Shown here: positions 1 to 64,000 of the stretch, piece after piece
How the letters are laid out: each line of letters opens with the position of its first letter
How positions within the stretch are numbered: the stretch's first letter is position 1
The notes under the pieces: generated by a model
Told to the model about the DNA's origin: nothing
Database searches by the model: none
Seen by the model: the letters and a program-made list of their open reading frames with translations, nothing else
NCBI RefSeq assembly: GCF_007559335.1
Contig: NZ_VMBG01000001.1
Location: 1,240,001-1,304,000 of the forward strand
Origin: Rariglobus hedericola
GTDB taxonomy: Bacteria > Verrucomicrobiota > Verrucomicrobiia > Opitutales > Opitutaceae
Direction: 5' to 3'
DNA length: 64,000 nucleotides
Translations under genes and position numbers: made by a program

Positions 1-411
1 GAAGTCCCCGAACCCTTCGAGTTCCGTGGCGACGCCGTCCTGCTGGAACGCCTGCTTTCAAATCTGGTTTTCAACGCCGTCGACGCATCCCCTGTCGATT
101 CATCAATCACAGTTCGCGCCATCCGGTTGCCACGCGTGCCCGGACGTCCGCTCTGGATGCGCCTGCAGGTGATCGACCAAGGCACCGGTATATCACCTGA
201 CAATCTGGGGAAAGTATTCGCGCCTTATTTCACAACCAAGGACCTCGGCGATCAAACACGAGGTTTCGGACTGGGCCTGACTATCTGTCAAAAGATTGTT
301 CACCTTCACCACGGCACGATCACTTTGCACAGCATCGAAGGACAGGGAACCACCATTCAAATCGACCTACCGACCGACCCTGACGCCCCGCCCGCCGCCT
401 CCCCTTCATGA
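1..411 (+). CDS. Sensor histidine kinase, C-terminal ATPase domain (5' truncated)
   Basis: The reading frame is open from base 1, so the gene begins outside the window; the 136 visible residues are a HATPase_c domain. The N box (NLVFNAVDAS), G1 box (DQGTGIS), F box (FAPYFTTK) and G2 box (GFGLGLTIC) are all intact, so this is a competent ATP-binding kinase module that would phosphorylate a histidine in the missing part. The stop overlaps the ATG of the next kinase gene (ATGA at 408-411), which suggests translational coupling. The sensory input cannot be told from what is visible. Confidence 0.9.
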   Translation, partial: EVPEPFEFRGDAVLLERLLSNLVFNAVDASPVDSSITVRAIRLPRVPGRPLWMRLQVIDQGTGISPDNLGKVFAPYFTTKDLGDQTRGFGLGLTICQKIVHLHHGTITLHSIEGQGTTIQIDLPTDPDAPPAASPS

Positions 412-2405
412 ACCGGATATTAGTAATCGCAGCCCACGCCCATACCGCCGAGTCACTCAAGACCCTGATCCCCGCCGATCGCTTCAGCATCGTTCACCTG
501 CCGCGTGCCGAGTTGATCCGCGAAACCTTGCCGCCGGCTTGCATCGATCTGTGTGTGCTCGACACCGACCTGATCGACACCGGCGCAATCCGCCTGATCA
601 ACGAAGTGCGCCGACATTTGCCCGATGTGCCTTTAGTCGTGGCCGCGTCCGCATCCCTGCGCGAATGGGAGGAAGACGCCATTCTTCATGGAGTTTCGTT
701 CGTCCTCAAAAAACCACTACGCAGCGCACTCGCCATCACAGTCCTTGACCGTCTGCTGGCTGGAAACGCGAGCTCTCCTTCGCGGACGGATGTTCCGGTC
801 GAACCCCCGGCACGCACAGTGGCCGAGCCCACCGCAAGCATGGTCGGCGTGCCGTCCAACCTAGAAATTCTGCGGGATTTTTCACGGCTCTTCAGCCACT
901 CGCTCAATGTGCGCAGTCTCCTTCAAGAGTTCGTCCTGAAGCTGCGCGAGGTCATAAGCGTCAACCGGATCGCGCTCTTCTTGCACCCGCCGCAAAATCC
1001 CTTTTTGCCCGGTCCTGTAGCGGCCTCCCGCCGCCTGCCCTGCGCTTGTTCCGCCGGAATCGCCACCGACCTTTATCGTTTTTTTGAACTTTCTCTGGAA
1101 GGCGGCATTGGCGCGGCCATAGCCACGCATGGCCGCATCCTCCGTGCCGATGATGGACCGGGGCTGCCCGCCGACGCCCGTCGCGAGTTCGAGATTCTCG
1201 GCGGCCACATCGCGATTCCCATTCTTGATCGTGAACGTCTCCTCGGCATCGCCGTGCTCGGCGGCCGCCTCACCGGACTTCGCTTGAACGATCAGGAGCT
1301 TCAACTCCTGTTTCATCTCCTCGAAGAACTCGGCCTGGCGATCAAGAACAGCTGGCTCCACGACCAGCTCTCCACCAATCACCGCCTGCTCGCCAACATC
1401 CTCGGGCAGATGGGTGCAGGCTGCCTCGTCGTTGCCCGCGATCTCACCATTCTCCAGGCCAATCCCGCGCTTGGGAAAATTCTCAACATCGCGCCGACCG
1501 TGGGTCGCGGCCTGGAATTTGCCGATCTCCCTCAACGTCTCGCGAGCATGCTATATGAGGTGCTCAACGGTGGACGCGAATCCGCCTGCTCTCACTATCT
1601 TCACGAAACGCGCACGCTCCTCGTCACCATCACCGCGTTTCGCCTGGACGACCAAGCCGCCACCTCGGCCATTCTTGTTACCATTGAGGATCATACCGCG
1701 ATCGAAGCCGCCCGTCGTGCCGAGGTCGGCAAGGAACACGCCCGCCTCATCGCGCTCATCGCGGAAAAGTTTTCCCACGAGATTCGCAACGCCTTGCTTT
1801 CGCTGGAGACGCACCGCCAGTTGTTGCCCACCGATTATGCGCGTGAAGATTTCCGCACTTCACTGGAAACCTCCATCGGTCGCGAAACCGTGCGCATTCT
1901 GCGTTGCGTGGATCAACTCACGTTTCTTTCGCGTCCGCTCAATGAGCCCGTGGAAACCCATTCGCTGGGTGACCTCCTCCGGCAGTCCGGCGAATACGCC
2001 TCGGCTCATCTGCCCGCGCCGGTGACGATCAAGCTCGCGAATCCCTCCGGTGAAAAACTGCGTATTCTCTGCGAACCTCGCAGCCTGCGCCACGCCTTGG
2101 GCGAAGTCATGTTCAACGCCGCCCAGTCCGCCCCCGGCGCCACCGAGATTACCGTGCGCACCGAAACCGTGCTCACTGACGGCGTGCGCCGCTGCCGCAT
2201 CGGCGTGGTCAACCCCGCTCAAGGGTTTTCAGCCGAGGCCGCGACCCGCGCCTTCGAACCTTTCTACACCACGCGCAGCGTCGGCTTGGGGCTCGGTCTT
2301 TCCGTAACCAGGAAAATTCTACGCGATCACGGCGGTGATGCGGAGATTTACTCTCGCCCTCACGGAGCCATCGGCGACATCGTCATCACACTGCCAATTC
2401 AGTGA
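408..2405 (+). CDS. Sensor histidine kinase with N-terminal pseudo-receiver, GAF and PAS regions
   Basis: 665 residues. The first ~115 residues look like a CheY-type receiver: a possible phospho-acceptor in CVLDTD and a lysine in LKKP. The usual acidic pair at the start is replaced (ILVIAAHAH), so Mg-dependent phosphorylation is doubtful. A GAF-like stretch (~150-310) and a PAS-like stretch (~325-430) follow. The H box is SHEIRN with His457, and the ATPase has an N box (EVMFNAAQSA) and G2 box (GLGLGLSV). The G1 position reads NPAQGF instead of D-x-G-x-G, so ATP binding may be weakened. It is coupled to the upstream kinase by a 4-bp overlap. No membrane segment is evident, so a cytoplasmic kinase or pseudokinase partner is inferred. 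Confidence 0.85.
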   Translation: MNRILVIAAHAHTAESLKTLIPADRFSIVHLPRAELIRETLPPACIDLCVLDTDLIDTGAIRLINEVRRHLPDVPLVVAASASLREWEEDAILHGVSFVLKKPLRSALAITVLDRLLAGNASSPSRTDVPVEPPARTVAEPTASMVGVPSNLEILRDFSRLFSHSLNVRSLLQEFVLKLREVISVNRIALFLHPPQNPFLPGPVAASRRLPCACSAGIATDLYRFFELSLEGGIGAAIATHGRILRADDGPGLPADARREFEILGGHIAIPILDRERLLGIAVLGGRLTGLRLNDQELQLLFHLLEELGLAIKNSWLHDQLSTNHRLLANILGQMGAGCLVVARDLTILQANPALGKILNIAPTVGRGLEFADLPQRLASMLYEVLNGGRESACSHYLHETRTLLVTITAFRLDDQAATSAILVTIEDHTAIEAARRAEVGKEHARLIALIAEKFSHEIRNALLSLETHRQLLPTDYAREDFRTSLETSIGRETVRILRCVDQLTFLSRPLNEPVETHSLGDLLRQSGEYASAHLPAPVTIKLANPSGEKLRILCEPRSLRHALGEVMFNAAQSAPGATEITVRTETVLTDGVRRCRIGVVNPAQGFSAEAATRAFEPFYTTRSVGLGLGLSVTRKILRDHGGDAEIYSRPHGAIGDIVITLPIQ

Positions 2406-2434
2406 TCATCCATTGACCGGTGACCAGCTTTTCG

Positions 2435-3685
2435 ATGAACCACCCCGTCCCGAATATGCACACGACTTCCCTCTACTCGCGTAATCGCGCTTTGCTTGCC
2501 CTTTTCCCGCTCGCTCTCGCGGCGATCTTCACGCCCGCAACCGCGTTTGCCAACGGCACGCGGCTGCCCAATCAAGACGCCGAGGCTACCGCGCGAGGCA
2601 ATGCCTTCGTTGCCACGGCTGACAACCCGTCGGCCATCTACTACAATCCCGCCGGCCTCACCCAGCTTTCGGGTGTGCAAGTGCTGGCCGGCAGTTACGT
2701 CATCGAGACGCAGAATGACTATCACCCGACCACCGGCGGCACCGTGGAGGCCAAACGCGAGATCGCGATCATCCCTCATCTCTACGCATCATTTACCCCT
2801 GAGAATTCACCCTTGAGCTACGGTCTGGGCGTTTACTCCCCGTTCGGCCAGGCTTCCGAGTGGCCCGACAACTCCGGATTTCGCACCATCGCGACGCGCA
2901 ACGAAATCACTTTCATCACCATCGCGCCCACCATCGCGTGGAAGATTTCAGACAGTCTATCCATCGGCGCCGGCCTTCAGATCAACTCGGTCGAGGCCAA
3001 GCTGCGCAACGGTCTGACGCCGGTCCCTCCCGGCGAACTCCGCTTCGAGGGCGACGACACATCCTACGGCTACAATATCGGCATCATGTGGAAGCCCAGC
3101 GAGCACCACGTCTTCGGCCTTAATTATCAAAGCCGCTCCACCAGTCATTTCAAAGGCTCCGTCGAACTCACCTCATTCGGCCTGAGCGCACCCGCATCCG
3201 TGGATCTACCGTTCCCCGATGTGATCACGCTCGGCTACTCTTGGCGCCCGACTCCAAAATGGAATTTCGAAGTCGGCGTCGACCGCACCAACTGGGATCT
3301 GCTCAACACCGCCACGCTCGATTCGGCCCTGCTTACCGTTCCGATTAACTTCGATTGGAAGCCGAGCTATTATTATCTCTTCGGCGTGACGCGCTACCTG
3401 CCCGATGGCTGGCGCGTGAGCGCCGGTTATTGCTACAGCCAGAACTCGGTGCCCTCCGACACCTTCACGCCCGCGGTTCCCGACATGAGCCGTCATCTCG
3501 CGAGCGTCGGCGTAGGCCGCACGTTTGGTGCGCTATCGTGCTACCTCACCTATCAACACGGATTCAAAGCATCGCGCTCCGTTTCAGGTTCCCCCACCGG
3601 TCCCGCACCCTTCAACCAGTCCGCCGATGGTCGCTATGAAAACACCATCAACGCGATCAGCCTCTCCGGCGGCTACGCATTCTAA
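2435..3685 (+). CDS. Outer-membrane protein of the FadL/OmpP1/TodX family
   Basis: About 416 residues from the ATG at 2435. The frame is open to a GTG at 2420, and an ATG at 2456 gives the cleanest signal peptide, ending near TAFA. The mature N-terminus carries the family signature: a hatch segment NQDAEATARGNAF followed by DNPSAIYYNPAGL. The rest alternates short beta-strand-like segments and ends in GGYAF, with the terminal aromatic typical of outer-membrane barrels. FadL proteins import hydrophobic compounds such as long-chain fatty acids; the substrate here is unknown. It lies between two kinase genes on the same strand, so the kinases may sense or control uptake (inference). Confidence 0.85.
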   Translation: MNHPVPNMHTTSLYSRNRALLALFPLALAAIFTPATAFANGTRLPNQDAEATARGNAFVATADNPSAIYYNPAGLTQLSGVQVLAGSYVIETQNDYHPTTGGTVEAKREIAIIPHLYASFTPENSPLSYGLGVYSPFGQASEWPDNSGFRTIATRNEITFITIAPTIAWKISDSLSIGAGLQINSVEAKLRNGLTPVPPGELRFEGDDTSYGYNIGIMWKPSEHHVFGLNYQSRSTSHFKGSVELTSFGLSAPASVDLPFPDVITLGYSWRPTPKWNFEVGVDRTNWDLLNTATLDSALLTVPINFDWKPSYYYLFGVTRYLPDGWRVSAGYCYSQNSVPSDTFTPAVPDMSRHLASVGVGRTFGALSCYLTYQHGFKASRSVSGSPTGPAPFNQSADGRYENTINAISLSGGYAF

Positions 3686-3734
3686 ATTGTAGCCCGCCCT
3701 TCTCGTCCTCACGCCACTTATCCAACGATTTCCC

Positions 3735-5009
3735 ATGAACTACGAGCCGGCCTTCAAATCCATGTCACCCGTTTCCGCCACACCCGCCGTTCCCGTTGAA
3801 AACCGTAAATTCACCTTGCTGGTCGTGGACGACGAAGAGGGCCCGCGCCAGTCGTTGCGCATGGTGTTTCGCAACGAGTTCAACGTTCACACCGTGGAGA
3901 GCGGCGAAAAAGCCCTCGCCTACGCCCGTGAAAACGTCGTGCACATCGCCATCCTGGACATCCGTATGTCCGGCAGCACCGGCATCGAGGTGCTTCAAGA
4001 TCTCAAGCTGATCGATTCGCGCATCGAGGTCATCATGCTCACCGCCTACGAGACGCTGGAGACCGCCCGCCAGGCGTTGCGCCTGGGCGCCTGCGATTAT
4101 CTCAGCAAGCCTTTCGATCTTTCCACCATTCGCAGCGCCGCCGCCCGCGCCCTGCACTTGCGCAAAATTTCCGACACGCTCGCGAACACCTCCGAGCGTC
4201 TGCAGGAGCTGAATCAACGCCTCAGCGACATCGCCCTCCGCGAGGAAATGGCCCGCACCACGAACGAGATTTACGCCGGCGTCATCCACGACATCAACAA
4301 CCCGCTCACCGTCATCGCGGGTTACGTCCAGTTGCTGGAAGAGCGTCTCAAAAACGTCTCCTTCCTCCACGGCAGCGATCTCGACAAGGTCCGCTCCAGC
4401 CTCGAATACATCAGCAAACAGGTCGTCACCTGCACCGCCATCGCCTCGCGCTACCTGCGGTTCATCCACAACAACGACACGCCCGGTCGCCAGCTCGCGG
4501 TTAACCAGGTGATCGCCGATCTCCAGTCGTTGATGAAAGCGCATCCCGAGGTCCGCTTCAACCGTCTCTGCGTCAAGCCGCTTGACATCGACATGGTGCC
4601 GCGCATCGACGCTACCGACCTCATCCAGATTCTGCTCAATCTCACGATCAACGCTTTCCAGAGCACCGAGCAGAAACAGACCGTCTGGGTCGTCGCTGAT
4701 AACGTCGACCGCCTGCCTGAAAGCCTTTCGCACATCGATCCGGCCACCGAATTGGTGATTGGCCGTGAAAACTTCAAACACGAAGGACCGCTGATCAGCA
4801 TCAGCGTGCTCGACCAGGGCTCGGGCGTTTCCGCCGAAACGCTGTCGCGCATGTTCGAGCCGTATTTTACCACCAAGGCCAGCCATGGCACCGGTCTCGG
4901 CCTCGCGATCGTGTCCCGCCTCATTCAGACCCACAGCGCACTCCTGCATCTCAAGACCCGCCGCAACGAAGGCACCACCGTGACGATTTTCCTGCCGCGG
5001 CAGGACTGA
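3735..5009 (+). CDS. Hybrid response regulator / histidine kinase (REC-HisKA-HATPase)
   Basis: 424 residues. The N-terminal receiver (~27-140) has the acidic pair VVDDEE, phospho-acceptor Asp75 in LDIRMS, a Thr in MLTAYE and a Lys in LSKPFD. A coiled linker leads to a HisKA segment with His185 (GVIHDINNPL), then an ATPase with N box (NLTINAF), G1 (DQGSGVS) and G2 (GTGLGLAI). All key residues are present, unlike the 665-residue kinase upstream. A receiver placed before the kinase suggests that phosphorylation by another kinase gates this one, probably within the same cluster. There is no output domain or membrane segment. Confidence 0.9.
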   Translation: MNYEPAFKSMSPVSATPAVPVENRKFTLLVVDDEEGPRQSLRMVFRNEFNVHTVESGEKALAYARENVVHIAILDIRMSGSTGIEVLQDLKLIDSRIEVIMLTAYETLETARQALRLGACDYLSKPFDLSTIRSAAARALHLRKISDTLANTSERLQELNQRLSDIALREEMARTTNEIYAGVIHDINNPLTVIAGYVQLLEERLKNVSFLHGSDLDKVRSSLEYISKQVVTCTAIASRYLRFIHNNDTPGRQLAVNQVIADLQSLMKAHPEVRFNRLCVKPLDIDMVPRIDATDLIQILLNLTINAFQSTEQKQTVWVVADNVDRLPESLSHIDPATELVIGRENFKHEGPLISISVLDQGSGVSAETLSRMFEPYFTTKASHGTGLGLAIVSRLIQTHSALLHLKTRRNEGTTVTIFLPRQD

Positions 5010-5066
5010 TCACCGAACGGCGTTTTCTGTCTTTGACGCGCCTCCCGCACCCCTCACGATTGAGGG

Positions 5067-6374
5067 GTGACTTTGCTTTTCGTCCTCATCGCCGCCGTCG
5101 TCGGCGCCATCACGGCCTGGCTTTTTCTTAACGCGCAGCTCGGCGAACGCCTCCGTGCCCGTGAATCCGACATCGCGCGCATCACCGCCGCGCTCGCCGC
5201 CGCCGAGAGTTCCGTCGCTCAACTCTCAACCCTCAACACTCAACTCAGCTCCTCACTCGCCGCCGATCGCGCATCGTTTTCCGCCCAGCTCGCCGCCGGC
5301 GAACAACGCCTCGCCGAGCGCGAAACCCTCGCCGCCCGTTATCTGGCCGACGCCGAGAAATTAAAGGCCACGCTTCAAACCGAATTCCAGGTTCTCGCCG
5401 GCAAGATCCTCGACGAGAAATCCGCCAAGTTCACCGAGCACAATAAAACGCAGGTCGAAAACATCCTGCATCCGCTTCGCCAGCAGCTCACCGATTTCCG
5501 CCAACGCGTTGACCTCGTCTATAAATCCGACGGCGAGGATCGCACCGCCCTCAAGACCCAGATCGAACAGCTCCGCCAGCTCAACGTCCGCATCACCGAC
5601 GAAGCCCGCGCACTCACCACGGCCTTGAAGGGCCAGTCACAGGCCCGCGGCGCCTGGGGCGAACTCATCCTTGAGCGCCTGCTTGATTCCGCCGGTCTGA
5701 TCAAGGGACAGGATTACCTCACGCAAGAATCGCTCACCACCGACGACGGCCGCCGCCTGCGCCCGGACGTGATCCTGCGTTTGCCCGATGCCCGTCATCT
5801 CGTGATCGATTCCAAGGTTTCGCTCATCGCGTATGAACGCGCCGTAAACGCGACCGAAGATCTTGCGCGCACCGCCGCTACCACGGAACACGCGCGCGCC
5901 GTCCGCACCCACGTCGAACAGCTCTCCGAAAAAAAATACGAGGATACCGGCAAACTCGTCACCCCGGACTACGTCCTGATGTTTGTCCCGCTCGAACCCG
6001 CATTCACCCTCGCGCTCGAAACCGACCGCCAGCTCTACGAATGGGCCTTTGATCGCCGCGTCATCCTTTGCACTGCGCCCACGTTGCTGGTCACGTTGAA
6101 AACCGTCGCCAGTCTCTGGAAACAGGACCGGCAGACGAAAAATGTGCAGGCCATCGCCGACCGCGGCGGTGCTCTCTACGACAAGTTCGCCGGTCTCATC
6201 GACGACCTCGAATCCCTCGGTCTCCAGCTCGGTCGCAGCCGCGAGAGCTACGATGCAGCCATGAGCAAACTCAAGACCGGCAAGGGCAACTTGATCGCCC
6301 AGGTCGAGGATCTCAAAAAGCTCGGCGCCAAGGCCAAGAAATCCCTGCCCGCATCCGACACCACCGAATCATGA
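5067..6374 (+). CDS. rmuC: RmuC family DNA recombination-associated protein
   Basis: 435 residues from a GTG start. An N-terminal membrane segment (~1-20) and a long coiled coil (~25-110) precede the RmuC domain. Family motifs are clear: RGAWGELILERLLDSAGL, RRLRPDVILRLPD and LVIDSKVSL, the last resembling a PD-(D/E)xK nuclease core. A later segment reads VPLEPAFTLAL. In E. coli RmuC limits inversion at short inverted repeats; the biochemical activity is poorly defined. Within the coiled coil a 7-bp-period tandem repeat (5221-5248) encodes the QLSTLNTQLSS segment. The stop overlaps the next start (ATGA at 6371-6374). Confidence 0.93.
   Translation: MTLLFVLIAAVVGAITAWLFLNAQLGERLRARESDIARITAALAAAESSVAQLSTLNTQLSSSLAADRASFSAQLAAGEQRLAERETLAARYLADAEKLKATLQTEFQVLAGKILDEKSAKFTEHNKTQVENILHPLRQQLTDFRQRVDLVYKSDGEDRTALKTQIEQLRQLNVRITDEARALTTALKGQSQARGAWGELILERLLDSAGLIKGQDYLTQESLTTDDGRRLRPDVILRLPDARHLVIDSKVSLIAYERAVNATEDLARTAATTEHARAVRTHVEQLSEKKYEDTGKLVTPDYVLMFVPLEPAFTLALETDRQLYEWAFDRRVILCTAPTLLVTLKTVASLWKQDRQTKNVQAIADRGGALYDKFAGLIDDLESLGLQLGRSRESYDAAMSKLKTGKGNLIAQVEDLKKLGAKAKKSLPASDTTES
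5221..5248 (+). repeat. Degenerate 7-bp tandem repeat inside rmuC
   Basis: Four consecutive heptamers (AACTCTC, AACCCTC, AACACTC, AACTCAG) lie within the coiled-coil part of rmuC. The same motif type recurs at 8445-8479 at the start of the DUF58 gene. Because 7 is not a multiple of 3, gain or loss of a unit would shift the frame. Confidence 0.7.
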
Positions 6375-6715
6375 GTCTGCACGGAAAATGGCGCCCCGTC
6401 CGCGCCGAACTCGACGGAGAACATGCACCCGAACTCGCCTTGGAGCGCATGGAACTCCACCTCGCCGTCACCACTTACGCCGTGCATTTCGCCGGCGAGG
6501 TCCATGATCGCGGCGACGTCGTTTACACCGAAACCACCATCACGCTAAACGGCAAACATGGCGAACAGGCCGGCCGCGTGATTCCCGCGATTTACCAGCT
6601 CGCCGGAGACCGTCTGCGAATTTGCTACGGGCTCGATGGCACCACGCCGGCCGAGTTCAAAACGCAAACCGGCAGCGCCCGCTATCTCGTCACTTATCGC
6701 CGTCAGGCCGAATGA
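6371..6715 (+). CDS. TIGR03067-like (lipocalin-fold) domain protein
   Basis: 114 residues from the ATG overlapping the rmuC stop. The sequence follows the TIGR03067 pattern known from planctomycetes and verrucomicrobia: an N-terminal G-x-W motif with AELDG, a central segment with DRGDV, then IPAIYQLAGDRLRICYG and a C-terminal EF...TGSARYLVTYRR. There is no signal peptide, so it is probably cytoplasmic. The family has no established biochemical role. Tight coupling to rmuC suggests co-expression, but a functional link is speculative. Confidence 0.75.
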   Translation: MSLHGKWRPVRAELDGEHAPELALERMELHLAVTTYAVHFAGEVHDRGDVVYTETTITLNGKHGEQAGRVIPAIYQLAGDRLRICYGLDGTTPAEFKTQTGSARYLVTYRRQAE

Positions 6716-6733
6716 ACGCTCACCGCTTTGTCC

Positions 6734-7003
6734 ATGGATCAACCTGAACTTGAAAAAGACCGTCCGTCGCGGCCCGCATCCGAAAACCTGATCGTTCAGG
6801 TGATCGACATCATGCCGGTGCGCGTCGTATGCGCGGTGGTCTTCGTGTCCTTCTTTTTCGTCTGGGGCGGCGTGAACAACGTCATCAAGTTCTTCGGCCG
6901 CGACATCGCGTCCTTGGAAACCAACTACGGCGTCATTGCCGGTGCGGTCGCCGCCGTTGTCGTCCCCGTCGTGATCGTCTGCGTCAAGCGTCGCGGCCGC
7001 TGA
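6734..7003 (+). CDS. Small two-helix membrane protein, unknown function
   Basis: 89 residues from the ATG at 6734 (a TTG lies two codons upstream). A charged N-terminus is followed by two hydrophobic segments, VVCAVVFVSFFFVW and YGVIAGAVAAVVVPVVIV, and a basic tail CVKRRGR. No family was recognised. It sits 18 bp behind the TIGR03067-like gene, and its 3' end overlaps the convergent release-factor-like gene by 20 bp. An inner-membrane location is inferred from the helices. Confidence 0.7.
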   Translation: MDQPELEKDRPSRPASENLIVQVIDIMPVRVVCAVVFVSFFFVWGGVNNVIKFFGRDIASLETNYGVIAGAVAAVVVPVVIVCVKRRGR

Positions 7004-7379
7004 TCTTCCGACCTGCCTTGATCTCGGCGCGATGGCGTTTGCCCGCCACAAGAATCCCCTTCTGCCGTTTGCTCCGTTTGCGATTTTGCACGCGTTTCTT
7101 CGCCGCCTCTTTTTGACGCCCGTGTTCGGCGACGCGCAGAATGGTTTCCAGTTTCGTGCAGAGGTCGGCCCACGCCGTCTCGCGGTTGGCGGCTTGTGAA
7201 CGTTCGCGCTGGCACCGCACTTCGACCCCGGTCGGTCGGTGTTTCACGCACACCGTGGAGCTGGTTTTGTTAATCTTTTGCCCACCCGGCCCCGAACCGC
7301 GCACAAACCGCTCCTCCACGTCGGCCGCCAATACGCCGAGAGCATCCAGCCTGTCCTGAATTTGAGTTGGTAAATCCAC
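6984..7379 (-). CDS. Peptide chain release factor-like protein (RF-1 domain, GGQ)
   Basis: 131 residues. A short N-terminus leads to the peptidyl-tRNA hydrolase motif GSGPGGQKINKTSS; the GGQ glutamine positions water at the peptidyl-transferase centre. The C-terminus is rich in Lys and Arg. There is no codon-recognition domain, so it belongs with stand-alone rescue factors. The ERFVRGSGPGGQ...NKTS...R context resembles the mtRF-R (C12orf65) group more than E. coli ArfB. The predicted role is release of nascent chains from stalled ribosomes or free large subunits. It is convergent with the small membrane protein gene, overlapping 20 bp. Confidence 0.85.
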   Translation of the reverse strand: MDLPTQIQDRLDALGVLAADVEERFVRGSGPGGQKINKTSSTVCVKHRPTGVEVRCQRERSQAANRETAWADLCTKLETILRVAEHGRQKEAAKKRVQNRKRSKRQKGILVAGKRHRAEIKAGRKISGRDA

Positions 7380-7464
7380 GCCACCGCCGTTTTCTCAACG
7401 AAACACTTTGGGCGCAAGCGAGTCCCACTACCCTTCGCATCCGCCACAGTCCCTAGTCCCACCC

Positions 7465-8427
7465 ATGATTACCGGTCCCACTTGGTCCCAGAAACTCCGC
7501 GACGAAATCGGCAAGGCCGTCATCGGCCAGGACGCCGTCATCGAGCGCCTGCTCGTCGCGCTCCTCGCCAACGGCCACGTCCTCCTTGAGGGCATGCCCG
7601 GCCTCGCGAAAACCTTGCTCATCAAGTCCCTCGGCACCGCCCTCGGCGTCCAGTTCGAGCGCATCCAATTTACGCCCGACCTGCTCCCGAGCGATGTCGT
7701 CGGCACCATGGTGTTCTCGCCCAAGGACGGCGGCTTCACCCCGCATCGCGGTCCCATTTTCGCCAATCTCGTCCTCGCCGACGAAATCAACCGCGCGCCC
7801 GCCAAGGTCCAGTCCGCGTTGCTCGAGGCCATGCAGGAACGCCAGGTCACCATTGGTGGCCACACGCATCCGCTCCCCCGCCCGTTCTTCGTCATGGCGA
7901 CCCAGAATCCGGTCGAACAAGAAGGCACCTACCCGTTGCCCGAGGCGCAGACCGATCGTTTCCTTTTCAAGCTCATCGTCGATTACCCCTCCATTGAGGA
8001 AGAATCGATCATGATGCAGCGCTGGGGCCAGGTAACCCGCCAGCCCGCCCTAGGCGCCGTGGCCAACGGCGACGAACTCCTCGAGCTCCGCACGGATGTC
8101 GATAAAGTCCATCTCTCGCCTGCCGTCCAAGCCTACATCCTCGCCCTCGTTCGCGCCACCCGCGACCTCGCCGCGCCCGTCGCCGGCAAAAAACGTTATC
8201 TCAGTTTCGGCGCCTCGCCCCGCGCCTCGCTCGCGCTCTACCAAGCCGCCCGCGCCCTCGCCTGGTTGCGCGGACTCGACTACGTTACGCCCGGTCTCGT
8301 GCAGGAGATCGCGCCCGACGTTCTCCGCCATCGCGTCGGCCTCACCTATGAAGCCGAGGCCGAGGAAATCACCACCGATCATCTCATCGCACAGGTAATC
8401 GAAAAGACCCCGGTCCCCGAAGCCTGA
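7465..8427 (+). CDS. MoxR family AAA+ ATPase
   Basis: 320 residues from ATG 7465; the frame stays open upstream, but family homology begins here. It has a Walker A-like motif GMPGLAKT, Walker B LVLADEINRAPAK, sensor ATQNPVEQEGTYPLPEAQ and a C-terminal lid with YLSFGASPRA. MoxR ATPases act as chaperones with VWA-domain partners in assembling or activating envelope or metal-dependent complexes. It heads a five-gene + strand run (moxR, DUF58, batA, batB, batD/E) with gaps of at most 13 bp. Two heptamers (AGTCCCT, AGTCCCA; 7448-7461) sit just before the start codon. Confidence 0.93.
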   Translation: MITGPTWSQKLRDEIGKAVIGQDAVIERLLVALLANGHVLLEGMPGLAKTLLIKSLGTALGVQFERIQFTPDLLPSDVVGTMVFSPKDGGFTPHRGPIFANLVLADEINRAPAKVQSALLEAMQERQVTIGGHTHPLPRPFFVMATQNPVEQEGTYPLPEAQTDRFLFKLIVDYPSIEEESIMMQRWGQVTRQPALGAVANGDELLELRTDVDKVHLSPAVQAYILALVRATRDLAAPVAGKKRYLSFGASPRASLALYQAARALAWLRGLDYVTPGLVQEIAPDVLRHRVGLTYEAEAEEITTDHLIAQVIEKTPVPEA

Positions 8428-8440
8428 GCCTTCCGCCTCC

Positions 8441-9370
8441 GTGGCTCTCAACTCTCAGCTCTCAACTCTCAACTCCAAGGGTGACGCCCAAGCGTCTCCC
8501 TTGGCTCTCCTGCGCCGTCTCGAATGGCGCGTGCGCCACGCGGTCGAGAACGTGTTGAGCGGCGAATACCGCTCCGCTTTTCGCGGACGCGGCATGGAGT
8601 TTGATCAAGTCGTCAAATACGAGTTTGGCGACGACGTCCGCGACATCGATTGGAACGTCACCGCCCGTCTCGGTGAGCCCTATCGCAAAAAATTCGTCGA
8701 GGAGCGCGAGGTCACCGTGATGCTCGTCCTCGAAGACACGCCCAGCCTCCAATTCGGCTCCGGCGAGCAATCCAAACGTGAGGCCCTCCTCGAACTCGCC
8801 GGGCTCGTCATGCTGCTCGGCGCGGTCAACCGCGACCGCGTCGGTTTTCTGCATGTCAAACCTGATGGCTACACGCTCCGTGAACCTGTTCGCGGACGCG
8901 GCCCCATCCTCCACGCCGCCGCCAGTCTCCTCGGCGCCCCCGCTCCGTCTCTCCATCCTCAGTCCTCCGCCCTCAGTCCCTCAGCTATTCCGTGGCGTCT
9001 GCTGAGCCGCGCCGCGCCAAAACACAGCATCCTCATCTGGCTCGGTGATTTTGCTCCGCGCCCCGAACCCGATGGCTGGGCCGTCATGCGCAAGCGTTAT
9101 CAACCGATGGGCTTCCGCGTCGAAGATCTGTGGGAGCGTGCCTTGCCCGAAGGCGATGCATTCGCCGCCTACGATCCGGTCAGCGGCCAGCTCGTCACCC
9201 TCGAAAACTCCGCCGCCGAACGCCTTGCCCATGCCCGCTGGCGCGAAGCACGCGACGAATCCTGGCGTAACCTGTTTCCGGATACACTCACGCGTCTCGT
9301 CGTCGGCACCGACGAAGACCGACTCGAAGCCCTCGTGCGTTTCTTTCACGCCCGCCAATCCCGCCGCTAA
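8441..9370 (+). CDS. DUF58 domain protein of the MoxR/Bat operon
   Basis: 309 residues from GTG 8441. The core motif RRAVE-like segment is followed by LSGEYRSAFRGRGMEFD, GDDVRDIDWNVTARLG and a VWA-like strand MLVLEDTPS. DUF58 proteins are regular partners of MoxR and Bat VWA proteins. The first ~13 residues are encoded by a 7-bp tandem repeat (8445-8479), and a second heptamer tract (8950-8984) encodes a Ser/Pro-rich insertion. No better start is visible, so the repeat probably is translated. The Asp-x-Ser-x-Ser metal site of true VWA domains is reduced here to EDTPS. Confidence 0.9.
   Translation: MALNSQLSTLNSKGDAQASPLALLRRLEWRVRHAVENVLSGEYRSAFRGRGMEFDQVVKYEFGDDVRDIDWNVTARLGEPYRKKFVEEREVTVMLVLEDTPSLQFGSGEQSKREALLELAGLVMLLGAVNRDRVGFLHVKPDGYTLREPVRGRGPILHAAASLLGAPAPSLHPQSSALSPSAIPWRLLSRAAPKHSILIWLGDFAPRPEPDGWAVMRKRYQPMGFRVEDLWERALPEGDAFAAYDPVSGQLVTLENSAAERLAHARWREARDESWRNLFPDTLTRLVVGTDEDRLEALVRFFHARQSRR
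8445..8479 (+). repeat. 7-bp tandem repeat at the 5' end of the DUF58 gene
   Basis: Five consecutive heptamers: CTCTCAA, CTCTCAG, CTCTCAA, CTCTCAA, CTCCAAG. They start 4 bp inside the GTG start codon of the DUF58 gene. Related units occur in rmuC at 5221-5248. Confidence 0.8.
8950..8984 (+). repeat. 7-bp tandem repeat inside the DUF58 gene
   Basis: Five heptamer-spaced units: TCTCCAT, CCTCAGT, CCTCCGC, CCTCAGT, CCCTCAG. They encode a Ser/Pro/Leu-rich stretch between LLGAP and the RLLSR segment, probably a flexible loop. Confidence 0.7.
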
Positions 9371-9373
9371 CCG

Positions 9374-10414
9374 GTGAACAACCTCGTTCTCCATTCTCCT
9401 TTCTGGCTCCTAGCCTTGCTGCTGATTCCCGGCGTCATGTGGTTTCGACGCCGTCGCTCCGTGCCGGTCCTGCTCGTGCCTTTCGCCGCGGCCTGGCACC
9501 GCCCTTCGCTCGCCTCGACTTCACGCTGGCCCGCCGGCCTCGCCGTGCTCGGGTTGGTTTTGCTCATCGTTGCCCTCGCCCGCCCGCAACGCGTCGAGGA
9601 CAAACGCGAAATCCGCACCGAGGGTTACGACATCATGCTGGCGATCGACCTCTCGGGATCGATGCTCGCCGAGGACTACGAAAAAGGCGACGTGCGCATC
9701 AACCGTCTCGAAGCGATCAAGCCGGTCATCAAAGCCTTCATCACCCAACGGCCCAGTGATCGCATCGGCATCGTGGTGTTTTCCGGACGCGCCTACACGC
9801 TCGCTCCGCTGACCTTTGACCACGACTGGCTCGCTCGTCAGGTCGAGCGTCTCAAAATCGGTCTCATCGAAGACGGCACCGCCATCGGCGACGGACTCGG
9901 CCTTGCCCTCACCCGTCTTGAACAAGCCGCCCGCGAACAAGCGGGTCGTCGCCAGGGCGCATTCGCCGTCCTGCTCACCGATGGTGCCAACAACCGCGGC
10001 GCTCTCACTCCGATGCAATCCGCCGCCGTCGCCAAGAGCCGCGGTATTCCTGTTTACACGATCGGCGCGGGTCGTGACGGAATCGTGCCGTTTCCCGTGT
10101 TCGACCAACAGGGCGAACGAATCGGCTATCGTCGCGTGACCTCTGACCTTGATCAGAGCACGCTCATCGAAATTGCCAATCTCACCGGCGGACGCTCCTA
10201 CCGCGCCGACGATTCCAAGACCATCGAGTCCGCCTTCAAGGCCATTGATCGCGCCCAGAAAATCGAATTTCAGGCCAAGAGTTATCTGATCACCACCGAG
10301 CTCTTCGTTTGGCTCGCCGCGCCCGGACTCGCCTGTCTCCTGCTCGCCGCATTGCTGTCCACCGGTCTCCGCCAGTCGTCCGCCGTCCTCCGTTCTCCGT
10401 CCTCCTCCCGATGA
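9374..10414 (+). CDS. batA: BatA-like VWA membrane protein
   Basis: 346 residues from GTG 9374, three bases after the DUF58 stop. It has two N-terminal membrane segments (~8-22 and ~55-72), a VWA domain with metal-ion site DLSGSM at Asp92 and a downstream LLTDGANNRG, and a C-terminal membrane helix (~308-330). BatA and BatB are periplasm-facing VWA proteins of the aerotolerance (Bat) operon; their exact activity is unresolved. The last ~12 codons are encoded by a heptamer tract (10375-10409) and look like a variable tail. The stop overlaps the batB start (ATGA at 10411-10414). Confidence 0.9.
   Translation: MNNLVLHSPFWLLALLLIPGVMWFRRRRSVPVLLVPFAAAWHRPSLASTSRWPAGLAVLGLVLLIVALARPQRVEDKREIRTEGYDIMLAIDLSGSMLAEDYEKGDVRINRLEAIKPVIKAFITQRPSDRIGIVVFSGRAYTLAPLTFDHDWLARQVERLKIGLIEDGTAIGDGLGLALTRLEQAAREQAGRRQGAFAVLLTDGANNRGALTPMQSAAVAKSRGIPVYTIGAGRDGIVPFPVFDQQGERIGYRRVTSDLDQSTLIEIANLTGGRSYRADDSKTIESAFKAIDRAQKIEFQAKSYLITTELFVWLAAPGLACLLLAALLSTGLRQSSAVLRSPSSSR
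10375..10409 (+). repeat. 7-bp tandem repeat at the 3' end of batA
   Basis: Five heptamer units (GTCGTCC, GCCGTCC, TCCGTTC, TCCGTCC, TCCTCCC) encode the Ser/Arg-rich tail of BatA and run up to the batA/batB overlap. Confidence 0.7.
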
Positions 10415-12297
10415 CCTTTTACTGGCCCCACGCATTCTGGCTTCTGATGCTCCCGCTCGCGTTGCTGCTGCGCGATCTCCTGCGTCAGCGCACACTCGGT
10501 GCCAACACCCACCCGAAAATCACCCAGGCCGAAGCAAAGCATTCGTCGTTGGTCATCCGCTCTGCATCGTCCCAACGGAGTTCACCGCGCGTTCGCATCT
10601 TTCTTTATATCGGCCTCGTCGCGGCAACGTTTGCGGTCGCCCGCCCGCAGTGGGGACGCCTTGAAGAACCGGTCTTCGATCAGGCCCGCGAAATCATCAT
10701 CGCCCTCGATTTGTCGCGCAGCATGTTGGCCCAGGACGTCAAACCCACCCGCCTCGAACGCGCGCGCCTGCTGATCACGAGTCTCCTCGAACGCCTCAAA
10801 GGCGAACGCGTCGGTCTCATCGTTTTCTCCGGCACCGCTTTCCTGCAAAGCCCGCTCAGCTCCGACTACGAAATCCTGCGCGAGTTTTTACCCGTCCTCG
10901 ATTCCGGCTATCTTCCCGAGGGCGGCACGGATTACGATGCGCTGCTCGAAACCACCATCACCGCCTTCAGTTCCTCCAATGCGGCCGATCGTTTCCTCAT
11001 CGTGCTAAGTGACGGCGAAGCCCAAACCGACACTTGGCGCAAACATCTCGATGACCTCAAGACCAAGGGTATTCGCGTGCTCGGCCTCGGCATCGGCACG
11101 AGCGATGGCGCGATGATTCCCGACGGAGCCGGCGCCTTTATGAAAGACGAACGTGGTGCCGTTGTCCTCTCCAAACTCAATCCGTCCACGCTTCGGGAAC
11201 TCGCCGATAAAACCAACGGCGTTTACTCCGACGCCAGCTCGTGGGTGGATCTCTCGCAACTCATCCAGACCACCGTCGAGCAGGGCAAACAAGGTGAGTT
11301 CAAGGAGACCAACCGCGTGCGTCTCGCCGAACGTTTCCAGTGGCCACTCGCCGCCGCACTCGCCTGTTTCCTCTTCAGCTTCTGGCGCGAATTCCCCGTC
11401 CGCCCCAAGCCACGCGCCATCCAGCTGGCCGCCAAGGCCGCCGCGCTCGCGTTGATCACGTCACTCATCAGCCCGCCCTCGGCCGACGCCGCCGAACCGT
11501 CAACGGCCGCCGAACCCGTGACCCAGATTATCGGCCGGCTCGCCACGCGTGAACAGGCTGACGCCAAAGACTACGCCGAGCTCGCCCGTGCAACCGTGAC
11601 CTACGGAAGTCGTGCTCAAGCCTCGCAGGAAAAAATCCCCGAGGGCGTCGTGCGCGACGCTCTCGCCGCCGTCAGCAAAGGCGCTGCGCTCGATCCCAAA
11701 GCCGCCGACTGGCCTGCGTTGCGTGAAGAGCTCGAAACGCTCCTGCCCAAAAAAGATCCGCCTCCGCCCAAGCAGGATAAACCCAAACCCGACGAGAAAA
11801 AGCCGGAGCAAAACAAGGACGGTAAGTCCGACCAGAAAGACTCCGCAAAAGGCGAATCCTCCGACCAGTCCAAAAGCGACAAAAAATCCGAAGACTCCAA
11901 ATCCAACTCCCCCCAACCTGATGACCAGAAATCGGGCGGTGGCGACAAGTCTGGCGGTTCCCAAGCTCCCCAAGACGACGCACAGAAAAAACCGGGGACT
12001 CAGGGCCAGTCCGCATTTGGTGACATGAAGAAGGACGACCCCGCCCAGCCGAAGCCCGCCAAATCTGAGTCACAAGCGGGCCAGCCCGAGCCAGCGCCAA
12101 CCGACCCCAGCGAGATGCAGCAGGTCGGTGGCACGCCCACAGGACAGTCGTCCGATCCCGCCCGCCAGGATGCGTCTCTGACGATACCCTTGCAAAAACT
12201 CGATCAGGTGAAGCAAGGCGACTCACCCGCCCACCTCTTTCAACTCCTCCAAGGTCCTTCCACTGCTCCGTCCGCGCCCAAGGGCAAAGACTGGTGA
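10411..12297 (+). CDS. batB: BatB-like VWA protein with long Lys/Pro/Ser-rich C-terminal extension
   Basis: 628 residues; the start is the ATG overlapping the batA stop. It has an N-terminal membrane segment, a second helix near residue 70, a VWA domain with DLSRSM (Asp100), VLSDGEAQ and a membrane helix near residue 315. A further hydrophobic stretch, LAAKAAALALITSLI, precedes a long low-complexity tail (~450-600) rich in K, D, P, Q and S. That tail resembles the BatC-type TPR/low-complexity partners, so this may be a BatB-BatC fusion (inference). The stop overlaps the next start (GTGA at 12294-12297). Confidence 0.88.
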   Translation: MTFYWPHAFWLLMLPLALLLRDLLRQRTLGANTHPKITQAEAKHSSLVIRSASSQRSSPRVRIFLYIGLVAATFAVARPQWGRLEEPVFDQAREIIIALDLSRSMLAQDVKPTRLERARLLITSLLERLKGERVGLIVFSGTAFLQSPLSSDYEILREFLPVLDSGYLPEGGTDYDALLETTITAFSSSNAADRFLIVLSDGEAQTDTWRKHLDDLKTKGIRVLGLGIGTSDGAMIPDGAGAFMKDERGAVVLSKLNPSTLRELADKTNGVYSDASSWVDLSQLIQTTVEQGKQGEFKETNRVRLAERFQWPLAAALACFLFSFWREFPVRPKPRAIQLAAKAAALALITSLISPPSADAAEPSTAAEPVTQIIGRLATREQADAKDYAELARATVTYGSRAQASQEKIPEGVVRDALAAVSKGAALDPKAADWPALREELETLLPKKDPPPPKQDKPKPDEKKPEQNKDGKSDQKDSAKGESSDQSKSDKKSEDSKSNSPQPDDQKSGGGDKSGGSQAPQDDAQKKPGTQGQSAFGDMKKDDPAQPKPAKSESQAGQPEPAPTDPSEMQQVGGTPTGQSSDPARQDASLTIPLQKLDQVKQGDSPAHLFQLLQGPSTAPSAPKGKDW

Positions 12298-14798
12298 CCC
12301 TTCTTTCGTTTCCGATGCCACGCCTTTTTATCCGCTTCCCGTTCCTGCTCCTTTTCGCCGTCTCCCTGCACGCCCAAACCGTTCGCTGGGAGCCCGGCTC
12401 TGGCACGCTCGCGCGCAACCAGCTCAGCGAACTCAGCCTCGTGTTTGAACAATGCGAACCCACCGACGATGTGACGCTGCCGACCGTCCCCGGACTCACG
12501 TTCAGCCAACCTCCGGCCAAGTCGCAGCAGAGCAGCTACAACGTCGTCAATTTCAAGACCACTTCATTGAAGATCGTCACGTTCACCTACCGTGTGCGTC
12601 CAACCGGCAACGACCGGATCACCATCCCCGCATTCGCCGTCGACACCGACAAGGGCCGCCAGCCGGTTGCTTCCGCCACCTTCGATATGGGCACCGCCAC
12701 CGTCGGCCAGTCCAGTCTCTCGCTCGAATCCGTTGTCCAATCCCGCTTCACGCTTCCCCCCGGCGAACTCTGGGCCGGTGAAGTCTTCCCGCTGACCTAT
12801 TCCCTAAACGCCGCCAAACGCTACCTCTATCAGCTCGGCAGCGAACCTGAATGGAACCCTGCGCCCCTCACCGTTGAACCTTGGACCAAGCCCGAGCAGG
12901 TCGAGGCAGTCGTCAACAACGAGCAGCGCATCTCCCTCATCTACAAAACGCGCGCCTACGCCAAAGCCCCGGGCACGGTTAATCTCAATACCGCCACCCA
13001 ACTCGTAAATCTCACGACCGGCTCCTCGAGTTTCAGCGTCTTCGCCCGCGCCAACCTCGAACAGTTTTCCATCACCAGCCAACCCGCTTCCCTCACGGTC
13101 AAGCCGCTGCCCGCACCCGCACCCGCGGCCTTCAAGGGCGCCGTCGGCAAGTTCACTCTCGATTCCAAAGTCGTCCCCGCCACCGCCACAGTCGGCGAGC
13201 CGATCACCTGGACACTGACGCTCGATGGCACCGGCAACTGGCCCGACATCTCCGGCCTCCCCCCGCGCTCCGTATCCAAGGATTTCCGCATCGTCCAACC
13301 CCAGGCCAAGCGCGTGAACAAAAACGATGCGCTCTACGACGCCTCGATCACCGAGGACATCGTGCTCATTCCCACGAAACCCGGCGCCTACACGATCGGT
13401 CCTGTCACCTACACGTTCTTCAATCCCGGCACCGGCGCCTACGAGACGCTGCAAACCCAGCCCGTCACGCTTCAGATCACCGCCGCAGCAGGTCAGCCCA
13501 CCGCTCCCTCAACCGGAAAACCCGCATTACCCGAGTCCACCACTCCGTCCATCGCACAACCGGCTCCTTCCACCCCGCAATCTCCCGCCGCCCTGCCGCG
13601 TGATCCGATCACCTCAACCGGCCATTCCTCGGCCCCGATCTCGCGCACCCCATTCGTAATCGCCCTCATTGCCTCCCTCCTTGTGCCCGTGGGCATCTGG
13701 TTCGCTCTCGCCTTGCGTCGCGCCCGGCAGACCGATCCCGCACGTCTCCTCCGTGAAGCCCATATCCGTTTGGCGAATACACTTCACCGGCTCTCCGCCG
13801 ACACCGGCAACCTCCAGCTCATCCAAAACTGGCAAAGCGACACCGCCATCCTCTGGCGCCTCACGCAGGCCGTTCCCACGCCCGCCAGTTTCCCTGACGA
13901 AACCTGGTCGACGCTCTGGTCGGAAGCCGATCGCACGCTCTACGGCGCCACTGCACTGCCCGGCGATTGGCCATCGCGCGCCACCACCGCCCTCGCCGCC
14001 CGTCGTGCCCCCGTATTCTCGGCATTCCAACTTTTCCTGCCGCGCAATCTGCTCCCGATCATCGCCGTGCTTTCGCTGCTGGTTCCCGGCCTGTCATCGT
14101 TCGCTGCCGACACCCCGGCCGCCTCTTATGCCCAAGGCGATTTCAGCGCGGCCGAAACCGCCTGGAAGGAAACCTTGAAAACCACGCCGACCGATTGGGC
14201 CGCCCGCCACAATCTCTCGCTTGCGCTCCTCCAGCAGAACCACTCCGGCGAAGCCGCCGGTCACGCCCTCGCCGCCTTCGTGCAGCAACCGCAAAACCCC
14301 TCGGTTCGCGGCAATCTCGTCTATGCGTTCAAGACCGTCGGAGTCACCCCCGCCGCGCTCAAGCCCTTCCTTACCGATTCGCCGGCGGCTTCACTCGCGC
14401 GGATCGCCTCGCCGACGTGCTGGCAGGCCGTGGCGATCGCTTCCGCCTGGCTCACGGCGTTCGCGCTATCACTCGGTATCTATGGCGCCTACACCCGCCG
14501 TCGCCTCAAGTGGATCAGCGGCACTGTGCTCGTTTTCGCCACACTGCTCGGCCTCGCCTCGGTCATCAGCCTGCATACTTACGGTCCGCTGACCGACACG
14601 AGCACGGTGATGGTCGTCACGCCGACCACGCTTCGCTCAATCCCGACCGACCTTGATACGCCGCAAAAATCCAGCCCGCTCGCCTTGGGAGTGATCGCCA
14701 CCACCGACAAGGCCTTCCTCGGCTGGCGTCGCATCCGTTTTGACGACGGCCAGACCGGCTGGGTCCGCTCCGAAACGCTGGTTGCCCTCTGGCGTTAA
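12294..14798 (+). CDS. batD: BatD-like protein fused to a BatE-like TPR/SH3 region
   Basis: 834 residues from GTG 12294. The ATG at 12315 gives a standard signal peptide (RLFIRFPFLLLFAVSLHAQ). Repeated beta-sandwich segments to ~residue 400 match BatD, including a segment with TWTLTLDGTGNWPDI. A Pro-rich linker and helix (~455-475) follow. After ~residue 580 comes another helix, a TPR-like part (SYAQGDFSAAETAWKETL) and a C-terminal SH3-like piece ending GWVRSETLVALWR. TPR plus SH3 is the usual BatE content, so BatD and BatE appear fused. Its stop overlaps the stop of the convergent kinase gene. Confidence 0.85.
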   Translation: MTLLSFPMPRLFIRFPFLLLFAVSLHAQTVRWEPGSGTLARNQLSELSLVFEQCEPTDDVTLPTVPGLTFSQPPAKSQQSSYNVVNFKTTSLKIVTFTYRVRPTGNDRITIPAFAVDTDKGRQPVASATFDMGTATVGQSSLSLESVVQSRFTLPPGELWAGEVFPLTYSLNAAKRYLYQLGSEPEWNPAPLTVEPWTKPEQVEAVVNNEQRISLIYKTRAYAKAPGTVNLNTATQLVNLTTGSSSFSVFARANLEQFSITSQPASLTVKPLPAPAPAAFKGAVGKFTLDSKVVPATATVGEPITWTLTLDGTGNWPDISGLPPRSVSKDFRIVQPQAKRVNKNDALYDASITEDIVLIPTKPGAYTIGPVTYTFFNPGTGAYETLQTQPVTLQITAAAGQPTAPSTGKPALPESTTPSIAQPAPSTPQSPAALPRDPITSTGHSSAPISRTPFVIALIASLLVPVGIWFALALRRARQTDPARLLREAHIRLANTLHRLSADTGNLQLIQNWQSDTAILWRLTQAVPTPASFPDETWSTLWSEADRTLYGATALPGDWPSRATTALAARRAPVFSAFQLFLPRNLLPIIAVLSLLVPGLSSFAADTPAASYAQGDFSAAETAWKETLKTTPTDWAARHNLSLALLQQNHSGEAAGHALAAFVQQPQNPSVRGNLVYAFKTVGVTPAALKPFLTDSPAASLARIASPTCWQAVAIASAWLTAFALSLGIYGAYTRRRLKWISGTVLVFATLLGLASVISLHTYGPLTDTSTVMVVTPTTLRSIPTDLDTPQKSSPLALGVIATTDKAFLGWRRIRFDDGQTGWVRSETLVALWR

Positions 14799-17104
14799 GC
14801 CTTGGGGCGATCCAGCACTTCGCGAAGCAGTTTGAGCATCGTCTCGGCGCTGTAGGGCTTCGCGAGGAAATCGCCGACTCCCTTGACCACCTCACGTTTG
14901 ATCTCAAGTCCGCTGGCCGCGATGATGCGCACCTGCGGATTAATCCCCAGCAAGGCGTTGATCGTCGAGATGCCGTCACAGTTGGGCATCATCATGTCGG
15001 TGATCACCACATCGATTGATTTCAGATTTCGCACGTAGAGAGCGATGCCCTCGATACCGTCGCCCGCGACCAACACGTGGTAGCCAAACCCCTCCAGCGT
15101 CTGTTGCGCGATGTCGCGGATAGAACGTTCATCATCGATCAAGAGCACCGTTTCGCCCTTCCCTCGCTGGTTGTCGATCATCATGGGCGCGCGCGAATCG
15201 GAACGCAGTGACGGGTCCACCGGAAAATAAATCTTAAACGTCGTTCCCACGCCGACCTCGCTGGTGACGTTTATAAAGCCATGGTATTTCTTCACGATCG
15301 CATAAACCGAAGCCAGTCCGAGTCCGGTCCCCTTGCCCTCTCCTTTCGTGGTGAAGAACGCCTCAAACATACGCTCAAGCACCTCCGGCGTCATCCCTGT
15401 GCCCGAATCCATTACGACCAGCTCGACATAGGAACCGGCAGGCGTTTCGGCCTCGAGCCCCGGGAAATCCGCATCGACCGCCTTATTGTTCGCTTCAAAC
15501 ATGAGCTTGCCGCCCACCGGCATGGCATCACGCGCGTTCACGGCCAGATTCAACAAGACTTGATGGAGCTGCGACGCATCGCCCATGACCGGCCACAGAT
15601 TGGCCTGCGCGTTAAACTCGATCTCGATGTTTCGGGGAAAGGTTTCCCTCACGATATTTTCGAGCTCGTTAAAAAGATGCCGGAAACTGATGGCCATGTA
15701 TTCGCCGTCGGCCCCGCGTGAGAACGTCAATACCTGCCGCACCAGATCCGCGCCTCGCTGCGCGCTCGCCCGGACGATCTCCAACATGCGGTGCGCGTGT
15801 TCCTTGCCGCGTGAATCCTGCTTCAGGATGTCGATCGACATGAGGATCGGTGCCAGAATATTGTTCAAGTCATGCGCGATGCCACCCGCGAGCACGCCGA
15901 TGCTTTCCATGCGTTGTGATCGCAGAAGCCGGGCCTCGAAGTTTTTGCGTTCGGTGAGATCGCGCACACCACCGACCATACGCACCGCTATACCGGCGGG
16001 ATCACGGACGATCTGGGCGTGGTCTTCCACAAAAGCATAACTGCCGTCCCGGCGCAGCACGCGGTATTCCTCGGTCCACGTCTGAAGCGGGCTCATGATC
16101 GCAGTCTTCATACTGGCCGCGATGCGCGCGCGGTCATCTTCATGGATGAGCTGTTCCCAACTCGTCTGCAGTTCATCTTCCTCGGATGCAGCCAAACCAA
16201 ATGCATTTTCGAAACCATCGCTGCGCCAGATAACATTGGAGCGGAGATTCCAGTCCCAGATCACGTCCCCAATCGTCTTGGCGACCAGTTTGAACCGTTC
16301 CTGACTGCCCCGTAGCGAGAGCTCCACGATTTTTTTCGAGGTGATGTCGCGGAAGGTCCAGATGCGTCCGTGATAACGACCATCCTTCCCGATGACGGGA
16401 GCGGTGTAGCGATCCAGGACGGTGCCATCGATCATCTCCAGTTCATCACGGCTGACCTCGTTCGGATGGGAATCCAAATGAGTGAGCCGCATCCCGAACT
16501 CCTCGGGATTTTTCATCAAGGTCATGACGTGCTGCACCTGCAGTTTGTCGTGCTCGAGTTCTGAAATTTCGCGGGGTATCTTGCAGACGACGGCGAAGCG
16601 GTCGTTTTGCAGGATGCTTCGGCCCTCTGCATCCACAATCAGGATACCGTCGATCGAGGTGTTTAATTGCGCTTCCAGGACTGCGGTTTTTCCACGCAGC
16701 TCTTCCTCTGCCGCCTTGAGTTCGGTGATGTCCTGCAGTGTGCCGATCACACGGGTCGGTTCCGCATCAGGTTCAAGGATCAGCTCCGAGCGCTGCTGCA
16801 CATAACGGATTTCTCCATCGGGGCGGATGATGCGATGATCGAAGGTGATCCGGGGTAATCCCGGGCAGAGGGTTTGCTGACGCTGCCGGACCGACTCCAG
16901 GTCATCGGGGTGGATACGCTCGATAAAGGTTTCCGCCAACCGCTCCGGACTTCCATGAGCAACACCGAGAATATCATACACCTGACTCGAGCAGTCACGG
17001 TAGACGTGCTGCGTATCGCTTTCCCAATCACCAATCGTTGCGATTCGTTGCGAGGCTTCCAAACGCGTGCGCAAGAGATCCGCTTCGCTGAGAGAATAAC
17101 TCAT
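14795..17104 (-). CDS. Hybrid sensor histidine kinase (PAS-PAS-PAS-HisKA-HATPase-REC)
   Basis: 769 residues. Three PAS/PAC segments are marked by IGTLQDITE, RIWTFRDIT and VGGVRDLTE (~20-385). The H box is GGIAHDLNNI with His411; the ATPase has NLAVNARDA, DSGTGMT and GTGLGLAS. The C-terminal receiver (~640-765) has LIDDE, Asp703 in ITDMMMP, Ser in AASG and Lys in LAKPY. No membrane segment or signal peptide is seen, so it is probably a cytoplasmic sensor of redox, ligand or small-molecule cues. The output partner is not evident nearby. It is followed convergently by batD with overlapping stop codons. Confidence 0.93.
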   Translation of the reverse strand: MSYSLSEADLLRTRLEASQRIATIGDWESDTQHVYRDCSSQVYDILGVAHGSPERLAETFIERIHPDDLESVRQRQQTLCPGLPRITFDHRIIRPDGEIRYVQQRSELILEPDAEPTRVIGTLQDITELKAAEEELRGKTAVLEAQLNTSIDGILIVDAEGRSILQNDRFAVVCKIPREISELEHDKLQVQHVMTLMKNPEEFGMRLTHLDSHPNEVSRDELEMIDGTVLDRYTAPVIGKDGRYHGRIWTFRDITSKKIVELSLRGSQERFKLVAKTIGDVIWDWNLRSNVIWRSDGFENAFGLAASEEDELQTSWEQLIHEDDRARIAASMKTAIMSPLQTWTEEYRVLRRDGSYAFVEDHAQIVRDPAGIAVRMVGGVRDLTERKNFEARLLRSQRMESIGVLAGGIAHDLNNILAPILMSIDILKQDSRGKEHAHRMLEIVRASAQRGADLVRQVLTFSRGADGEYMAISFRHLFNELENIVRETFPRNIEIEFNAQANLWPVMGDASQLHQVLLNLAVNARDAMPVGGKLMFEANNKAVDADFPGLEAETPAGSYVELVVMDSGTGMTPEVLERMFEAFFTTKGEGKGTGLGLASVYAIVKKYHGFINVTSEVGVGTTFKIYFPVDPSLRSDSRAPMMIDNQRGKGETVLLIDDERSIRDIAQQTLEGFGYHVLVAGDGIEGIALYVRNLKSIDVVITDMMMPNCDGISTINALLGINPQVRIIAASGLEIKREVVKGVGDFLAKPYSAETMLKLLREVLDRPKA

Positions 17105-17192
17105 ATAGAGGGGGTTGCGTCCGTGGAAATTGCGGAGCCGAGAGTCTCCTTAATTTGGGGGCGCAACCGATTAATAATCCCCGAAGAAAAAC

Positions 17193-17216
17193 GTGTCGAT
17201 ATTGTTATATCGATAC
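17193..17216. promoter_or_regulatory. Inverted repeat upstream of the PAS hybrid kinase gene
   Basis: Ten-base arms (GTGTCGATAT and ATATCGATAC, one mismatch) are separated by TGTT. They lie ~90 bp upstream of the kinase start in an otherwise AT-richer gap (17105-17307) between it and glgB. It is a candidate operator; the binding protein is unknown. Confidence 0.4.
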
Positions 17217-17307
17217 TCCAACGAATTACGCATCCCTAGTTCTATCTAGACAACGCGGCGCACCCTGCGCCCGACAGAGTAACTGCCGGGCATTCACCAA
17301 GAGTTGA

Positions 17308-19527
<2,220 letters not shown>

Positions 19528-19590
19528 GCTTGGTTGGGGGGTTGTGTGAAGTGTGCGGCCAGCAGCTAACTGCGTCCAGAGCGGGTTTTA

Positions 19591-19621
19591 CAAAAACCAA
19601 CAAATCAGGGCACGCCCCGAT
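19591..19621 (-). terminator. Possible intrinsic terminator of ppc
   Basis: Read on the - strand, an eight-pair stem (one G-U pair) at 19621-19604 is followed by a U-rich tract over 19603-19591. It sits 22 bp after the ppc stop and before glgB. The loop is very small, so efficiency is uncertain. Confidence 0.45.
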
Positions 19622-19642
19622 GGCTCCGGACGCAGACAAAGA

Positions 19643-22432
19643 TCAACCGGTATTCTTGAGACCGCCCGAGATGCCATTGATTGTAAGTTCAACGACGCCG
19701 CGCGTGGCTTCGTCCTCGGACTTCGAAAGCTTTCCGCCGCGCAGTCGGCGCATCATCTCGACTTGGAGATAATTGAGCGGGTCGATGTAGGGATTGCGCA
19801 GTTGCACGGACTTCAGGAGGACGGGCTCACGGGCGAGGAGCTGCTTTTGGCCGGTGATCGCCAGGATGGCTTTCTCAGTGCGATCAAACTCCGCCATGAG
19901 GATGCCGAAGATCCGAGAGCGGATCGCGGGTTCCTCGACGAGGCCAGCGTAGAGCTCGGCAATGCCCATGTCGGCCTTGCGCATGGTGAGCTGCGCGTTG
20001 TCGATCATCGTCTGGAAGAACGGCCACTCGGCGTGGAGCGTGCGCAGGAGTTTTTTGCCCTTCGGTCCGCGCTTGAGCACGGCGTCGAGCGCGGAGCCGA
20101 GGCCATACCAGCCGGGGAAGTTAAAGCGGCTCTGCATCCATGAGAAGACCCAGGGGATTGCGCGCAGATCTTCGACGCTCGTGGTGTTGCGACGGAACGT
20201 GGGACGCGAACCGAATTTAAGATTACTGATCTCGTCGATGGGCGTGGCTTGTTTCCAGAACACGAGGAACTCGGGATCCTTGTGCACGAGTTTTTCGTAA
20301 GCCGCAAAACCGGCGGCACTCATCGTCTCCATCGCATCGGTCCACTCGGCGGGCGGCACGAACGGTTTCTGCGCGGCATGCGAACCGAGGAGAACGCCAT
20401 AGGCCATCTGCTCGAGGATACGATGGGCGAGGTCGGCATCGTGATAACGCGTGGAAAGCACTTCGCCCTGTTCGGTGACGCGAATGCCGCCATCGCGCAG
20501 GCCGATGGGTTGCGCGAGAATGGCCTTCGCAGCCGGACCGCCGCCGCGCGCGATACTGCCGCCGCGTCCGTGGAAAAGCGTGACGCGCACATCATGTTCG
20601 CGGCAGACGGCGGTGATGGTTTCCTGGGCCTTGTAGAGCGCCCAATTAGCCGTGAGGTAACCGCAGTCCTTATTCGAGTCGGAGTAGCCGAGCATGACGT
20701 GCTGATGATCAGACGCGGCCTTCAAGATCGGAGCATACGCGGGATGCGTGAAGAGCGTGCCGAGAACTTCCGGCGCGAGGTTCAAGTCGTCGAGCGTCTC
20801 GAAGAGCGGAGCGATCGGCAGGTTGGTGCCGGTGAGCTTCATCAGGTAAACCACCTCCAGAATATCGGAGACGGCGTCGGTCATGCTGATGATGTAGATA
20901 CCGAGCGAGGACGGGCCGAACTTCGCGGCGGCCAGCGAGGCGACGCGGAGCGGATCGAGGACGTTGCGCGTGGGAGCGGAGAGTTTGCCGAGCGCCGTCA
21001 CTCCGAGCGGACGCGCGGAGTCGATGGCGGCGGTGAGCAGTTCACGTTTCGTGTTCTCGTCGAGTTTCGCGTAATCGGCGCGGTCGAGCAATTCGGTGAC
21101 GGCCGCCTCGTGGTGGCTGGAGTGCTGGCGCAGGTCGAGATGCGATGCGTGCAGGCCGAAAATATCGATCTGGTTACGGAGTGCCTGAAGATCGCCATCG
21201 GCCAGCAAAGCACCGCGGCCAGCGAGCAGGCTGTCGCGCATGGTTTCAACGGCTTCACGCAGCGTCTCGACGGGCAGTGCCGGCTCGTCGTCGGCCGTCT
21301 CAGGCATCAACACGGTGCCATCGCGCGCCTCGTCAGTGGCGCGGCCCAGACGTTCGCGCAGACCGCCCAGCAGGAGACGATACGGCTCGTGCGGATAGCG
21401 GCTCATGAGCTGCTCGACATACGGGGAAAGGTGGCGGCTTTCCTTGAGCAGACGGCGCACGGCCGGCGAGACGGTGTCGCGCAAATCCGAGACCGTCAGC
21501 GTGTGCAACAGATGCGACACGGCGGCGTGCATTTTATCGACAGCGGTGCGGCGATGCAGCGTGAGGATGTCGGCGGTGACGCGGGCGTTGACGTTCGGAT
21601 TGCCATCACGATCGCCACCGATCCAGGAACCGAACACGAGCCAGCGAGCGGGCGCCTTGACCTCGGGATAATGGAGCTTGAGGGCGCTCTCCATGTCGGC
21701 GTGAAGACGCGGGAGGGTCTGATAAAGCGTGGAGTCGAGATACCAAAGACCCGTGCGGGCCTCGTCGGCCACTTCGGGACGCGCGGTGCGGCTGCGATCC
21801 GTGAGCCAGAGGCAGGCGATCTCACGTTCGACGCAAGCGGGATCGGCAAAGGCGAGGCCGTTGACCTCGGGATAAGCGCGCTGGCGCAGCACCTCACCGA
21901 GACTCTGGAGTTTCGCCAGCAACGTGCGGCGCTTCGATTCGGTCGGATGCGCGGTGAACACGAGGTCGATGTTGATGCGATCGACCAATTGTTGCATCGC
22001 CGCGCTATCGACGCCGCGCTTTTTGAGTTCAACCACGGCGGCCTCGATGGACTCGCGAATGGGCCGGGCATCAGCGGACTTCGGGTCGGCCCCGAGACGA
22101 GCGGCACGACGACGGCGAAGCAGCAGAATGCGGAAGTTTTCCTCGGCCAGGTTCACCAGCTCGAAATAAAGCGTGAAGGCCATGGCCTGGCTGAAGGCCT
22201 CGGTCGGCGTGAGGTCGGCGATCGCGCGGCTCAATGCGGGGGCGGCGGCGGCGTCCCCGGCGCGACTGGCTTTGGCCAGCGTGCGCAGGCGCTCGACGGT
22301 TTCAAGGGCCTCGGGCCCTTCGATTCGGGTGATCACCCGTCCCAACGCGGCCCCCAAGGTGCGGATCTCGGTCCGGAGCTGGGCAAGTTCTTTGAGCGCG
22401 GTGGAGGAGCGGGAGACAGTGGAGCGGGCCAT
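19643..22432 (-). CDS. ppc: Phosphoenolpyruvate carboxylase
   Basis: 929 residues, normal for bacterial PEPC. The catalytic motifs are present: FTAHPTESKRRTLL near the N-terminal third, GYSDSNKDCGYLTANW, and the mobile loop FHGRGGSIARGGGP. The C-terminus ends in ELTINGISGGLKNTG, the usual active-site tail. It carboxylates phosphoenolpyruvate to oxaloacetate, replenishing the TCA cycle. The start ATG at 22432 opens onto a 148-bp divergent region shared with the lptD-like gene. A long ORF on the opposite strand is a shadow of this gene's codon bias. Confidence 0.97.
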   Translation of the reverse strand: MARSTVSRSSTALKELAQLRTEIRTLGAALGRVITRIEGPEALETVERLRTLAKASRAGDAAAAPALSRAIADLTPTEAFSQAMAFTLYFELVNLAEENFRILLLRRRRAARLGADPKSADARPIRESIEAAVVELKKRGVDSAAMQQLVDRINIDLVFTAHPTESKRRTLLAKLQSLGEVLRQRAYPEVNGLAFADPACVEREIACLWLTDRSRTARPEVADEARTGLWYLDSTLYQTLPRLHADMESALKLHYPEVKAPARWLVFGSWIGGDRDGNPNVNARVTADILTLHRRTAVDKMHAAVSHLLHTLTVSDLRDTVSPAVRRLLKESRHLSPYVEQLMSRYPHEPYRLLLGGLRERLGRATDEARDGTVLMPETADDEPALPVETLREAVETMRDSLLAGRGALLADGDLQALRNQIDIFGLHASHLDLRQHSSHHEAAVTELLDRADYAKLDENTKRELLTAAIDSARPLGVTALGKLSAPTRNVLDPLRVASLAAAKFGPSSLGIYIISMTDAVSDILEVVYLMKLTGTNLPIAPLFETLDDLNLAPEVLGTLFTHPAYAPILKAASDHQHVMLGYSDSNKDCGYLTANWALYKAQETITAVCREHDVRVTLFHGRGGSIARGGGPAAKAILAQPIGLRDGGIRVTEQGEVLSTRYHDADLAHRILEQMAYGVLLGSHAAQKPFVPPAEWTDAMETMSAAGFAAYEKLVHKDPEFLVFWKQATPIDEISNLKFGSRPTFRRNTTSVEDLRAIPWVFSWMQSRFNFPGWYGLGSALDAVLKRGPKGKKLLRTLHAEWPFFQTMIDNAQLTMRKADMGIAELYAGLVEEPAIRSRIFGILMAEFDRTEKAILAITGQKQLLAREPVLLKSVQLRNPYIDPLNYLQVEMMRRLRGGKLSKSEDEATRGVVELTINGISGGLKNTG

Positions 22433-22580
22433 GTGGAATTTAAAGCGGGGGCGGGTCGGGAAGATGGAAGGATGATTGCCGCACGCCTGAAAGCGAAAAG
22501 TGCGCCAGTCTGCGTGTTTCCCCGAAGTCTCGGGTATTGAAAGAGTGGGAGCTTGCTAGCCGCCGGACGTCCCGCCTTAT

Positions 22581-24680
22581 TTGCGGGCCACCGTGACCAG
22601 ACGCTTACTCCCCGTCCTTCTTCTTGCCAGTGCGCCGCTTCTTAATGGAGCTTCCCCCGCCCTGCCCGAAATCACCGCCACCCGCACCGAGATCACCGAC
22701 GCCGGCACGGTTTTCAATGGTGACGCCCGTCTGAACTACGACGGCGCGCTGCTCCTCGCGGATCAGATTTCCTACGACCCAAAGACCCAGGTAGCCCGTG
22801 CCACCGGCCATGTCTCGCTCACCCGCGGCCCGCAGCGCCTCCTCGCCGACGAACTCATCTACAATCTGGAGACTCGCAGCTACAGTGTTAAAGACATGCG
22901 CGTCGGCCAGGACCCGATTTATATCTCGGGCAGCAGCCTCGAAGGCACCCCCGACAAGGTCGTCATCGAAGACGCCGTCATCACGTTTTCAGACCCCGGC
23001 CTCGCTACGCCCACGGTGCGCGCCAGCTCGGTGACCTATATTCCCAGCGATAGCATCACCGCCAAAAGCGCCCGCGTAGGCGTGGGCCCGGTCATGCCGA
23101 TCCCGGTTCCGCTCTACAGCCAGACGATCAACGATCCCCTGCTCTCGCACGTAAAGGCCCGCGCCGGTTTCAGTTCCAATTTGGGCGGTGAGCTCGACCT
23201 CGGCCTGCTCGCGCCGTTCACCCGCACGGTCAAACTCGGCGGCGATCTCGGTATCTACACGAAACGCGGTGTCATGTTCGGCCCGGCCGGCGCCTACGCG
23301 TTTGATAACGCCAACCAATCTTTCCACGGTTCGCTCCGCAGCGGTTACATCAGCGACAGCGGTGATCGCGGTAACGACATTCTGCTCAAGCCGATTCCCA
23401 AAGAGCGCGGTTTCGTATCCTGGGAACACTACCAGACCGTGGGTGACGACGTCACGTTGCTCGGCCAGGTCAACTACTGGTCCGACTCCGATGTGCTCCG
23501 CGACTTCCGTGAGCGCGAATTCCGCGATGTTCAGACGCCCGACAACTTCTTCGAAGGTTATAAGACCGGCGATAATTACGTCGTGTCGGCCTTCACCCGT
23601 TTTCAACCCAACGACTACCACGTCGTCCAGCGCCGCCTCCCCGAAATTCGTTTCGACGGTCTGCCCGTGGATGCCGGCGCCGGCATTTATCATCGCGTCA
23701 ACGCCAGCATCGCTTCCCTCGAAGACAAGTCCCTCCCCGCCCTTTCCGATCCGGTCAACCGTGTGGATACTTACTACGCGCTCACCCGTCCGTTCACCCC
23801 GCGCGAATGGCTTTCCATCAAGCCCGTGGCCGGCGCCCGCTTCACTTACTATGACCGCGCCCTCGGCGGCAAAAGCGACTACACCCGCGTGCTCGGCGAA
23901 ATCGGTTTCGATGCGGATCTCCAGGCCAGCTCGACCTATGACTACAAAAACGAACGCTGGGACATCGATGGCATCCGCCACGTCGTGAAGCCCTATGTTT
24001 CCTACCGCGCCATCGGCAATGCCGACCAGGGCCAGGCCTACATTCCGCCCATCGATCGCGACGCGTTTTCCACCTACCTGCAGCCGCTCGGCCTCGGTGA
24101 TCGCCGCGACATCGACACCCTCGACAAGACCAACACCCTTCGCCTCGGCTTGGACAACGCGATCCAAACCCGCGATCGCGTTTACGGCTCCCGCAATCTC
24201 GCCGAATTGAACGTGGCGACCGACTGGCGTTTCGACCGGGCCGCCAACCAGAGCCACTTCTCCGCCATTCAAACCGAAGCCGCGCTCACTCCCGTCAACT
24301 GGCTTCGCTTCGATGTTTACAGCAACATCACGCCGAGCGACCTCACGATGCGCGAGATCAACACCGGCGTGACCTTCCGCGACGCCGGCGTGTGGTCCGC
24401 ACGCGTGAGCACCGACTTCCTCCGGAGCGATCCCGCCGCCGGCGTGGTCGGCATCCAGGAATACAACCTCGATGTGCGTTACACGCTCAACGAAGCCTAC
24501 CAGCTGCTTTTCCAGCTCAGCTACGACACCCGCCTCGGCAGCTTCAGCCAGCAGACGTTCGGCCTCCGCCAAAACATCCGTAATATCTGGTTCATCGACT
24601 ACGTTCTCTCGCTTCGTGAGGGCAACTCCCGCGCCGGCTCCACCAGCTTCAGCGTGAGCATCGAACTCGCCAGCTTCTAA
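22581..24680 (+). CDS. lptD: LptD/OstA-like outer-membrane LPS assembly protein
   Basis: About 699 residues. The start is uncertain: a TTG near 22581 or the GTG four codons on, which begins a signal peptide (RRLLPVLLLASAPLLNG). Residues ~28-170 form an OstA-like jellyroll (NGDARLNYDGALLLADQIS, ARATGHVSL, LLADELIYN). The rest is strand-rich barrel sequence ending IELASF. LptD with LptE inserts LPS into the outer leaflet. The barrel is shorter than in E. coli and the disulfide cysteines of the enterobacterial protein are not seen, so OstA-like is the safe call. The methyltransferase gene starts 6 bp downstream. Confidence 0.8.
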   Translation: MRATVTRRLLPVLLLASAPLLNGASPALPEITATRTEITDAGTVFNGDARLNYDGALLLADQISYDPKTQVARATGHVSLTRGPQRLLADELIYNLETRSYSVKDMRVGQDPIYISGSSLEGTPDKVVIEDAVITFSDPGLATPTVRASSVTYIPSDSITAKSARVGVGPVMPIPVPLYSQTINDPLLSHVKARAGFSSNLGGELDLGLLAPFTRTVKLGGDLGIYTKRGVMFGPAGAYAFDNANQSFHGSLRSGYISDSGDRGNDILLKPIPKERGFVSWEHYQTVGDDVTLLGQVNYWSDSDVLRDFREREFRDVQTPDNFFEGYKTGDNYVVSAFTRFQPNDYHVVQRRLPEIRFDGLPVDAGAGIYHRVNASIASLEDKSLPALSDPVNRVDTYYALTRPFTPREWLSIKPVAGARFTYYDRALGGKSDYTRVLGEIGFDADLQASSTYDYKNERWDIDGIRHVVKPYVSYRAIGNADQGQAYIPPIDRDAFSTYLQPLGLGDRRDIDTLDKTNTLRLGLDNAIQTRDRVYGSRNLAELNVATDWRFDRAANQSHFSAIQTEAALTPVNWLRFDVYSNITPSDLTMREINTGVTFRDAGVWSARVSTDFLRSDPAAGVVGIQEYNLDVRYTLNEAYQLLFQLSYDTRLGSFSQQTFGLRQNIRNIWFIDYVLSLREGNSRAGSTSFSVSIELASF

Positions 24681-24686
24681 GCCGCA

Positions 24687-25868
24687 ATGGACCGCCCTTC
24701 ACCCGCCGCCAGCCAAGGTCGGTCTTTCCTGCAACTGTTCTCCGCGCTTCGTCCGCACGTCGCCACCGACCGCAACCTTCCCTCGCGCCTGCAACAACTG
24801 CTCGCCCGCGAGAAACGGTTCGGCTCCCGCGACCGCCGCCTTTATCGCGAGCTGCTCTACACCGCGCTCCGCCACTTGCCGTGGATCGACGCCCGTCTCG
24901 CCACCGATACACCCGACGACGCCATTCGCGCCACCGCCTGGCTCGCCGCTGACACTGCGGCCACCCGCGCCTTCCGCGCTCATTGGACGGCCGGCTGGCC
25001 CGAGGTTCCCGCGACTGTCGCCGAAAGGGCCCGCCACCTTTCCGCCGATCCCGCCGCGTTGCTCCCCGCGTGGTTCGCCGAACATTGCCCCGCCGCGTTT
25101 CAATCGCCCGCCTTCGATGCGTTGCACACCCGTGCCCCGCTCTGGATTCGACTCCAAACCGATGATGCCACGCCCGTGCTCGCCGAGTTCGAAGCTCGCG
25201 GCTGGTCCGTGCAACCCGCCCCCGTTTTATCCACCGCACTTGAGGTGCTTGCCGAGGCCGATCTCACCACGACCGACGCCTACGCCCGCGGCCTGATCGA
25301 GATCCAGGATCTCGGTTCACAACTCCTGCTCGCACGGCTTTCCCCCGCGCCCGCCGGTCACTGGCTCGACGCCTGTGCCGGTGCCGGTGGCAAAACCCTC
25401 CAACTCGCCCGCCTGCTCGGCACCTCGGGCAAGGTCGATGCCCACGACATCCGCGCCTCCGCGCTCGATGAACTCGGCACCCGCGCTGCCCGCGCCCGCA
25501 TTGCCAACATCCGTATTTTGTCCGCCGCTCCGTCCGGCACTTACGACGGTGTCTTGATCGACGCCCCATGCAGCGGCACCGGCACCTGGCGTCGCGCCCC
25601 GCATCTGAAATGGTGCACCACACCGCAGACCATCACGAATTCCGCCACCGTCCAACGCCAGCTGCTCGAACGCTACGCGCCGCTCGTGAGCGCCGGCGGG
25701 CAGCTCGTTTACGCCACCTGCTCCCTCAGCCGTCAGGAAAACGAAGACGTCATCACCGCCTTTCTCGCGGCGCACCCGGAGTTCACCGCCGCCGCCCCCG
25801 CGAGCATGTTGCTGCCGTCCGATTATAACACCGACGGTTATTTCGTCGCCCCGTTACGTCGGGTCTGA
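24687..25868 (+). CDS. RsmB/NOP-family RNA m5C methyltransferase
   Basis: 393 residues. An N-terminal all-helical NusB-like part (~20-140) is followed by the Rossmann methyltransferase. The SAM-binding motif is LDACAGAGGKTLQLA; motif IV is IDAPCSGTGTWRR with Cys295; motif VI is YATCSLSRQENED with Cys345, the expected nucleophile. The two-cysteine arrangement is diagnostic of m5C RNA methyltransferases; RsmB modifies 16S rRNA. The exact target is not certain. It is 6 bp downstream of lptD and probably cotranscribed with it. Confidence 0.92.
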   Translation: MDRPSPAASQGRSFLQLFSALRPHVATDRNLPSRLQQLLAREKRFGSRDRRLYRELLYTALRHLPWIDARLATDTPDDAIRATAWLAADTAATRAFRAHWTAGWPEVPATVAERARHLSADPAALLPAWFAEHCPAAFQSPAFDALHTRAPLWIRLQTDDATPVLAEFEARGWSVQPAPVLSTALEVLAEADLTTTDAYARGLIEIQDLGSQLLLARLSPAPAGHWLDACAGAGGKTLQLARLLGTSGKVDAHDIRASALDELGTRAARARIANIRILSAAPSGTYDGVLIDAPCSGTGTWRRAPHLKWCTTPQTITNSATVQRQLLERYAPLVSAGGQLVYATCSLSRQENEDVITAFLAAHPEFTAAAPASMLLPSDYNTDGYFVAPLRRV

Positions 25869-26073
25869 GCCTTAACCGCGCCGTTCTCCACCACTCGTGC
25901 GCGTCTTCCACCCTTGCCTCCGTTCCTGAAATTCGGAATCACTGCATCCCGCACGACCCGTCGCACGTTTCAATTATGAAGTGCTCACCCTCAACCTCAC
26001 AGCGTTTGACCGCTTTGACTCCGTCGCCAGCTGGCAACGGGCTGAGGACCATCCTGCGCTTCCTGCCCGCCGC

Positions 26074-26691
26074 ATGAGCAAACCGTCGTCCATCGACGCC
26101 GCCTCGCCGGCCGACGACTCCCGCCACGCGCACGATGCGCAACTCGTTCGCCGCGTTGGCACCGGCGATCAATCCGCCCTCGGTGAACTCTACGACCGCT
26201 GGGTCCGCCCCTTGCACGCACTCGCCAGCAACATCCTTCACGATCCCACCGAGGCCGAAGATGTGCTCCACGACGTTTTCCTGACTCTCTGGCGCAAGTC
26301 CGCCGACTTCGACACCACGCGCGGCCACGCTTTTTCTTGGGCCGCCACGCTCACGCGCAATCGTGCCATCGACCGTCTGCGTTCCCGCTCGCGTCGTTCG
26401 GAGCTGCTTAATCAAGCCGCGCCAGCCGATCTCGGCTACGACGAATCCAACCCCGGTGCCGACGGCACGGATTCCGCCGGCCACCTCTGGCTTAAGGAAA
26501 AATCCTCCGCCGTCCGGCGCGCCCTCGCCACCCTCCCCGGCGATCAACGCGACGTCCTCCAGCTCGCCTACTTCGGCGGCCTCACCCAGTTGGAAATCGC
26601 CGAAAAACTTTCCCAGCCTCTCGGCACCGTCAAAGCCCGCATCCGCCGCGGCTTGCTCAAACTTCGCGACGTGCTCGCGCCGCAGTTATGA
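26074..26691 (+). CDS. ECF-type RNA polymerase sigma factor
   Basis: 205 residues from ATG 26074 (the frame extends upstream to 25981 but homology starts here). Sigma region 2 has ALGELYDRW, AEDVLHDVFLTLWRK and FSWAATLTRNRAIDRLRSR; region 4 has LPGDQRDVLQLAYFGGLTQLEIAEKL and GTVKARIRRGL. This is an ECF factor of the SigK-like type. Its stop overlaps the start of an anti-sigma gene (ATGA at 26688-26691), the standard pairing. The regulon and inducing signal cannot be read from the window. The 205-bp upstream gap shows no clear promoter. Confidence 0.93.
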   Translation: MSKPSSIDAASPADDSRHAHDAQLVRRVGTGDQSALGELYDRWVRPLHALASNILHDPTEAEDVLHDVFLTLWRKSADFDTTRGHAFSWAATLTRNRAIDRLRSRSRRSELLNQAAPADLGYDESNPGADGTDSAGHLWLKEKSSAVRRALATLPGDQRDVLQLAYFGGLTQLEIAEKLSQPLGTVKARIRRGLLKLRDVLAPQL

Positions 26692-27530
26692 TCGACGAAC
26701 GCCACGAAGAACTCGCCGCGCTCTACGCCTTCGACCTGCTCGAAGGTGCGGAACTCTCCGCGTTTGAAACCGCGCTCGCCGGTGATGCCGATCTACGCGC
26801 CCTCGTCGATTCGCTGCGCACCACCGCCGCCGATCTCGCCTTCGCCGCACCCGCCGCCCCTGCCCCGTCGGCCGATCTCCGCGCCCGCATCCTCAACTCG
26901 GCCGTTCCGGTCGAGCCCGCCGCAGGCCACGTCCTGCCCTTCGCGCCCCCCGCCTGGTTTGGCTGGGCGGCCGCCGCGTGCTTCTTCTTCGCCGCCATTT
27001 TCTTCGCGGCCAAGAGCTTCAACGTCCGCGGCGAACTCCAGTCCGCGATCGAGTCCGAACGCGTGGCCCGCCTCGAAGCCGGCACGTTTAAAAACCTGCT
27101 CGAAGCCGAGCGTATTCTCTCACGCGGACAGCTCGATCACCTCGCCTCCGCCGACCGGCTCATCGCCGATCTCCGCAACCAGGCTGATGTTGCCCATCTC
27201 AAGATCGCGTCGCTCACCTCGCTGGCCGGCAACTCCCCGCAGGCCCGCGCCATCGCCGTGTGGAATCCCGACCGTCAGGAAGGCGTGCTCGTCGTTTCCA
27301 AGCTCCCCGCCCTCGCCATCGACAAAGATTATCAACTCTGGGTCATCGACCCGCAATACCCCATCCCCGTCGATGGTGGCGTATTCACCGTCGATGCCGC
27401 CACCGGCGACGCCCGCGTGAATTTCAAGCCCGGCAAAAACGTGAAGGCCGCGCAGGTGTTCGCCGTTTCGCTCGAGCGCAAGGGCGGCGTCCCCAAGGCC
27501 GAGGGCCCGATGATGCTCATCAGCAACTGA
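26688..27530 (+). CDS. Anti-sigma factor, RskA-like
   Basis: 280 residues. The N-terminal ~75 residues (ELAALYAFDLLEGAELSAFE) match the anti-sigma domain of RskA-like proteins but lack the zinc His-x3-Cys-x2-Cys motif. A single membrane helix (~90-110, FGWAAAACFFFAAIFFAA) is followed by a coiled coil (~112-170). The C-terminal RskA domain (~185-280) has AIAVWNPDRQEGVLVV, LPALAIDKDYQLWVID and PMMLIS. It should hold the ECF factor at the membrane until proteolysis releases it. It is translationally coupled to the sigma gene. Confidence 0.9.
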   Translation: MIDERHEELAALYAFDLLEGAELSAFETALAGDADLRALVDSLRTTAADLAFAAPAAPAPSADLRARILNSAVPVEPAAGHVLPFAPPAWFGWAAAACFFFAAIFFAAKSFNVRGELQSAIESERVARLEAGTFKNLLEAERILSRGQLDHLASADRLIADLRNQADVAHLKIASLTSLAGNSPQARAIAVWNPDRQEGVLVVSKLPALAIDKDYQLWVIDPQYPIPVDGGVFTVDAATGDARVNFKPGKNVKAAQVFAVSLERKGGVPKAEGPMMLISN

Positions 27531-27627
27531 GCCAAGGCTCTTTGCTGGTTGTCCGCGCCCGATTTGGGCTCCGTTTTGTTACTTGCCCCCCGCGCTTCCG
27601 ACGCGAAACCTGTCGGGCTTTAATCCT

Positions 27628-28818
27628 ATGGTCATCAAACCCAAAGTCCGTGGCTTCGTCTGTGTCACCGCCCACCCCGCCGGCTGCGCCGCGCACGTTC
27701 AGGAATGGATCGACTACGTGAAGGCCAAGGGCCCCGTGAAAAACGGTCCCAAGAAGGTCCTCGTGATCGGTTCCTCCACCGGCTACGGCCTCGCCTCCCG
27801 CATCTCGGCCGCCTTCGGTTCCGGCGCCGCCACGATCGGCGTCTTCTTCGAGCGCCCGTCCGAGCCCGACAAGACCGCCACCCCCGGCTGGTATAACACC
27901 GCCGCGTTCACCACCGCCGCGAAGAAGGCCGGCCTCTACGTCAAAAACTTTAACGGCGACGCCTTCTCCGACCAGCTCAAGACCGACGTCCTCGCCGCCA
28001 TCAAGGCCGATCTGGGCCAGATCGACCTCGTCGTCTACTCCCTCGCCTCGCCCCGCCGCACGCACCCGAAGACCGGCGTCGTCCACAAATCCTGCCTCAA
28101 GCCCGTCGGTCAGACCTATTCCAACAAGACCGTCGATACCGACAAGGGCATCGTCTCCACTATCACCATCGAGCCCGCCAACGAGGCCGAGATCGCCGAC
28201 ACCAAGGCCGTCATGGGTGGCGAAGACTGGGAGATGTGGATCAACGCCCTCGACGAGGCCAAGCTCCTCGCCCCCGGCGCCACCTCCGTCGCCTATTCCT
28301 ACATCGGACCCGAGCTCACCTGGCCCATCTACAAAAACGGCACCATCGGTCTCGCCAAGAACGACCTCGAGCGCGCCGGCAAGTCAATCAACGCCACGCT
28401 CAAGACCAACGGTTACGGCCGCGCCTTTATCTCCGTCAACAAGGCGCTCGTTACCCAGGCCAGCTCCGCCATTCCCGTCGTTCCCCTCTACATTTCGATC
28501 CTCTACAAGATCATGAAAGCCAAGGGCAGCCACGAGGGTTGCATCGAACAGATCGACCGTCTCTTCCGCACCCAGATGTTCGGCGGCACCGGTCTCGACT
28601 TCGATGATGCCGGCCGCGTCCGCATCGACGACTGGGAAATGAAGCCCGACGTCCAGGCCGAGGTCGCCGCTCTCTGGCCCGAGGTCACGACCGAGAACCT
28701 CGCCGCTCTGACCGACATCGCCGGTTACCGCACCGAGTTCTTGAAGCTCTTCGGCTTCGGTCTCCCCGGTATCGATTACGAGGCCGACATCGATCCGCAC
28801 GTCGAGCTGCCCGCCTAA
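27628..28818 (+). CDS. fabV: FabV-type trans-2-enoyl-ACP/CoA reductase
   Basis: 396 residues from ATG 27628; the frame extends 15 codons upstream. The NADH-binding loop is VLVIGSSTGYGLASRI. The catalytic Tyr-x8-Lys is Tyr235/Lys244 in WPIYKNGTIGLAK. Characteristic stretches SPRRTHPKTG and a C-terminal GFGLPGIDYEADIDP are present. It reduces enoyl-ACP or enoyl-CoA in the last step of fatty-acid elongation. FabV is intrinsically tolerant of triclosan in other bacteria. It stands alone between the ECF pair and a strong terminator. Confidence 0.96.
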   Translation: MVIKPKVRGFVCVTAHPAGCAAHVQEWIDYVKAKGPVKNGPKKVLVIGSSTGYGLASRISAAFGSGAATIGVFFERPSEPDKTATPGWYNTAAFTTAAKKAGLYVKNFNGDAFSDQLKTDVLAAIKADLGQIDLVVYSLASPRRTHPKTGVVHKSCLKPVGQTYSNKTVDTDKGIVSTITIEPANEAEIADTKAVMGGEDWEMWINALDEAKLLAPGATSVAYSYIGPELTWPIYKNGTIGLAKNDLERAGKSINATLKTNGYGRAFISVNKALVTQASSAIPVVPLYISILYKIMKAKGSHEGCIEQIDRLFRTQMFGGTGLDFDDAGRVRIDDWEMKPDVQAEVAALWPEVTTENLAALTDIAGYRTEFLKLFGFGLPGIDYEADIDPHVELPA

Positions 28819-28842
28819 AAAGCGCACCTCGTTCGCCTCCCC

Positions 28843-28871
28843 AGCCCGGCCCCACCAAGGCCGGGCTTTTT
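28843..28871 (+). terminator. Intrinsic terminator after fabV
   Basis: Perfect 9-bp stem (AGCCCGGCC / GGCCGGGCT) with loop CCACCAA, followed by a T run. It lies 25 bp after the fabV stop and just before the convergent amidase gene. Confidence 0.9.
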
Positions 28872-28878
28872 CGCGCCT

Positions 28879-29601
28879 TTACGCGTAGCGTTTCTTCATC
28901 GCCGCATACGGGAAATAACGTCCCGGACACACTGTGTGGTTTTTGTCCACCCAGCGGTGCACGGTGAATTTCGGTTTCACTCCGAGCGGTGCCTCGTTGC
29001 GCAACCAATCCACGAGCGAAATAAACGACGACAACTGCCGCACCCCGGGCCGGCGTTTTTCGAAATTACCCACGAGGCAGATTCCGATGCCGTGCGCATT
29101 GTAGAAATCACTGCGCACATGCCCGCCGTCGATCTGCTTGAGCCAGCGCGGACCGATCTCGATCTCGCCGTCGCCTGAATCACGGCCATTCCCGATTACA
29201 AAATCATACGCGAGCCCGTTCTCCATACCTCGCCTCCGGTGCGCCGCTCCATAGCTGCGCGCATTACCCGCCTCGATTCCGCTGTGATGCGCGACCACAT
29301 GCCGCCAACGCCCTCGCGCAATGTTCAAGCCCGCCGTCGCCGCGATCACGTGCGAGATCACCGACACACCGGGAATAATCAAAACCTGCCCGACCATAAT
29401 GCGGTCGTTCTTCAGGCCGTTAGCGGTCTTCAACGCGACCACCGTGATGTCATGATGAGCCGCGATACGTCCGAGCGTATCTCCGCGCACCACCCTATAC
29501 GTGCGCCGGCCACTGGAGTCCGCCAGCAAGGAGGGACCGCCCAAGACCAGACCGGCCAGACCGAGTCCGAGGGTATTTATAAATTCACGCCGCGTCGCCA
29601 C
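28879..29601 (-). CDS. LysM-domain N-acetylmuramoyl-L-alanine amidase (exported)
   Basis: 240 residues. The N-terminus TRREFINTLGLGLAGLVLGG has a twin-arginine-like signal. A LysM domain (~34-80: YRVVRGDTLGRIAAHHDI ... GQVLIIPG) binds peptidoglycan. The amidase_2/PGRP domain has zinc-ligand candidates in VAHHSG, TVHRW and VCPG, and a conserved Tyr in LAYDFVIGNG. It probably cleaves the amide bond between MurNAc and L-Ala in cell-wall turnover. It lies convergent to fabV across the terminator; the next - strand gene upstream is a SulP transporter. Confidence 0.9.
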   Translation of the reverse strand: MATRREFINTLGLGLAGLVLGGPSLLADSSGRRTYRVVRGDTLGRIAAHHDITVVALKTANGLKNDRIMVGQVLIIPGVSVISHVIAATAGLNIARGRWRHVVAHHSGIEAGNARSYGAAHRRRGMENGLAYDFVIGNGRDSGDGEIEIGPRWLKQIDGGHVRSDFYNAHGIGICLVGNFEKRRPGVRQLSSFISLVDWLRNEAPLGVKPKFTVHRWVDKNHTVCPGRYFPYAAMKKRYA

Positions 29602-29651
29602 CCGTTAAACCTAACATGCCCGTCAACCCCTTCGCGCGTGTCGCGTATCAT

Positions 29652-31862
29652 TCAAAGAATCGCCGTCTCCATGAGCCGGTTTGCCTCGGACAATCGCTCG
29701 GCCAGTTGACGCGCCAGTGTCTCGTGAAACCGCGCCGCTGCCGCCGGATACTGCACCGCAAGCCGGTCCAGAGATTCGCGCGTCAACTTGTAGCCGTGCA
29801 CCGGCGATTCTGTAATCACCGCCGCGCTCCGCAGCGTTCCCAGATAAAATGCCATCTCTCCGATCACCGTGCCCGCCCGCAGTGTGCGCAGACGGATCGT
29901 CTGCCCGTTCTTCATCTCCAGCCGGATGGTGAGCAACCCGTCCTCGACCAGATAAATCTCATCCGATCGCTCGCCTTGTTTCACCAGCACTTCACCCGCC
30001 CCCATCTTAAACGGCTCCGCAAACGCGAGCGCCGGCCGCAATCCATCCATAAACGAAAGCGACGCCGCATCCGCGCTCGGCGGACGCTCGCGCACCAGCA
30101 GGCGCTCTTCGCACCACTCGAGTCCGCGATCCAGATCATCGAAGCGCCGCAGCTGTGATCCTTCCGTCAATCGCAGTCCGCCCCGCTCCAGACGCTTCAG
30201 CACGCCCGTCGAAAATCCCGTGAGTAAAATCGATACCCGCCGCTCCACCGCAATCTGCGAGAGGCGCATGAGTGCATAAGCCGCCGAAGCATCCACTCCA
30301 CTGACTCTGCGTCCGTCGAGAATCAAAAAACGCACTTCCGGTATATCCACCGCGATATGACGCAACCGCGCCAACAACTGCGTCGCCGTTCCGAAAAAAA
30401 CGAATCCGTGCAGACGCAACACCTGGATCGCCTTGCCTTGTTCACCCAGCCAGGCGCGATCCGACGGAGACCGTTCCACCGAGCTGCGCAGGTTGCTTCC
30501 ATCCGTCTGCATCGTGACCACATCCACCAGGCTGAAACTCACGATAAACAGCACCACCGCCCCCGCGATTCCCGCCGCGACCGCCGGCAACAAACCAAAC
30601 ACCACCGTCACCGCCAGAACGATGAGCACCAGCGCGAGATCGAGCGGCGCAAAGCGTTTCCATCCGCCCACCACCCAATCGAGCAGATAACCCAGTCCCG
30701 TCGCCAGCGTCACACCGCTCACCACAAACGAGGGCATCCACGACAAGACACTGGAGCCGCCCGCCAGCGCCACCACGCACACCGCCGTGGCAATCCAGCC
30801 CACCGTCCGCGTCACCGGCGCCAGTGCCCGCGCCAGCGTCGTGCTCGTCGCCGAGACAAATCCCGGCAGGCCTCCGCCCAACCCTGCTAAAATATTGGCC
30901 GATCCCGTCACCTGAAGTTCGCGATTCAAATCGATCTCGGTGCGCGTGCTCACTTCGACTCCGCTTAATGTGAGCAGCAACGCCACCACACCCACGAGCA
31001 CCAGCGTGCCGAGCTGCGGCAGGATGCTCCACATCGCATCCGGCGGCACATGAAACAGCGCAAACAAGCCTTCGTGATGCCACAGGCTGCCGCCACTGCC
31101 TTGACCGATGATCAAGAGTCCCGCCTCGCGCAACGCAGCCTCTGAATGGCCATACATAAACGCCCAGCCATGAAACAACCCGACCGCCGCGATCAACAGC
31201 ACCGGCACGCCCATACGTTTTTTATACACCCGCTGCGCCGCGACCAAAGCCGCCGCCAGCATGACCGCCAGAGCGCAGGTTCCCGCGTGTGCTCTCACGG
31301 CTTCCCACGACCACGGGTGCGGCAACACGATCAACGCGCCGCTCTTGGTGAGCACCCAGCCTACTCCCGCGAGAAATCCGCCAATCACGGGATACGGCAC
31401 GAAGCGGATAAAATTCCCCCACCCCATCCGGCCCATCATCCACAACACCGCGCCAAATACCCCCGCCGCCAGCGCGCAACACGCCAATAACAATCCGCCA
31501 AGTTCTGGCCCCGACGGCAGCACCGCCGATGCCGCAACCATCATCACCGCCAGCGCCGCGCTCGTCTCCGGACTGGCCGTCGCAATCGTGCCCCGATACG
31601 CGCTGAACGTCGCCAGCAAGCCGCCGATCACGACTTGGCTGATCAGCGCCGCGCCCAGGCCGATCTCAAAATTAGAGGCCAGCGCTCCTGCAAAAATCAC
31701 TGCCGACGCCGAAAACGCCCGCACCACCATGACCGCACCCACCGTGATGCCAGCCATGCCCGTGGACACCGCCGCGCCCGCCCAGCCGGCCGGCGGACGC
31801 ACCGCCGGTTGCACGGAAAGCGTGTTGGCTGAAGGAACGGTCGGAGGATGGGAGGCGGACAT
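29652..31862 (-). CDS. SulP-family anion transporter with STAS and cyclic-nucleotide-binding domains
   Basis: 736 residues. About 10-12 membrane segments occupy residues ~25-430, with SulP features GGLLATFSAYRG and FVPYPVIGGFLAG. A STAS domain follows (~465-560: LRLHGFVFFGTATQLL, LILDGRRVSGVDASAA). The C-terminus (~600-730) is a CRP-type cNMP-binding fold (GEVLVKQGERSDEIYLVEDG, AGTVIGEMAFYLG). SulP proteins carry sulfate, bicarbonate or other anions; the substrate is undetermined. The cNMP domain suggests direct control of transport by a nucleotide or similar ligand. Glu replaces the usual phosphate-cassette context only partly, so ligand identity is open. Confidence 0.9.
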   Translation of the reverse strand: MSASHPPTVPSANTLSVQPAVRPPAGWAGAAVSTGMAGITVGAVMVVRAFSASAVIFAGALASNFEIGLGAALISQVVIGGLLATFSAYRGTIATASPETSAALAVMMVAASAVLPSGPELGGLLLACCALAAGVFGAVLWMMGRMGWGNFIRFVPYPVIGGFLAGVGWVLTKSGALIVLPHPWSWEAVRAHAGTCALAVMLAAALVAAQRVYKKRMGVPVLLIAAVGLFHGWAFMYGHSEAALREAGLLIIGQGSGGSLWHHEGLFALFHVPPDAMWSILPQLGTLVLVGVVALLLTLSGVEVSTRTEIDLNRELQVTGSANILAGLGGGLPGFVSATSTTLARALAPVTRTVGWIATAVCVVALAGGSSVLSWMPSFVVSGVTLATGLGYLLDWVVGGWKRFAPLDLALVLIVLAVTVVFGLLPAVAAGIAGAVVLFIVSFSLVDVVTMQTDGSNLRSSVERSPSDRAWLGEQGKAIQVLRLHGFVFFGTATQLLARLRHIAVDIPEVRFLILDGRRVSGVDASAAYALMRLSQIAVERRVSILLTGFSTGVLKRLERGGLRLTEGSQLRRFDDLDRGLEWCEERLLVRERPPSADAASLSFMDGLRPALAFAEPFKMGAGEVLVKQGERSDEIYLVEDGLLTIRLEMKNGQTIRLRTLRAGTVIGEMAFYLGTLRSAAVITESPVHGYKLTRESLDRLAVQYPAAAARFHETLARQLAERLSEANRLMETAIL

Positions 31863-31924
31863 CGCAGTAGTGCCTTTCGACTACACAAAGTAGTCTCAAT
31901 TTCCTTGCGGTTCCAAACCGTAAA

Positions 31925-32911
31925 TCACGCCCTCGTCGGAAGTCTCAACACTCGGCCCGCCCGCGTAAAAGTATCCGGACTAAAGCCCAGCGCCTCTTTC
32001 AGTTTCGCATCCCGTTCCAACGGATTCTTAATGCGCGCCGTTTCACGATGCGCCCGCCACGACAACATGCCACCGGCCCACGGCAGCAATCCGCTTGAAG
32101 GCACCGGTAGATCGCTTCCGTGCAGAATACGCTCCGCCAGCGCACCTTGTTTCAAGCGACGTAACGCCGAGGGGCGCAGGCGAAAGTTCAGCGCCGCCAG
32201 CGCACTGTTATCACCATAAAGATTCGGGAAGCGCTCGGTCATCTCTACAAACACGTCGAGGTAATCGGGATCGAGCAGCATCATGCCGGTCCCGCAATGC
32301 GCCGCGATACAGGTCACCCCGATTTCCAGCGGTCGCGTGAGCACACGCGGCGACGCCAGTTTCGCATCCATCACCGGCATCGTGCGTTCACTGCCGGTAT
32401 GCGCGAGCAGTGGCAGACCCGCCTCCGCCATCAGTTCCAAAAACCGAGTATGTCGCGGATCGTTCCAGTCAATGCCTTGCACATTCGGCAGGCACTTCAG
32501 CGCAGCCGCTCCGCCCGTCAGACATTTTTCCAACTCCTCGAAGGCATCCCGTCGCGAGGGGTGAATCGAAACACCTGCCAGAAACTCCGGATGCTTTTGC
32601 GCGAGATCCAGCACGTGATCGTTCGACACATAGAACGAGGCGCGATCCGGCAACGGCGTGCCGTCGTCACGATAAGGCAGCTCATGCGCCAGCAGCATCG
32701 CCCGATCAATCGACGGCGCGCCCTGCACATAAGCCAGCAAGCGTTCCGCATAAATCCGGTCAAAGTCCGGCCCGTGCAGATCGCGCATCGTCAGCCCGAC
32801 CGCTCGCACCAGAAACGGCGCACCAATCCGCGTGAGCCCGCGTGGCCGATACCAGCAGCCCGTGCCGCTCGTGCCGGTGCCGACCACGTGGACGTGGCAG
32901 TCGATTCTCAT
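31925..32911 (-). CDS. Amidohydrolase 2 family metal-dependent hydrolase
   Basis: 328 residues. The metal site HxH is at the N-terminus (IDCHVHV), with later ligands in LLAHTGSE and IAAHCGTG and a catalytic Asp in LHGSDLPVPS. This is a TIM-barrel amidohydrolase of the type that includes decarboxylases and lactonases; the substrate is unknown. The start codon overlaps the stop of the acyltransferase/ligase gene upstream (32908-32911), so the two are translationally coupled. That points to a lipid-derived or carboxylate substrate, but this is inference. It is cytoplasmic, with no signal peptide. Confidence 0.85.
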   Translation of the reverse strand: MRIDCHVHVVGTGTSGTGCWYRPRGLTRIGAPFLVRAVGLTMRDLHGPDFDRIYAERLLAYVQGAPSIDRAMLLAHELPYRDDGTPLPDRASFYVSNDHVLDLAQKHPEFLAGVSIHPSRRDAFEELEKCLTGGAAALKCLPNVQGIDWNDPRHTRFLELMAEAGLPLLAHTGSERTMPVMDAKLASPRVLTRPLEIGVTCIAAHCGTGMMLLDPDYLDVFVEMTERFPNLYGDNSALAALNFRLRPSALRRLKQGALAERILHGSDLPVPSSGLLPWAGGMLSWRAHRETARIKNPLERDAKLKEALGFSPDTFTRAGRVLRLPTRA

Positions 32912-35151
32912 GATACGCCCGCGGCCTTCAGCGCGAGATCCTTGCAGCTCTTGAGATCAAGTTTGCCCGTTCCCAGCACCGGGATTTTTTCCACGCGCTC
33001 GACGGTCTTCGGTATCCATAGATTGGGAACGCCCGCAGCCGTGAGCTTTTCTTTCACGCTCTCGGCCGTGATCGCATCGTTGGCGGACAACAACACGAGC
33101 TGCTCGCCCTTGCCCGGATCAGGCACGCCCATCACCACGAGCGCGTAGCCTTCCGATTGATCGAGCGCAAAAGCCTCGATCAGTTTTTGCTCCACCGTTC
33201 CATGCGGCACCATCTCGCCGGCAATTTTTGAGAAACGTGAAAGGCGTCCTTCTATAAAAAGGAAACCGTCTTCGTCGAACCGCCCCAAATCACCGGTGAT
33301 ATACCAACCGTCGTGGAACACTTCGGCGGTCTTCTTTGGATCATCGAGATAACCGCCAAACATATTGGCACCACGAAATGCCACGATACCCGTCTCGCCT
33401 GCGGGCAGCTCGTTGCGTGTTTCCGGATCGAGCACCCGCGCTGTCATACCCGCCATCATGCGACCGACCGAACCCAGACGCTTTCCATCCTGATGCCCCG
33501 CAGCCTGCGTCGGCACAGCCGGATCCGGCTGGTTGACATTGGTCGCAGGCGACGCCTCGGTCATGCCGTAGCCCTGCATGATCTCGATTTTAAATTTCTC
33601 CAGGAAGCTTTCGTAGAGATCCATCGGCATTTTTTCGGCGCCTGATACCAGAACCTCGAGCGAAGTCAGATCGGCGACTTCGGCTTTTTTGAGGATCGGA
33701 CGCATAAACGTCGGTGCGCCCACCATCACCGTGACTTTTTCTTCGCGGATCGCCTCGATAATTTTCTTGGTGTCGAGCGGACTCGGGACCGTGACCGAAC
33801 GGCACGGGCGCAGCAGCGGATACCACATGTTCACGGTAAATCCGAAGCTGTGAAACACCGGCAGGCAGCTCAACATGACCGAGCTCGAAGGGAAAATAGA
33901 CAACGTCGAAAACTGCCAGCAGTTGGCGAGGATGTTGCGATGCGTGAGCGGCACGCCCTTAGGCTCGCCCGAACTGCCGCTGGTGAACAGCAGACCCGCT
34001 TCCGCCCGATCCCCTTTGCGCGGCAACCCGAGCAACACCGGCAGCAATTGATTGGGCAGGATCCACGCCGCCAGGAACCAGGGAAACAGCGCGCGCTTGC
34101 CGCCGATTTCCTTGATCGTCGTGGTCAGATCAAGCGTGCGCTCAGGCCATGGAAATCCGGCGGCTTTGGACTTCATCGCATCCGCCGAGATGATCGTCTT
34201 CACACCCGACATACGCAGGCTCGACTCCACAGCGGAGCGTCCCGCGGTAAAATTAAAATTCACCGGCACCTTGCCCGCGCATAACACGGCGAGGTTGACG
34301 ATGCTGGCACCGGCCCCCGGCGGCAGCACAATGCCCACGCGCGATTCCGGCACGGTCTTCCTGATGTGACGCGAAAGTGCAGCCGCCGCCGCGAACAGTT
34401 GCGCCGCCTTGAGCTCCCGCCGTGACGCGGTGCGATCCACGAGCGCCAGCCGGCCCGGATGCCGTCCGAGGCGACGCACGATTTCACTGCCGAGGTGACG
34501 CTTCAGCTGCGGACGTTCCTCGAACGCCTCACATCCGAGATCGAGCAAAGCGCGGCGAACCGTGGAAGCATCGGCTTGAGCGGCGGGAATCGGTTCGCCC
34601 CACGCCACGCACACTGCCGTGCGCATGAGACGCGGGGACTTGAATAGATACTTGTTATCCGAGAAGGAAAACAAGGAGCCCCAAAGACCGTCGTGAGCGG
34701 CGGGCACCACCGGCACACCCGCCTTGCGCGCCATCATCTCGAAACCGCGCTGAAGTTTCATCAGTTGACCGGTCCGTGAAATGCCACCCTCGGCGAAGAC
34801 CAGCACGAGTTCGCCGGCTTGGAGTAATTTGGAAACGCGGCGGACGGTTTCGAGTGCGTTGGCCGGCGAAACGGGAACGGTGCCGGTGAGTTTGTAGATG
34901 ACGCGAAACAGCCAGCTGCGCCGAGGAAACGCTTCATGTCCGACGAACCGGATCGGCCGCGGGCAGGCCAGCTGCATCACGAGGACATCGGCATACGACA
35001 GGTGATTCGTCACGATGAGCGCCCCACCCTGCGCGGGGATGCGGTCCACGTTCAGCGCGCGCACTTTGTAAAGTAACCGGCTCAACACGATCACGGGCCA
35101 GCCGATGAACCAGGGAGCATGTGCGCGGGGAAATAAAGGAATGTCAGCCAT
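32908..35151 (-). CDS. Bifunctional PlsC-type acyltransferase / AMP-dependent acyl ligase (Aas-like)
   Basis: 747 residues from ATG 35151. The N-terminal ~230 residues form a PlsC domain with acyltransferase motif NHLSYAD and a later FAEGGISRTG in place of the usual PEGTRS. The C-terminal half is an adenylate-forming ligase with P-loop LFTSGSSGEPKGVPLTH, GYGMTEASP and a terminal GKLDLKS. E. coli Aas has the same two-domain order and reacylates lysophospholipids using activated fatty acid. A role in lysophospholipid repair at the inner membrane is the leading call. It overlaps the amidohydrolase start by 4 bp. Confidence 0.88.
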   Translation of the reverse strand: MADIPLFPRAHAPWFIGWPVIVLSRLLYKVRALNVDRIPAQGGALIVTNHLSYADVLVMQLACPRPIRFVGHEAFPRRSWLFRVIYKLTGTVPVSPANALETVRRVSKLLQAGELVLVFAEGGISRTGQLMKLQRGFEMMARKAGVPVVPAAHDGLWGSLFSFSDNKYLFKSPRLMRTAVCVAWGEPIPAAQADASTVRRALLDLGCEAFEERPQLKRHLGSEIVRRLGRHPGRLALVDRTASRRELKAAQLFAAAAALSRHIRKTVPESRVGIVLPPGAGASIVNLAVLCAGKVPVNFNFTAGRSAVESSLRMSGVKTIISADAMKSKAAGFPWPERTLDLTTTIKEIGGKRALFPWFLAAWILPNQLLPVLLGLPRKGDRAEAGLLFTSGSSGEPKGVPLTHRNILANCWQFSTLSIFPSSSVMLSCLPVFHSFGFTVNMWYPLLRPCRSVTVPSPLDTKKIIEAIREEKVTVMVGAPTFMRPILKKAEVADLTSLEVLVSGAEKMPMDLYESFLEKFKIEIMQGYGMTEASPATNVNQPDPAVPTQAAGHQDGKRLGSVGRMMAGMTARVLDPETRNELPAGETGIVAFRGANMFGGYLDDPKKTAEVFHDGWYITGDLGRFDEDGFLFIEGRLSRFSKIAGEMVPHGTVEQKLIEAFALDQSEGYALVVMGVPDPGKGEQLVLLSANDAITAESVKEKLTAAGVPNLWIPKTVERVEKIPVLGTGKLDLKSCKDLALKAAGVS

Positions 35152-35180
35152 GATAAAAACAACGGAAGTGTTTCGAGTCT

Positions 35181-35675
35181 TTACGGGAATTTTTTCCCGT
35201 CGAGCCACACGTGACGGATATAGAGCCGATGCGCCCCACTGACCGCCGCCTCAACTTCCAGCGTGGTGAACCGCGGTGTGCCCCGACCTTCGGGCACGAA
35301 GAACCGCTCGATTCCGTAATCAAGTCGCAGGTTGTTTCCATTCTGCCAAGCCCGCGCATACACCCACAGACGCGGATCGTCGGCGGCAGGCTCCTCCGTG
35401 AGAACATCGGCCACTACATGATGCGCGCCCTCGGGCTTGAGCACGACGAACACGTCGCCATTTGCCGCGATCGGAAATTTTTCCGTCCGGCTGATCTCGT
35501 AGTTCAAGATCATGTAATCGCCGCGCAGGATATCGCGCGGATCAACCGGCAATGTTTTCAAACGGACCGTCGGCGCAGTGTGCCTCACGCCTTCGTGATA
35601 ACCCGCCCACGCGAGGAGGAAAACCACCTGCGCCAGCACCACCGCCCAGACCCAACGTGCAGATTTAATATTCAT
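35181..35675 (-). CDS. GDYXXLXY domain membrane protein
   Basis: 164 residues. One N-terminal membrane helix (WVWAVVLAQVVFLLAWAGY) is followed by the diagnostic motif RGDYMILNYE, which gives the family its name. The rest is predicted periplasmic and strand-rich, ending GKKFP. These proteins regularly accompany DUF2157/DUF4401 membrane proteins, and here the start overlaps the stop of such a gene (35672-35675). The function is unknown. It is probably an inner-membrane complex subunit with the upstream gene product. Confidence 0.88.
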   Translation of the reverse strand: MNIKSARWVWAVVLAQVVFLLAWAGYHEGVRHTAPTVRLKTLPVDPRDILRGDYMILNYEISRTEKFPIAANGDVFVVLKPEGAHHVVADVLTEEPAADDPRLWVYARAWQNGNNLRLDYGIERFFVPEGRGTPRFTTLEVEAAVSGAHRLYIRHVWLDGKKFP

Positions 35676-36871
35676 GCGACCTCCTTTTCCGCACGCATGG
35701 CGGTGAGCCAGCCGCGACGTTTGCGTTCCAGATAAATTCCCAGCGTCAGGACGATCACGCCCGAAATCACAAAGAACACCCCGCCTTCCAGCATCGTGCC
35801 GAAGAGATCGAAGTAGCGCGTGACGATGTTGATCGCGATGAAACCCAGACCGAGGTTAACCCAGCTCTCACGACCCGTCGCCAGACCCAACCGGATCATA
35901 AACACATTGAGCACAAACAACGCGGTCCAAGACCACGCGCTCCACAACCAGCCGCCGTCGCCGGTATTCCAGCCAGTCAGCACTGCACCGACCGGAACCA
36001 GCGCGATCACTATCCACACACCCAACGACAACATATCACGACGGCTGTGCTTCCACGCGCCCCAGGCACCTAGCGCAATGAGCAGTGCGACAAACCCCAC
36101 GGGAATCGGCGAGACCGTCCATTCATCACTTCCCCTCGGCCAGAAATGCCGGATGAAACCGAGCACATATAGGCCCGAGCAAAAGAGCAGCGCTCCCCAT
36201 TTTTCATGGAGCGAGGCAAAGACGTCGTGACGTGTGCCGCGCAAAGCGAGACCGGACATCCATACGGCAACACCCAGCGCCGTCATGATTGCCACCAGAC
36301 AAATCACATCTTCAAAACGCAGGTTGCCCGTCTGCAGGGAGAGCCACGAACCTTGGGTCGTAAACTCCATACCCAACCACACCAGAAAGGCCAATAAGCT
36401 GACCGCCTGCGCGCCCTTTGATCGAACCAGCCACGGCACCGCCACAATGCCCAGCCACCAAGTCAGCACGCCCGAAGCCGGTCGCGAGTTGAGGTGGAAG
36501 ATCTGACTCACCAGTGCAATTCCGGCCATGAAGAGGCCCGCCCCCAGCATAAAAAACGCATCCCCGGTTTTTGGATACAGCCCTGGCGCGACCTTGAGCC
36601 GCCAGCCTGCGAAATACGAACCCGCCAAAAGTGCGACCAGGCCACCGATCTTCAACCAATCCCCGAGGTCCTGCCAGTTCGCACTGATCAACAAACACAC
36701 GCCGGCCAGCAGCAGTCCGCCGCCGACCGCGCCCAGAATGGCGATAAACCGCCCGCCACCCGCCGCAGCCGGATGCCGGGCCAGCAGCGCGCCGCGTTGC
36801 GATTCAGTCAGCAACCCGTCGCCCACCCAATCTGCCGATTCAACGCGGAGGCGTTCTTCGAATGATTTCAT
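35672..36871 (-). CDS. DUF2157 multi-spanning membrane protein
   Basis: 399 residues from ATG 36871 (MKSFEERL); the frame is open further upstream across the MarR gene end, but the family start is here. A soluble N-terminal ~50 residues with LTESQRGALLARHP precede roughly ten hydrophobic helices (for example ILGAVGGGLLLAGVCLLISA). DUF2157 proteins are integral membrane proteins of unknown role. The gene ends by overlapping the GDYXXLXY gene, forming a two-protein module under likely control of the MarR gene 23 bp upstream. Confidence 0.85.
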   Translation of the reverse strand: MKSFEERLRVESADWVGDGLLTESQRGALLARHPAAAGGGRFIAILGAVGGGLLLAGVCLLISANWQDLGDWLKIGGLVALLAGSYFAGWRLKVAPGLYPKTGDAFFMLGAGLFMAGIALVSQIFHLNSRPASGVLTWWLGIVAVPWLVRSKGAQAVSLLAFLVWLGMEFTTQGSWLSLQTGNLRFEDVICLVAIMTALGVAVWMSGLALRGTRHDVFASLHEKWGALLFCSGLYVLGFIRHFWPRGSDEWTVSPIPVGFVALLIALGAWGAWKHSRRDMLSLGVWIVIALVPVGAVLTGWNTGDGGWLWSAWSWTALFVLNVFMIRLGLATGRESWVNLGLGFIAINIVTRYFDLFGTMLEGGVFFVISGVIVLTLGIYLERKRRGWLTAMRAEKEVA

Positions 36872-36894
36872 CTGTGAATAATTGGAAGTGGAAC

Positions 36895-37344
36895 TCACTC
36901 CTCGGGCAGTCGCCATGCCACCGCGCCCGCCTGCAATTCCTTCAATGACTGCAACGTCTCGCGCGCCTGCTTTTGCGTGAGCGCCCCGACGACCTGCATC
37001 ACCACCGCCTGATAGGCGGGCGAAACTTTTTCCCACAACCGCCGGCCGGCCGGCGTCAGTATCACTCGATACACACGACGATCGGCGGGATCGTCCTCAC
37101 GCTTCACCCAGCCGGCTTTTTCCATGCGATCGACCAAACCAGTGACGTTCGACCGGTCCACGACCAAAACATCGCCCAGTTCACGCTGACTGATGCCTTC
37201 GCCCGCCGACGCCAGCGCACTAAACACGTTATACTGCGCGGCGGTAATCCCGTGCGGACGGAAGAGGCGCTGACTCTCCCGCAGAAAAACATCCGCGGTT
37301 GTCATCACCGCACGGGTCAATTCGTGGCCAAGTTCAGGCTGCAT
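36895..37344 (-). CDS. MarR family transcriptional regulator
   Basis: 149 residues. The winged-helix core is visible: AAQYNVFSALASAGEGISQRE, recognition helix VDRSNVTGLVDRMEKAGW and wing DDPADRRVYRVILT. MarR proteins are dimeric repressors released by small ligands. It precedes the DUF2157 and GDYXXLXY genes by 23 bp, so it probably controls them and itself. A GTTGA-N4-TCAAC inverted repeat (37368-37381) directly upstream is a good operator candidate. Confidence 0.92.
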   Translation of the reverse strand: MQPELGHELTRAVMTTADVFLRESQRLFRPHGITAAQYNVFSALASAGEGISQRELGDVLVVDRSNVTGLVDRMEKAGWVKREDDPADRRVYRVILTPAGRRLWEKVSPAYQAVVMQVVGALTQKQARETLQSLKELQAGAVAWRLPEE

Positions 37345-37367
37345 GAGAGTCTGTTCTGCCGCCTATT

Positions 37368-37381
37368 GTTGATACGTCAAC
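37368..37381. promoter_or_regulatory. Candidate MarR operator
   Basis: GTTGATACGTCAAC is a perfect 5-bp inverted repeat with a 4-bp centre, matching the TTGA/TCAA type of site often bound by MarR proteins. It begins 24 bp before the MarR start and overlaps the last codons of the TOPRIM-like gene. Confidence 0.5.
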
Positions 37382-38051
37382 TAGTTTCAGGCCACGACTT
37401 CAAATCCCAAGCCAGCGAGGCAAAGCCGGGAAAATCATTCTCCAACCGGCGAAGATCGTGCGCATGCCGGCGAGCTTCACGGAGTGCGATTTCAGTTTCG
37501 TGCTGTAAGTTGGGTCGCTCGGTTCCGTAGACACGCTGCTTGAGTTCACGCCTCGTGTAGGGCGCGCGACCAAACTCCGGTCCCGCGATCCAGTTTTGTT
37601 CAGTCACGGTTTCCTCAAGTCCGCACAGATACCACGCCTCGACCGCCGGCACGGCTACGCCTACCCCGCGCAACACCCGCTCACGGCCGTGCGCCGGCGG
37701 CAGCTTCTTCGTTGACTGCCGAAAAATCGCCCGCAGCTGGCACATCCGGCAGAGCGGATGATAATACTCCGGCGCATCGTGCGCGGCGGTATGCACGACC
37801 GAGTCATCACTATCGACCACCACCACCAGCCCGTCGGTATCGGTGTTAAAATGCAGGTGTCGCACGATCGATGGCAGCACCTGTGCCACCGACGGCCAGC
37901 CACGGGCACGCAGCGCGGGCTGCACGCGCGTAAAGGGTCGCCTCAGCACCGCCTCGATCAACACCGCCACGGCTGCTTCATCGGCCGGCGACTCGCTCAG
38001 GATCGCCAGTTTCAATTTGCGCGCGGCGGGTGACGTCGGAGCGTTGCTCAT
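37377..38051 (-). CDS. TOPRIM-like (DUF4276-like) protein paired with an AAA ATPase
   Basis: 224 residues from ATG 38051, which overlaps the stop of the AAA ATPase gene by 4 bp. The order of features suggests a TOPRIM-type fold: an early acidic strand-helix (LAILSESPADEAAVAVL), a hydrophobic strand ending in VVVDSDD, and a later VPAVEAWYLCGL. A CRMC motif adds two cysteines mid-protein. Similar small acidic-motif proteins are found beside SMC-like ATPases in OLD- and DUF4276-type pairs. Nuclease activity is inferred, not shown. The coupling to the ATPase is the strongest functional hint. Confidence 0.6.
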   Translation of the reverse strand: MSNAPTSPAARKLKLAILSESPADEAAVAVLIEAVLRRPFTRVQPALRARGWPSVAQVLPSIVRHLHFNTDTDGLVVVVDSDDSVVHTAAHDAPEYYHPLCRMCQLRAIFRQSTKKLPPAHGRERVLRGVGVAVPAVEAWYLCGLEETVTEQNWIAGPEFGRAPYTRRELKQRVYGTERPNLQHETEIALREARRHAHDLRRLENDFPGFASLAWDLKSWPETS

Positions 38052-39055
38052 TTGTCTTCGGGGACACCGCCGATCACTCCGGAAAACCACAGGTCACCCA
38101 GCGAACCCGAGGACAACATACCGGCAAGATCGGCGCGTTCATCGAGCCGGGTGAAACGGGCCGCATTCCCCTGCTTTTCCGCGATGACGACCTCTTCGGG
38201 ATGATCGCGAAAGAGATCGAGTAGATAAGGCGAATGGGTCGTCGCGATCACTTGCACCGGCGTGCATTGTGCGCCGGCCTCGGAGGGATAACTCAGCCGG
38301 TAAAGTGTATCCCGAATCTCGCGCAACATGCGCGGATGCACGCCACGATCGACTTCTTCGATACACACGATGGCCGGTGGCGCGGGGTCGTAGGCGAGCG
38401 TAAGCATCGCGAGCAAGTAGAGTGTCCCTTGTGAAAGATTTTCCGCGGCGATCAACTCCCCTCCCTCAGCCATTCGCAAGCGCAGCTCCACGGTCTGATC
38501 GGCACGAATGGAAAGATCGAGGTCATCATACTCAGGCAGCAGTCGGATCAACTCGGTCGTCATACGCGCAAATGCCTCCGGATGCGCATCGCGCCGGGCG
38601 GCGAGCACCGCGGCCACATTGCCTCCGTTGGAGACGAGTTCCGTGCCGTCCTTGAGCAACGCGGGCGAAGCGATCGCGTAATGGTCGAACAGATAGCTGC
38701 GCATGCTCAACAGGCGCGCGCGCAAACCCGTCCAGTCATCCACGCCTTCCCCGGTGGGCAGCGGCACAACCTGAAGAAGGTCGCAAACCGTGTCCGATAC
38801 GCAGCTGAGCACCGCTTCAAGACCGTCATGCGGAGCATCAAAACGAAACGTGATCTCGGCACCTTCGGGCCGGCGTTCGGCATCCGCCGTGGCTTGCGCC
38901 AGCGGAAGCTTGGCCAGCGCACGCAGACGCAAAATCGCCTGAATGAGGCTGGTTTTACCCGAGCCATTCGGACCGATGAGTAGGTTGAACGGCGACAGCG
39001 CAAGACTCGTGCTGCGCAGCGCCTTGAAATTCCGGAAAACAACGGAAGCGATCAC
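38048..39055 (-). CDS. AAA/ABC-type ATPase (SMC/RecF-like, AAA_15/AAA_21)
   Basis: 335 residues. It starts with a RecF-like strand (FRNFKALRSTSLALSP) leading to Walker A GPNGSGKTS. There is an ABC signature-like LSQGTLYLLAM, Walker B IVCIEEVDRGVHP and an H-loop ATTHSPYLLDLF. The short coiled part between the ATPase halves makes it far smaller than SMC or RecN. Ending SSGSLGDLWFSG is typical of AAA_21 proteins. It is translationally coupled to the TOPRIM-like gene, a layout seen in several phage-defence and DNA-repair modules. There is no direct evidence of defence activity. Confidence 0.85.
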   Translation of the reverse strand: MIASVVFRNFKALRSTSLALSPFNLLIGPNGSGKTSLIQAILRLRALAKLPLAQATADAERRPEGAEITFRFDAPHDGLEAVLSCVSDTVCDLLQVVPLPTGEGVDDWTGLRARLLSMRSYLFDHYAIASPALLKDGTELVSNGGNVAAVLAARRDAHPEAFARMTTELIRLLPEYDDLDLSIRADQTVELRLRMAEGGELIAAENLSQGTLYLLAMLTLAYDPAPPAIVCIEEVDRGVHPRMLREIRDTLYRLSYPSEAGAQCTPVQVIATTHSPYLLDLFRDHPEEVVIAEKQGNAARFTRLDERADLAGMLSSGSLGDLWFSGVIGGVPEDK

Positions 39056-39097
39056 GGCTTCACTCTGATTAAACTCCTACCCTTCCGCCAGCCTGCA

Positions 39098-40171
39098 TTA
39101 CTCCGTTCGCACGACCACCAGATCGTCGGTATGCAACCCGCACCACACGCGGTCGCCTTCATGAATCGCCTCAAGTAACGCGCTCTCGTTGGCGACCACC
39201 GCGGTGAGCCGCGTGCCTCCGGTAAACTCAATCAGCAGCCGATCCAGCGCGCCTTGAAACAGCTCCTCGGTCACACGCGCCTCGAAAACATTCTCACAAT
39301 CGACCGGCTTTTTGGAAACATGCACTTTCTCCGGGCGCACCGAGATGAGCGCGCGTGTTGCGTCCGCCGGCCACTGCGCGGCGTTCACGGAGAGTTCCAG
39401 CCCGCCTTCGATCCGCACGCGCGCCGTGGTTGCGTCGCGTGCAACCAACTCCGCCGGCAGCAAATTCGCCTCGCCGATGAAGTCGGCCACGAACGCCGTG
39501 CGCGGTTGGTGATAGATTTCCGTCGCGGTGCCGAGTTGCTCCAGACGACCTTTGTTGAACACCGCGATGCGGTCGCTCATGGACAGCGCCTCCTCCTGAT
39601 CGTGCGTCACGAAGACAAAGGTCATGCCGAGGATTTTCTGGAGTCGCTTCAGCTCGATCTGCATTTGCCCGCGTAGCTTGGCATCAAGCGCGGAGAGCGG
39701 TTCGTCGAGCAACAGAACCGACGGACGCGGCACGATGGCACGCGCAAGGGCGACGCGCTGGCGTTGTCCGCCGGAAAGTTGCGCGGGCTTGCGGTTCTCG
39801 AAACCTGTCAGCGCCACCAGCTCGATCACTTCCGCAATGCGCACGGCCGCCTCGGCAGCGGGAACTTTCTGCATGCGCAGGCCAAAGCCTATATTCTCGC
39901 GCACCGTCATGTGCGGGAAGAGCGCGTAGCTCTGGAAAACCTGGTTCACGTTACGACGATACGGCGCGAGATGCGTGACATCCTCGCCGCCGATTCGAAT
40001 GAGACCTTCGTCGGGTGTCTCGAAGCCTGACAACATGCGTAGCAACGTGGTTTTCCCGCAACCGGACGGTCCGAGCAACGTGATGAACTCCCCGGCTTTG
40101 ATATGCAGGTTGACGTCGTGCACGGCGGTGAAATCGCCGAAGCGTTTGGTGACTCCGTTGATTTCGATCAT
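39098..40171 (-). CDS. potA: Polyamine ABC transporter, ATP-binding subunit
   Basis: 357 residues. The ABC ATPase has Walker A LLGPSGCGKTTLL, Q-loop, signature LSGGQRQRVALARAI, Walker B LLLDEPLSALD and switch His in FVTHDQEEA. The C-terminal TOBE domain (~280-355) is present. It energises uptake of spermidine or putrescine with the permeases upstream. It is the last gene of a potC-potD-potB-potA run; its start overlaps the potB stop (40168-40171). Confidence 0.93.
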   Translation of the reverse strand: MIEINGVTKRFGDFTAVHDVNLHIKAGEFITLLGPSGCGKTTLLRMLSGFETPDEGLIRIGGEDVTHLAPYRRNVNQVFQSYALFPHMTVRENIGFGLRMQKVPAAEAAVRIAEVIELVALTGFENRKPAQLSGGQRQRVALARAIVPRPSVLLLDEPLSALDAKLRGQMQIELKRLQKILGMTFVFVTHDQEEALSMSDRIAVFNKGRLEQLGTATEIYHQPRTAFVADFIGEANLLPAELVARDATTARVRIEGGLELSVNAAQWPADATRALISVRPEKVHVSKKPVDCENVFEARVTEELFQGALDRLLIEFTGGTRLTAVVANESALLEAIHEGDRVWCGLHTDDLVVVRTE

Positions 40172-41052
40172 GAGTGCGAATCGCGCGAACCGCGGCGCTG
40201 GATTAGCGCGTAGGCGATAATGAACATGAGGGTAAAGACGACGCCGAGCGCGGCGCCGAACGGCCAGTTACGGGCCTTGAAAAACTGATTCTGAATGACG
40301 TTGCCGATCATCGGCACCTTGGCGCCGCCCATGAGATCGGTAATCGCAAACATTCCAATCGCCGGCACGAACACGAGGAGGATACCCGCCGCGATGCCCG
40401 GCCAAGTCAGCGGCACGATGACTTCGGAAAATGCCCGCACCGGTCCGGCGCCCAGATCATGGGCCGCCTCGACCAGTGCATTATCGAGTTTCTCCGCACT
40501 GCCGTAAATCGGCAGAATCATAAACGGCAGATAAGCGTAAACCAAACCGATCACCACGGCGGCCGGCGTGTAGAGAATTTCCAACGGCTCGGGAATCACG
40601 CCGGCGGAAAGCAGGAAGCCGTTGAGCAGCCCTTCGCTTTTCAGAATCGTGATCCACGCGTAGGTGCGGATGAGGAAGCTCGTCCAAAACGGAATCATCA
40701 CGAGCAGCAGCAGCCGGTTGCGAACCGCCTCGCGTTGCCGCGCGATGAACCACGCGACCGGATAGCCAAGCATCACGCACAACGCAGTCGTGAGCGCGGC
40801 ATAACAAATGGAACGCCAGAGGACGTTCAGGTAGATAGGATCGAAAACGCGTTGGTAATTTTCAAAGGTGAACTCAAACACCACGCGCCCGAGATCATCG
40901 CGGGAGCAAAAGCTGTAAACGAACAGGATAGCCATCGGCACGATCACAAACAGAACGAGCCAGGCGAGCATAGGCGCCAGCAGCACCCAGCCCCACAGGC
41001 GCGGGCTGCGCGCATGCGGGCTGTCGGAAGATGCCGATGGCAGCGTCTGCAT
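40168..41052 (-). CDS. potB: Polyamine ABC transporter permease (PotB-like)
   Basis: 294 residues with about six membrane helices. The cytoplasmic EAA loop is EAAHDLGAGPVRAFSEVIVPL, which docks on the ATPase. The N-terminal AWLVLFVIVPMAILFVYSF is typical of PotB/PotH permeases. It lies between potD and potA, overlapping potA by 4 bp and 26 bp after potD. Together with PotC it forms the membrane channel. Confidence 0.92.
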   Translation of the reverse strand: MQTLPSASSDSPHARSPRLWGWVLLAPMLAWLVLFVIVPMAILFVYSFCSRDDLGRVVFEFTFENYQRVFDPIYLNVLWRSICYAALTTALCVMLGYPVAWFIARQREAVRNRLLLLVMIPFWTSFLIRTYAWITILKSEGLLNGFLLSAGVIPEPLEILYTPAAVVIGLVYAYLPFMILPIYGSAEKLDNALVEAAHDLGAGPVRAFSEVIVPLTWPGIAAGILLVFVPAIGMFAITDLMGGAKVPMIGNVIQNQFFKARNWPFGAALGVVFTLMFIIAYALIQRRGSRDSHS

Positions 41053-41078
41053 CAGAAATCAGACTGCGAAACGCCGGC

Positions 41079-42107
41079 TCACTTGGCGTTCTTCAAATCC
41101 GTGACCAGTTCGTCGATCAGGGCGCCACTTTCGCCGAGATGACGGAAGGTATCGAGCTTGCGATCGGTCTTCGGGTAGCTGGCGGGATTGGCGAGCTGCT
41201 CGGGCGTGAGCTGCTTACGGGCTTCGCCATTGGGATTCGTGTAGGGAAACTCTTCGGAGATCAGCACGCTCACTTCGGGACGCAGGATGTAATCCAGGAA
41301 TTTGTGAGCGGCGGTCTGGTTCTTCGAGCCCTTGGGGATCGCGAGGATATCGACAAACATGTGGGCGCCTTCGGAAGGCAGGTGATATTGGAATTTCTTG
41401 TTTTCGTTCCAGAGGATCGCGGCTTCACCACCCCAGACGAGACCGAGGTCGACATCGCCGTTGAGCAACGCGGTCTTGGGGCTATCGGAGTCGAACAGCT
41501 TGATATTCTTAAACCAGCCAGCGAGGACCGGACGGGCTTTTTCGAGGTTGGCAGAGGTGATGTCGTTCAAACCGATGCCGAGCGTGTAGAGCGCACCCAC
41601 CACGAGTTCGCGGCCGTCATCCAAGGCAACGATGCGTCCCTTATATTTATTAGAGAAAAGATCGGCGTAGCCCTTGACCGGCTCCTTCACTTTTTCGGTG
41701 TTCACCACGATGCCAACCGTGCCGGCCATGTAGGGAATCGTAAACGCCTGCTCGGGATCGTGAGGCATCTTCGTAAACTCCGGCAGGATGTTTTTGAAGT
41801 TCGGGAGTTTCTTGTAATCGAGAGGGATGAGCAGCTTGTTTTTGATAAGCGCCTCGGCGATGTAATCGGGTGGCTGGATCAGGTCGTAACGCGTGCCGCC
41901 GGCGAGCAACTTGGCGAGCATCTCCTCACCGGAGGCGAAGGTCTCGTAGTTGACCTTGATGCCCGTCTCTTTTGTGAAGCCGTCGAGCACGGTCTGCGGG
42001 ATGTATTCGGACCAGGCGTAAAGGTTGAGTTCTTTGTCGGCAGCGCGACCAGTGACGGCGAACGTCGCGGCCAGCACGAATAGAGGGAGAAGACGGAGGA
42101 GTTTCAT
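41079..42107 (-). CDS. potD: Polyamine-binding periplasmic protein (PotD/PotF-like)
   Basis: 342 residues from ATG 42107; the frame is open much further upstream but the signal peptide (LLRLLPLFVLAATFAVTGRA) fixes this start. The mature N-terminus ELNLYAWSEYIPQTVLDGF is characteristic of the family, and WGGEAAILW and acidic residues in YDLIQPPDYIAE line the polyamine pocket. It delivers substrate to the PotBC channel. Unusually it sits between potC and potB instead of at the end. Confidence 0.93.
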   Translation of the reverse strand: MKLLRLLPLFVLAATFAVTGRAADKELNLYAWSEYIPQTVLDGFTKETGIKVNYETFASGEEMLAKLLAGGTRYDLIQPPDYIAEALIKNKLLIPLDYKKLPNFKNILPEFTKMPHDPEQAFTIPYMAGTVGIVVNTEKVKEPVKGYADLFSNKYKGRIVALDDGRELVVGALYTLGIGLNDITSANLEKARPVLAGWFKNIKLFDSDSPKTALLNGDVDLGLVWGGEAAILWNENKKFQYHLPSEGAHMFVDILAIPKGSKNQTAAHKFLDYILRPEVSVLISEEFPYTNPNGEARKQLTPEQLANPASYPKTDRKLDTFRHLGESGALIDELVTDLKNAK

Positions 42108-42157
42108 GGTAAGAAGATTGAAGGTAAAATCGCTTGAGCGGGAAGCGCGCCAGTGGC

Positions 42158-42976
42158 TCAGCGGGCCGATAGTTTTTTGAGGTGATTGGAGAACAACACG
42201 AACGCGACCGTCGTGAGAATAAAAAGGGCTGAAAGCGCGTTGAGCATCGGATTGAGGCCGATCTTGGCCATGCCGAAAACCACCGTTGGCAGCGTCGCCG
42301 AGCCGGGGCCGGTGGTGAACACCGTGATGATGAGTTCGTCCATAGAGAGCGTGAACGCCATCAACGCGCCCGAAATAATCGCCGGCCGCAGGCACGGCAC
42401 GATCACGAGCCAAAAGGCCTTCAGCGGTGACGCTCCTAGGTCCAAAGCAGCCTCTTCCAGTGCCGGGTCCAGTCCCTGCAACCGCGCCTGCACCGCTACC
42501 ATGACGAACGGGAAGCAAAACGTCACGTGCGCCAGAATCACCGTGAGGTAGCCCAGCTCAAGATGCACCACGGTGAAAAATATCAACAGGCTGATGCCCA
42601 TCACGATTTCCGGCATGATCATCGGCACGCAGATGAGCGTCTGGATCGTCCGCGTAAACCGGTAGCGATACCGGTGCAACAACCACGCACCGCCGGTCCC
42701 GATCACGACTGAAGCTACCGTGGTGAACGCCGCGATGATCAGGCTGTTTTTGAGCGAGCGGATGATGCGCACGTTGTCCCACACATCGGCATACCACCGG
42801 ACCGTGAAGCCCTCCCATACGATGTTGAGCTTCGACGTGTTGAACGAATACGCCACCAGCACGAGGATCGGCAGGTAGAGGAAGATAAACACTCCCGTCG
42901 TCCAGACGCCAAAGCCGAGGTTCAACAACCTCAGGCCCGAAGGCATCAACGGACGCGACGTGGACGATTTCGGCAT
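42158..42976 (-). CDS. potC: Polyamine ABC transporter permease (PotC-like)
   Basis: 272 residues with six membrane helices. It has the conserved YLPILVLVAYSFN start, EAA loop EEAALDLGASPLKAFWLVIVP and SMDELIITVFTTGPGSATLP near the C-terminus. It pairs with PotB. It is first in the operon and lies 69 bp downstream of the sigma-54 activator gene on the same strand, so readthrough from that gene is possible. Confidence 0.93.
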   Translation of the reverse strand: MPKSSTSRPLMPSGLRLLNLGFGVWTTGVFIFLYLPILVLVAYSFNTSKLNIVWEGFTVRWYADVWDNVRIIRSLKNSLIIAAFTTVASVVIGTGGAWLLHRYRYRFTRTIQTLICVPMIMPEIVMGISLLIFFTVVHLELGYLTVILAHVTFCFPFVMVAVQARLQGLDPALEEAALDLGASPLKAFWLVIVPCLRPAIISGALMAFTLSMDELIITVFTTGPGSATLPTVVFGMAKIGLNPMLNALSALFILTTVAFVLFSNHLKKLSAR

Positions 42977-43045
42977 GGCGCTGCCCTGTGTTTTGCGGGC
43001 ACCACGGACCGAAGCAAGCGGTTTGGCGAGCGAACTGCCGGCAAC

Positions 43046-44569
43046 TTATAACCGCGCCTTCACCGTGCGACGGTCGAGATCGAGACGGCGTGCGGTCTCC
43101 TCCACCGTGCCGACCTGCGCGTGCACCTGCCTCGTGTAACGCCGCAACACCTCCTCCGCCGTAAGCCGTCCGCCCGCCAGCAGCGTGTTCCAGTCCTCCC
43201 CTGCCCCGACGCCCAGCGCCGCCGGCCGGTAGCTGCCTCGCACGAGCAGATTGCGCATGCATTGCTCCAGCTCACGGAAGTTGCCCGGCCACGCGTAATC
43301 CGCTCCGAGGTTTTTCCCGATCCAGTCCACCGTCTCTCTCGCAAAAGCAGATCCCTCGCCCGCCCCGAGCAAACGCGTGGACACATAACCCACCAGCACC
43401 GGCAATTCATCCGGACTGTCATCCAATTGATCGCGCAACGAGGGCGTCTGAATCAAGTCCGAGCACAACCGGTAGTAAAAATCCTCGCGAAAACGCCCCG
43501 CGCGGATTTCCGCCGCCAGATCGCGATTGGTCGCCGCGATGATTTTGCCTTTAAACGTGCGCGTCTCGGTATCGCCGAGTCGTTGAAAGGTCCGCGATTG
43601 CAGCACACGCAACAGCTTCACCTGGATGCCCGTCTCGACGTCGCCGATTTCATCGAGGAACACCGAGCCCGCGGCCGGACACGTTTCCATCCAGCCTTCA
43701 CGATCCGCCAGCGCGCCGGTAAACGCCCCGCGCCGGTGACCGAACAACTCCGACTCGATGAGCGTCGGCGACAATGCCGACAGATTGAGCGGGAAAAACG
43801 CCGCCGTTGAAAAATCATCCGTGAAGCCGCCCCGGCGCGGATCAAACGGCAAATAACGCGACAGCGCGATCGCCCGCGCGACCAGCTCCTTGCCCGTGCC
43901 AGACGGCCCCGTGATCAGCGTCGCAAAGTCCCCCATGCTCGTGTGCAGCACCCGGCGATAACGCTTCAGGTCATGCGTGAACACCGACTGCCAGATCGCC
44001 GCGCGCAACCGCGCCATCGGTGCCGAGCCGCCCGCCAGCGAACGAAAAATGTGATGGAATGCCCGGCGGATTTGAAACGCGCACGCGAAGAGGTGCGGTG
44101 CCGGTTGCGTGTCCAAAAGCGCCAGTCCCGGCAACGTCAGCAAACGGTCCACATCGGCTTTGAACGCCGGATAAAACTCCACGCGCATTCCCCCCGCACC
44201 CCCGTTTTCAGAAAGCTCCGTGCGGATCACCGCGTCGAAGCGCAGCGCATACGTCTGATAAAGCCAGAAGCCCGCCAGCTCCTCGTAGTTGGTCGCCTCG
44301 GCTTTCGCTACACGGCCATCTCGCGGCCACCGCGCACGCACCTGTTCGAGCACCGCTGCGGCGCGTTCCGTGAGCCGCAGGTGATTGGGATGCGACGCCT
44401 CCGCAGGCGGCAGTTTGTTCCACTCCGCACCCGCCGCCACGAAACCCGCGCCCAAGGCCGCGCGCTCTCCCTCGACCCGCTCAGGCAGGAATGGATTGGT
44501 CGTGTTAATCAGCGCCACCGCTTCGGCAAACCGCCGTTCTTCAGCCGTGAACAAGGAAGACATATACAT
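43046..44569 (-). CDS. Sigma-54-dependent transcriptional activator with an unrecognised sensor domain
   Basis: 507 residues (a second ATG lies two codons downstream). The AAA+ centre has Walker A GPSGTGKE with Lys227, the sigma-54 contact loop GAFTGA, Walker B GSVFLDEIGD and the R-finger region FREDFYYRLCSD. The C-terminus ends in a Fis-type helix-turn-helix (EETARRLDLDRRTVKARL). The ~200-residue N-terminal part has no receiver, GAF or PAS signature; it contains WLYQTYALRFDAVI and FQIRRAFHHIFRS. It is divergent from the VIT-VWA gene and upstream of potC, so either could be a target (inference). Confidence 0.9.
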   Translation of the reverse strand: MYMSSLFTAEERRFAEAVALINTTNPFLPERVEGERAALGAGFVAAGAEWNKLPPAEASHPNHLRLTERAAAVLEQVRARWPRDGRVAKAEATNYEELAGFWLYQTYALRFDAVIRTELSENGGAGGMRVEFYPAFKADVDRLLTLPGLALLDTQPAPHLFACAFQIRRAFHHIFRSLAGGSAPMARLRAAIWQSVFTHDLKRYRRVLHTSMGDFATLITGPSGTGKELVARAIALSRYLPFDPRRGGFTDDFSTAAFFPLNLSALSPTLIESELFGHRRGAFTGALADREGWMETCPAAGSVFLDEIGDVETGIQVKLLRVLQSRTFQRLGDTETRTFKGKIIAATNRDLAAEIRAGRFREDFYYRLCSDLIQTPSLRDQLDDSPDELPVLVGYVSTRLLGAGEGSAFARETVDWIGKNLGADYAWPGNFRELEQCMRNLLVRGSYRPAALGVGAGEDWNTLLAGGRLTAEEVLRRYTRQVHAQVGTVEETARRLDLDRRTVKARL

Positions 44570-44570
44570 T

Positions 44571-44601
44571 TTATGTCATACGGCTGTTCTTTTTATGTCA
44601 A
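44571..44601. promoter_or_regulatory. Direct repeats at the sigma-54 activator promoter
   Basis: TTTATGTCAT (44571-44580) and TTTATGTCAA (44592-44601) are spaced exactly 21 bp, two helical turns. On the - strand the distal copy reads TTGACATAAA, a perfect -35-like hexamer just upstream of the activator start. It may be a combined promoter and autoregulatory site. Confidence 0.4.
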
Positions 44602-44707
44602 TTAAGCCAACCAATTAAATACTCACAATAACCACTAAACACTCATCATCATGTAGTTAATAAAACTCGCCTCACCTTGGCATCCGCTGAGCAAAGCAAG
44701 CGATGTC

Positions 44708-46741
44708 ATGAAAACCAAATCGCTCATTCTCACCGGCCTGCTCGCCTTCGCCGCCGCGCTTACACCTGCGGCGTTTGCGGGCGGCACACTGACGCCTGTC
44801 GGCTCTCCGCACGCACCGATCCAGATTCGCTCTCATCAGGTCAACGTGACCATCAACAACGGTTTCGCCCAAACCGAGGTGCTGCAGACGTTCTTCAATC
44901 CCAACCCGACCGATCTCGAAGCCCTCTACGTCTTCCCGGTTCCAAAGAGCGCGAGTCTCTCCGAGGTCACGATCACCTCAGGCGAAAAAACCTTGAACGG
45001 CGAAGTGCTCCCCAAAAAGGAAGCCGAGACGATCTACGAAGAAGAAAAGTCCAAGGGCAACGATGCCGGCCTCACCACTAAAAACGGTTACCAAAACTAC
45101 GAGTTCAAGATCACGCCCGTCCGCGCCAACGCCGAGACTCAGTTGCGCTTCGTGTATTACCAACCTCTCGAAATCGACACCGGCGTGGGTCGCTATGTTT
45201 ACCCGCTCGAGGAAGGCGGCACCGACGAGGTCGCCAAGAGTTTCTGGCAGCCCGCCCACTCGACCGTCGAGGGTCGCTTCGCCATTAACGTCACGCTCAA
45301 ATCCGCCTGGCCCGTCGCCGATGTGCGCGTCCCCGGATTCGAAAACGCCACCGTCACCAACAAACTCGACGCCGGTCACTACACGCTTTCGCTCGATCGC
45401 ACCGGCGCGAAGCTCGATCGCGACTTTGTGCTCTACTATCGCCTGGCCGACAACCTCCCCGGCCGCGTAGAGGTCATTCCTTACCGCGCCGACAAGTCCA
45501 AGCCCGGCACCTTCATGATGGTCGTCACCCCCGGCATCGATCTGCAGCCCATCACGAGCGCCGACTACACCTACGTCCTCGACGTGTCGGGCTCCATGCA
45601 GGGAAAAATCGCCACGCTCGCCAACGGCATCAGCCAGGCCCTCGGCCAGATGCGCCCCGCCGACCGTTTTCGCATCATCACATTTAACAACAACGCCACT
45701 GAGATCCTCGGCTGGACGACCGCCACTCCCGAAAACGTCGCCAACGCTACCACGCTGGTGAAAGCCATGCAGCCCAACGGCGGCACCAACATCTACGCCG
45801 GCCTGCAGCTCGCCCTCAAAAACCTCGATGCCGACCGCGCCAGCAGTGTCGTCCTCGTCACCGACGGTGTGACCAACGAGGGCATCGTCGATCCCGCCAA
45901 GTTCCACGCGCTCTTGAAACAGCAGGACGTGCGCTTCTTCGGATTCCTCATGGGCAACAACGCCAACTGGCCGCTCATGCGCGCCATGGGTGATGCGACC
46001 GGCGGTTTCTACACTGGTGTATCCAACTCCGATGACATCGTCGGACAGCTCCTCCTCGCCAAATCCAAGATCGCCTTCGAGTCACTCCATGACGCCTCGT
46101 TCAAATTCACCGGTGCCCGCGTGTCCGAGACGACCGGCGATCTCCCGCAGAAAATCTACCGCGGCCAGCAACTCGTGATCTTCGGCCGCTACGACGGCGC
46201 CGGCCCGGCCACGGTCTCGCTCAAAGCCAGACTCACCGGCGAAGACAAAACCTACACCACCACGTTCAACTTCCCCGAGGTCGACACCGACAACCCTGAG
46301 ATCGAACGTCTCTGGGCGCTCGCCCAGATCGAGCAGATCGAACTCAAGGAAGCCATCGGCCAGATGCCCGCCTCTGAATCGAAGGATGCCATCATCAGCC
46401 TCGGCGTTACCTACCAGCTCGTGACCGATCACACCGCGATGCTCGTCCTTGATGATGCCACGCACGCGAGCCGCGGTATTGATCGCAAGAATCAGCAACG
46501 CACCGCCACCGAGCGCACCGCGCAGAGCGTCCGCTCCTCGCGGCCTGTTAAGAGTTACCAAGTCGATGCCCAACAGCCCACCTACTCCGCTCCGGCTCCT
46601 CATGTGAGCCACTCGGGTGGTGGTGGTGGCGGTGGTGCCCTTGATCGCAAGGACATCGTCATGCTCGCCGTCATCATCGGTCTGGTCGGAGGCGCCTACG
46701 CCGGTCGCCAAGCCATGAAACGCAAATCGGATAAAGAGTAA
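44708..46741 (+). CDS. Exported VIT-VWA domain protein with Gly-rich / TM / basic C-terminal anchor
   Basis: 677 residues. A signal peptide (SLILTGLLAFAAALTPAAFA) is followed by a VIT domain (~25-165, with LEALYVFPVPKSASLSEV) and a VWA domain (~280-460) with MIDAS DVSGSM at Asp292. Near the C-terminus come seven glycines (637-643), ALDRKD, one helix (IVMLAVIIGLVGGAYAG) and a basic KRKSDKE end. This resembles sorting tails such as GlyGly-CTERM. A rhombosortase-like protease is two genes downstream, so cleavage at this tail is a reasonable inference. The surface role could be adhesion, as for related VIT-VWA proteins. Confidence 0.9.
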   Translation: MKTKSLILTGLLAFAAALTPAAFAGGTLTPVGSPHAPIQIRSHQVNVTINNGFAQTEVLQTFFNPNPTDLEALYVFPVPKSASLSEVTITSGEKTLNGEVLPKKEAETIYEEEKSKGNDAGLTTKNGYQNYEFKITPVRANAETQLRFVYYQPLEIDTGVGRYVYPLEEGGTDEVAKSFWQPAHSTVEGRFAINVTLKSAWPVADVRVPGFENATVTNKLDAGHYTLSLDRTGAKLDRDFVLYYRLADNLPGRVEVIPYRADKSKPGTFMMVVTPGIDLQPITSADYTYVLDVSGSMQGKIATLANGISQALGQMRPADRFRIITFNNNATEILGWTTATPENVANATTLVKAMQPNGGTNIYAGLQLALKNLDADRASSVVLVTDGVTNEGIVDPAKFHALLKQQDVRFFGFLMGNNANWPLMRAMGDATGGFYTGVSNSDDIVGQLLLAKSKIAFESLHDASFKFTGARVSETTGDLPQKIYRGQQLVIFGRYDGAGPATVSLKARLTGEDKTYTTTFNFPEVDTDNPEIERLWALAQIEQIELKEAIGQMPASESKDAIISLGVTYQLVTDHTAMLVLDDATHASRGIDRKNQQRTATERTAQSVRSSRPVKSYQVDAQQPTYSAPAPHVSHSGGGGGGGALDRKDIVMLAVIIGLVGGAYAGRQAMKRKSDKE

Positions 46742-46759
46742 CCTGCCTCATAAAACCGC

Positions 46760-46819
46760 GGGCGTGGACGAGCCACGCCCCTACCCACTCCGACGTAGGG
46801 GCGCGCCTCGTGCGCGCCC
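46760..46819. repeat. Paired GC-rich hairpin repeats after the VIT-VWA gene
   Basis: Two perfect 8-bp hairpins (GGGCGTGG-N5-CCACGCCC at 46760-46780 and GGGCGCGC-N5-GCGCGCCC at 46799-46819) each carry a CTAC/GTAG flank and face each other as an imperfect inverted repeat (20 of 25 positions match). There is no T run, so they are not standard terminators. They look like a REP-type element. Confidence 0.65.
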
Positions 46820-46870
46820 GCTCCGCGAAAAAATTCACTCGACTCACATCTGTTTAAAATTCCAGCCCAC

Positions 46871-47152
46871 ATGTCGCTCACACCTCCTCCACTTCCCGAG
46901 ATGCCCGGACTCACTCCGATCCCAAAGCTACCCAAGCACGGCTTTTTCCCGCCGGAGATCATCAAGGCAGTGGCCTTTTATATCATCTCCTTATGCATCC
47001 TGGCCGGCGTCATCGTGTGCATTCTTGCCATCTGGGATTTTGCAAATCGGGACACGTTGTGGCGCTTCGCATCGTCATTCCTCGTCGTGGCCGCCGGCAG
47101 CGTGCTGTTTGCTTACGTGAACGGCATGTTTGGCGACAAACGCGGGCTTTAA
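46871..47152 (+). CDS. Small two-helix membrane protein between VIT-VWA and rhombosortase-like genes
   Basis: 93 residues. A Pro-rich N-terminus (SLTPPPLPEMPG) precedes two membrane helices, AFYIISLCILAGVIVCILAI and SSFLVVAAGSVLFAYVNG, and the tail ends FGDKRGL. No family was recognised. It is 15 bp upstream of the rhombosortase-like gene on the same strand, so they are likely cotranscribed. It may be a partner of the protease or of the VIT-VWA protein. Confidence 0.65.
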   Translation: MSLTPPPLPEMPGLTPIPKLPKHGFFPPEIIKAVAFYIISLCILAGVIVCILAIWDFANRDTLWRFASSFLVVAAGSVLFAYVNGMFGDKRGL

Positions 47153-47167
47153 CATTCATCGCCCGTC

Positions 47168-47791
47168 ATGAAACGCCTGCCTTGGTCCACCCTCACCGTC
47201 TCCGTGCTCGCAGTGATCATTCACTTCGTGCCGGCGCTGGGTAACGTGTTGCAGTTTGACCGCGCGGCCGTCGCACACGGACAGGTATGGCGTTTCTTCA
47301 GCGCGCATCTCACCCACTTCGGCGATGATCATCTGCGCTGGGACCTGCTCGCGTTTGTCATTCTGGGCGCGATGGCCGAACGCATTTCGCGGCGCGCCTT
47401 TCTGCTCACGCTGGGTGTGTCCGCGCTCATCATCAGCACCGGCGTGTGGGTCGCCCAACCGCAGTTCACCACCTACCGCGGACTCTCCGGTATCGACTCG
47501 GCATTGTTCAGTTTCGTCATCGCGGATCTACTGGCGACCGGCTGGCGCGAACGCCACCGGTTTTCGCTCATCGTAGGTGTCGCAGCACTCGGCGGATTTC
47601 TCGCCAAGTGCGTGTTTGAAGTCCTCACTGGCAACACGGTTTTTGTCGAAGCAGGCGAAGTCTTCGCGCCCGTGCCGCTGGCCCATCTCCTCGGCGGAGC
47701 CGTGGGCGCGGCCGTGGTGATGTGGCAATCAGTTCGCCATCGCGCGATCCAGCAACCGCTGCAATTGCGAGGTGCCGATCGCCTGCAGTGA
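47168..47791 (+). CDS. Rhombosortase-like rhomboid-family intramembrane serine protease
   Basis: 207 residues with about six membrane segments. The rhomboid signature is present: WRFFSAHLTHFGDDHLRWDL near the first loop, catalytic Ser107 in YRGLSGIDSALF, and catalytic His173 in LAHLLGGAVG. The compact size and GLSG plus C-terminal His pattern fit rhombosortases, which cut proteins bearing GlyGly-CTERM tails, rather than GlpG-type rhomboids. The VIT-VWA protein 430 bp upstream is the obvious substrate candidate. The 3' end overlaps the convergent AsmA-like gene by 63 bp. Confidence 0.78.
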   Translation: MKRLPWSTLTVSVLAVIIHFVPALGNVLQFDRAAVAHGQVWRFFSAHLTHFGDDHLRWDLLAFVILGAMAERISRRAFLLTLGVSALIISTGVWVAQPQFTTYRGLSGIDSALFSFVIADLLATGWRERHRFSLIVGVAALGGFLAKCVFEVLTGNTVFVEAGEVFAPVPLAHLLGGAVGAAVVMWQSVRHRAIQQPLQLRGADRLQ

Positions 47792-50647
47792 GCCATCCAG
47801 CTTCAACTCCTCAACCAACGGGGAGTAACCGAGTTTGTCAGGCTGACCTTCGATCAACTTCAACGTGCGCAAGTCGGCGGCGAGTTTGTCCTTTGCGCCT
47901 ACCTGTAGATTCACTAGCAAAGGCTGCTGCATCAAAGGCACGCCGGGTTGATAAGTGATCTCACCCGAGCCCGTGAGATGAATGAGCGGAGAGATTACGG
48001 AAAGAGTTTTGATGCCCAGGTTGTTTTTCTCGTCACGACCGACAACCAGTTCGAGCTGATCAAATTGGATCGAAGTAAACTGCTTGGTCACATCCGCGGC
48101 GGCACGCACGCGATCGGCATATTTCACCGTGGAATCGCTGCCGGCGAGCGCGCCGAAAAGCCCCGCCACCGCAGCGACACGGCCGGCATTCTCGGCATTA
48201 GCACCCGCTTTCACACTGATTGCTTTCAGTGTGCCTTGGCGACTGGAGAGCTTGATATCGCCGACCACGCTTTCAGTAAAACCCGCAGGCTCAATCGCGC
48301 GGCCGGCCAGTTGAGTCGTCAGGTTGAACTTGCCCTCGACCGGCGAAGGCTTGCCCGGTGAAAGCGCCCGCAGAATCGGCGCGGGTTCCACATCCGTGAG
48401 CGCGACATCCGCCTTGAGGGCGTAGGGCTGCTTTTGCTTCGCATCGAATTGCAAATCACCGCCGGCCTTAAACGTGCCACCGGTCTTTAAGGCGGCGCCG
48501 ATGTTTTCCAAGGTCAGCGCAGCGGGCGTGATTTTGATCATTCCTTCCACGCCGGTGACCTGAATATCGCCGGTGTAAATGATCTTCTTGAATGCGATCT
48601 TCAACTCGCCCGTCACACCGTCCCACAACGGTGCGGTGGGAGCGGGAGCAGCAGGAGGCGTGACCGGTTTCGTCGGCGCGGGCACCGGTGCGGCCGGGGC
48701 CGTCGCCTGGGCCGGTGATGGTGACACCGAAGAGAACAGCATGAGATCGGCGACGTTGAGCGTATCACCGGTGAGCTGGGCTTTGATGTCGGTGTTCTTT
48801 TCGGCGGGCGTGATGACCGCGCCGAGCGTCAGGTCGGAACGACGGCCCGCCTGCGTGATCACGATCGGCACCGTGGCATCAATGCGGCCCGCCGCGTTTA
48901 TGTCGGCCCTCGCCTGCAGCGCGACTGACGGCAGCGCCGAGGACACATCGTTGGCAGCGACCAGATCGGCGAGTTGCAGCGTAAACGTGGCTGACTGCAG
49001 CTTGGCAATCGACGCACTGAAATCTCCGCGTGCCAGACCGCGCTTAAGCGCGACCGAACCCGCGGCGACCGGCTGCGTCAGCGCAACTGGCAGATTGATC
49101 TCGTAAGCGCCTTCCGCCTTGAGTGGTTGATCGGTGCGCTCGGTTTCCTGCGAAGCGCGCGCAGTGAACTTGAGCAAGGGCGCGGCGGCGCTGAGCACGG
49201 TCAGATCGGTGACCTGGGCGGTCCAGCCCTTCGGCGTGTAATCGGCCTCGGTCGCGAGCGAAATGTTCAGCCCGCTCACAATTGGCTTGCCGGCCTTCGA
49301 GGCGGAAAAATTCACGAGCGTGATCGGCGTGACCGGACGCAGCTTAAAGCCGCCGTCGCTGGTGATATCGGCGGAGAATTCTCCGCGCACCGGCTCTCCG
49401 GTGATCGCGAGATCCCCGAGAAACGGACGCGACCAGGTGAGCGGAATCGCATCCAGTTTCACCCGCAACCATGCAGCCGATTGGTCGCCGGTTTTCAGCA
49501 CGCCCGTGGTGGTGTTCAGCTCCAAGGAGCTGGCCGCGCTTGCGCTGAAAACGGGCTTGGGGTTCGACACGCGCACATCGAAACCGCTCAGGCGAACAAC
49601 CTCGCCGTCCTTGGCTGCATCAAAGGTCAGTTCGAAATTGAGCGGACCAAACGCGGAGAACTCCGGCTGGATCGCGTCCAGTTTATCGACGGAAGCGGTG
49701 ATCATGCCCTTGGCATTCACGAGTGTAAAAGCTCGGTTGGAGCCCAGCGTGCCTGAGCCTTTCACCACAAATTCCGGCAACGGCTTGCCCAGTGAAAACG
49801 GCGCGACATCCGCGCTGACTACATCGAGTTTCCATGAGCCGACCACCGGCGCGGCACCTTCCGCGAGTTTGATTTCGACCGCCACGAGTTCGCGCATACC
49901 GGAGCGGACATCGGCCTTGTAGTTTTCAACTGCACCGTCGCGGGCGGCCGACAATGCAAAGTTCATCTTGGCGCCAGCCGGCAGCTGCGGGTCGGTCGCC
50001 GTCGCGGCGGCGTCGATAGTAAATCGGTCAAAGGTGCGCGGTGAATTCATGCGTGCGCCCAGCACCGCATTCACGGACACGCTCGACGCGCCGGTCTTAA
50101 GATCGCTGGTAAGCGTGAACTTACCGTCTTTGCCCGAGGCGATGCCGCCGCCGGTGATCGAAACCTGCGCACGGCCTTCGGGCAGGAAGACTTCGCCGGA
50201 GAGATCAACGCCGTCCACCGCGAGGTCCACGGGCAGTTCGATGAGTTTAAAGATGCCGTCGAAGGCGGACTTCGCGGATTCGGCCGGATCTGATGCGGTC
50301 GGCCTGACGACCGATCCTGAACGTGGGATCAGGTCGAGCACCCAGCCCTTGGCGACGAGGCGGCGGACTTCGACTTTGCCGCCGACGGCGTCGACGACGT
50401 TCACCTCGATCTCGGCAGAGGGAATCGTGAGCACGAGGCCGGGCTGGATGACGCGGATGTTGTCGATACGGGTTTTGTTGATGCCCGCATCCACCCGGCC
50501 GATCGCCACGGTGAGCTCCGGCGTGGCGGGAGCGAATTTATGCGCGGCCCACGTTTGCACGCCGGGGGTGAAAGCGAGGGCGATGACGATCAGCACCAGC
50601 ACTGCGAAGGATGCCAGACCGATGAAAAGAAGACGGAGAGGTTTCAT
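47729..50647 (-). CDS. AsmA-like / DUF748-type envelope protein
   Basis: 972 residues from ATG 50647. An N-terminal membrane helix (PLRLLFIGLASFAVLVLIVIALAF) anchors a very long beta-rich periplasmic region with repeated short strands, typical of AsmA/TamB-like lipid-transfer proteins. A Pro/Ala-rich linker (~675-700: APAAPVPAPTKPVTPPAAPA) splits it. The C-terminal AsmA-like region (GEITYQPG, LPVLLKVGA-like) ends in RLLDRAMAN. A role in phospholipid traffic or outer-membrane homeostasis is inferred from the family. The 3' end overlaps the rhombosortase-like gene. Confidence 0.8.
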   Translation of the reverse strand: MKPLRLLFIGLASFAVLVLIVIALAFTPGVQTWAAHKFAPATPELTVAIGRVDAGINKTRIDNIRVIQPGLVLTIPSAEIEVNVVDAVGGKVEVRRLVAKGWVLDLIPRSGSVVRPTASDPAESAKSAFDGIFKLIELPVDLAVDGVDLSGEVFLPEGRAQVSITGGGIASGKDGKFTLTSDLKTGASSVSVNAVLGARMNSPRTFDRFTIDAAATATDPQLPAGAKMNFALSAARDGAVENYKADVRSGMRELVAVEIKLAEGAAPVVGSWKLDVVSADVAPFSLGKPLPEFVVKGSGTLGSNRAFTLVNAKGMITASVDKLDAIQPEFSAFGPLNFELTFDAAKDGEVVRLSGFDVRVSNPKPVFSASAASSLELNTTTGVLKTGDQSAAWLRVKLDAIPLTWSRPFLGDLAITGEPVRGEFSADITSDGGFKLRPVTPITLVNFSASKAGKPIVSGLNISLATEADYTPKGWTAQVTDLTVLSAAAPLLKFTARASQETERTDQPLKAEGAYEINLPVALTQPVAAGSVALKRGLARGDFSASIAKLQSATFTLQLADLVAANDVSSALPSVALQARADINAAGRIDATVPIVITQAGRRSDLTLGAVITPAEKNTDIKAQLTGDTLNVADLMLFSSVSPSPAQATAPAAPVPAPTKPVTPPAAPAPTAPLWDGVTGELKIAFKKIIYTGDIQVTGVEGMIKITPAALTLENIGAALKTGGTFKAGGDLQFDAKQKQPYALKADVALTDVEPAPILRALSPGKPSPVEGKFNLTTQLAGRAIEPAGFTESVVGDIKLSSRQGTLKAISVKAGANAENAGRVAAVAGLFGALAGSDSTVKYADRVRAAADVTKQFTSIQFDQLELVVGRDEKNNLGIKTLSVISPLIHLTGSGEITYQPGVPLMQQPLLVNLQVGAKDKLAADLRTLKLIEGQPDKLGYSPLVEELKLDGSLQAIGTSQLQRLLDRAMAN

Positions 50648-50770
50648 GGCGAAAGGGTTCCGAGGGGACGCCAGCGTGCCCTCATTCAAGGGGACATAGC
50701 AAGCGGCGCGGCGTTCCGGTTTTTGCGTTAATCTTTCCGGCTATCATCCGCGCAACTGCCGCACGTGCCC

Positions 50771-50805
50771 AAAAAAGAGCCGCGAAGGATTTCTCCTTCG
50801 CGGCT
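50771..50805 (-). terminator. Intrinsic terminator of the efflux operon
   Basis: Perfect 12-bp stem (AGCCGCGAAGGA / TCCTTCGCGGCT). Read on the - strand, the loop is GAAA and a C plus six-T run follows. It lies 26 bp after the TolC-family stop and upstream of the AsmA-like gene. Confidence 0.93.
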
Positions 50806-50830
50806 TTGGGTATCGGACTCGCTGGCGGCG

Positions 50831-52180
50831 TTACTTCGCGGCGGCCGGATCGGCGAGGTAAACATCCGGCTCGCCCAAGGCGCGGCGGAGGTTGGCCAGC
50901 GCCACGTTGTAGCTGTAATTGGCTTGAAGCTGATTGTTGCGAGCCTGGGTCAACGCGACCTGCGCCTGCAACACATCGAGCTGCGTCGCGCTGCCGGCAC
51001 CGTAGCGGGCATCGGAGAGGCGCACCGACTCCTCGGCCTGACCGACCACCTTCACGGCGGCCTCGGCGAGTTCGGCGGCTTCTTGAAGCGACGACAATGC
51101 GGTGCGCACTTCGACTTCCACAGCGAGGGTCTGCTCGCTCAGAGTGAGACCGGCCTGACGCGCCTGCGAGCGGGCCTGCGCCACGCGGCCGGCGGTGGCG
51201 CGACCATCGAAGATCGCCCAGTTGGACTCGACGCCGACGGTCCAGCCCTTGCGGGAGTCGTCAAACTCATCGGAGCGCGTGTCTTTGAAGAGACCGTAGC
51301 TGCCCACGAGATCGAGCGTGGGGCGATAGGTGGACTTCGCGAAGTCGATATTGCGCTCCTGCGCCTGCACGATCTTCGCAAAACGGAGCAACTCGGGGCG
51401 GTTCACGCGGGCGCTGTCGAGGGACGCCTGCAAGTCGTAGGACGCAGGAGTGAACTCCAGCGTGCCGACGAACTCAGGCGTGCGACGGAGGTTTTCCTTC
51501 GTGGTATTGATGTAACCAATCGACTGGCGGAGCTGATCGGTCGAGGTGCGGAAGGTGTTGCGAGCGCGAATGAGCTGGGGCTTGGCATTGGCGAGTTCGA
51601 CCTCGGCGCGGAGCACTTCGAAGTTCGACACGCTGCCGGCTTCGAAACGGTTCTTCGCGTTGGTGAGCTGCTCTTCCAAGAGCTTCACGTTCTGCTCCTG
51701 CACCTTGATCGTTTCGCGGGCGAGGAGGACGTTGAAGAAGCGCGTGCGCACTTCGAGCAACGCGTTGTTGATCACGGAACGCAGCTCAAGCAACGAGGCC
51801 TCGCGGATAACCTTCTGGGCATCCAGCGCGGACTTGATACCACCGCCGGCGTAGAGGGCCTGGCGCGCCTCGATGGCGATGCTCCAGTTCTGGTCACTAG
51901 GCGGAGCGGACTGCGAAATCTCCTCGTCGTTGCGCGTGTAGGAACCCACGGCGGCCACGTTGGGCAGCGCGCGGGCCTTCACTTCAACGATGAGACCTTC
52001 CTGCTCCTTGATGCGCTCGCGCGCCTGACGGATGGCGAAGTTGTTTTCGACGGCGTAGATGACCGCCGTGCGCAGATCGAGTTGAACGGGAACATCGGGC
52101 ACCGGAGCCGGCGCGGGTTGTTGGGCGAAGATCGCCGGAGCAGCCAGCAGGGCGAGCGAAAGACTGAACACTGATTTCAT
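50831..52180 (-). CDS. TolC-family outer-membrane efflux protein
   Basis: 449 residues. Signal peptide SVFSLSLALLAAPAIFAQ. The mature protein consists of two repeats of long helices with short strands, typical of TolC/OprM (VAAVGSYTRNDEEIS, AQARSQARQAGLTLSEQTL, YNVALANLRRALGEPD). It forms the outer-membrane duct for the RND pump encoded immediately upstream (gap 27 bp). It is the last gene of the marR-MFP-RND-TolC operon and is followed by a strong terminator. Confidence 0.92.
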   Translation of the reverse strand: MKSVFSLSLALLAAPAIFAQQPAPAPVPDVPVQLDLRTAVIYAVENNFAIRQARERIKEQEGLIVEVKARALPNVAAVGSYTRNDEEISQSAPPSDQNWSIAIEARQALYAGGGIKSALDAQKVIREASLLELRSVINNALLEVRTRFFNVLLARETIKVQEQNVKLLEEQLTNAKNRFEAGSVSNFEVLRAEVELANAKPQLIRARNTFRTSTDQLRQSIGYINTTKENLRRTPEFVGTLEFTPASYDLQASLDSARVNRPELLRFAKIVQAQERNIDFAKSTYRPTLDLVGSYGLFKDTRSDEFDDSRKGWTVGVESNWAIFDGRATAGRVAQARSQARQAGLTLSEQTLAVEVEVRTALSSLQEAAELAEAAVKVVGQAEESVRLSDARYGAGSATQLDVLQAQVALTQARNNQLQANYSYNVALANLRRALGEPDVYLADPAAAK

Positions 52181-52207
52181 AAATGGAGGAATGAGAACGA
52201 GGTTTGA

Positions 52208-55200
52208 TTAATGCGCAACTTGCGGAGGTGAAACCTCCGAGGATTTCACGCCGGCGGCGGAGTTTCCTTTATTATGCTCCTTGGCGATCAACATGTAGAA
52301 GGCGGGCACCACCAGGAGGGTGAAGAACGAGCCGACCGCCATGCCCACCACGAGCACCCAGCCGATGCTGTTACGCGAACCGGCGCCGGGGCCGGAGACG
52401 AAAATCAGCATGATGTGACCGAAGACCGTCGCGGCCGAGGTCATCAACACCGGGCGAAGACGCGTGGCCGCAGCCTCTCGAATGGCGTCACGCTTGGAAC
52501 GGCCCTGCTCCTGAAGCTGGTTGGCAAACTCCACGATTAAGATGCCGTTCTTCGCAATCAGGCCCACCAGCGTGATCAGACCGATCTGCGAATAGATGTT
52601 GAGCGTCGTTTCCCACAGGAAGATCGGGAGCATCGCGCCGACCAGCGCCAGCGGCACCGAGCCGAGAATGATGATGAACGGATCGCGGAAGCTGTTAAAC
52701 TGCGCCGCCAGCACGAGAATGATCAGCAGCAGCGCCAGGGCGAATGAGGTCCAGAGTGCACTTCCTTCAGACCGCAACTGGCGAGACTGGCCGCCGTAAT
52801 CGACCGAGTAGTCGGGAGGGAGAATCTCCTTCGCCTTCGCCTCGAGCTTCTTCAAAGCGACGTCGATGGACGGGCCCACTCCGGTGATCTTGACCGCGTT
52901 GAGCTGCTGGAAACGGTTCAGCCCGCGGGGCTCGACCGTGTCCTTGAGCGTGGCGATCGTGGAGAGCGGGATGAGCGAACCATTCGGCCCGCGCACATGG
53001 TAATCGAGGAGCTGCGCCGCGTTGAGACGGTCAACACGCTCGACTTGCGGGATGACGCGGTAGCTGCGTCCGTCGTTGACGAAGCGGTTGACGTAGCCAC
53101 CGCCGAGCAACGAACCGAGGTCCTGCGAGATGTCGCTCAGGTTCAGTCCCATCGCGGCGACCTTGTCCTTGTCGATCACGATCTCGACCTGCGGAAGGTC
53201 GAACTTCAGATCGCTGTCGGCGAAGAAGAACGTCGGCATGCCGTTCGGATCGTTGGCTTCGCCGTTCGCATAAATGAGGAGCTGGTTGGCAAACTCATTC
53301 ATCTGGCGATGGTCGGCGGTGGAGCGGATCACGAACTCGATCGGAAACTGTCCGCTCGCGGGCAAGGGCTCGGGCGTGCTCACGACCGCCTGCATGCCGG
53401 CGATTTTCGTGGCCGGGCCTTGCAAGGCCAGCTGGATTTCCTCGGTGGAACGCGTGCGTTCCGAAAAGGGCTTCAGGATGACGCCGCCGAAGCCGAACGC
53501 GGTCGAGGTGATCTGGAACGAGTTGGCGTATTCAGGCAGCGTCTTGAACATCGCCTGCACCTCCTCGGCAAACATCTGGTTGTGCTCGATCGTGCCGTTG
53601 GGCGGAGGCAGCAGGAAGGTCTGCACGAAGCCTTGGTCCTCCTTGGGAGCCAGTTCGTTTTGCGCCATCATGATAAACGGCACCAGCAGCAGGGAGCAGA
53701 GAAACGCCACGGTGATCGTGACCGGCACCCAGTTGAGGCTGTGGTCGATCAGGCGGTCGTAACGCGCGCGCAGCCGGTCGAAGGCGCGGTTGATCTTGCC
53801 CGAGAAACCCTTGCCCTCGTGGTCATGGTCCTGGAGCAGGTAGGCGCTCATCATCGGCGAGAGCGTGAGCGCGACGACACCGGAAACCAGCACCGCGCCG
53901 GCCAGCGTGAAGGCGAACTCGCGGAACAGCGCGCCGGTCAGGCCGCCTTGGAAACCGATCGGGGCGTAAACCGCCGCCAGCGTGATGGTCATCGAGATGA
54001 CCGGGCCGACCAGTTCGCGTGCGCCGAGGATCGCCGCATCGATGCGGGATTTACCCTCGCGGATGTGACGCTCGATATTTTCCACCACGACGATGGCGTC
54101 GTCCACCACGATACCGACCGCCAGCACGATCGCGAGGAGCGTGAGCAGGTTGATCGTGAACCCGGCGATCAGCATGATGAACAGCGCGCCGATCAGCGAC
54201 AGCGGCATGGCCACGATCGGAATCAGCACGGAGCGCAGCGAGCCGAGGAAGAAGAAGATCACGATCGAAACAATCAGCAGCGTCTCAAGGAGCGTCTTCA
54301 CGATCTCCTTGAGCGCGTCGTCGATGTAGGCGGTTCCGTCGTAACCGATCTCGGCATTCAGGCCGGCGGGCAGGCGCTGTTGCAGATCGGGGATCGCCTC
54401 GCGCACGCGCTGGATCACCTCGAGTGTGGACTCCGTCGGCAGCACCCAGATGCCCATGAAGGTCGCCTTCTTTCCACCGAAACGAACCGCGTCGTCATAG
54501 CTCTCGGCGCCCAGTTCAACTTCGGAGACGTCCTGCAACCGGATGACCGCACCATTCCGCTCGGCAACGACGAGTTGTTTGAATTGATCGACGTTCTTGA
54601 GGTCGGTGTCGGCCACGAGGCTCACCGAGATCATCGAACCCTTGGTCGAGCCCACCGCGGCGAGCGCGTTGTTGCTGGCCAGTGCGGCGCGCACTTCGGA
54701 GGCGCTGATGCCGCGGGCGGCGAGTTGCTCGGGCTTGAGCCACACGCGCATCGCGAAGACGCGGCCGCCGAGGATGTCGGCGCGCTGCACGCCCTTGATG
54801 GACGCGAGCTGCGGCTGGACAACGCGGTTCAGGTAGTCGGTGACTTGGTTTGGCTCAAGCGTGTCGGAGTAGAAACTCAGATACATCGAGGCGAACTGGT
54901 TGTCGCTGGTCTCGACGTTGATGGTCGGGGCCTCGGACTCCGGCGGGAGTTCGCTGCGCACCTGGTCGATCTTGGAACTGATCTGCGCGAGCGCCGCGTT
55001 GGTGTCGTAGTTGAGGCGCAGATACACGTTGATCGTGCTCATGCCCGCCACGCTCGTGGAGTCCATGTAGTCGATGCCATCGGCACTGGCGATGACGCGC
55101 TCGAGCTGCGTGGTGATGTAGCCGCGCACCGTCTCGGCGCTGGCGCCGAAATAGGTCGTGGTCACCTTCACCACCGCGCTGTCACTGCGGGGATACTGGC

Positions 55201-55309
55201 GGACGTTCAGCTTGCCGTAGGACACCAAGCCGATGACGAGGATCGCTATGCTGACCACCAGTGCGATGACTGGTTTGCGAACGAAGAGGTCGGTAAAACT
55301 GGATTTCAT
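52208..55309 (-). CDS. RND multidrug efflux inner-membrane transporter (HAE1 type)
   Basis: 1033 residues, the normal size of AcrB-type pumps. The N-terminal helix FVRKPVIALVVSIAILVIGL is followed by a periplasmic porter domain (TTQLERVIASADGIDYM). The TM4 proton-relay region has VDDAIVVVENIERH, with the conserved paired Asp. A second helix bundle contains LVGLIAKNGILIVEFANQL. With the MFP and TolC-type genes it forms a tripartite pump for hydrophobic or toxic compounds. Substrates cannot be told. MarR control is likely. Confidence 0.95.
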   Translation of the reverse strand: MKSSFTDLFVRKPVIALVVSIAILVIGLVSYGKLNVRQYPRSDSAVVKVTTTYFGASAETVRGYITTQLERVIASADGIDYMDSTSVAGMSTINVYLRLNYDTNAALAQISSKIDQVRSELPPESEAPTINVETSDNQFASMYLSFYSDTLEPNQVTDYLNRVVQPQLASIKGVQRADILGGRVFAMRVWLKPEQLAARGISASEVRAALASNNALAAVGSTKGSMISVSLVADTDLKNVDQFKQLVVAERNGAVIRLQDVSEVELGAESYDDAVRFGGKKATFMGIWVLPTESTLEVIQRVREAIPDLQQRLPAGLNAEIGYDGTAYIDDALKEIVKTLLETLLIVSIVIFFFLGSLRSVLIPIVAMPLSLIGALFIMLIAGFTINLLTLLAIVLAVGIVVDDAIVVVENIERHIREGKSRIDAAILGARELVGPVISMTITLAAVYAPIGFQGGLTGALFREFAFTLAGAVLVSGVVALTLSPMMSAYLLQDHDHEGKGFSGKINRAFDRLRARYDRLIDHSLNWVPVTITVAFLCSLLLVPFIMMAQNELAPKEDQGFVQTFLLPPPNGTIEHNQMFAEEVQAMFKTLPEYANSFQITSTAFGFGGVILKPFSERTRSTEEIQLALQGPATKIAGMQAVVSTPEPLPASGQFPIEFVIRSTADHRQMNEFANQLLIYANGEANDPNGMPTFFFADSDLKFDLPQVEIVIDKDKVAAMGLNLSDISQDLGSLLGGGYVNRFVNDGRSYRVIPQVERVDRLNAAQLLDYHVRGPNGSLIPLSTIATLKDTVEPRGLNRFQQLNAVKITGVGPSIDVALKKLEAKAKEILPPDYSVDYGGQSRQLRSEGSALWTSFALALLLIILVLAAQFNSFRDPFIIILGSVPLALVGAMLPIFLWETTLNIYSQIGLITLVGLIAKNGILIVEFANQLQEQGRSKRDAIREAAATRLRPVLMTSAATVFGHIMLIFVSGPGAGSRNSIGWVLVVGMAVGSFFTLLVVPAFYMLIAKEHNKGNSAAGVKSSEVSPPQVAH

Positions 55310-55353
55310 TGATATGCCCTCAACGGGGCTGCGGACGGGAAAGGAAAGAGATC

Positions 55354-55454
55354 GTGATGAGTGATCAGTGAAGAGTGATCAGGAAAAAGCCTGGTTTGCC
55401 GGAGTGCCGCGGGATCGGTCTACTCGCTACCCACTACCCGCTGCTCACTCCTTC
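55354..55454. repeat. Two 7-bp tandem arrays in the RND-MFP gap
   Basis: Array 1 (55354-55381): GTGATGA, GTGATCA, GTGAAGA, GTGATCA. Array 2 (55420-55454): CTACTCG, CTACCCA, CTACCCG, CTGCTCA, CTCCTTC, which reads as GTAGTGA-like units on the - strand. They fill most of the 154-bp spacer inside the efflux operon. Confidence 0.8.
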
Positions 55455-55463
55455 ATCAGCAGC

Positions 55464-56609
55464 TCAGGTATTATCCGGCTTGGGATTGGGATTGCTGCTC
55501 GGCGTGCGACTGTTGTTCACCTCGACGTGGGCACCGTTGCGGAGTTTGAACACACCGGAAGTGACGATGGTCTCGCCGGCCTTGAGGCCGTCGATGATCG
55601 CAACCTGGTCGCCGCGGGCGTCGCCGATTTTCACGAACTGCTGGCGGGCGCCGAGGTATTCCTCCTCGGTTTCCTTCCCGTCTTTGCCCTTGGTCTTCTT
55701 CTTCATTTTTTCGATCACGTAGATCGAGTTGCCGTAGGAGGCATAGGCGATGGCCGTGGCGGGCACGATCACGGCGGGCTTGTCGGCGGGCATCTCAACC
55801 TCGACGCGGGCAAACATACCCGAGCGCAGGATCTCGCCGGGGTTTTCAATCGTGGCCTGGGCCGAGACATTGCGGGAGGAGGCGTCGACCTCGGGGTTGA
55901 TCGCGGTGATCTTGCCGGCGAACACGCGGTCGGTGAACGCATCCACGCGCACCTTGATCGACTGGTCGACCTTGAGCTGCGGCAGGTAACGCTGCGGGAT
56001 GGTGAAGTTGACGTAGATCGGGTTGAGCTTCTGCAACGGCAGCAGGGCCGCACCGCGGGAAACATACTGGCCCACGTTCACCAGGCGGATGCCGATGCGC
56101 CCGTCGAACGGAGCGCGCACCTTCTTCTTCGCGACTTGGGCGCGGAGGGCTTCGACATCGGCGGCGGTCTGCTTGAGCTGGGCGTCGTTCTGGTCGAGCT
56201 CGGCCTGGCTGATGGTGTTCTTCTCGCGCAATTCGACAGCGCGGTCGCGGTCCAGCTTCACGATGGCGAGGCGGGCCTCGCTGGCGGCGAGCTGGGCGGC
56301 TTCGACCGTGGTGTCGAACTCGACGAGCAAGTCGCCGGCCTTCACAGCGGCGCCGTTCTCGACCGCGATGCGGGCGATGGTGCCATCGGCATCGGCGCCG
56401 AGGGTCACACCCTCGACCGGAGCCAGCGTGGCGATGGCGCTCAACACCGGAGTCCAGGTCTCCTGCACCGCCTCGGCGGAAGTGACCGACGACGGCGGCA
56501 TGACGTGAGGCACGGACATGGCCTTCTTGATTTGCGAATACTTGACGAGGCCGAGCACGGCGACGACTGCAAGGAACCCGACGATGGCGATGATAAACTT
56601 CTTTAACAT
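55464..56609 (-). CDS. RND efflux membrane-fusion (periplasmic adaptor) protein
   Basis: 381 residues. An N-terminal membrane helix (FIIAIVGFLAVVAVLGLV) is followed by a lipoyl half-motif (ADGTIARIAVENGAAVKAGDLLVEFD), a helical hairpin (~105-165), the second lipoyl half (KKVRAPFDGRIGIRLVNVGQ) and a beta-barrel (YVNFTIPQRYLPQL). It bridges the RND pump and the TolC-type channel. A Lys-rich loop (KKKTKGKDGKETEEE) is an unusual insertion. It is second in the operon after marR. Confidence 0.93.
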   Translation of the reverse strand: MLKKFIIAIVGFLAVVAVLGLVKYSQIKKAMSVPHVMPPSSVTSAEAVQETWTPVLSAIATLAPVEGVTLGADADGTIARIAVENGAAVKAGDLLVEFDTTVEAAQLAASEARLAIVKLDRDRAVELREKNTISQAELDQNDAQLKQTAADVEALRAQVAKKKVRAPFDGRIGIRLVNVGQYVSRGAALLPLQKLNPIYVNFTIPQRYLPQLKVDQSIKVRVDAFTDRVFAGKITAINPEVDASSRNVSAQATIENPGEILRSGMFARVEVEMPADKPAVIVPATAIAYASYGNSIYVIEKMKKKTKGKDGKETEEEYLGARQQFVKIGDARGDQVAIIDGLKAGETIVTSGVFKLRNGAHVEVNNSRTPSSNPNPKPDNT

Positions 56610-56648
56610 GGGAGGAAGACTTGGAGTGAAAGTGTGTGTTGGAAAAAA

Positions 56649-57221
56649 TCAGGCCTGCGCAGCGGCGGGCTGCTCGACCTTGGTGAAAATATCGGCGCCG
56701 CTCGCGCTGAGCGTGGCCACCTGCATCGAGACCTTGGTCAACAGGCGGGAAAGCGTCTGCTGCTCGTTGTGCGACAGGCTGCCCATGATCTGGGTAATCA
56801 ACCGGAAATGCTCGGGGATGATGCCGTGCATGAACGCCTGCCCCTTTAACGTCAGGTGGACCGACATCTGACGGCGGTCGGCCGGATCCGGCTCGCGACG
56901 CACGAACCCATCGCGCTCCAGCGTATCAAGCAGGCCGGTGATCGTGGCGCGCGACACCGAGGCGAAGTCAGCCAGCTCGGCCGGCGTGCTCGCACGGGGA
57001 CAGTCCCCGCCCTTGTCCATCAGCAGCATCATCACCAGGAACCTTCCATGGGTGATGTTATGGGAGGCGAAATGGGTGTTCATCACCCGCATGACATCCT
57101 CACTGGCCCGCACCATGTGCATAAACGCCTCGCACGCGGCCGGTTCGAGATCCGGAAACTGCTTCGAAGCCTCGACTAGGCATTCGTAGCGCGGGAGTTC
57201 TTTGAGGACGAGGCGTTGCAT
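56649..57221 (-). CDS. MarR family regulator of the efflux operon
   Basis: 190 residues. The winged helix reads FLVMMLLMDKGGDCPRAST, recognition helix SRATITGLLDTLERDGFV and wing REPDPADRRQMSVHLT. It is the first gene of the marR-MFP-RND-TolC operon, 39 bp before the adaptor. MarR repressors of pumps are typically released by the pumped compounds. A strong inverted repeat overlapping a possible -10 box upstream (57259-57292) fits autorepression. Confidence 0.93.
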   Translation of the reverse strand: MQRLVLKELPRYECLVEASKQFPDLEPAACEAFMHMVRASEDVMRVMNTHFASHNITHGRFLVMMLLMDKGGDCPRASTPAELADFASVSRATITGLLDTLERDGFVRREPDPADRRQMSVHLTLKGQAFMHGIIPEHFRLITQIMGSLSHNEQQTLSRLLTKVSMQVATLSASGADIFTKVEQPAAAQA

Positions 57222-57258
57222 GCGGTGTTGTTAAGCAGTGTCTATTAGAACAGAAACA

Positions 57259-57292
57259 AGTAAGGAAGCTGATAGTTAGCCTCCTTACTATA
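57259..57292 (-). promoter_or_regulatory. Inverted repeat and -10 box upstream of the efflux operon
   Basis: Twelve-base arms AGTAAGGAAGCT and AGCCTCCTTACT (11 of 12 pair) flank GATAGTT at 57259-57289. On the - strand TATAGT (57292-57287) is a -10 candidate that overlaps the arm. This is a likely operator for the MarR gene ~40 bp downstream; an RNA hairpin is the alternative. Confidence 0.55.
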
Positions 57293-57351
57293 AAGGCAAG
57301 AACCGTCTTCTTAATTTCTCAAATTAACACCGCTTTCAGACTCGGAAGTTG

Positions 57352-57448
57352 AATCGCAAAGACGCGAAGTCGCTAAGTCAGATCAATCCAAGGTCCCAAT
57401 CACTTCCGGACTTTGCTCTCAACTTAGCACCTTGGCGTCTTTGCGATT
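57352..57448. repeat. Interspersed repeat copy 1 with 27-bp terminal inverted repeats
   Basis: The left arm (57352-57378) and right arm (57422-57448) match as inverted repeats at 24 of 27 positions, with core motif GCAAAGACGC. The interior contains TCCAAGGTCCCAATCA. It lies between the marR operator and the 3' end of dps. Copies 2 and 3 are at 58022 and 59274. Confidence 0.75.
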
Positions 57449-57465
57449 AGATCGACTCAGAAACC

Positions 57466-57936
57466 TCACTCGAGGTGTGCGCGTAGCATCCAAGCCGTCT
57501 TCTCATGGGCTTCCAGGATGCCCGTGAGGAAATCCGCGGTGCCTTCGTCGCCATGTTTGTCGGCGAGTTCGATCGAACCGCGCAGTGCGCGGGCGATGGA
57601 TTCGTGGTCGGCCAGCAAGGCGCCGATCATCTCCACATCCTTCGGCGGCTTGCCGGTGGCCTCGGAGAGACGCGCTAGTTTGAGGAACGCCGCCATCGAG
57701 CCGGGAGCAATGCAACCCAGCGACCGGATGCGCTCGGCGATCTCGTCGATGGTCTCGGCCAGTTCGTCGTATTGCTTTTCGAAGAGCACGTGCAGCGCAC
57801 CGAAATGAGCGCCGGTGACATTCCAGTGGAAATTGCGGGTCTTGACGTAGAGCACATGCTCATCGGCCAGCAAGACGGCCAGGGCATCGACTACGGATTC
57901 ACGGGCTTTGGACGAGAGACCGGTGTTTGTTTTCAT
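57466..57936 (-). CDS. dps: Dps family DNA-binding / ferritin-like protein
   Basis: 156 residues from ATG 57936; the open frame upstream runs through repeats and is not coding. Conserved features are a Lys-containing tail, YVKTRNFHWNVTGAHF, FEKQYDELAETIDEIAERIRSLG and LLADHESIARALR. Dps forms dodecamers that oxidise and store iron using hydrogen peroxide and protect DNA. The His, Asp and Glu of the inter-subunit ferroxidase site are in the HWNVTG and DEIAER segments. It is flanked by interspersed repeats on both sides, and a heptamer array directly precedes its start codon. Confidence 0.95.
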   Translation of the reverse strand: MKTNTGLSSKARESVVDALAVLLADEHVLYVKTRNFHWNVTGAHFGALHVLFEKQYDELAETIDEIAERIRSLGCIAPGSMAAFLKLARLSEATGKPPKDVEMIGALLADHESIARALRGSIELADKHGDEGTADFLTGILEAHEKTAWMLRAHLE

Positions 57937-57939
57937 GAA

Positions 57940-57974
57940 GTAGTGAGTAGCGAGTAGCGGGTAGTGAGCAAGTT
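57940..57974. repeat. 7-bp tandem array directly upstream of dps
   Basis: Units GTAGTGA, GTAGCGA, GTAGCGG, GTAGTGA and GCAAGTT, starting four bases from the dps ATG (- strand), where the ribosome-binding region would be. It is the same family as 55420-55454 and 59227-59260. Confidence 0.85.
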
Positions 57975-58021
57975 GCCGAACCAAAAAGTAGCAGACTTGG
58001 ACCGAGAACTGAGTCGGCGTT

Positions 58022-58189
58022 AAACACAAAGACGCAAAGGCGCTAAGTTTCGATCTGCCGAAATTTGACCGAGCCGTGACAGTGATTGCGGCTGAAAGAA
58101 CAAACGCGAAGAGGTCGATCCAAGGTTCGATCACCCTGAATTGTCTCTAACACTTGCTCCGAACTTAGCCCCTTCGCGTCTTTGCGATT
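58022..58189. repeat. Interspersed repeat copy 2
   Basis: The left arm (58022-58048) and right arm (58163-58189) match as inverted repeats at 23 of 27 positions. The interior has TCCAAGGTTCGATCACC, shared with copy 3. The right arm runs into the stop codon of the TPR gene. The 168-bp length includes about 70 bp of extra sequence compared with copy 1. Confidence 0.75.
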
Positions 58190-58668
58190 CAAGATTGAAT
58201 CCGCAGCGGCTCCAGGTCCGGGTCGGTTTTACTTAAAGCGACAAACTCCTCCTCCAGCCCGCAAGCCGTATCCAGAAACACCCGCGCATCGTCGAGGTGG
58301 CCGAGCTGGGCCTCGTAGCAGGCGAGGTTGAAGTGGAAGACTGCTTCCGTCGGATGTTGCCCCACCCCGCGCATGAGGATTTCACGCGCCTCGGTGAGTC
58401 CCTTATGCCGCCGCGCGGCATAGGCCCACTGGATCCAGTGCCCGGGCACATTGGGTTCGCGCTCGCACAACACCGCCCCGATCGCCGCCGCCGGCTTCCA
58501 GTCCGCCCGCTCGACATGCACCGCCAGCGACAAAATCAAAACCGAAGTCTCTTTGCGCTGAGCCGCCTCGATTTCCTTCAACGCCGCCGCTGCATCGTCC
58601 TTCATGCCGAGCGCCAGATACCCCTCGGCATAACTCAACTGGCGTTTCGTATGCGTGGTAAGATCCAT
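58189..58668 (-). CDS. TPR-repeat protein
   Basis: 159 residues from ATG 58668. Helical repeats with TPR spacing: KRQLSYAEGYLALGMKDDAA, a Trp-rich stretch WIQWAYAARRHKGLTEAREI and FHFNLACYEAQLGHLDDARVF. It is cytoplasmic, with no signal peptide. A scaffold role in protein interaction is usual for the fold, but the partner is unknown. Its stop codon touches the right arm of repeat copy 2, so the repeat may have provided or reset its 3' end. Confidence 0.8.
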   Translation of the reverse strand: MDLTTHTKRQLSYAEGYLALGMKDDAAAALKEIEAAQRKETSVLILSLAVHVERADWKPAAAIGAVLCEREPNVPGHWIQWAYAARRHKGLTEAREILMRGVGQHPTEAVFHFNLACYEAQLGHLDDARVFLDTACGLEEEFVALSKTDPDLEPLRIQS

Positions 58669-58745
58669 TCGCCCTACCCTCGCGAACTCAAACTTAAGAG
58701 ACAAGGACACGCTGCGCCGGCGCAGGCCAAACCTTGCCCTGATCA

Positions 58746-58769
58746 TTGCACCTTCGCGTCTTTACTATT
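58746..58769. repeat. Solo arm of the interspersed repeat
   Basis: TTGCACCTTCGCGTCTTTAC and following ATT resemble the right arm of the family (CTTAGC-CCTTCGCGTCTTTGCGATT). It ends 12 bp before the start of the 141-residue gene. No matching left arm is convincing. Confidence 0.5.
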
Positions 58770-58780
58770 CAATTCCGGAC

Positions 58781-59206
58781 ATGAAATCCGTCCGCGCTTC
58801 CTCCGTGCGACCAAAGGCTGTGAAGGCCGAGCATCCGTTGCAGTGGCTGGCGGATCCCGTGAGTGGCGAGCCGACGTTTGTCTTCAAAGCGTGGTTTGGC
58901 GGGCGCTCGATCATGTTGCACGGCATGCATACGCTTTTCCTGACGACGCAGGGCGAGCCGTGGCAGGGCGTGTTGGTGTGCACGTTTCACGAACACCACG
59001 AGAGCCTGCTCGCAGAGTTTCCATCGCTGGTGAAACACCCAGTGCTGGGCAAGTGGCTCTACCTGCCGGAGACCAGCGAGACCTTTGAGCGCGATGCGAA
59101 GAAGCTGGTTCAACTGGCCCGGGCGCGCGACCCGCGCATCGGCATCCTGCCCTCCCCGCGGAAAAAGAAGGCCGTGAAGAAAGTGCGGTTTGGTGACGCG
59201 CTGTAG
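58781..59206 (+). CDS. Hypothetical protein, possibly TfoX-like
   Basis: 141 residues from ATG 58781. It has a basic N-terminus, a strand-rich core (FVFKAWFGGRSIMLHGMHTLF, GVLVCTFHEHHESLL) and a basic C-terminal tail (SPRKKKAVKKVRFGDAL). The FGG followed by a glycine-turn and strand faintly recalls TfoX N-terminal domains, but the match is weak. There is no signal peptide. It lies between two repeat elements and has no operon partner. Confidence 0.6.
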   Translation: MKSVRASSVRPKAVKAEHPLQWLADPVSGEPTFVFKAWFGGRSIMLHGMHTLFLTTQGEPWQGVLVCTFHEHHESLLAEFPSLVKHPVLGKWLYLPETSETFERDAKKLVQLARARDPRIGILPSPRKKKAVKKVRFGDAL

Positions 59207-59226
59207 GCGCGTTGCGCGTGCACAAA

Positions 59227-59260
59227 GTAGTGAGTTGCGGTAGTGGGTAGCGAGTAGTCG
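59227..59260. repeat. 7-bp tandem array
   Basis: Units GTAGTGA, GTTGCG (6 bp), GTAGTGG, GTAGCGA, GTAGTCG. It directly precedes repeat copy 3, as the array at 57940 precedes copy 2. Confidence 0.75.
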
Positions 59261-59273
59261 GAATTCGATCTTG

Positions 59274-59367
59274 AAACGCAAAGACGCGAAGGCGCTAAGC
59301 GGGGCGTTCCAAGGTTCGATCCGCCTAAACCTCCCCTATTCGCAACTTTGCGCCTCGGCGCGCCTTA
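59274..59367. repeat. Interspersed repeat copy 3 (right arm degraded)
   Basis: The left arm (59274-59300) matches the family consensus closely, the interior has TCCAAGGTTCGATCCGCC, and the right arm (59344-59367) is degenerate but recognisable. Confidence 0.6.
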
Positions 59368-59528
59368 TGGTCAAAAATCGACTTGGTTATACGGCAATTA
59401 AGACGATTTCGTGAATTGCCACCGGTTGGCCTAAGCTCATCGTCGGCTTTGGAATTACCTATTTTTCCAGCCACTTACCCAAGTCCACCGATACCCCATA
59501 ACGGTTCGCCGCCAGGCATCTTTTCCGC

Positions 59529-62500
59529 ATGCATTCCCCCCGCCCCTTGAGTCGTGTTGTCTACGTCGTAGCTACGCTTGCCCTGCTCGCCGGCGTTCTG
59601 TCGGTCCGGCACCGCGGGCGTTCTGCAACTGAGTTACCGCACACTACGTCCGCAGCGAAGGAAATTATTGCAGCCAATTTACCCATAACACCGGCGGCTC
59701 CGATGGAGATACGCCAGGAAGCCGCCCCTACCCTCCGCGACCAACCGGCGTCGTTGCGCACGGAAGACCCGAAGGCCAGCCGTGATCGCTGGGCCAAAAG
59801 ATTGGACGCCATCCGCATCGTGGAGACCCATGAGTTCCCGGCGGATGAAAACGGCATCGTCCGGCAAATCACCTGGTTTGAAACCGCGCTCAAACAACCG
59901 CTGGTGCGACTAGAGCAACGTTGGGGTCGGAGCGACGCAACCGACGGCCCGGGGATGAAACTCTTGAGCGAAGAAGCCGTGTCGGCGGGCCATTTGCTCG
60001 TGGGGCTGGATCAAGGCGTGACTACCGAAGCGGCCATCAGAGGTCTGAGCGAAGCCGGTTTCACCGTTTCACCCGTGGCCCAAACGCCGAATCTTCTCTC
60101 AGTCGAAGTGCCTAATCCGACACAGGCGGAGTCCTTCGATGCCACGCTGGTCGCCCTGCGTCGTTCCCCCTATCACGTGGTTTATGCCGAGGCCGATCCG
60201 CTTATCTTGATAGATGCGGTGCCTTCCGATCCGAAATACGGGTCCCAATGGAATCTGACTTCCTCGGGTGAAGATGCGGACGCCTCCCTGAATGCCGAGG
60301 CCGGCTGGCAGGTAAGAACCGATGCCTCCAATGTAGTCGTAGCCGTGACCGATACCGGAACGCGCACGACTCATGAAGATCTCGCCGCCAACCTGTGGAT
60401 CAATCTCGGTGAAACCCCCGGAAACAATATCGACGACGACAACAATGGGGTGATCGACGACATTAACGGATTCAATGCCATCACCACATCCGGCAATATA
60501 TCCGACGACAACGGTCATGGCACGCATGTGGCCGGCATCATCGGTGCCCGGGGAAACAATAACCTCGGCATCACCGGTGTCGCCTGGAACGTGCGCCTGC
60601 TGACGTGCAAATTCCTCAACAACCGCGGTGTCGGCACGACTTCGGACGCCGTCGCGGCAATCCACTACGCACGTCTTCATGGCGCAGACATTATCAATGC
60701 CAGCTGGAGCATGGGGTCGCGCAGCCTCGCGCTTGAAGAGGCCATCCGCCAGGCGGGAGCAGCCGGCATCGTTTTCGTGGCGGCGGCGGGCAACCAAGCG
60801 ACCGATATCGATGCGGCCCCGCGTTATCCGGCCGCATCCGATCTACCCAATATCGTGGCCATCGGCGCGACGGATCGTAACCGCGCGCTGACCGCCTTCT
60901 CCAACTACGGACGTGACCGCGTCCACCTCGCCGCACCCGGCGAAGGTATCCTCTCCAGTTACAACCAGAGCGACAACCAATACGTGCTTCTCAGCGGCAC
61001 CTCCATGGCCGCACCCCAAGCGGCCGGTGCCCTGGCTCTGCTCAAGGCGATGCACCCATCCGAGGATGGCTTGCAACTCATCCAACGACTACTGGCCGGC
61101 ACGCGCCTTGCCCCGGCTCTCTCGGGTCTGGTGCAGACCGGAGGCATCCTGCATTTGCCCACGCTGCTGGCCACCGAGTCCGCCGCGACACCTCATGACC
61201 TGTGTGAAAGCCCGTATCTATTCACCGGATACCAAGGCGTCTGGAGCGGATCAACCGCCCATGCCGGCCGCTCGCCGAGTGATCCCGCCGGCCTCACCGG
61301 CACCCGCACGCTCTGGTTTTCGTGGACCGCGCCGGTCTCCGGACACGCCGAATGGCAGGTGAATGCCACCGACGAGGCGACCTTCGCCACAATCTACCGT
61401 CTCGACGGGACGACTCTGTCGTCGTTGCAAACAGACTCCGGCTCCACGCAGAAAATACGTGTATGGGTGGATGCCGGCCGCACCTATCTCCTCGGTGTCG
61501 GCACGACGAGTGCCGACGGTCACGCGGTCACCGTCAACCTCGCCCTGCCCCCCGCCAACGACTTGATCGCCGCGGCAGCTCTCTTGACCGGTGAAAGTTT
61601 CTCCGCGACCGGCAACAATCGCGGCGCCACTCGGGAAAGCGGAGAACCCCGCCATGCCCGCGTGGGCGCAGGCCGCAGCGTGTGGTGGAGCTGGACCGCT
61701 CCGCGCACCACCCGCCAGGTGATCACGACGCTGGACTCGTCCTTTGACACGGTGCTGGCGGTCTATCGTCAGGGCAACGACGGCGCGTTGATCGAGGTAT
61801 CCTCCAACGATGACTCAGGGTATAATCTTCTCACCAGCCGCGTGGCCTTTGATGCCACCGAAGGAGTGCGATATCTCATCGCCGTGGACTCATGGGGTGG
61901 CGATTCCGCATCGGGCGCAATCCGGCTCGGGGGTTACGGACTGGGCAACATCCTCATCCTGAATGGTCCGAGATCACAGTCAGTGCAGCTCGGTTCCTCC
62001 ATCTCGTTACAGGTGCGCTTCCTTTCCACGATCGATACAACCGTGCACTGGTTCAAGGATGCCCAGCCCATCGGAGGCGGGCGCGACGGCACCCTGGTCA
62101 TTGGCAATGTCGGGGCGAACGACCTCGGCAGTTATCACGCCGTGCTCTCCAATGCCGATGAATCGGTCACCTCGGAGGCCGCCCTGCTCACCGAACGCAT
62201 TTCCGCACCCTTCATCACGTGGTCCACGGGCAACCTGAACGAGGTCGTCGGCAACCCGATCACGTTGCGCGTCGTCGCCCAAGGCTCCCAGCCATGGACC
62301 CTGCAATGGTTGAAAGATGGCCAACCCATCGACGGCGCGACATCGGAAAGCCTCTTCTTTGGCTCGCTCGCCGCGGGCGACGCAGGGCAATACGAAGTCG
62401 TTATTACCAACGCCTCCGGGGTGACCCGCTCCACGGCCTTTAAAGTCACCGTCGCGAACTCGCCGTTCACCGCCTGGAACTGGGTAACCGCACCCGACCA

Positions 62501-64000
62501 AGGCTGGCCGATCCAGGACATCCGCTACCTTGATACGACCTACCACGCGATCGCCAGCGCCGGTGGCTCCACCAAAGTCCTTCGGTCCACCGACGGTGTA
62601 AACTGGCAGGCGCAAATGCTGCCGCCCGCCTTCGATGGCTACCAAATCGACCGGGGCAACAATACGCTCATCATCGCGGGTCGCGACCACACGACGTCGG
62701 GTAACGGCAGCATCTACCGCTCCACCGACGGCGGTGAAACCTGGTCGTTGAGCGGACTGCCCTTCCGAGGCAACGTGACTTCGCTGCAATTTGGCGGCGG
62801 ATACTTTGTCGCTTTGAACAATTACGACGGCACATTGCGCCGCTCCACCAACGGGACGTCATGGCAGGCTCCGGTCACACCGCCCGCCAACGGGATGAAC
62901 CAGCTGACATTCCAAGGCGGCACTTTCTTCACTTACAACAGCAGCAACAGCACGCTCTACCGCTCCACCGACGGCGGAGCTTGGAGTGCTTATGCAGCAG
63001 GCGGCGCCATCCGCGGCATCCTGCACAACGCGGGAGTCTTTCACCTCTGGACCGCCACCACCTACCTCCAATCAAGCGACGGCATCACTTGGACTCTAAT
63101 CGGCTCAAGCGCCAGCCCGGACACCCCGTTGCTCATCCATGACGGGACCCGCATCATCAGCGCCAGCTCGTCGCAGCTGTCCCTGCGCTTCTCTGATACA
63201 GGCATCAGCTGGGCCACCCAAACCATCCTCAACACGGGCGCATCCACGACCATCAAAAAACTGCTGCGCGGTGGTGGACGCACGCTCGCCGGCTGTGCCA
63301 ACGGAATGATCCTTTCGTCGCCGGATTCAACGCTCCTGGAAAACACGTTCTCCCCGTTCGCCTGGACGGGCGGAGCCTCCAGTCGTGTCGAATTCTGCGA
63401 AGACGAGTTCATCCTGACGAGCCGCAGCAACACCACTCCCCACGTCGCCCTGTCCTCCGATGGCCAGACTTGGAAAAAATATGTCATCCCTGATCAGACT
63501 GATCTCGCCGGCAGCCGGATTTGGAAAGCGGGCGGTTATTATTGGGCCAACTCCCGCGGCGCTCTTTCGACAAACACCTTCTGGCGCGGCCGTTCGCCCC
63601 TCGATCTCAAACGCGTGGCGGGCACTCCTTCCGACTCGCTTAGCAGCATCCTGTTTAAAGACGGGCGTTTCTTCGCCGTAGCCGGCACCCAGTTGATCAC
63701 TTCGACTAACGAAGGCCTGACTTGGTCGTCTATCAACCCCGGCTTCAGCCTGCCTTCCGGCACGCAACTGTATCGAGCCGGCAGCCGCTGGTTTCTAATC
63801 GGATACAATACGCTGGCCTCATCGACCGACGGCTTCTCGTGGAGCCTTGCGTCCAGGCCCAACACCAACTCCCACGACTTCCTCGGCTTTGCGGAAAACA
63901 ACGGGAAGTTCTATGTGGTCACAGGCAGCTATAACCAGATCTGGGAATCCACCGACGGCATCAACTGGACCATCAACCCGCTCACCTTCAGCACGAGCGG
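59529..64000 (+). CDS. Subtilisin-like (S8) exoprotease with Ig-like and Asp-box repeats (3' truncated)
   Basis: Open from ATG 59529 to the window end (1490 codons visible), so it is incomplete. An N-terminal signal or anchor segment (VVYVVATLALLAGVLSV) and an inhibitor I9-like propeptide (~155-230) precede the S8 domain. The triad is Asp275 (VTDTGT), His330 (GHGTHVAG) and Ser492 (GTSMAAP). Two PPC-like beta modules follow (~555-800, with LWFSWTAP and VWWSWTAP), then two Ig-like modules (VHWFKDAQPI, LQWLKDGQPI) and, from ~1015, Asp-box repeats (STDGGETW, SSDGITW, STDGFSW, STDGINW) suggesting a beta-propeller. It is a secreted or surface protease; any sorting tail lies outside the window. Confidence 0.93.
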   Translation, partial: MHSPRPLSRVVYVVATLALLAGVLSVRHRGRSATELPHTTSAAKEIIAANLPITPAAPMEIRQEAAPTLRDQPASLRTEDPKASRDRWAKRLDAIRIVETHEFPADENGIVRQITWFETALKQPLVRLEQRWGRSDATDGPGMKLLSEEAVSAGHLLVGLDQGVTTEAAIRGLSEAGFTVSPVAQTPNLLSVEVPNPTQAESFDATLVALRRSPYHVVYAEADPLILIDAVPSDPKYGSQWNLTSSGEDADASLNAEAGWQVRTDASNVVVAVTDTGTRTTHEDLAANLWINLGETPGNNIDDDNNGVIDDINGFNAITTSGNISDDNGHGTHVAGIIGARGNNNLGITGVAWNVRLLTCKFLNNRGVGTTSDAVAAIHYARLHGADIINASWSMGSRSLALEEAIRQAGAAGIVFVAAAGNQATDIDAAPRYPAASDLPNIVAIGATDRNRALTAFSNYGRDRVHLAAPGEGILSSYNQSDNQYVLLSGTSMAAPQAAGALALLKAMHPSEDGLQLIQRLLAGTRLAPALSGLVQTGGILHLPTLLATESAATPHDLCESPYLFTGYQGVWSGSTAHAGRSPSDPAGLTGTRTLWFSWTAPVSGHAEWQVNATDEATFATIYRLDGTTLSSLQTDSGSTQKIRVWVDAGRTYLLGVGTTSADGHAVTVNLALPPANDLIAAAALLTGESFSATGNNRGATRESGEPRHARVGAGRSVWWSWTAPRTTRQVITTLDSSFDTVLAVYRQGNDGALIEVSSNDDSGYNLLTSRVAFDATEGVRYLIAVDSWGGDSASGAIRLGGYGLGNILILNGPRSQSVQLGSSISLQVRFLSTIDTTVHWFKDAQPIGGGRDGTLVIGNVGANDLGSYHAVLSNADESVTSEAALLTERISAPFITWSTGNLNEVVGNPITLRVVAQGSQPWTLQWLKDGQPIDGATSESLFFGSLAAGDAGQYEVVITNASGVTRSTAFKVTVANSPFTAWNWVTAPDQGWPIQDIRYLDTTYHAIASAGGSTKVLRSTDGVNWQAQMLPPAFDGYQIDRGNNTLIIAGRDHTTSGNGSIYRSTDGGETWSLSGLPFRGNVTSLQFGGGYFVALNNYDGTLRRSTNGTSWQAPVTPPANGMNQLTFQGGTFFTYNSSNSTLYRSTDGGAWSAYAAGGAIRGILHNAGVFHLWTATTYLQSSDGITWTLIGSSASPDTPLLIHDGTRIISASSSQLSLRFSDTGISWATQTILNTGASTTIKKLLRGGGRTLAGCANGMILSSPDSTLLENTFSPFAWTGGASSRVEFCEDEFILTSRSNTTPHVALSSDGQTWKKYVIPDQTDLAGSRIWKAGGYYWANSRGALSTNTFWRGRSPLDLKRVAGTPSDSLSSILFKDGRFFAVAGTQLITSTNEGLTWSSINPGFSLPSGTQLYRAGSRWFLIGYNTLASSTDGFSWSLASRPNTNSHDFLGFAENNGKFYVVTGSYNQIWESTDGINWTINPLTFSTS

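Follow-up and report, generated by a model that had tools for sequence, protein, structure and literature searches.

A probable rhombosortase display cassette with a variant glycine tail in Rariglobus hedericola

Introduction

Can a rhomboid protease be devoted to a single surface protein encoded beside it? The question is raised by a 64,000-nucleotide stretch of Rariglobus hedericola DNA (the window), in which a VIT-VWA gene, a small open reading frame (ORF) and a rhomboid gene lie in a row, all on the plus strand. A sequence-only reading had taken them for a dedicated substrate-protease cassette. The evidence makes it probable that the VIT-VWA protein and the neighboring protease form a dedicated rhombosortase/GlyGly-CTERM display cassette. 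The co-inheritance of the two genes bears that reading out, but such cassettes are of a kind already known, since Haft and Varghese reported both dedicated rhombosortase pairs and VIT-VWA proteins carrying GlyGly-CTERM tails in 2011 (PMC3237569). What appears to be new is a set-apart enzyme branch, an aspartate at the oxyanion position, a variant tail and a divergent sigma-54 activator.

The presumed substrate and its tail

The presumed substrate is a surface-type protein of 677 amino acids (44708..46741, plus strand), in which profile searches recognize a VIT domain (PF08487, 96 bits) and a VWA domain (PF00092, PF13519). Its N terminus, judged by eye, resembles a signal peptide. The C-terminal sorting signal (46613..46738, plus strand), assigned from the sequence and from homologous tails, reads S-G7-ALDRKD-IVMLAVIIGLVGGAYAGRQAMKRKSDKE. 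The ORF translation agrees with what had been described earlier, namely seven glycines, a six-residue spacer, one helix and a basic end. This is the layout of a GlyGly-CTERM protein: by sequence and hydropathy there is a Gly motif, a single helix and a basic cluster at the extreme C terminus, on a protein judged by eye to be exported. The likeness extends to the anatomy of the tail but not to its score, as the GlyGly-CTERM model TIGR03501 (cut-off 15.5 bits) does not report it at E<=10, either in the genome search or with the tail alone (0 families).

The homologous proteins show that this is a tail type in its own right. All 47 complete homologous C termini listed, read by eye, close with a Gly motif, then a hydrophobic stretch, then basic residues, and in six further homologues the same three-part layout lies internal to a longer protein. 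The pattern G2-8-A is present in 46 of 53 homologous tails. The type can be written as G2-8-A-[LI]-[DE]-like, and the GlyGly-CTERM models miss most of it, with TIGR03501 reporting 4 of the 47 tails at E<=10. The earlier suggestion of a distinct variant, made from the ALDRKD spacer, has therefore held up. Since so few of the 47 tails are reported, such surface proteins are probably annotated less often than they occur.

A tail scan of the organism’s own genome covered 1.66 of 4.15 Mb (40%) and 4,913 frames of at least 120 residues, of which 20 passed a loose filter. In this readable part the VIT-VWA protein was, by eye, the sole non-polytopic frame with a Gly run, a helix and a basic end. Closest to it came a frame of 195 residues (in L218), which combines a Gly-rich stretch with a helix but whose end is acidic. 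The only TIGR03501 match over the cut-off in the genome (C1:715444, 16.8 bits) was rejected as a target; it lies in a frame of 151 residues that has further hydrophobic stretches, the last of which contains the Gly-Gly. Two matches below the cut-off (14.6 and 12 bits), judged as tails only, were also set aside, one of them being PEP-CTERM-like. A DNA pattern for four Gly followed by Ala occurred at 150 places in the genome compared to 181 for a reversed control, so it does not discriminate.

The enzyme

The rhomboid gene (47168..47791, plus strand) encodes 207 amino acids with the GLSG (Ser107) and AHLLGG (His173) motifs read earlier. The protein passes the rhombosortase model TIGR03902 with 109.7 bits (109.9 in the genome search; cut-off 84), which settles its identity as a rhombosortase, and a housekeeping role of the GlpG kind is ruled out by its 36.6 bits against the cut-off of 250 for TIGR04239. 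Its predicted structure (pLDDT 94.1) has the rhomboid fold and matched 34 PDB entries at E<=0.001, every one a GlpG, and in the alignment to GlpG, Ser107 and His173 fall on the catalytic dyad, with Ser in TM4 and His in TM6. The rhombosortase motifs WRxxS/T and AHxxGxxxG (PMC3237569) are present as WRFFS and AHLLGGAVG. A search of the genome’s contigs with the rhomboid returned a single locus.

The active site departs from the norm at up to three positions. Virtually all rhombosortases are said to have a His four residues after the catalytic Ser (PMC3237569), but the window enzyme has Ser111 there. Of 51 VIT-linked enzymes, 7 have that His, as do 2 of the 5 proteobacterial enzymes passing TIGR03902 (five of six fetched, leaving out L063 of Burkholderia stagnalis, whose frame is split in two), so it is not a strict requirement in this sample. 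At the position of GlpG Asn154, a residue of the oxyanion hole (PMC3093617, PMC12067869), the window enzyme has Asp59, and Asp stands there in 50 of the 50 VIT-side enzymes with a letter at that place. Such an Asp is unexpected for a rhomboid. Lastly, Asp110 lies three residues past the catalytic Ser, and a second Asp occurs at this place in 39 of 51 VIT-linked enzymes. Judged by their sequences, the VIT-linked enzymes stand at a distance from classical rhombosortases and have a changed active site.

An Asp that is this constant within the oxyanion hole could mean that catalysis is spoiled and that the protein is an inactive pseudoprotease or a chaperone for the VIT-VWA protein. This is quite improbable, as Ser107 and His173 are kept in 52 of 52 VIT-side members, which points to selection for catalysis.

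Inheritance of the pair

If the rhombosortase serves the VIT-VWA protein, the two genes should travel together. An order survey of 103 genomes included 14 with this VIT-VWA protein, and all 14 carry a rhombosortase close downstream on the same strand, whereas a rhombosortase is present in 6 of the 89 genomes that lack the protein. Three surveys gave 51 VIT-VWA loci with downstream sequence of 650 bp or more (five loci with less were left out), and 50 of them contain a rhombosortase. These counts rule out a chance pairing and confirm the neighborhood proposed earlier. Locus L008, with the same protein scores as L119, was left out of the tail, downstream, activator and tree counts, and L161, L162 and eight further weak matches without a given locus were left out of the VIT-VWA counts; L128 and L158, with one stop each inside the VIT-VWA match, were otherwise counted. 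The linkage is seen across families of the phylum. In one genome (G157) the two genes are about 11.5 kb apart, and another (G032) has an orphan enzyme with no VIT-VWA protein. A family survey included 122 genomes lacking this VIT-VWA protein, and 59 of them still have a rhombosortase, which means that the enzyme family as such is not tied to this substrate.

In a tree of 92 enzymes, the 51 VIT-linked ones and one orphan fall on one side of a supported branch, which would count as a clade or not according to where the root lies. The distances among enzymes and those among substrates are correlated (r=0.79, 49 loci, 0 of 2000 permutations; L158, with its frame broken by a stop, left out), a result that shared descent alone can yield. 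The two genes could even stay paired simply because gene order is conserved and descent is shared, with the true substrate elsewhere in the genome, and both the orphan enzyme of G032 and the reach of the tail scan (40% of the genome) leave some room for this. Such an account is highly improbable, given that the linkage persists across the phylum’s families and that no rhombosortase at E<=1e-18 turned up in nine genomes whose VIT-VWA match is only of a more distant kind; L161 and L162, the two from this group that were read, lack a Gly tail.

The activator and a candidate promoter

The earlier picture of the cassette had the pairing right but was incomplete, as it did not mention a divergent gene for a sigma-54-dependent activator (43046..44569, minus strand; PF00158, 156 bits, AAA+ residues 209-369). 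Of 53 loci where the sequence reaches 600 bp or more upstream (two loci with less, and L143, were left out), 40 have a homologue in the same divergent position ahead of the VIT-VWA gene. The N domain of the activator, about 205 residues and mainly helical (model pLDDT 89), had no match in the PDB at E<=0.001 in a fold search, and no Pfam family at E<=1 was found for this member.

A candidate sigma-54 -24/-12 promoter, TGGCATCCGCTGAGC (44678..44692, plus strand), has 7 of 10 consensus letters and is weak alone, not being significant by itself (100 shuffles, p 0.16). Of the 40 homologous loci that have the activator, 21 reach a score of at least 8, compared to a shuffle mean of 3.1. From the conserved position of the gene and these promoter-like sites, we infer that the activator probably switches the expression of the cassette. 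The candidate promoter would give a very short leader to the ATG at 44708.

Comparison with known systems and a proposed mechanism

Like the pairs of Haft and Varghese, the window has a rhomboid of the subfamily over its cut-off and a single likely target, encoded one gene away, whose tail consists of a Gly motif, a helix and a basic end. It differs in a tail that TIGR03501 does not report, in the absence of the His four residues after the Ser, in the Asp at the oxyanion Asn position and in the attached sigma-54 activator. Verrucomicrobiae bacterium DG1235 was listed with a rhombosortase and no recognized target (PMC3237569), and a cassette of the window’s kind could explain this. The marine proteobacterial sortase target (TIGR03788) is likewise a VIT-VWA substrate with its own sorting enzyme adjacent, but that system uses an LPXTG tail and a sortase instead of a Gly tail and a rhomboid (PMC3237569); the window protein is a partial match to this model, below its cut-off (212.1 compared to 551.65 bits). 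The same bacterial family has another rhombosortase cassette, that of the rhombotarget lipoprotein (TIGR04179; L079, 393.7 bits, cut-off 150), with a different target protein and an EHKPGYTGGG-type tail. Its enzymes have Asn at the oxyanion position in 16 of 16 cases, in contrast to the Asp of the VIT side.

The model for how such a cassette works is RssP and VesB of Vibrio cholerae. VesB is cut at the second Gly, receives glycerophosphoethanolamine on its new C terminus and is displayed on the surface via the T2SS (PMC6219818, PMC11389362, PMC13393428), with the ethanolamine-containing, lipid-type modification and the outward transport shown in PMC6219818. By analogy, the VIT-VWA protein would be exported via its signal peptide, and its C-terminal helix would stop it in the inner membrane. 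Ser107 and His173 of the rhombosortase would then cut inside the Gly run, as enzyme family, co-inheritance and tail anatomy suggest. As for VesB, the new C-terminal Gly would acquire a lipid head group that contains ethanolamine, and the cleaved protein would move outward, probably to the cell surface. The genome has three secretins, one close to GspD, and none passes the GspD cut-off.

A simpler outcome is that the rhomboid is a sheddase that only cleaves and releases the VIT-VWA protein, with no lipid attached. The altered oxyanion site would favor plain hydrolysis, the active site differs at up to three positions, and in the cited literature lipid-type modification is shown for VesB only. 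Release alone is nonetheless unlikely, as the enzyme scores above the cut-off for rhombosortases and the tail has its Gly-rich motif where VesB is cut and modified.

The display reading also has to allow for differences from V. cholerae, which has six GlyGly-CTERM proteins in its genome and the motif SGGS; for genomes with many targets, PMC3237569 found none beside the enzyme. For RssP, Gly at P3 or Ala at P1' each nearly abolishes VesB activity (PMC11389362, Table 1, where a value printed as ‘>1’ is taken as below 1), which would make GGG-A tails poor substrates of RssP. The VIT-linked enzyme is probably tuned to G-G-A-[LI]-[DE] tails.

Taken jointly, these features permit a further reading, possible though doubtful, in which the VIT-linked rhombosortases are a mechanistically distinct class of intramembrane enzymes of the phylum, coupled to a sigma-54-switched display module. 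The oxyanion Asp and the second Asp would form a carboxylate pair, probably protonated, that helps an amine rather than water to resolve the acyl-enzyme; the cleavage preference would be GGG-A, the opposite of RssP; and the activator, with its undescribed sensor-like domain, would turn the whole display module on. A cassette of one enzyme, one substrate and three kilobases would serve as a clean test system, and the naturally occurring variants of the tail and of the oxyanion site offer ready-made comparisons.

Companion proteins

The small ORF between the two genes (46871..47152, plus strand) encodes 93 amino acids with two hydrophobic stretches and has no Pfam family over its cut-off. Compared with the L008 copy, it is under purifying selection in its frame (dN 0.25, dS 1.07; dN/dS about 0.23), and dN exceeds dS in the two shifted frames. 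It does not belong to the cassette in general: it is confined to this genus, occurs at 2 of 56 VIT-VWA loci (the window and a same-genus relative) and was rejected as a core component. Other lineages have a companion of a different kind that is absent from the window’s cassette, a middle protein with the pattern SSID.SI..FW ... FG.NLFNAIP..DFVWG. A phylum search with it returned 0 of 337 genomes, a count that missed genomes known to match, with 12 candidates scored per genome listed. In six loci the middle protein follows the Gly tail and helix within a single fused protein.

A dedicated-looking rhombosortase cassette

The window carries a real, dedicated-looking rhombosortase cassette. Its presumed substrate, a VIT-VWA protein of 677 residues (44708-46741, +), has a C terminus made up of seven glycines, ALDRKD, a single helix and a basic end, and its enzyme is a 207-residue rhomboid (47168-47791, +). 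Between them lies a 93-residue two-helix protein (46871-47152, +), whose gene is coding and occurs in two of 56 VIT-VWA loci, both in the window's genus; certain other lineages encode an unlike protein between the VIT-VWA and enzyme genes. A GC-rich inverted repeat (46760-46830), with a core, GAGCCACGCCCCTACC, that occurs once in the window, separates the VIT-VWA gene from the small gene. The rhombosortase gene is convergent with an AsmA-like gene (47729-50689, -), the two overlapping tail to tail by 63 bases (47729-47791).

The sequence-only reading had likened the rhomboid to a rhombosortase, and family scores bear this out: the rhombosortase model TIGR03902 gives 109.7 bits (cut-off 84) and the GlpG model 36.6 bits (cut-off 250). 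Three further TIGR03902 matches in the genome score 48.4, 41 and 20.9 bits. The AlphaFold model is a confident rhomboid fold (pLDDT 94.1), and all 34 of its PDB matches at E<=0.001 are GlpG.

The rhombosortase/GlyGly-CTERM system was defined by Haft and Varghese in 2011 (PMC3237569). According to that paper, enzyme and target genes mostly neighbour each other where a genome has a single target; it lists Opitutus terrae among such genomes and already shows VIT-VWA proteins with GlyGly, PEP-CTERM or LPXTG tails. Four models for GlyGly-CTERM targets were named in 2017, none described as the VIT-VWA type in the available part of PMC5300114. No account of the enzyme branch described below was found in literature on rhombosortase, or on GlyGly-CTERM in Verrucomicrobi-, within a coverage that takes in few subscription journals or preprints.

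Linkage of the two genes

The pairing of VIT-VWA protein and rhombosortase is real. Among 103 genomes of the order, the enzyme was found in 20 (E<=1e-15; 15 over the cut-off) and this VIT-VWA protein in 14 (E<=1e-60), all within those 20 (Fisher p 6e-13, which is overstated since the genomes are related). In all 14, the enzyme gene follows a short way downstream in the same orientation, at some loci after an intervening gene. In the family survey of 150 genomes, 28 had the VIT-VWA protein, and the enzyme (E<=1e-20) was present in 23 of these versus 59 of the 122 others (Fisher p 9e-4), a weaker contrast because other rhombosortase cassettes are common there. Two of the five misses (L127, L128) have a below-threshold enzyme beside the VIT-VWA gene, and in the other three (G124, G164, G195) the VIT-VWA gene is at a contig end.

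Among 337 genomes of the phylum, 28 gave a strong VIT-VWA match, 24 of them with the enzyme at E<=1e-18. A custom profile found a rhombosortase in the flank in three of the misses (G253, G264, G401), and the fourth, G124, is again the contig-end case; in nine further genomes, where the VIT-VWA match is no better than weaker, no enzyme was found at that threshold. With the three surveys pooled, 50 of 51 VIT-VWA loci with at least 650 bp downstream have a rhombosortase, and the single exception (G157) has one about 11.5 kb away on the same contig. One genome (G032, locus L045) carries, relative to its sister (G078, L042), a 3.8 kb deletion that eliminated the VIT-VWA gene along with most of the divergent activator gene but spared the middle gene and the enzyme; a few bases overlap at the junction, and the orphan rhombosortase keeps an open frame.

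Several Opitutaceae-level relatives have two or three rhombosortases. At three loci (L036, L095, L096), rhombosortases form tandem pairs, and a large protein whose tail is of the GGGGGAPS.WF type is encoded nearby.

A separate enzyme branch

A tree was built from 92 enzyme domains: 51 VIT-linked and one orphan, 35 from other Verrucomicrobiota, and five proteobacterial. A branch with SH-aLRT 97 parts the VIT-linked enzymes and the orphan from all the others. The tree is a quick one without bootstrap, and support is weak for 27 of its 89 inner branches. Because the midpoint root as drawn lies within the VIT side, this side need not be a clade.

The active sites differ as well. The oxyanion hole of GlpG is formed in part by Asn154 with His150, according to the available text of PMC3093617 and PMC12067869. 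At the Asn154 position, all 50 VIT-side members with a residue there carry Asp (two more have gaps), whereas the five proteobacterial enzymes, all passing TIGR03902, and the three other rhomboids of the window's genome have Asn. The other Verrucomicrobiota enzymes are divided (Asn 22, Asp 13), and thus Asp at this position is not unique to the VIT side. Asp also stands three residues after the catalytic Ser in 39 of 51 VIT-linked enzymes; His four residues after it, a reputed rhombosortase feature, is found in seven of 51.

A variant of the presumed sorting signal

The tails are distinctive too. The pattern G2-8-A plus one of L, I, V, F, M or G fits 46 of 53 homologous tails, and in 29 of those 46 the residue after it is Asp or Glu. 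In six distant tails, the Gly motif ends in GPVG, and the enzymes at these loci read GLSG.[AD]H; one tail fits neither pattern. In the family-model scan (E<=10), no model reports the window tail, and homologous tails are reported in 4/47 cases by TIGR03501, the GlyGly-CTERM model, and in 6/47 by TIGR03867.

In Vibrio cholerae, PMC6219818 demonstrates cleavage and glycerophosphoethanolamine modification of VesB, a substrate of the rhombosortase RssP. The linked enzyme probably cleaves the VIT-VWA tail, after which the protein would be joined to a lipid and reach the cell surface. With RssP, either Gly at P3 or Ala at P1' of SGGS leaves almost no VesB activity (PMC11389362, where Table 1 prints '>1', taken here to mean below 1). 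The window tail, if cut after its last Gly, would present both, and the window enzyme must then differ from RssP in its P3 and P1' preferences.

At six loci (L135-L139, L141), the middle protein of other lineages is fused behind the VIT-VWA Gly tail and helix, where it adds another signal-peptide-like helix and then an FG.NLFNAIP..DFVWG domain in a polyprotein-like arrangement. The same domain is a separate gene at L041, L042, L045, L048 and L056.

A divergent sigma-54 activator

A gene for a 507-residue sigma-54 activator (43046-44569, -) is divergent from the VIT-VWA gene, 138 bases away, and homologues hold this upstream position in 40 of 53 loci. None was found around seven other rhombosortase loci (about 18 kb read); one does lie by a rhombotarget-lipoprotein-type locus (L050), so the activator does not belong strictly to the VIT type. 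Sigma-54-like sites (TGGCAC-N5-TTGC), scored out of 10, reach at least 8 at 21 of the 40 activator-bearing loci (shuffle mean 3.1) and at 8 of the 13 that lack the activator (shuffle mean 3.9). Scores of 6 or below occur at six of the 40, and three of these six have no site. The cassette is probably under sigma-54 control, as the conserved position of the activator and the promoter-like sites suggest. The window's own candidate scores 7, not significant alone, and its use would give a leader just a few bases long, which counts against it.

Near the activator are spermidine/putrescine-type ABC transporter genes (39098-42518, -); the binding-protein frame has 479 residues from a TTG start, about 148 of which precede the family match.

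A second VIT-VWA protein

The window's genome encodes a second, distant VIT-VWA protein that has, by eye, a PEP-CTERM-like tail and adjoins an exosortase-like gene (L058:2969-6302; contig C1, about 2,076,968-2,080,301). No PEP-CTERM model reports this tail at E<=0.01. The exosortase-like gene scores 169.3 bits with the XrtQ model (cut-off 270) and 46.2 with the exosortase/archaeosortase signature (cut-off 23). One genome thus holds two VIT-VWA proteins, each adjoining a different type of sorting enzyme.
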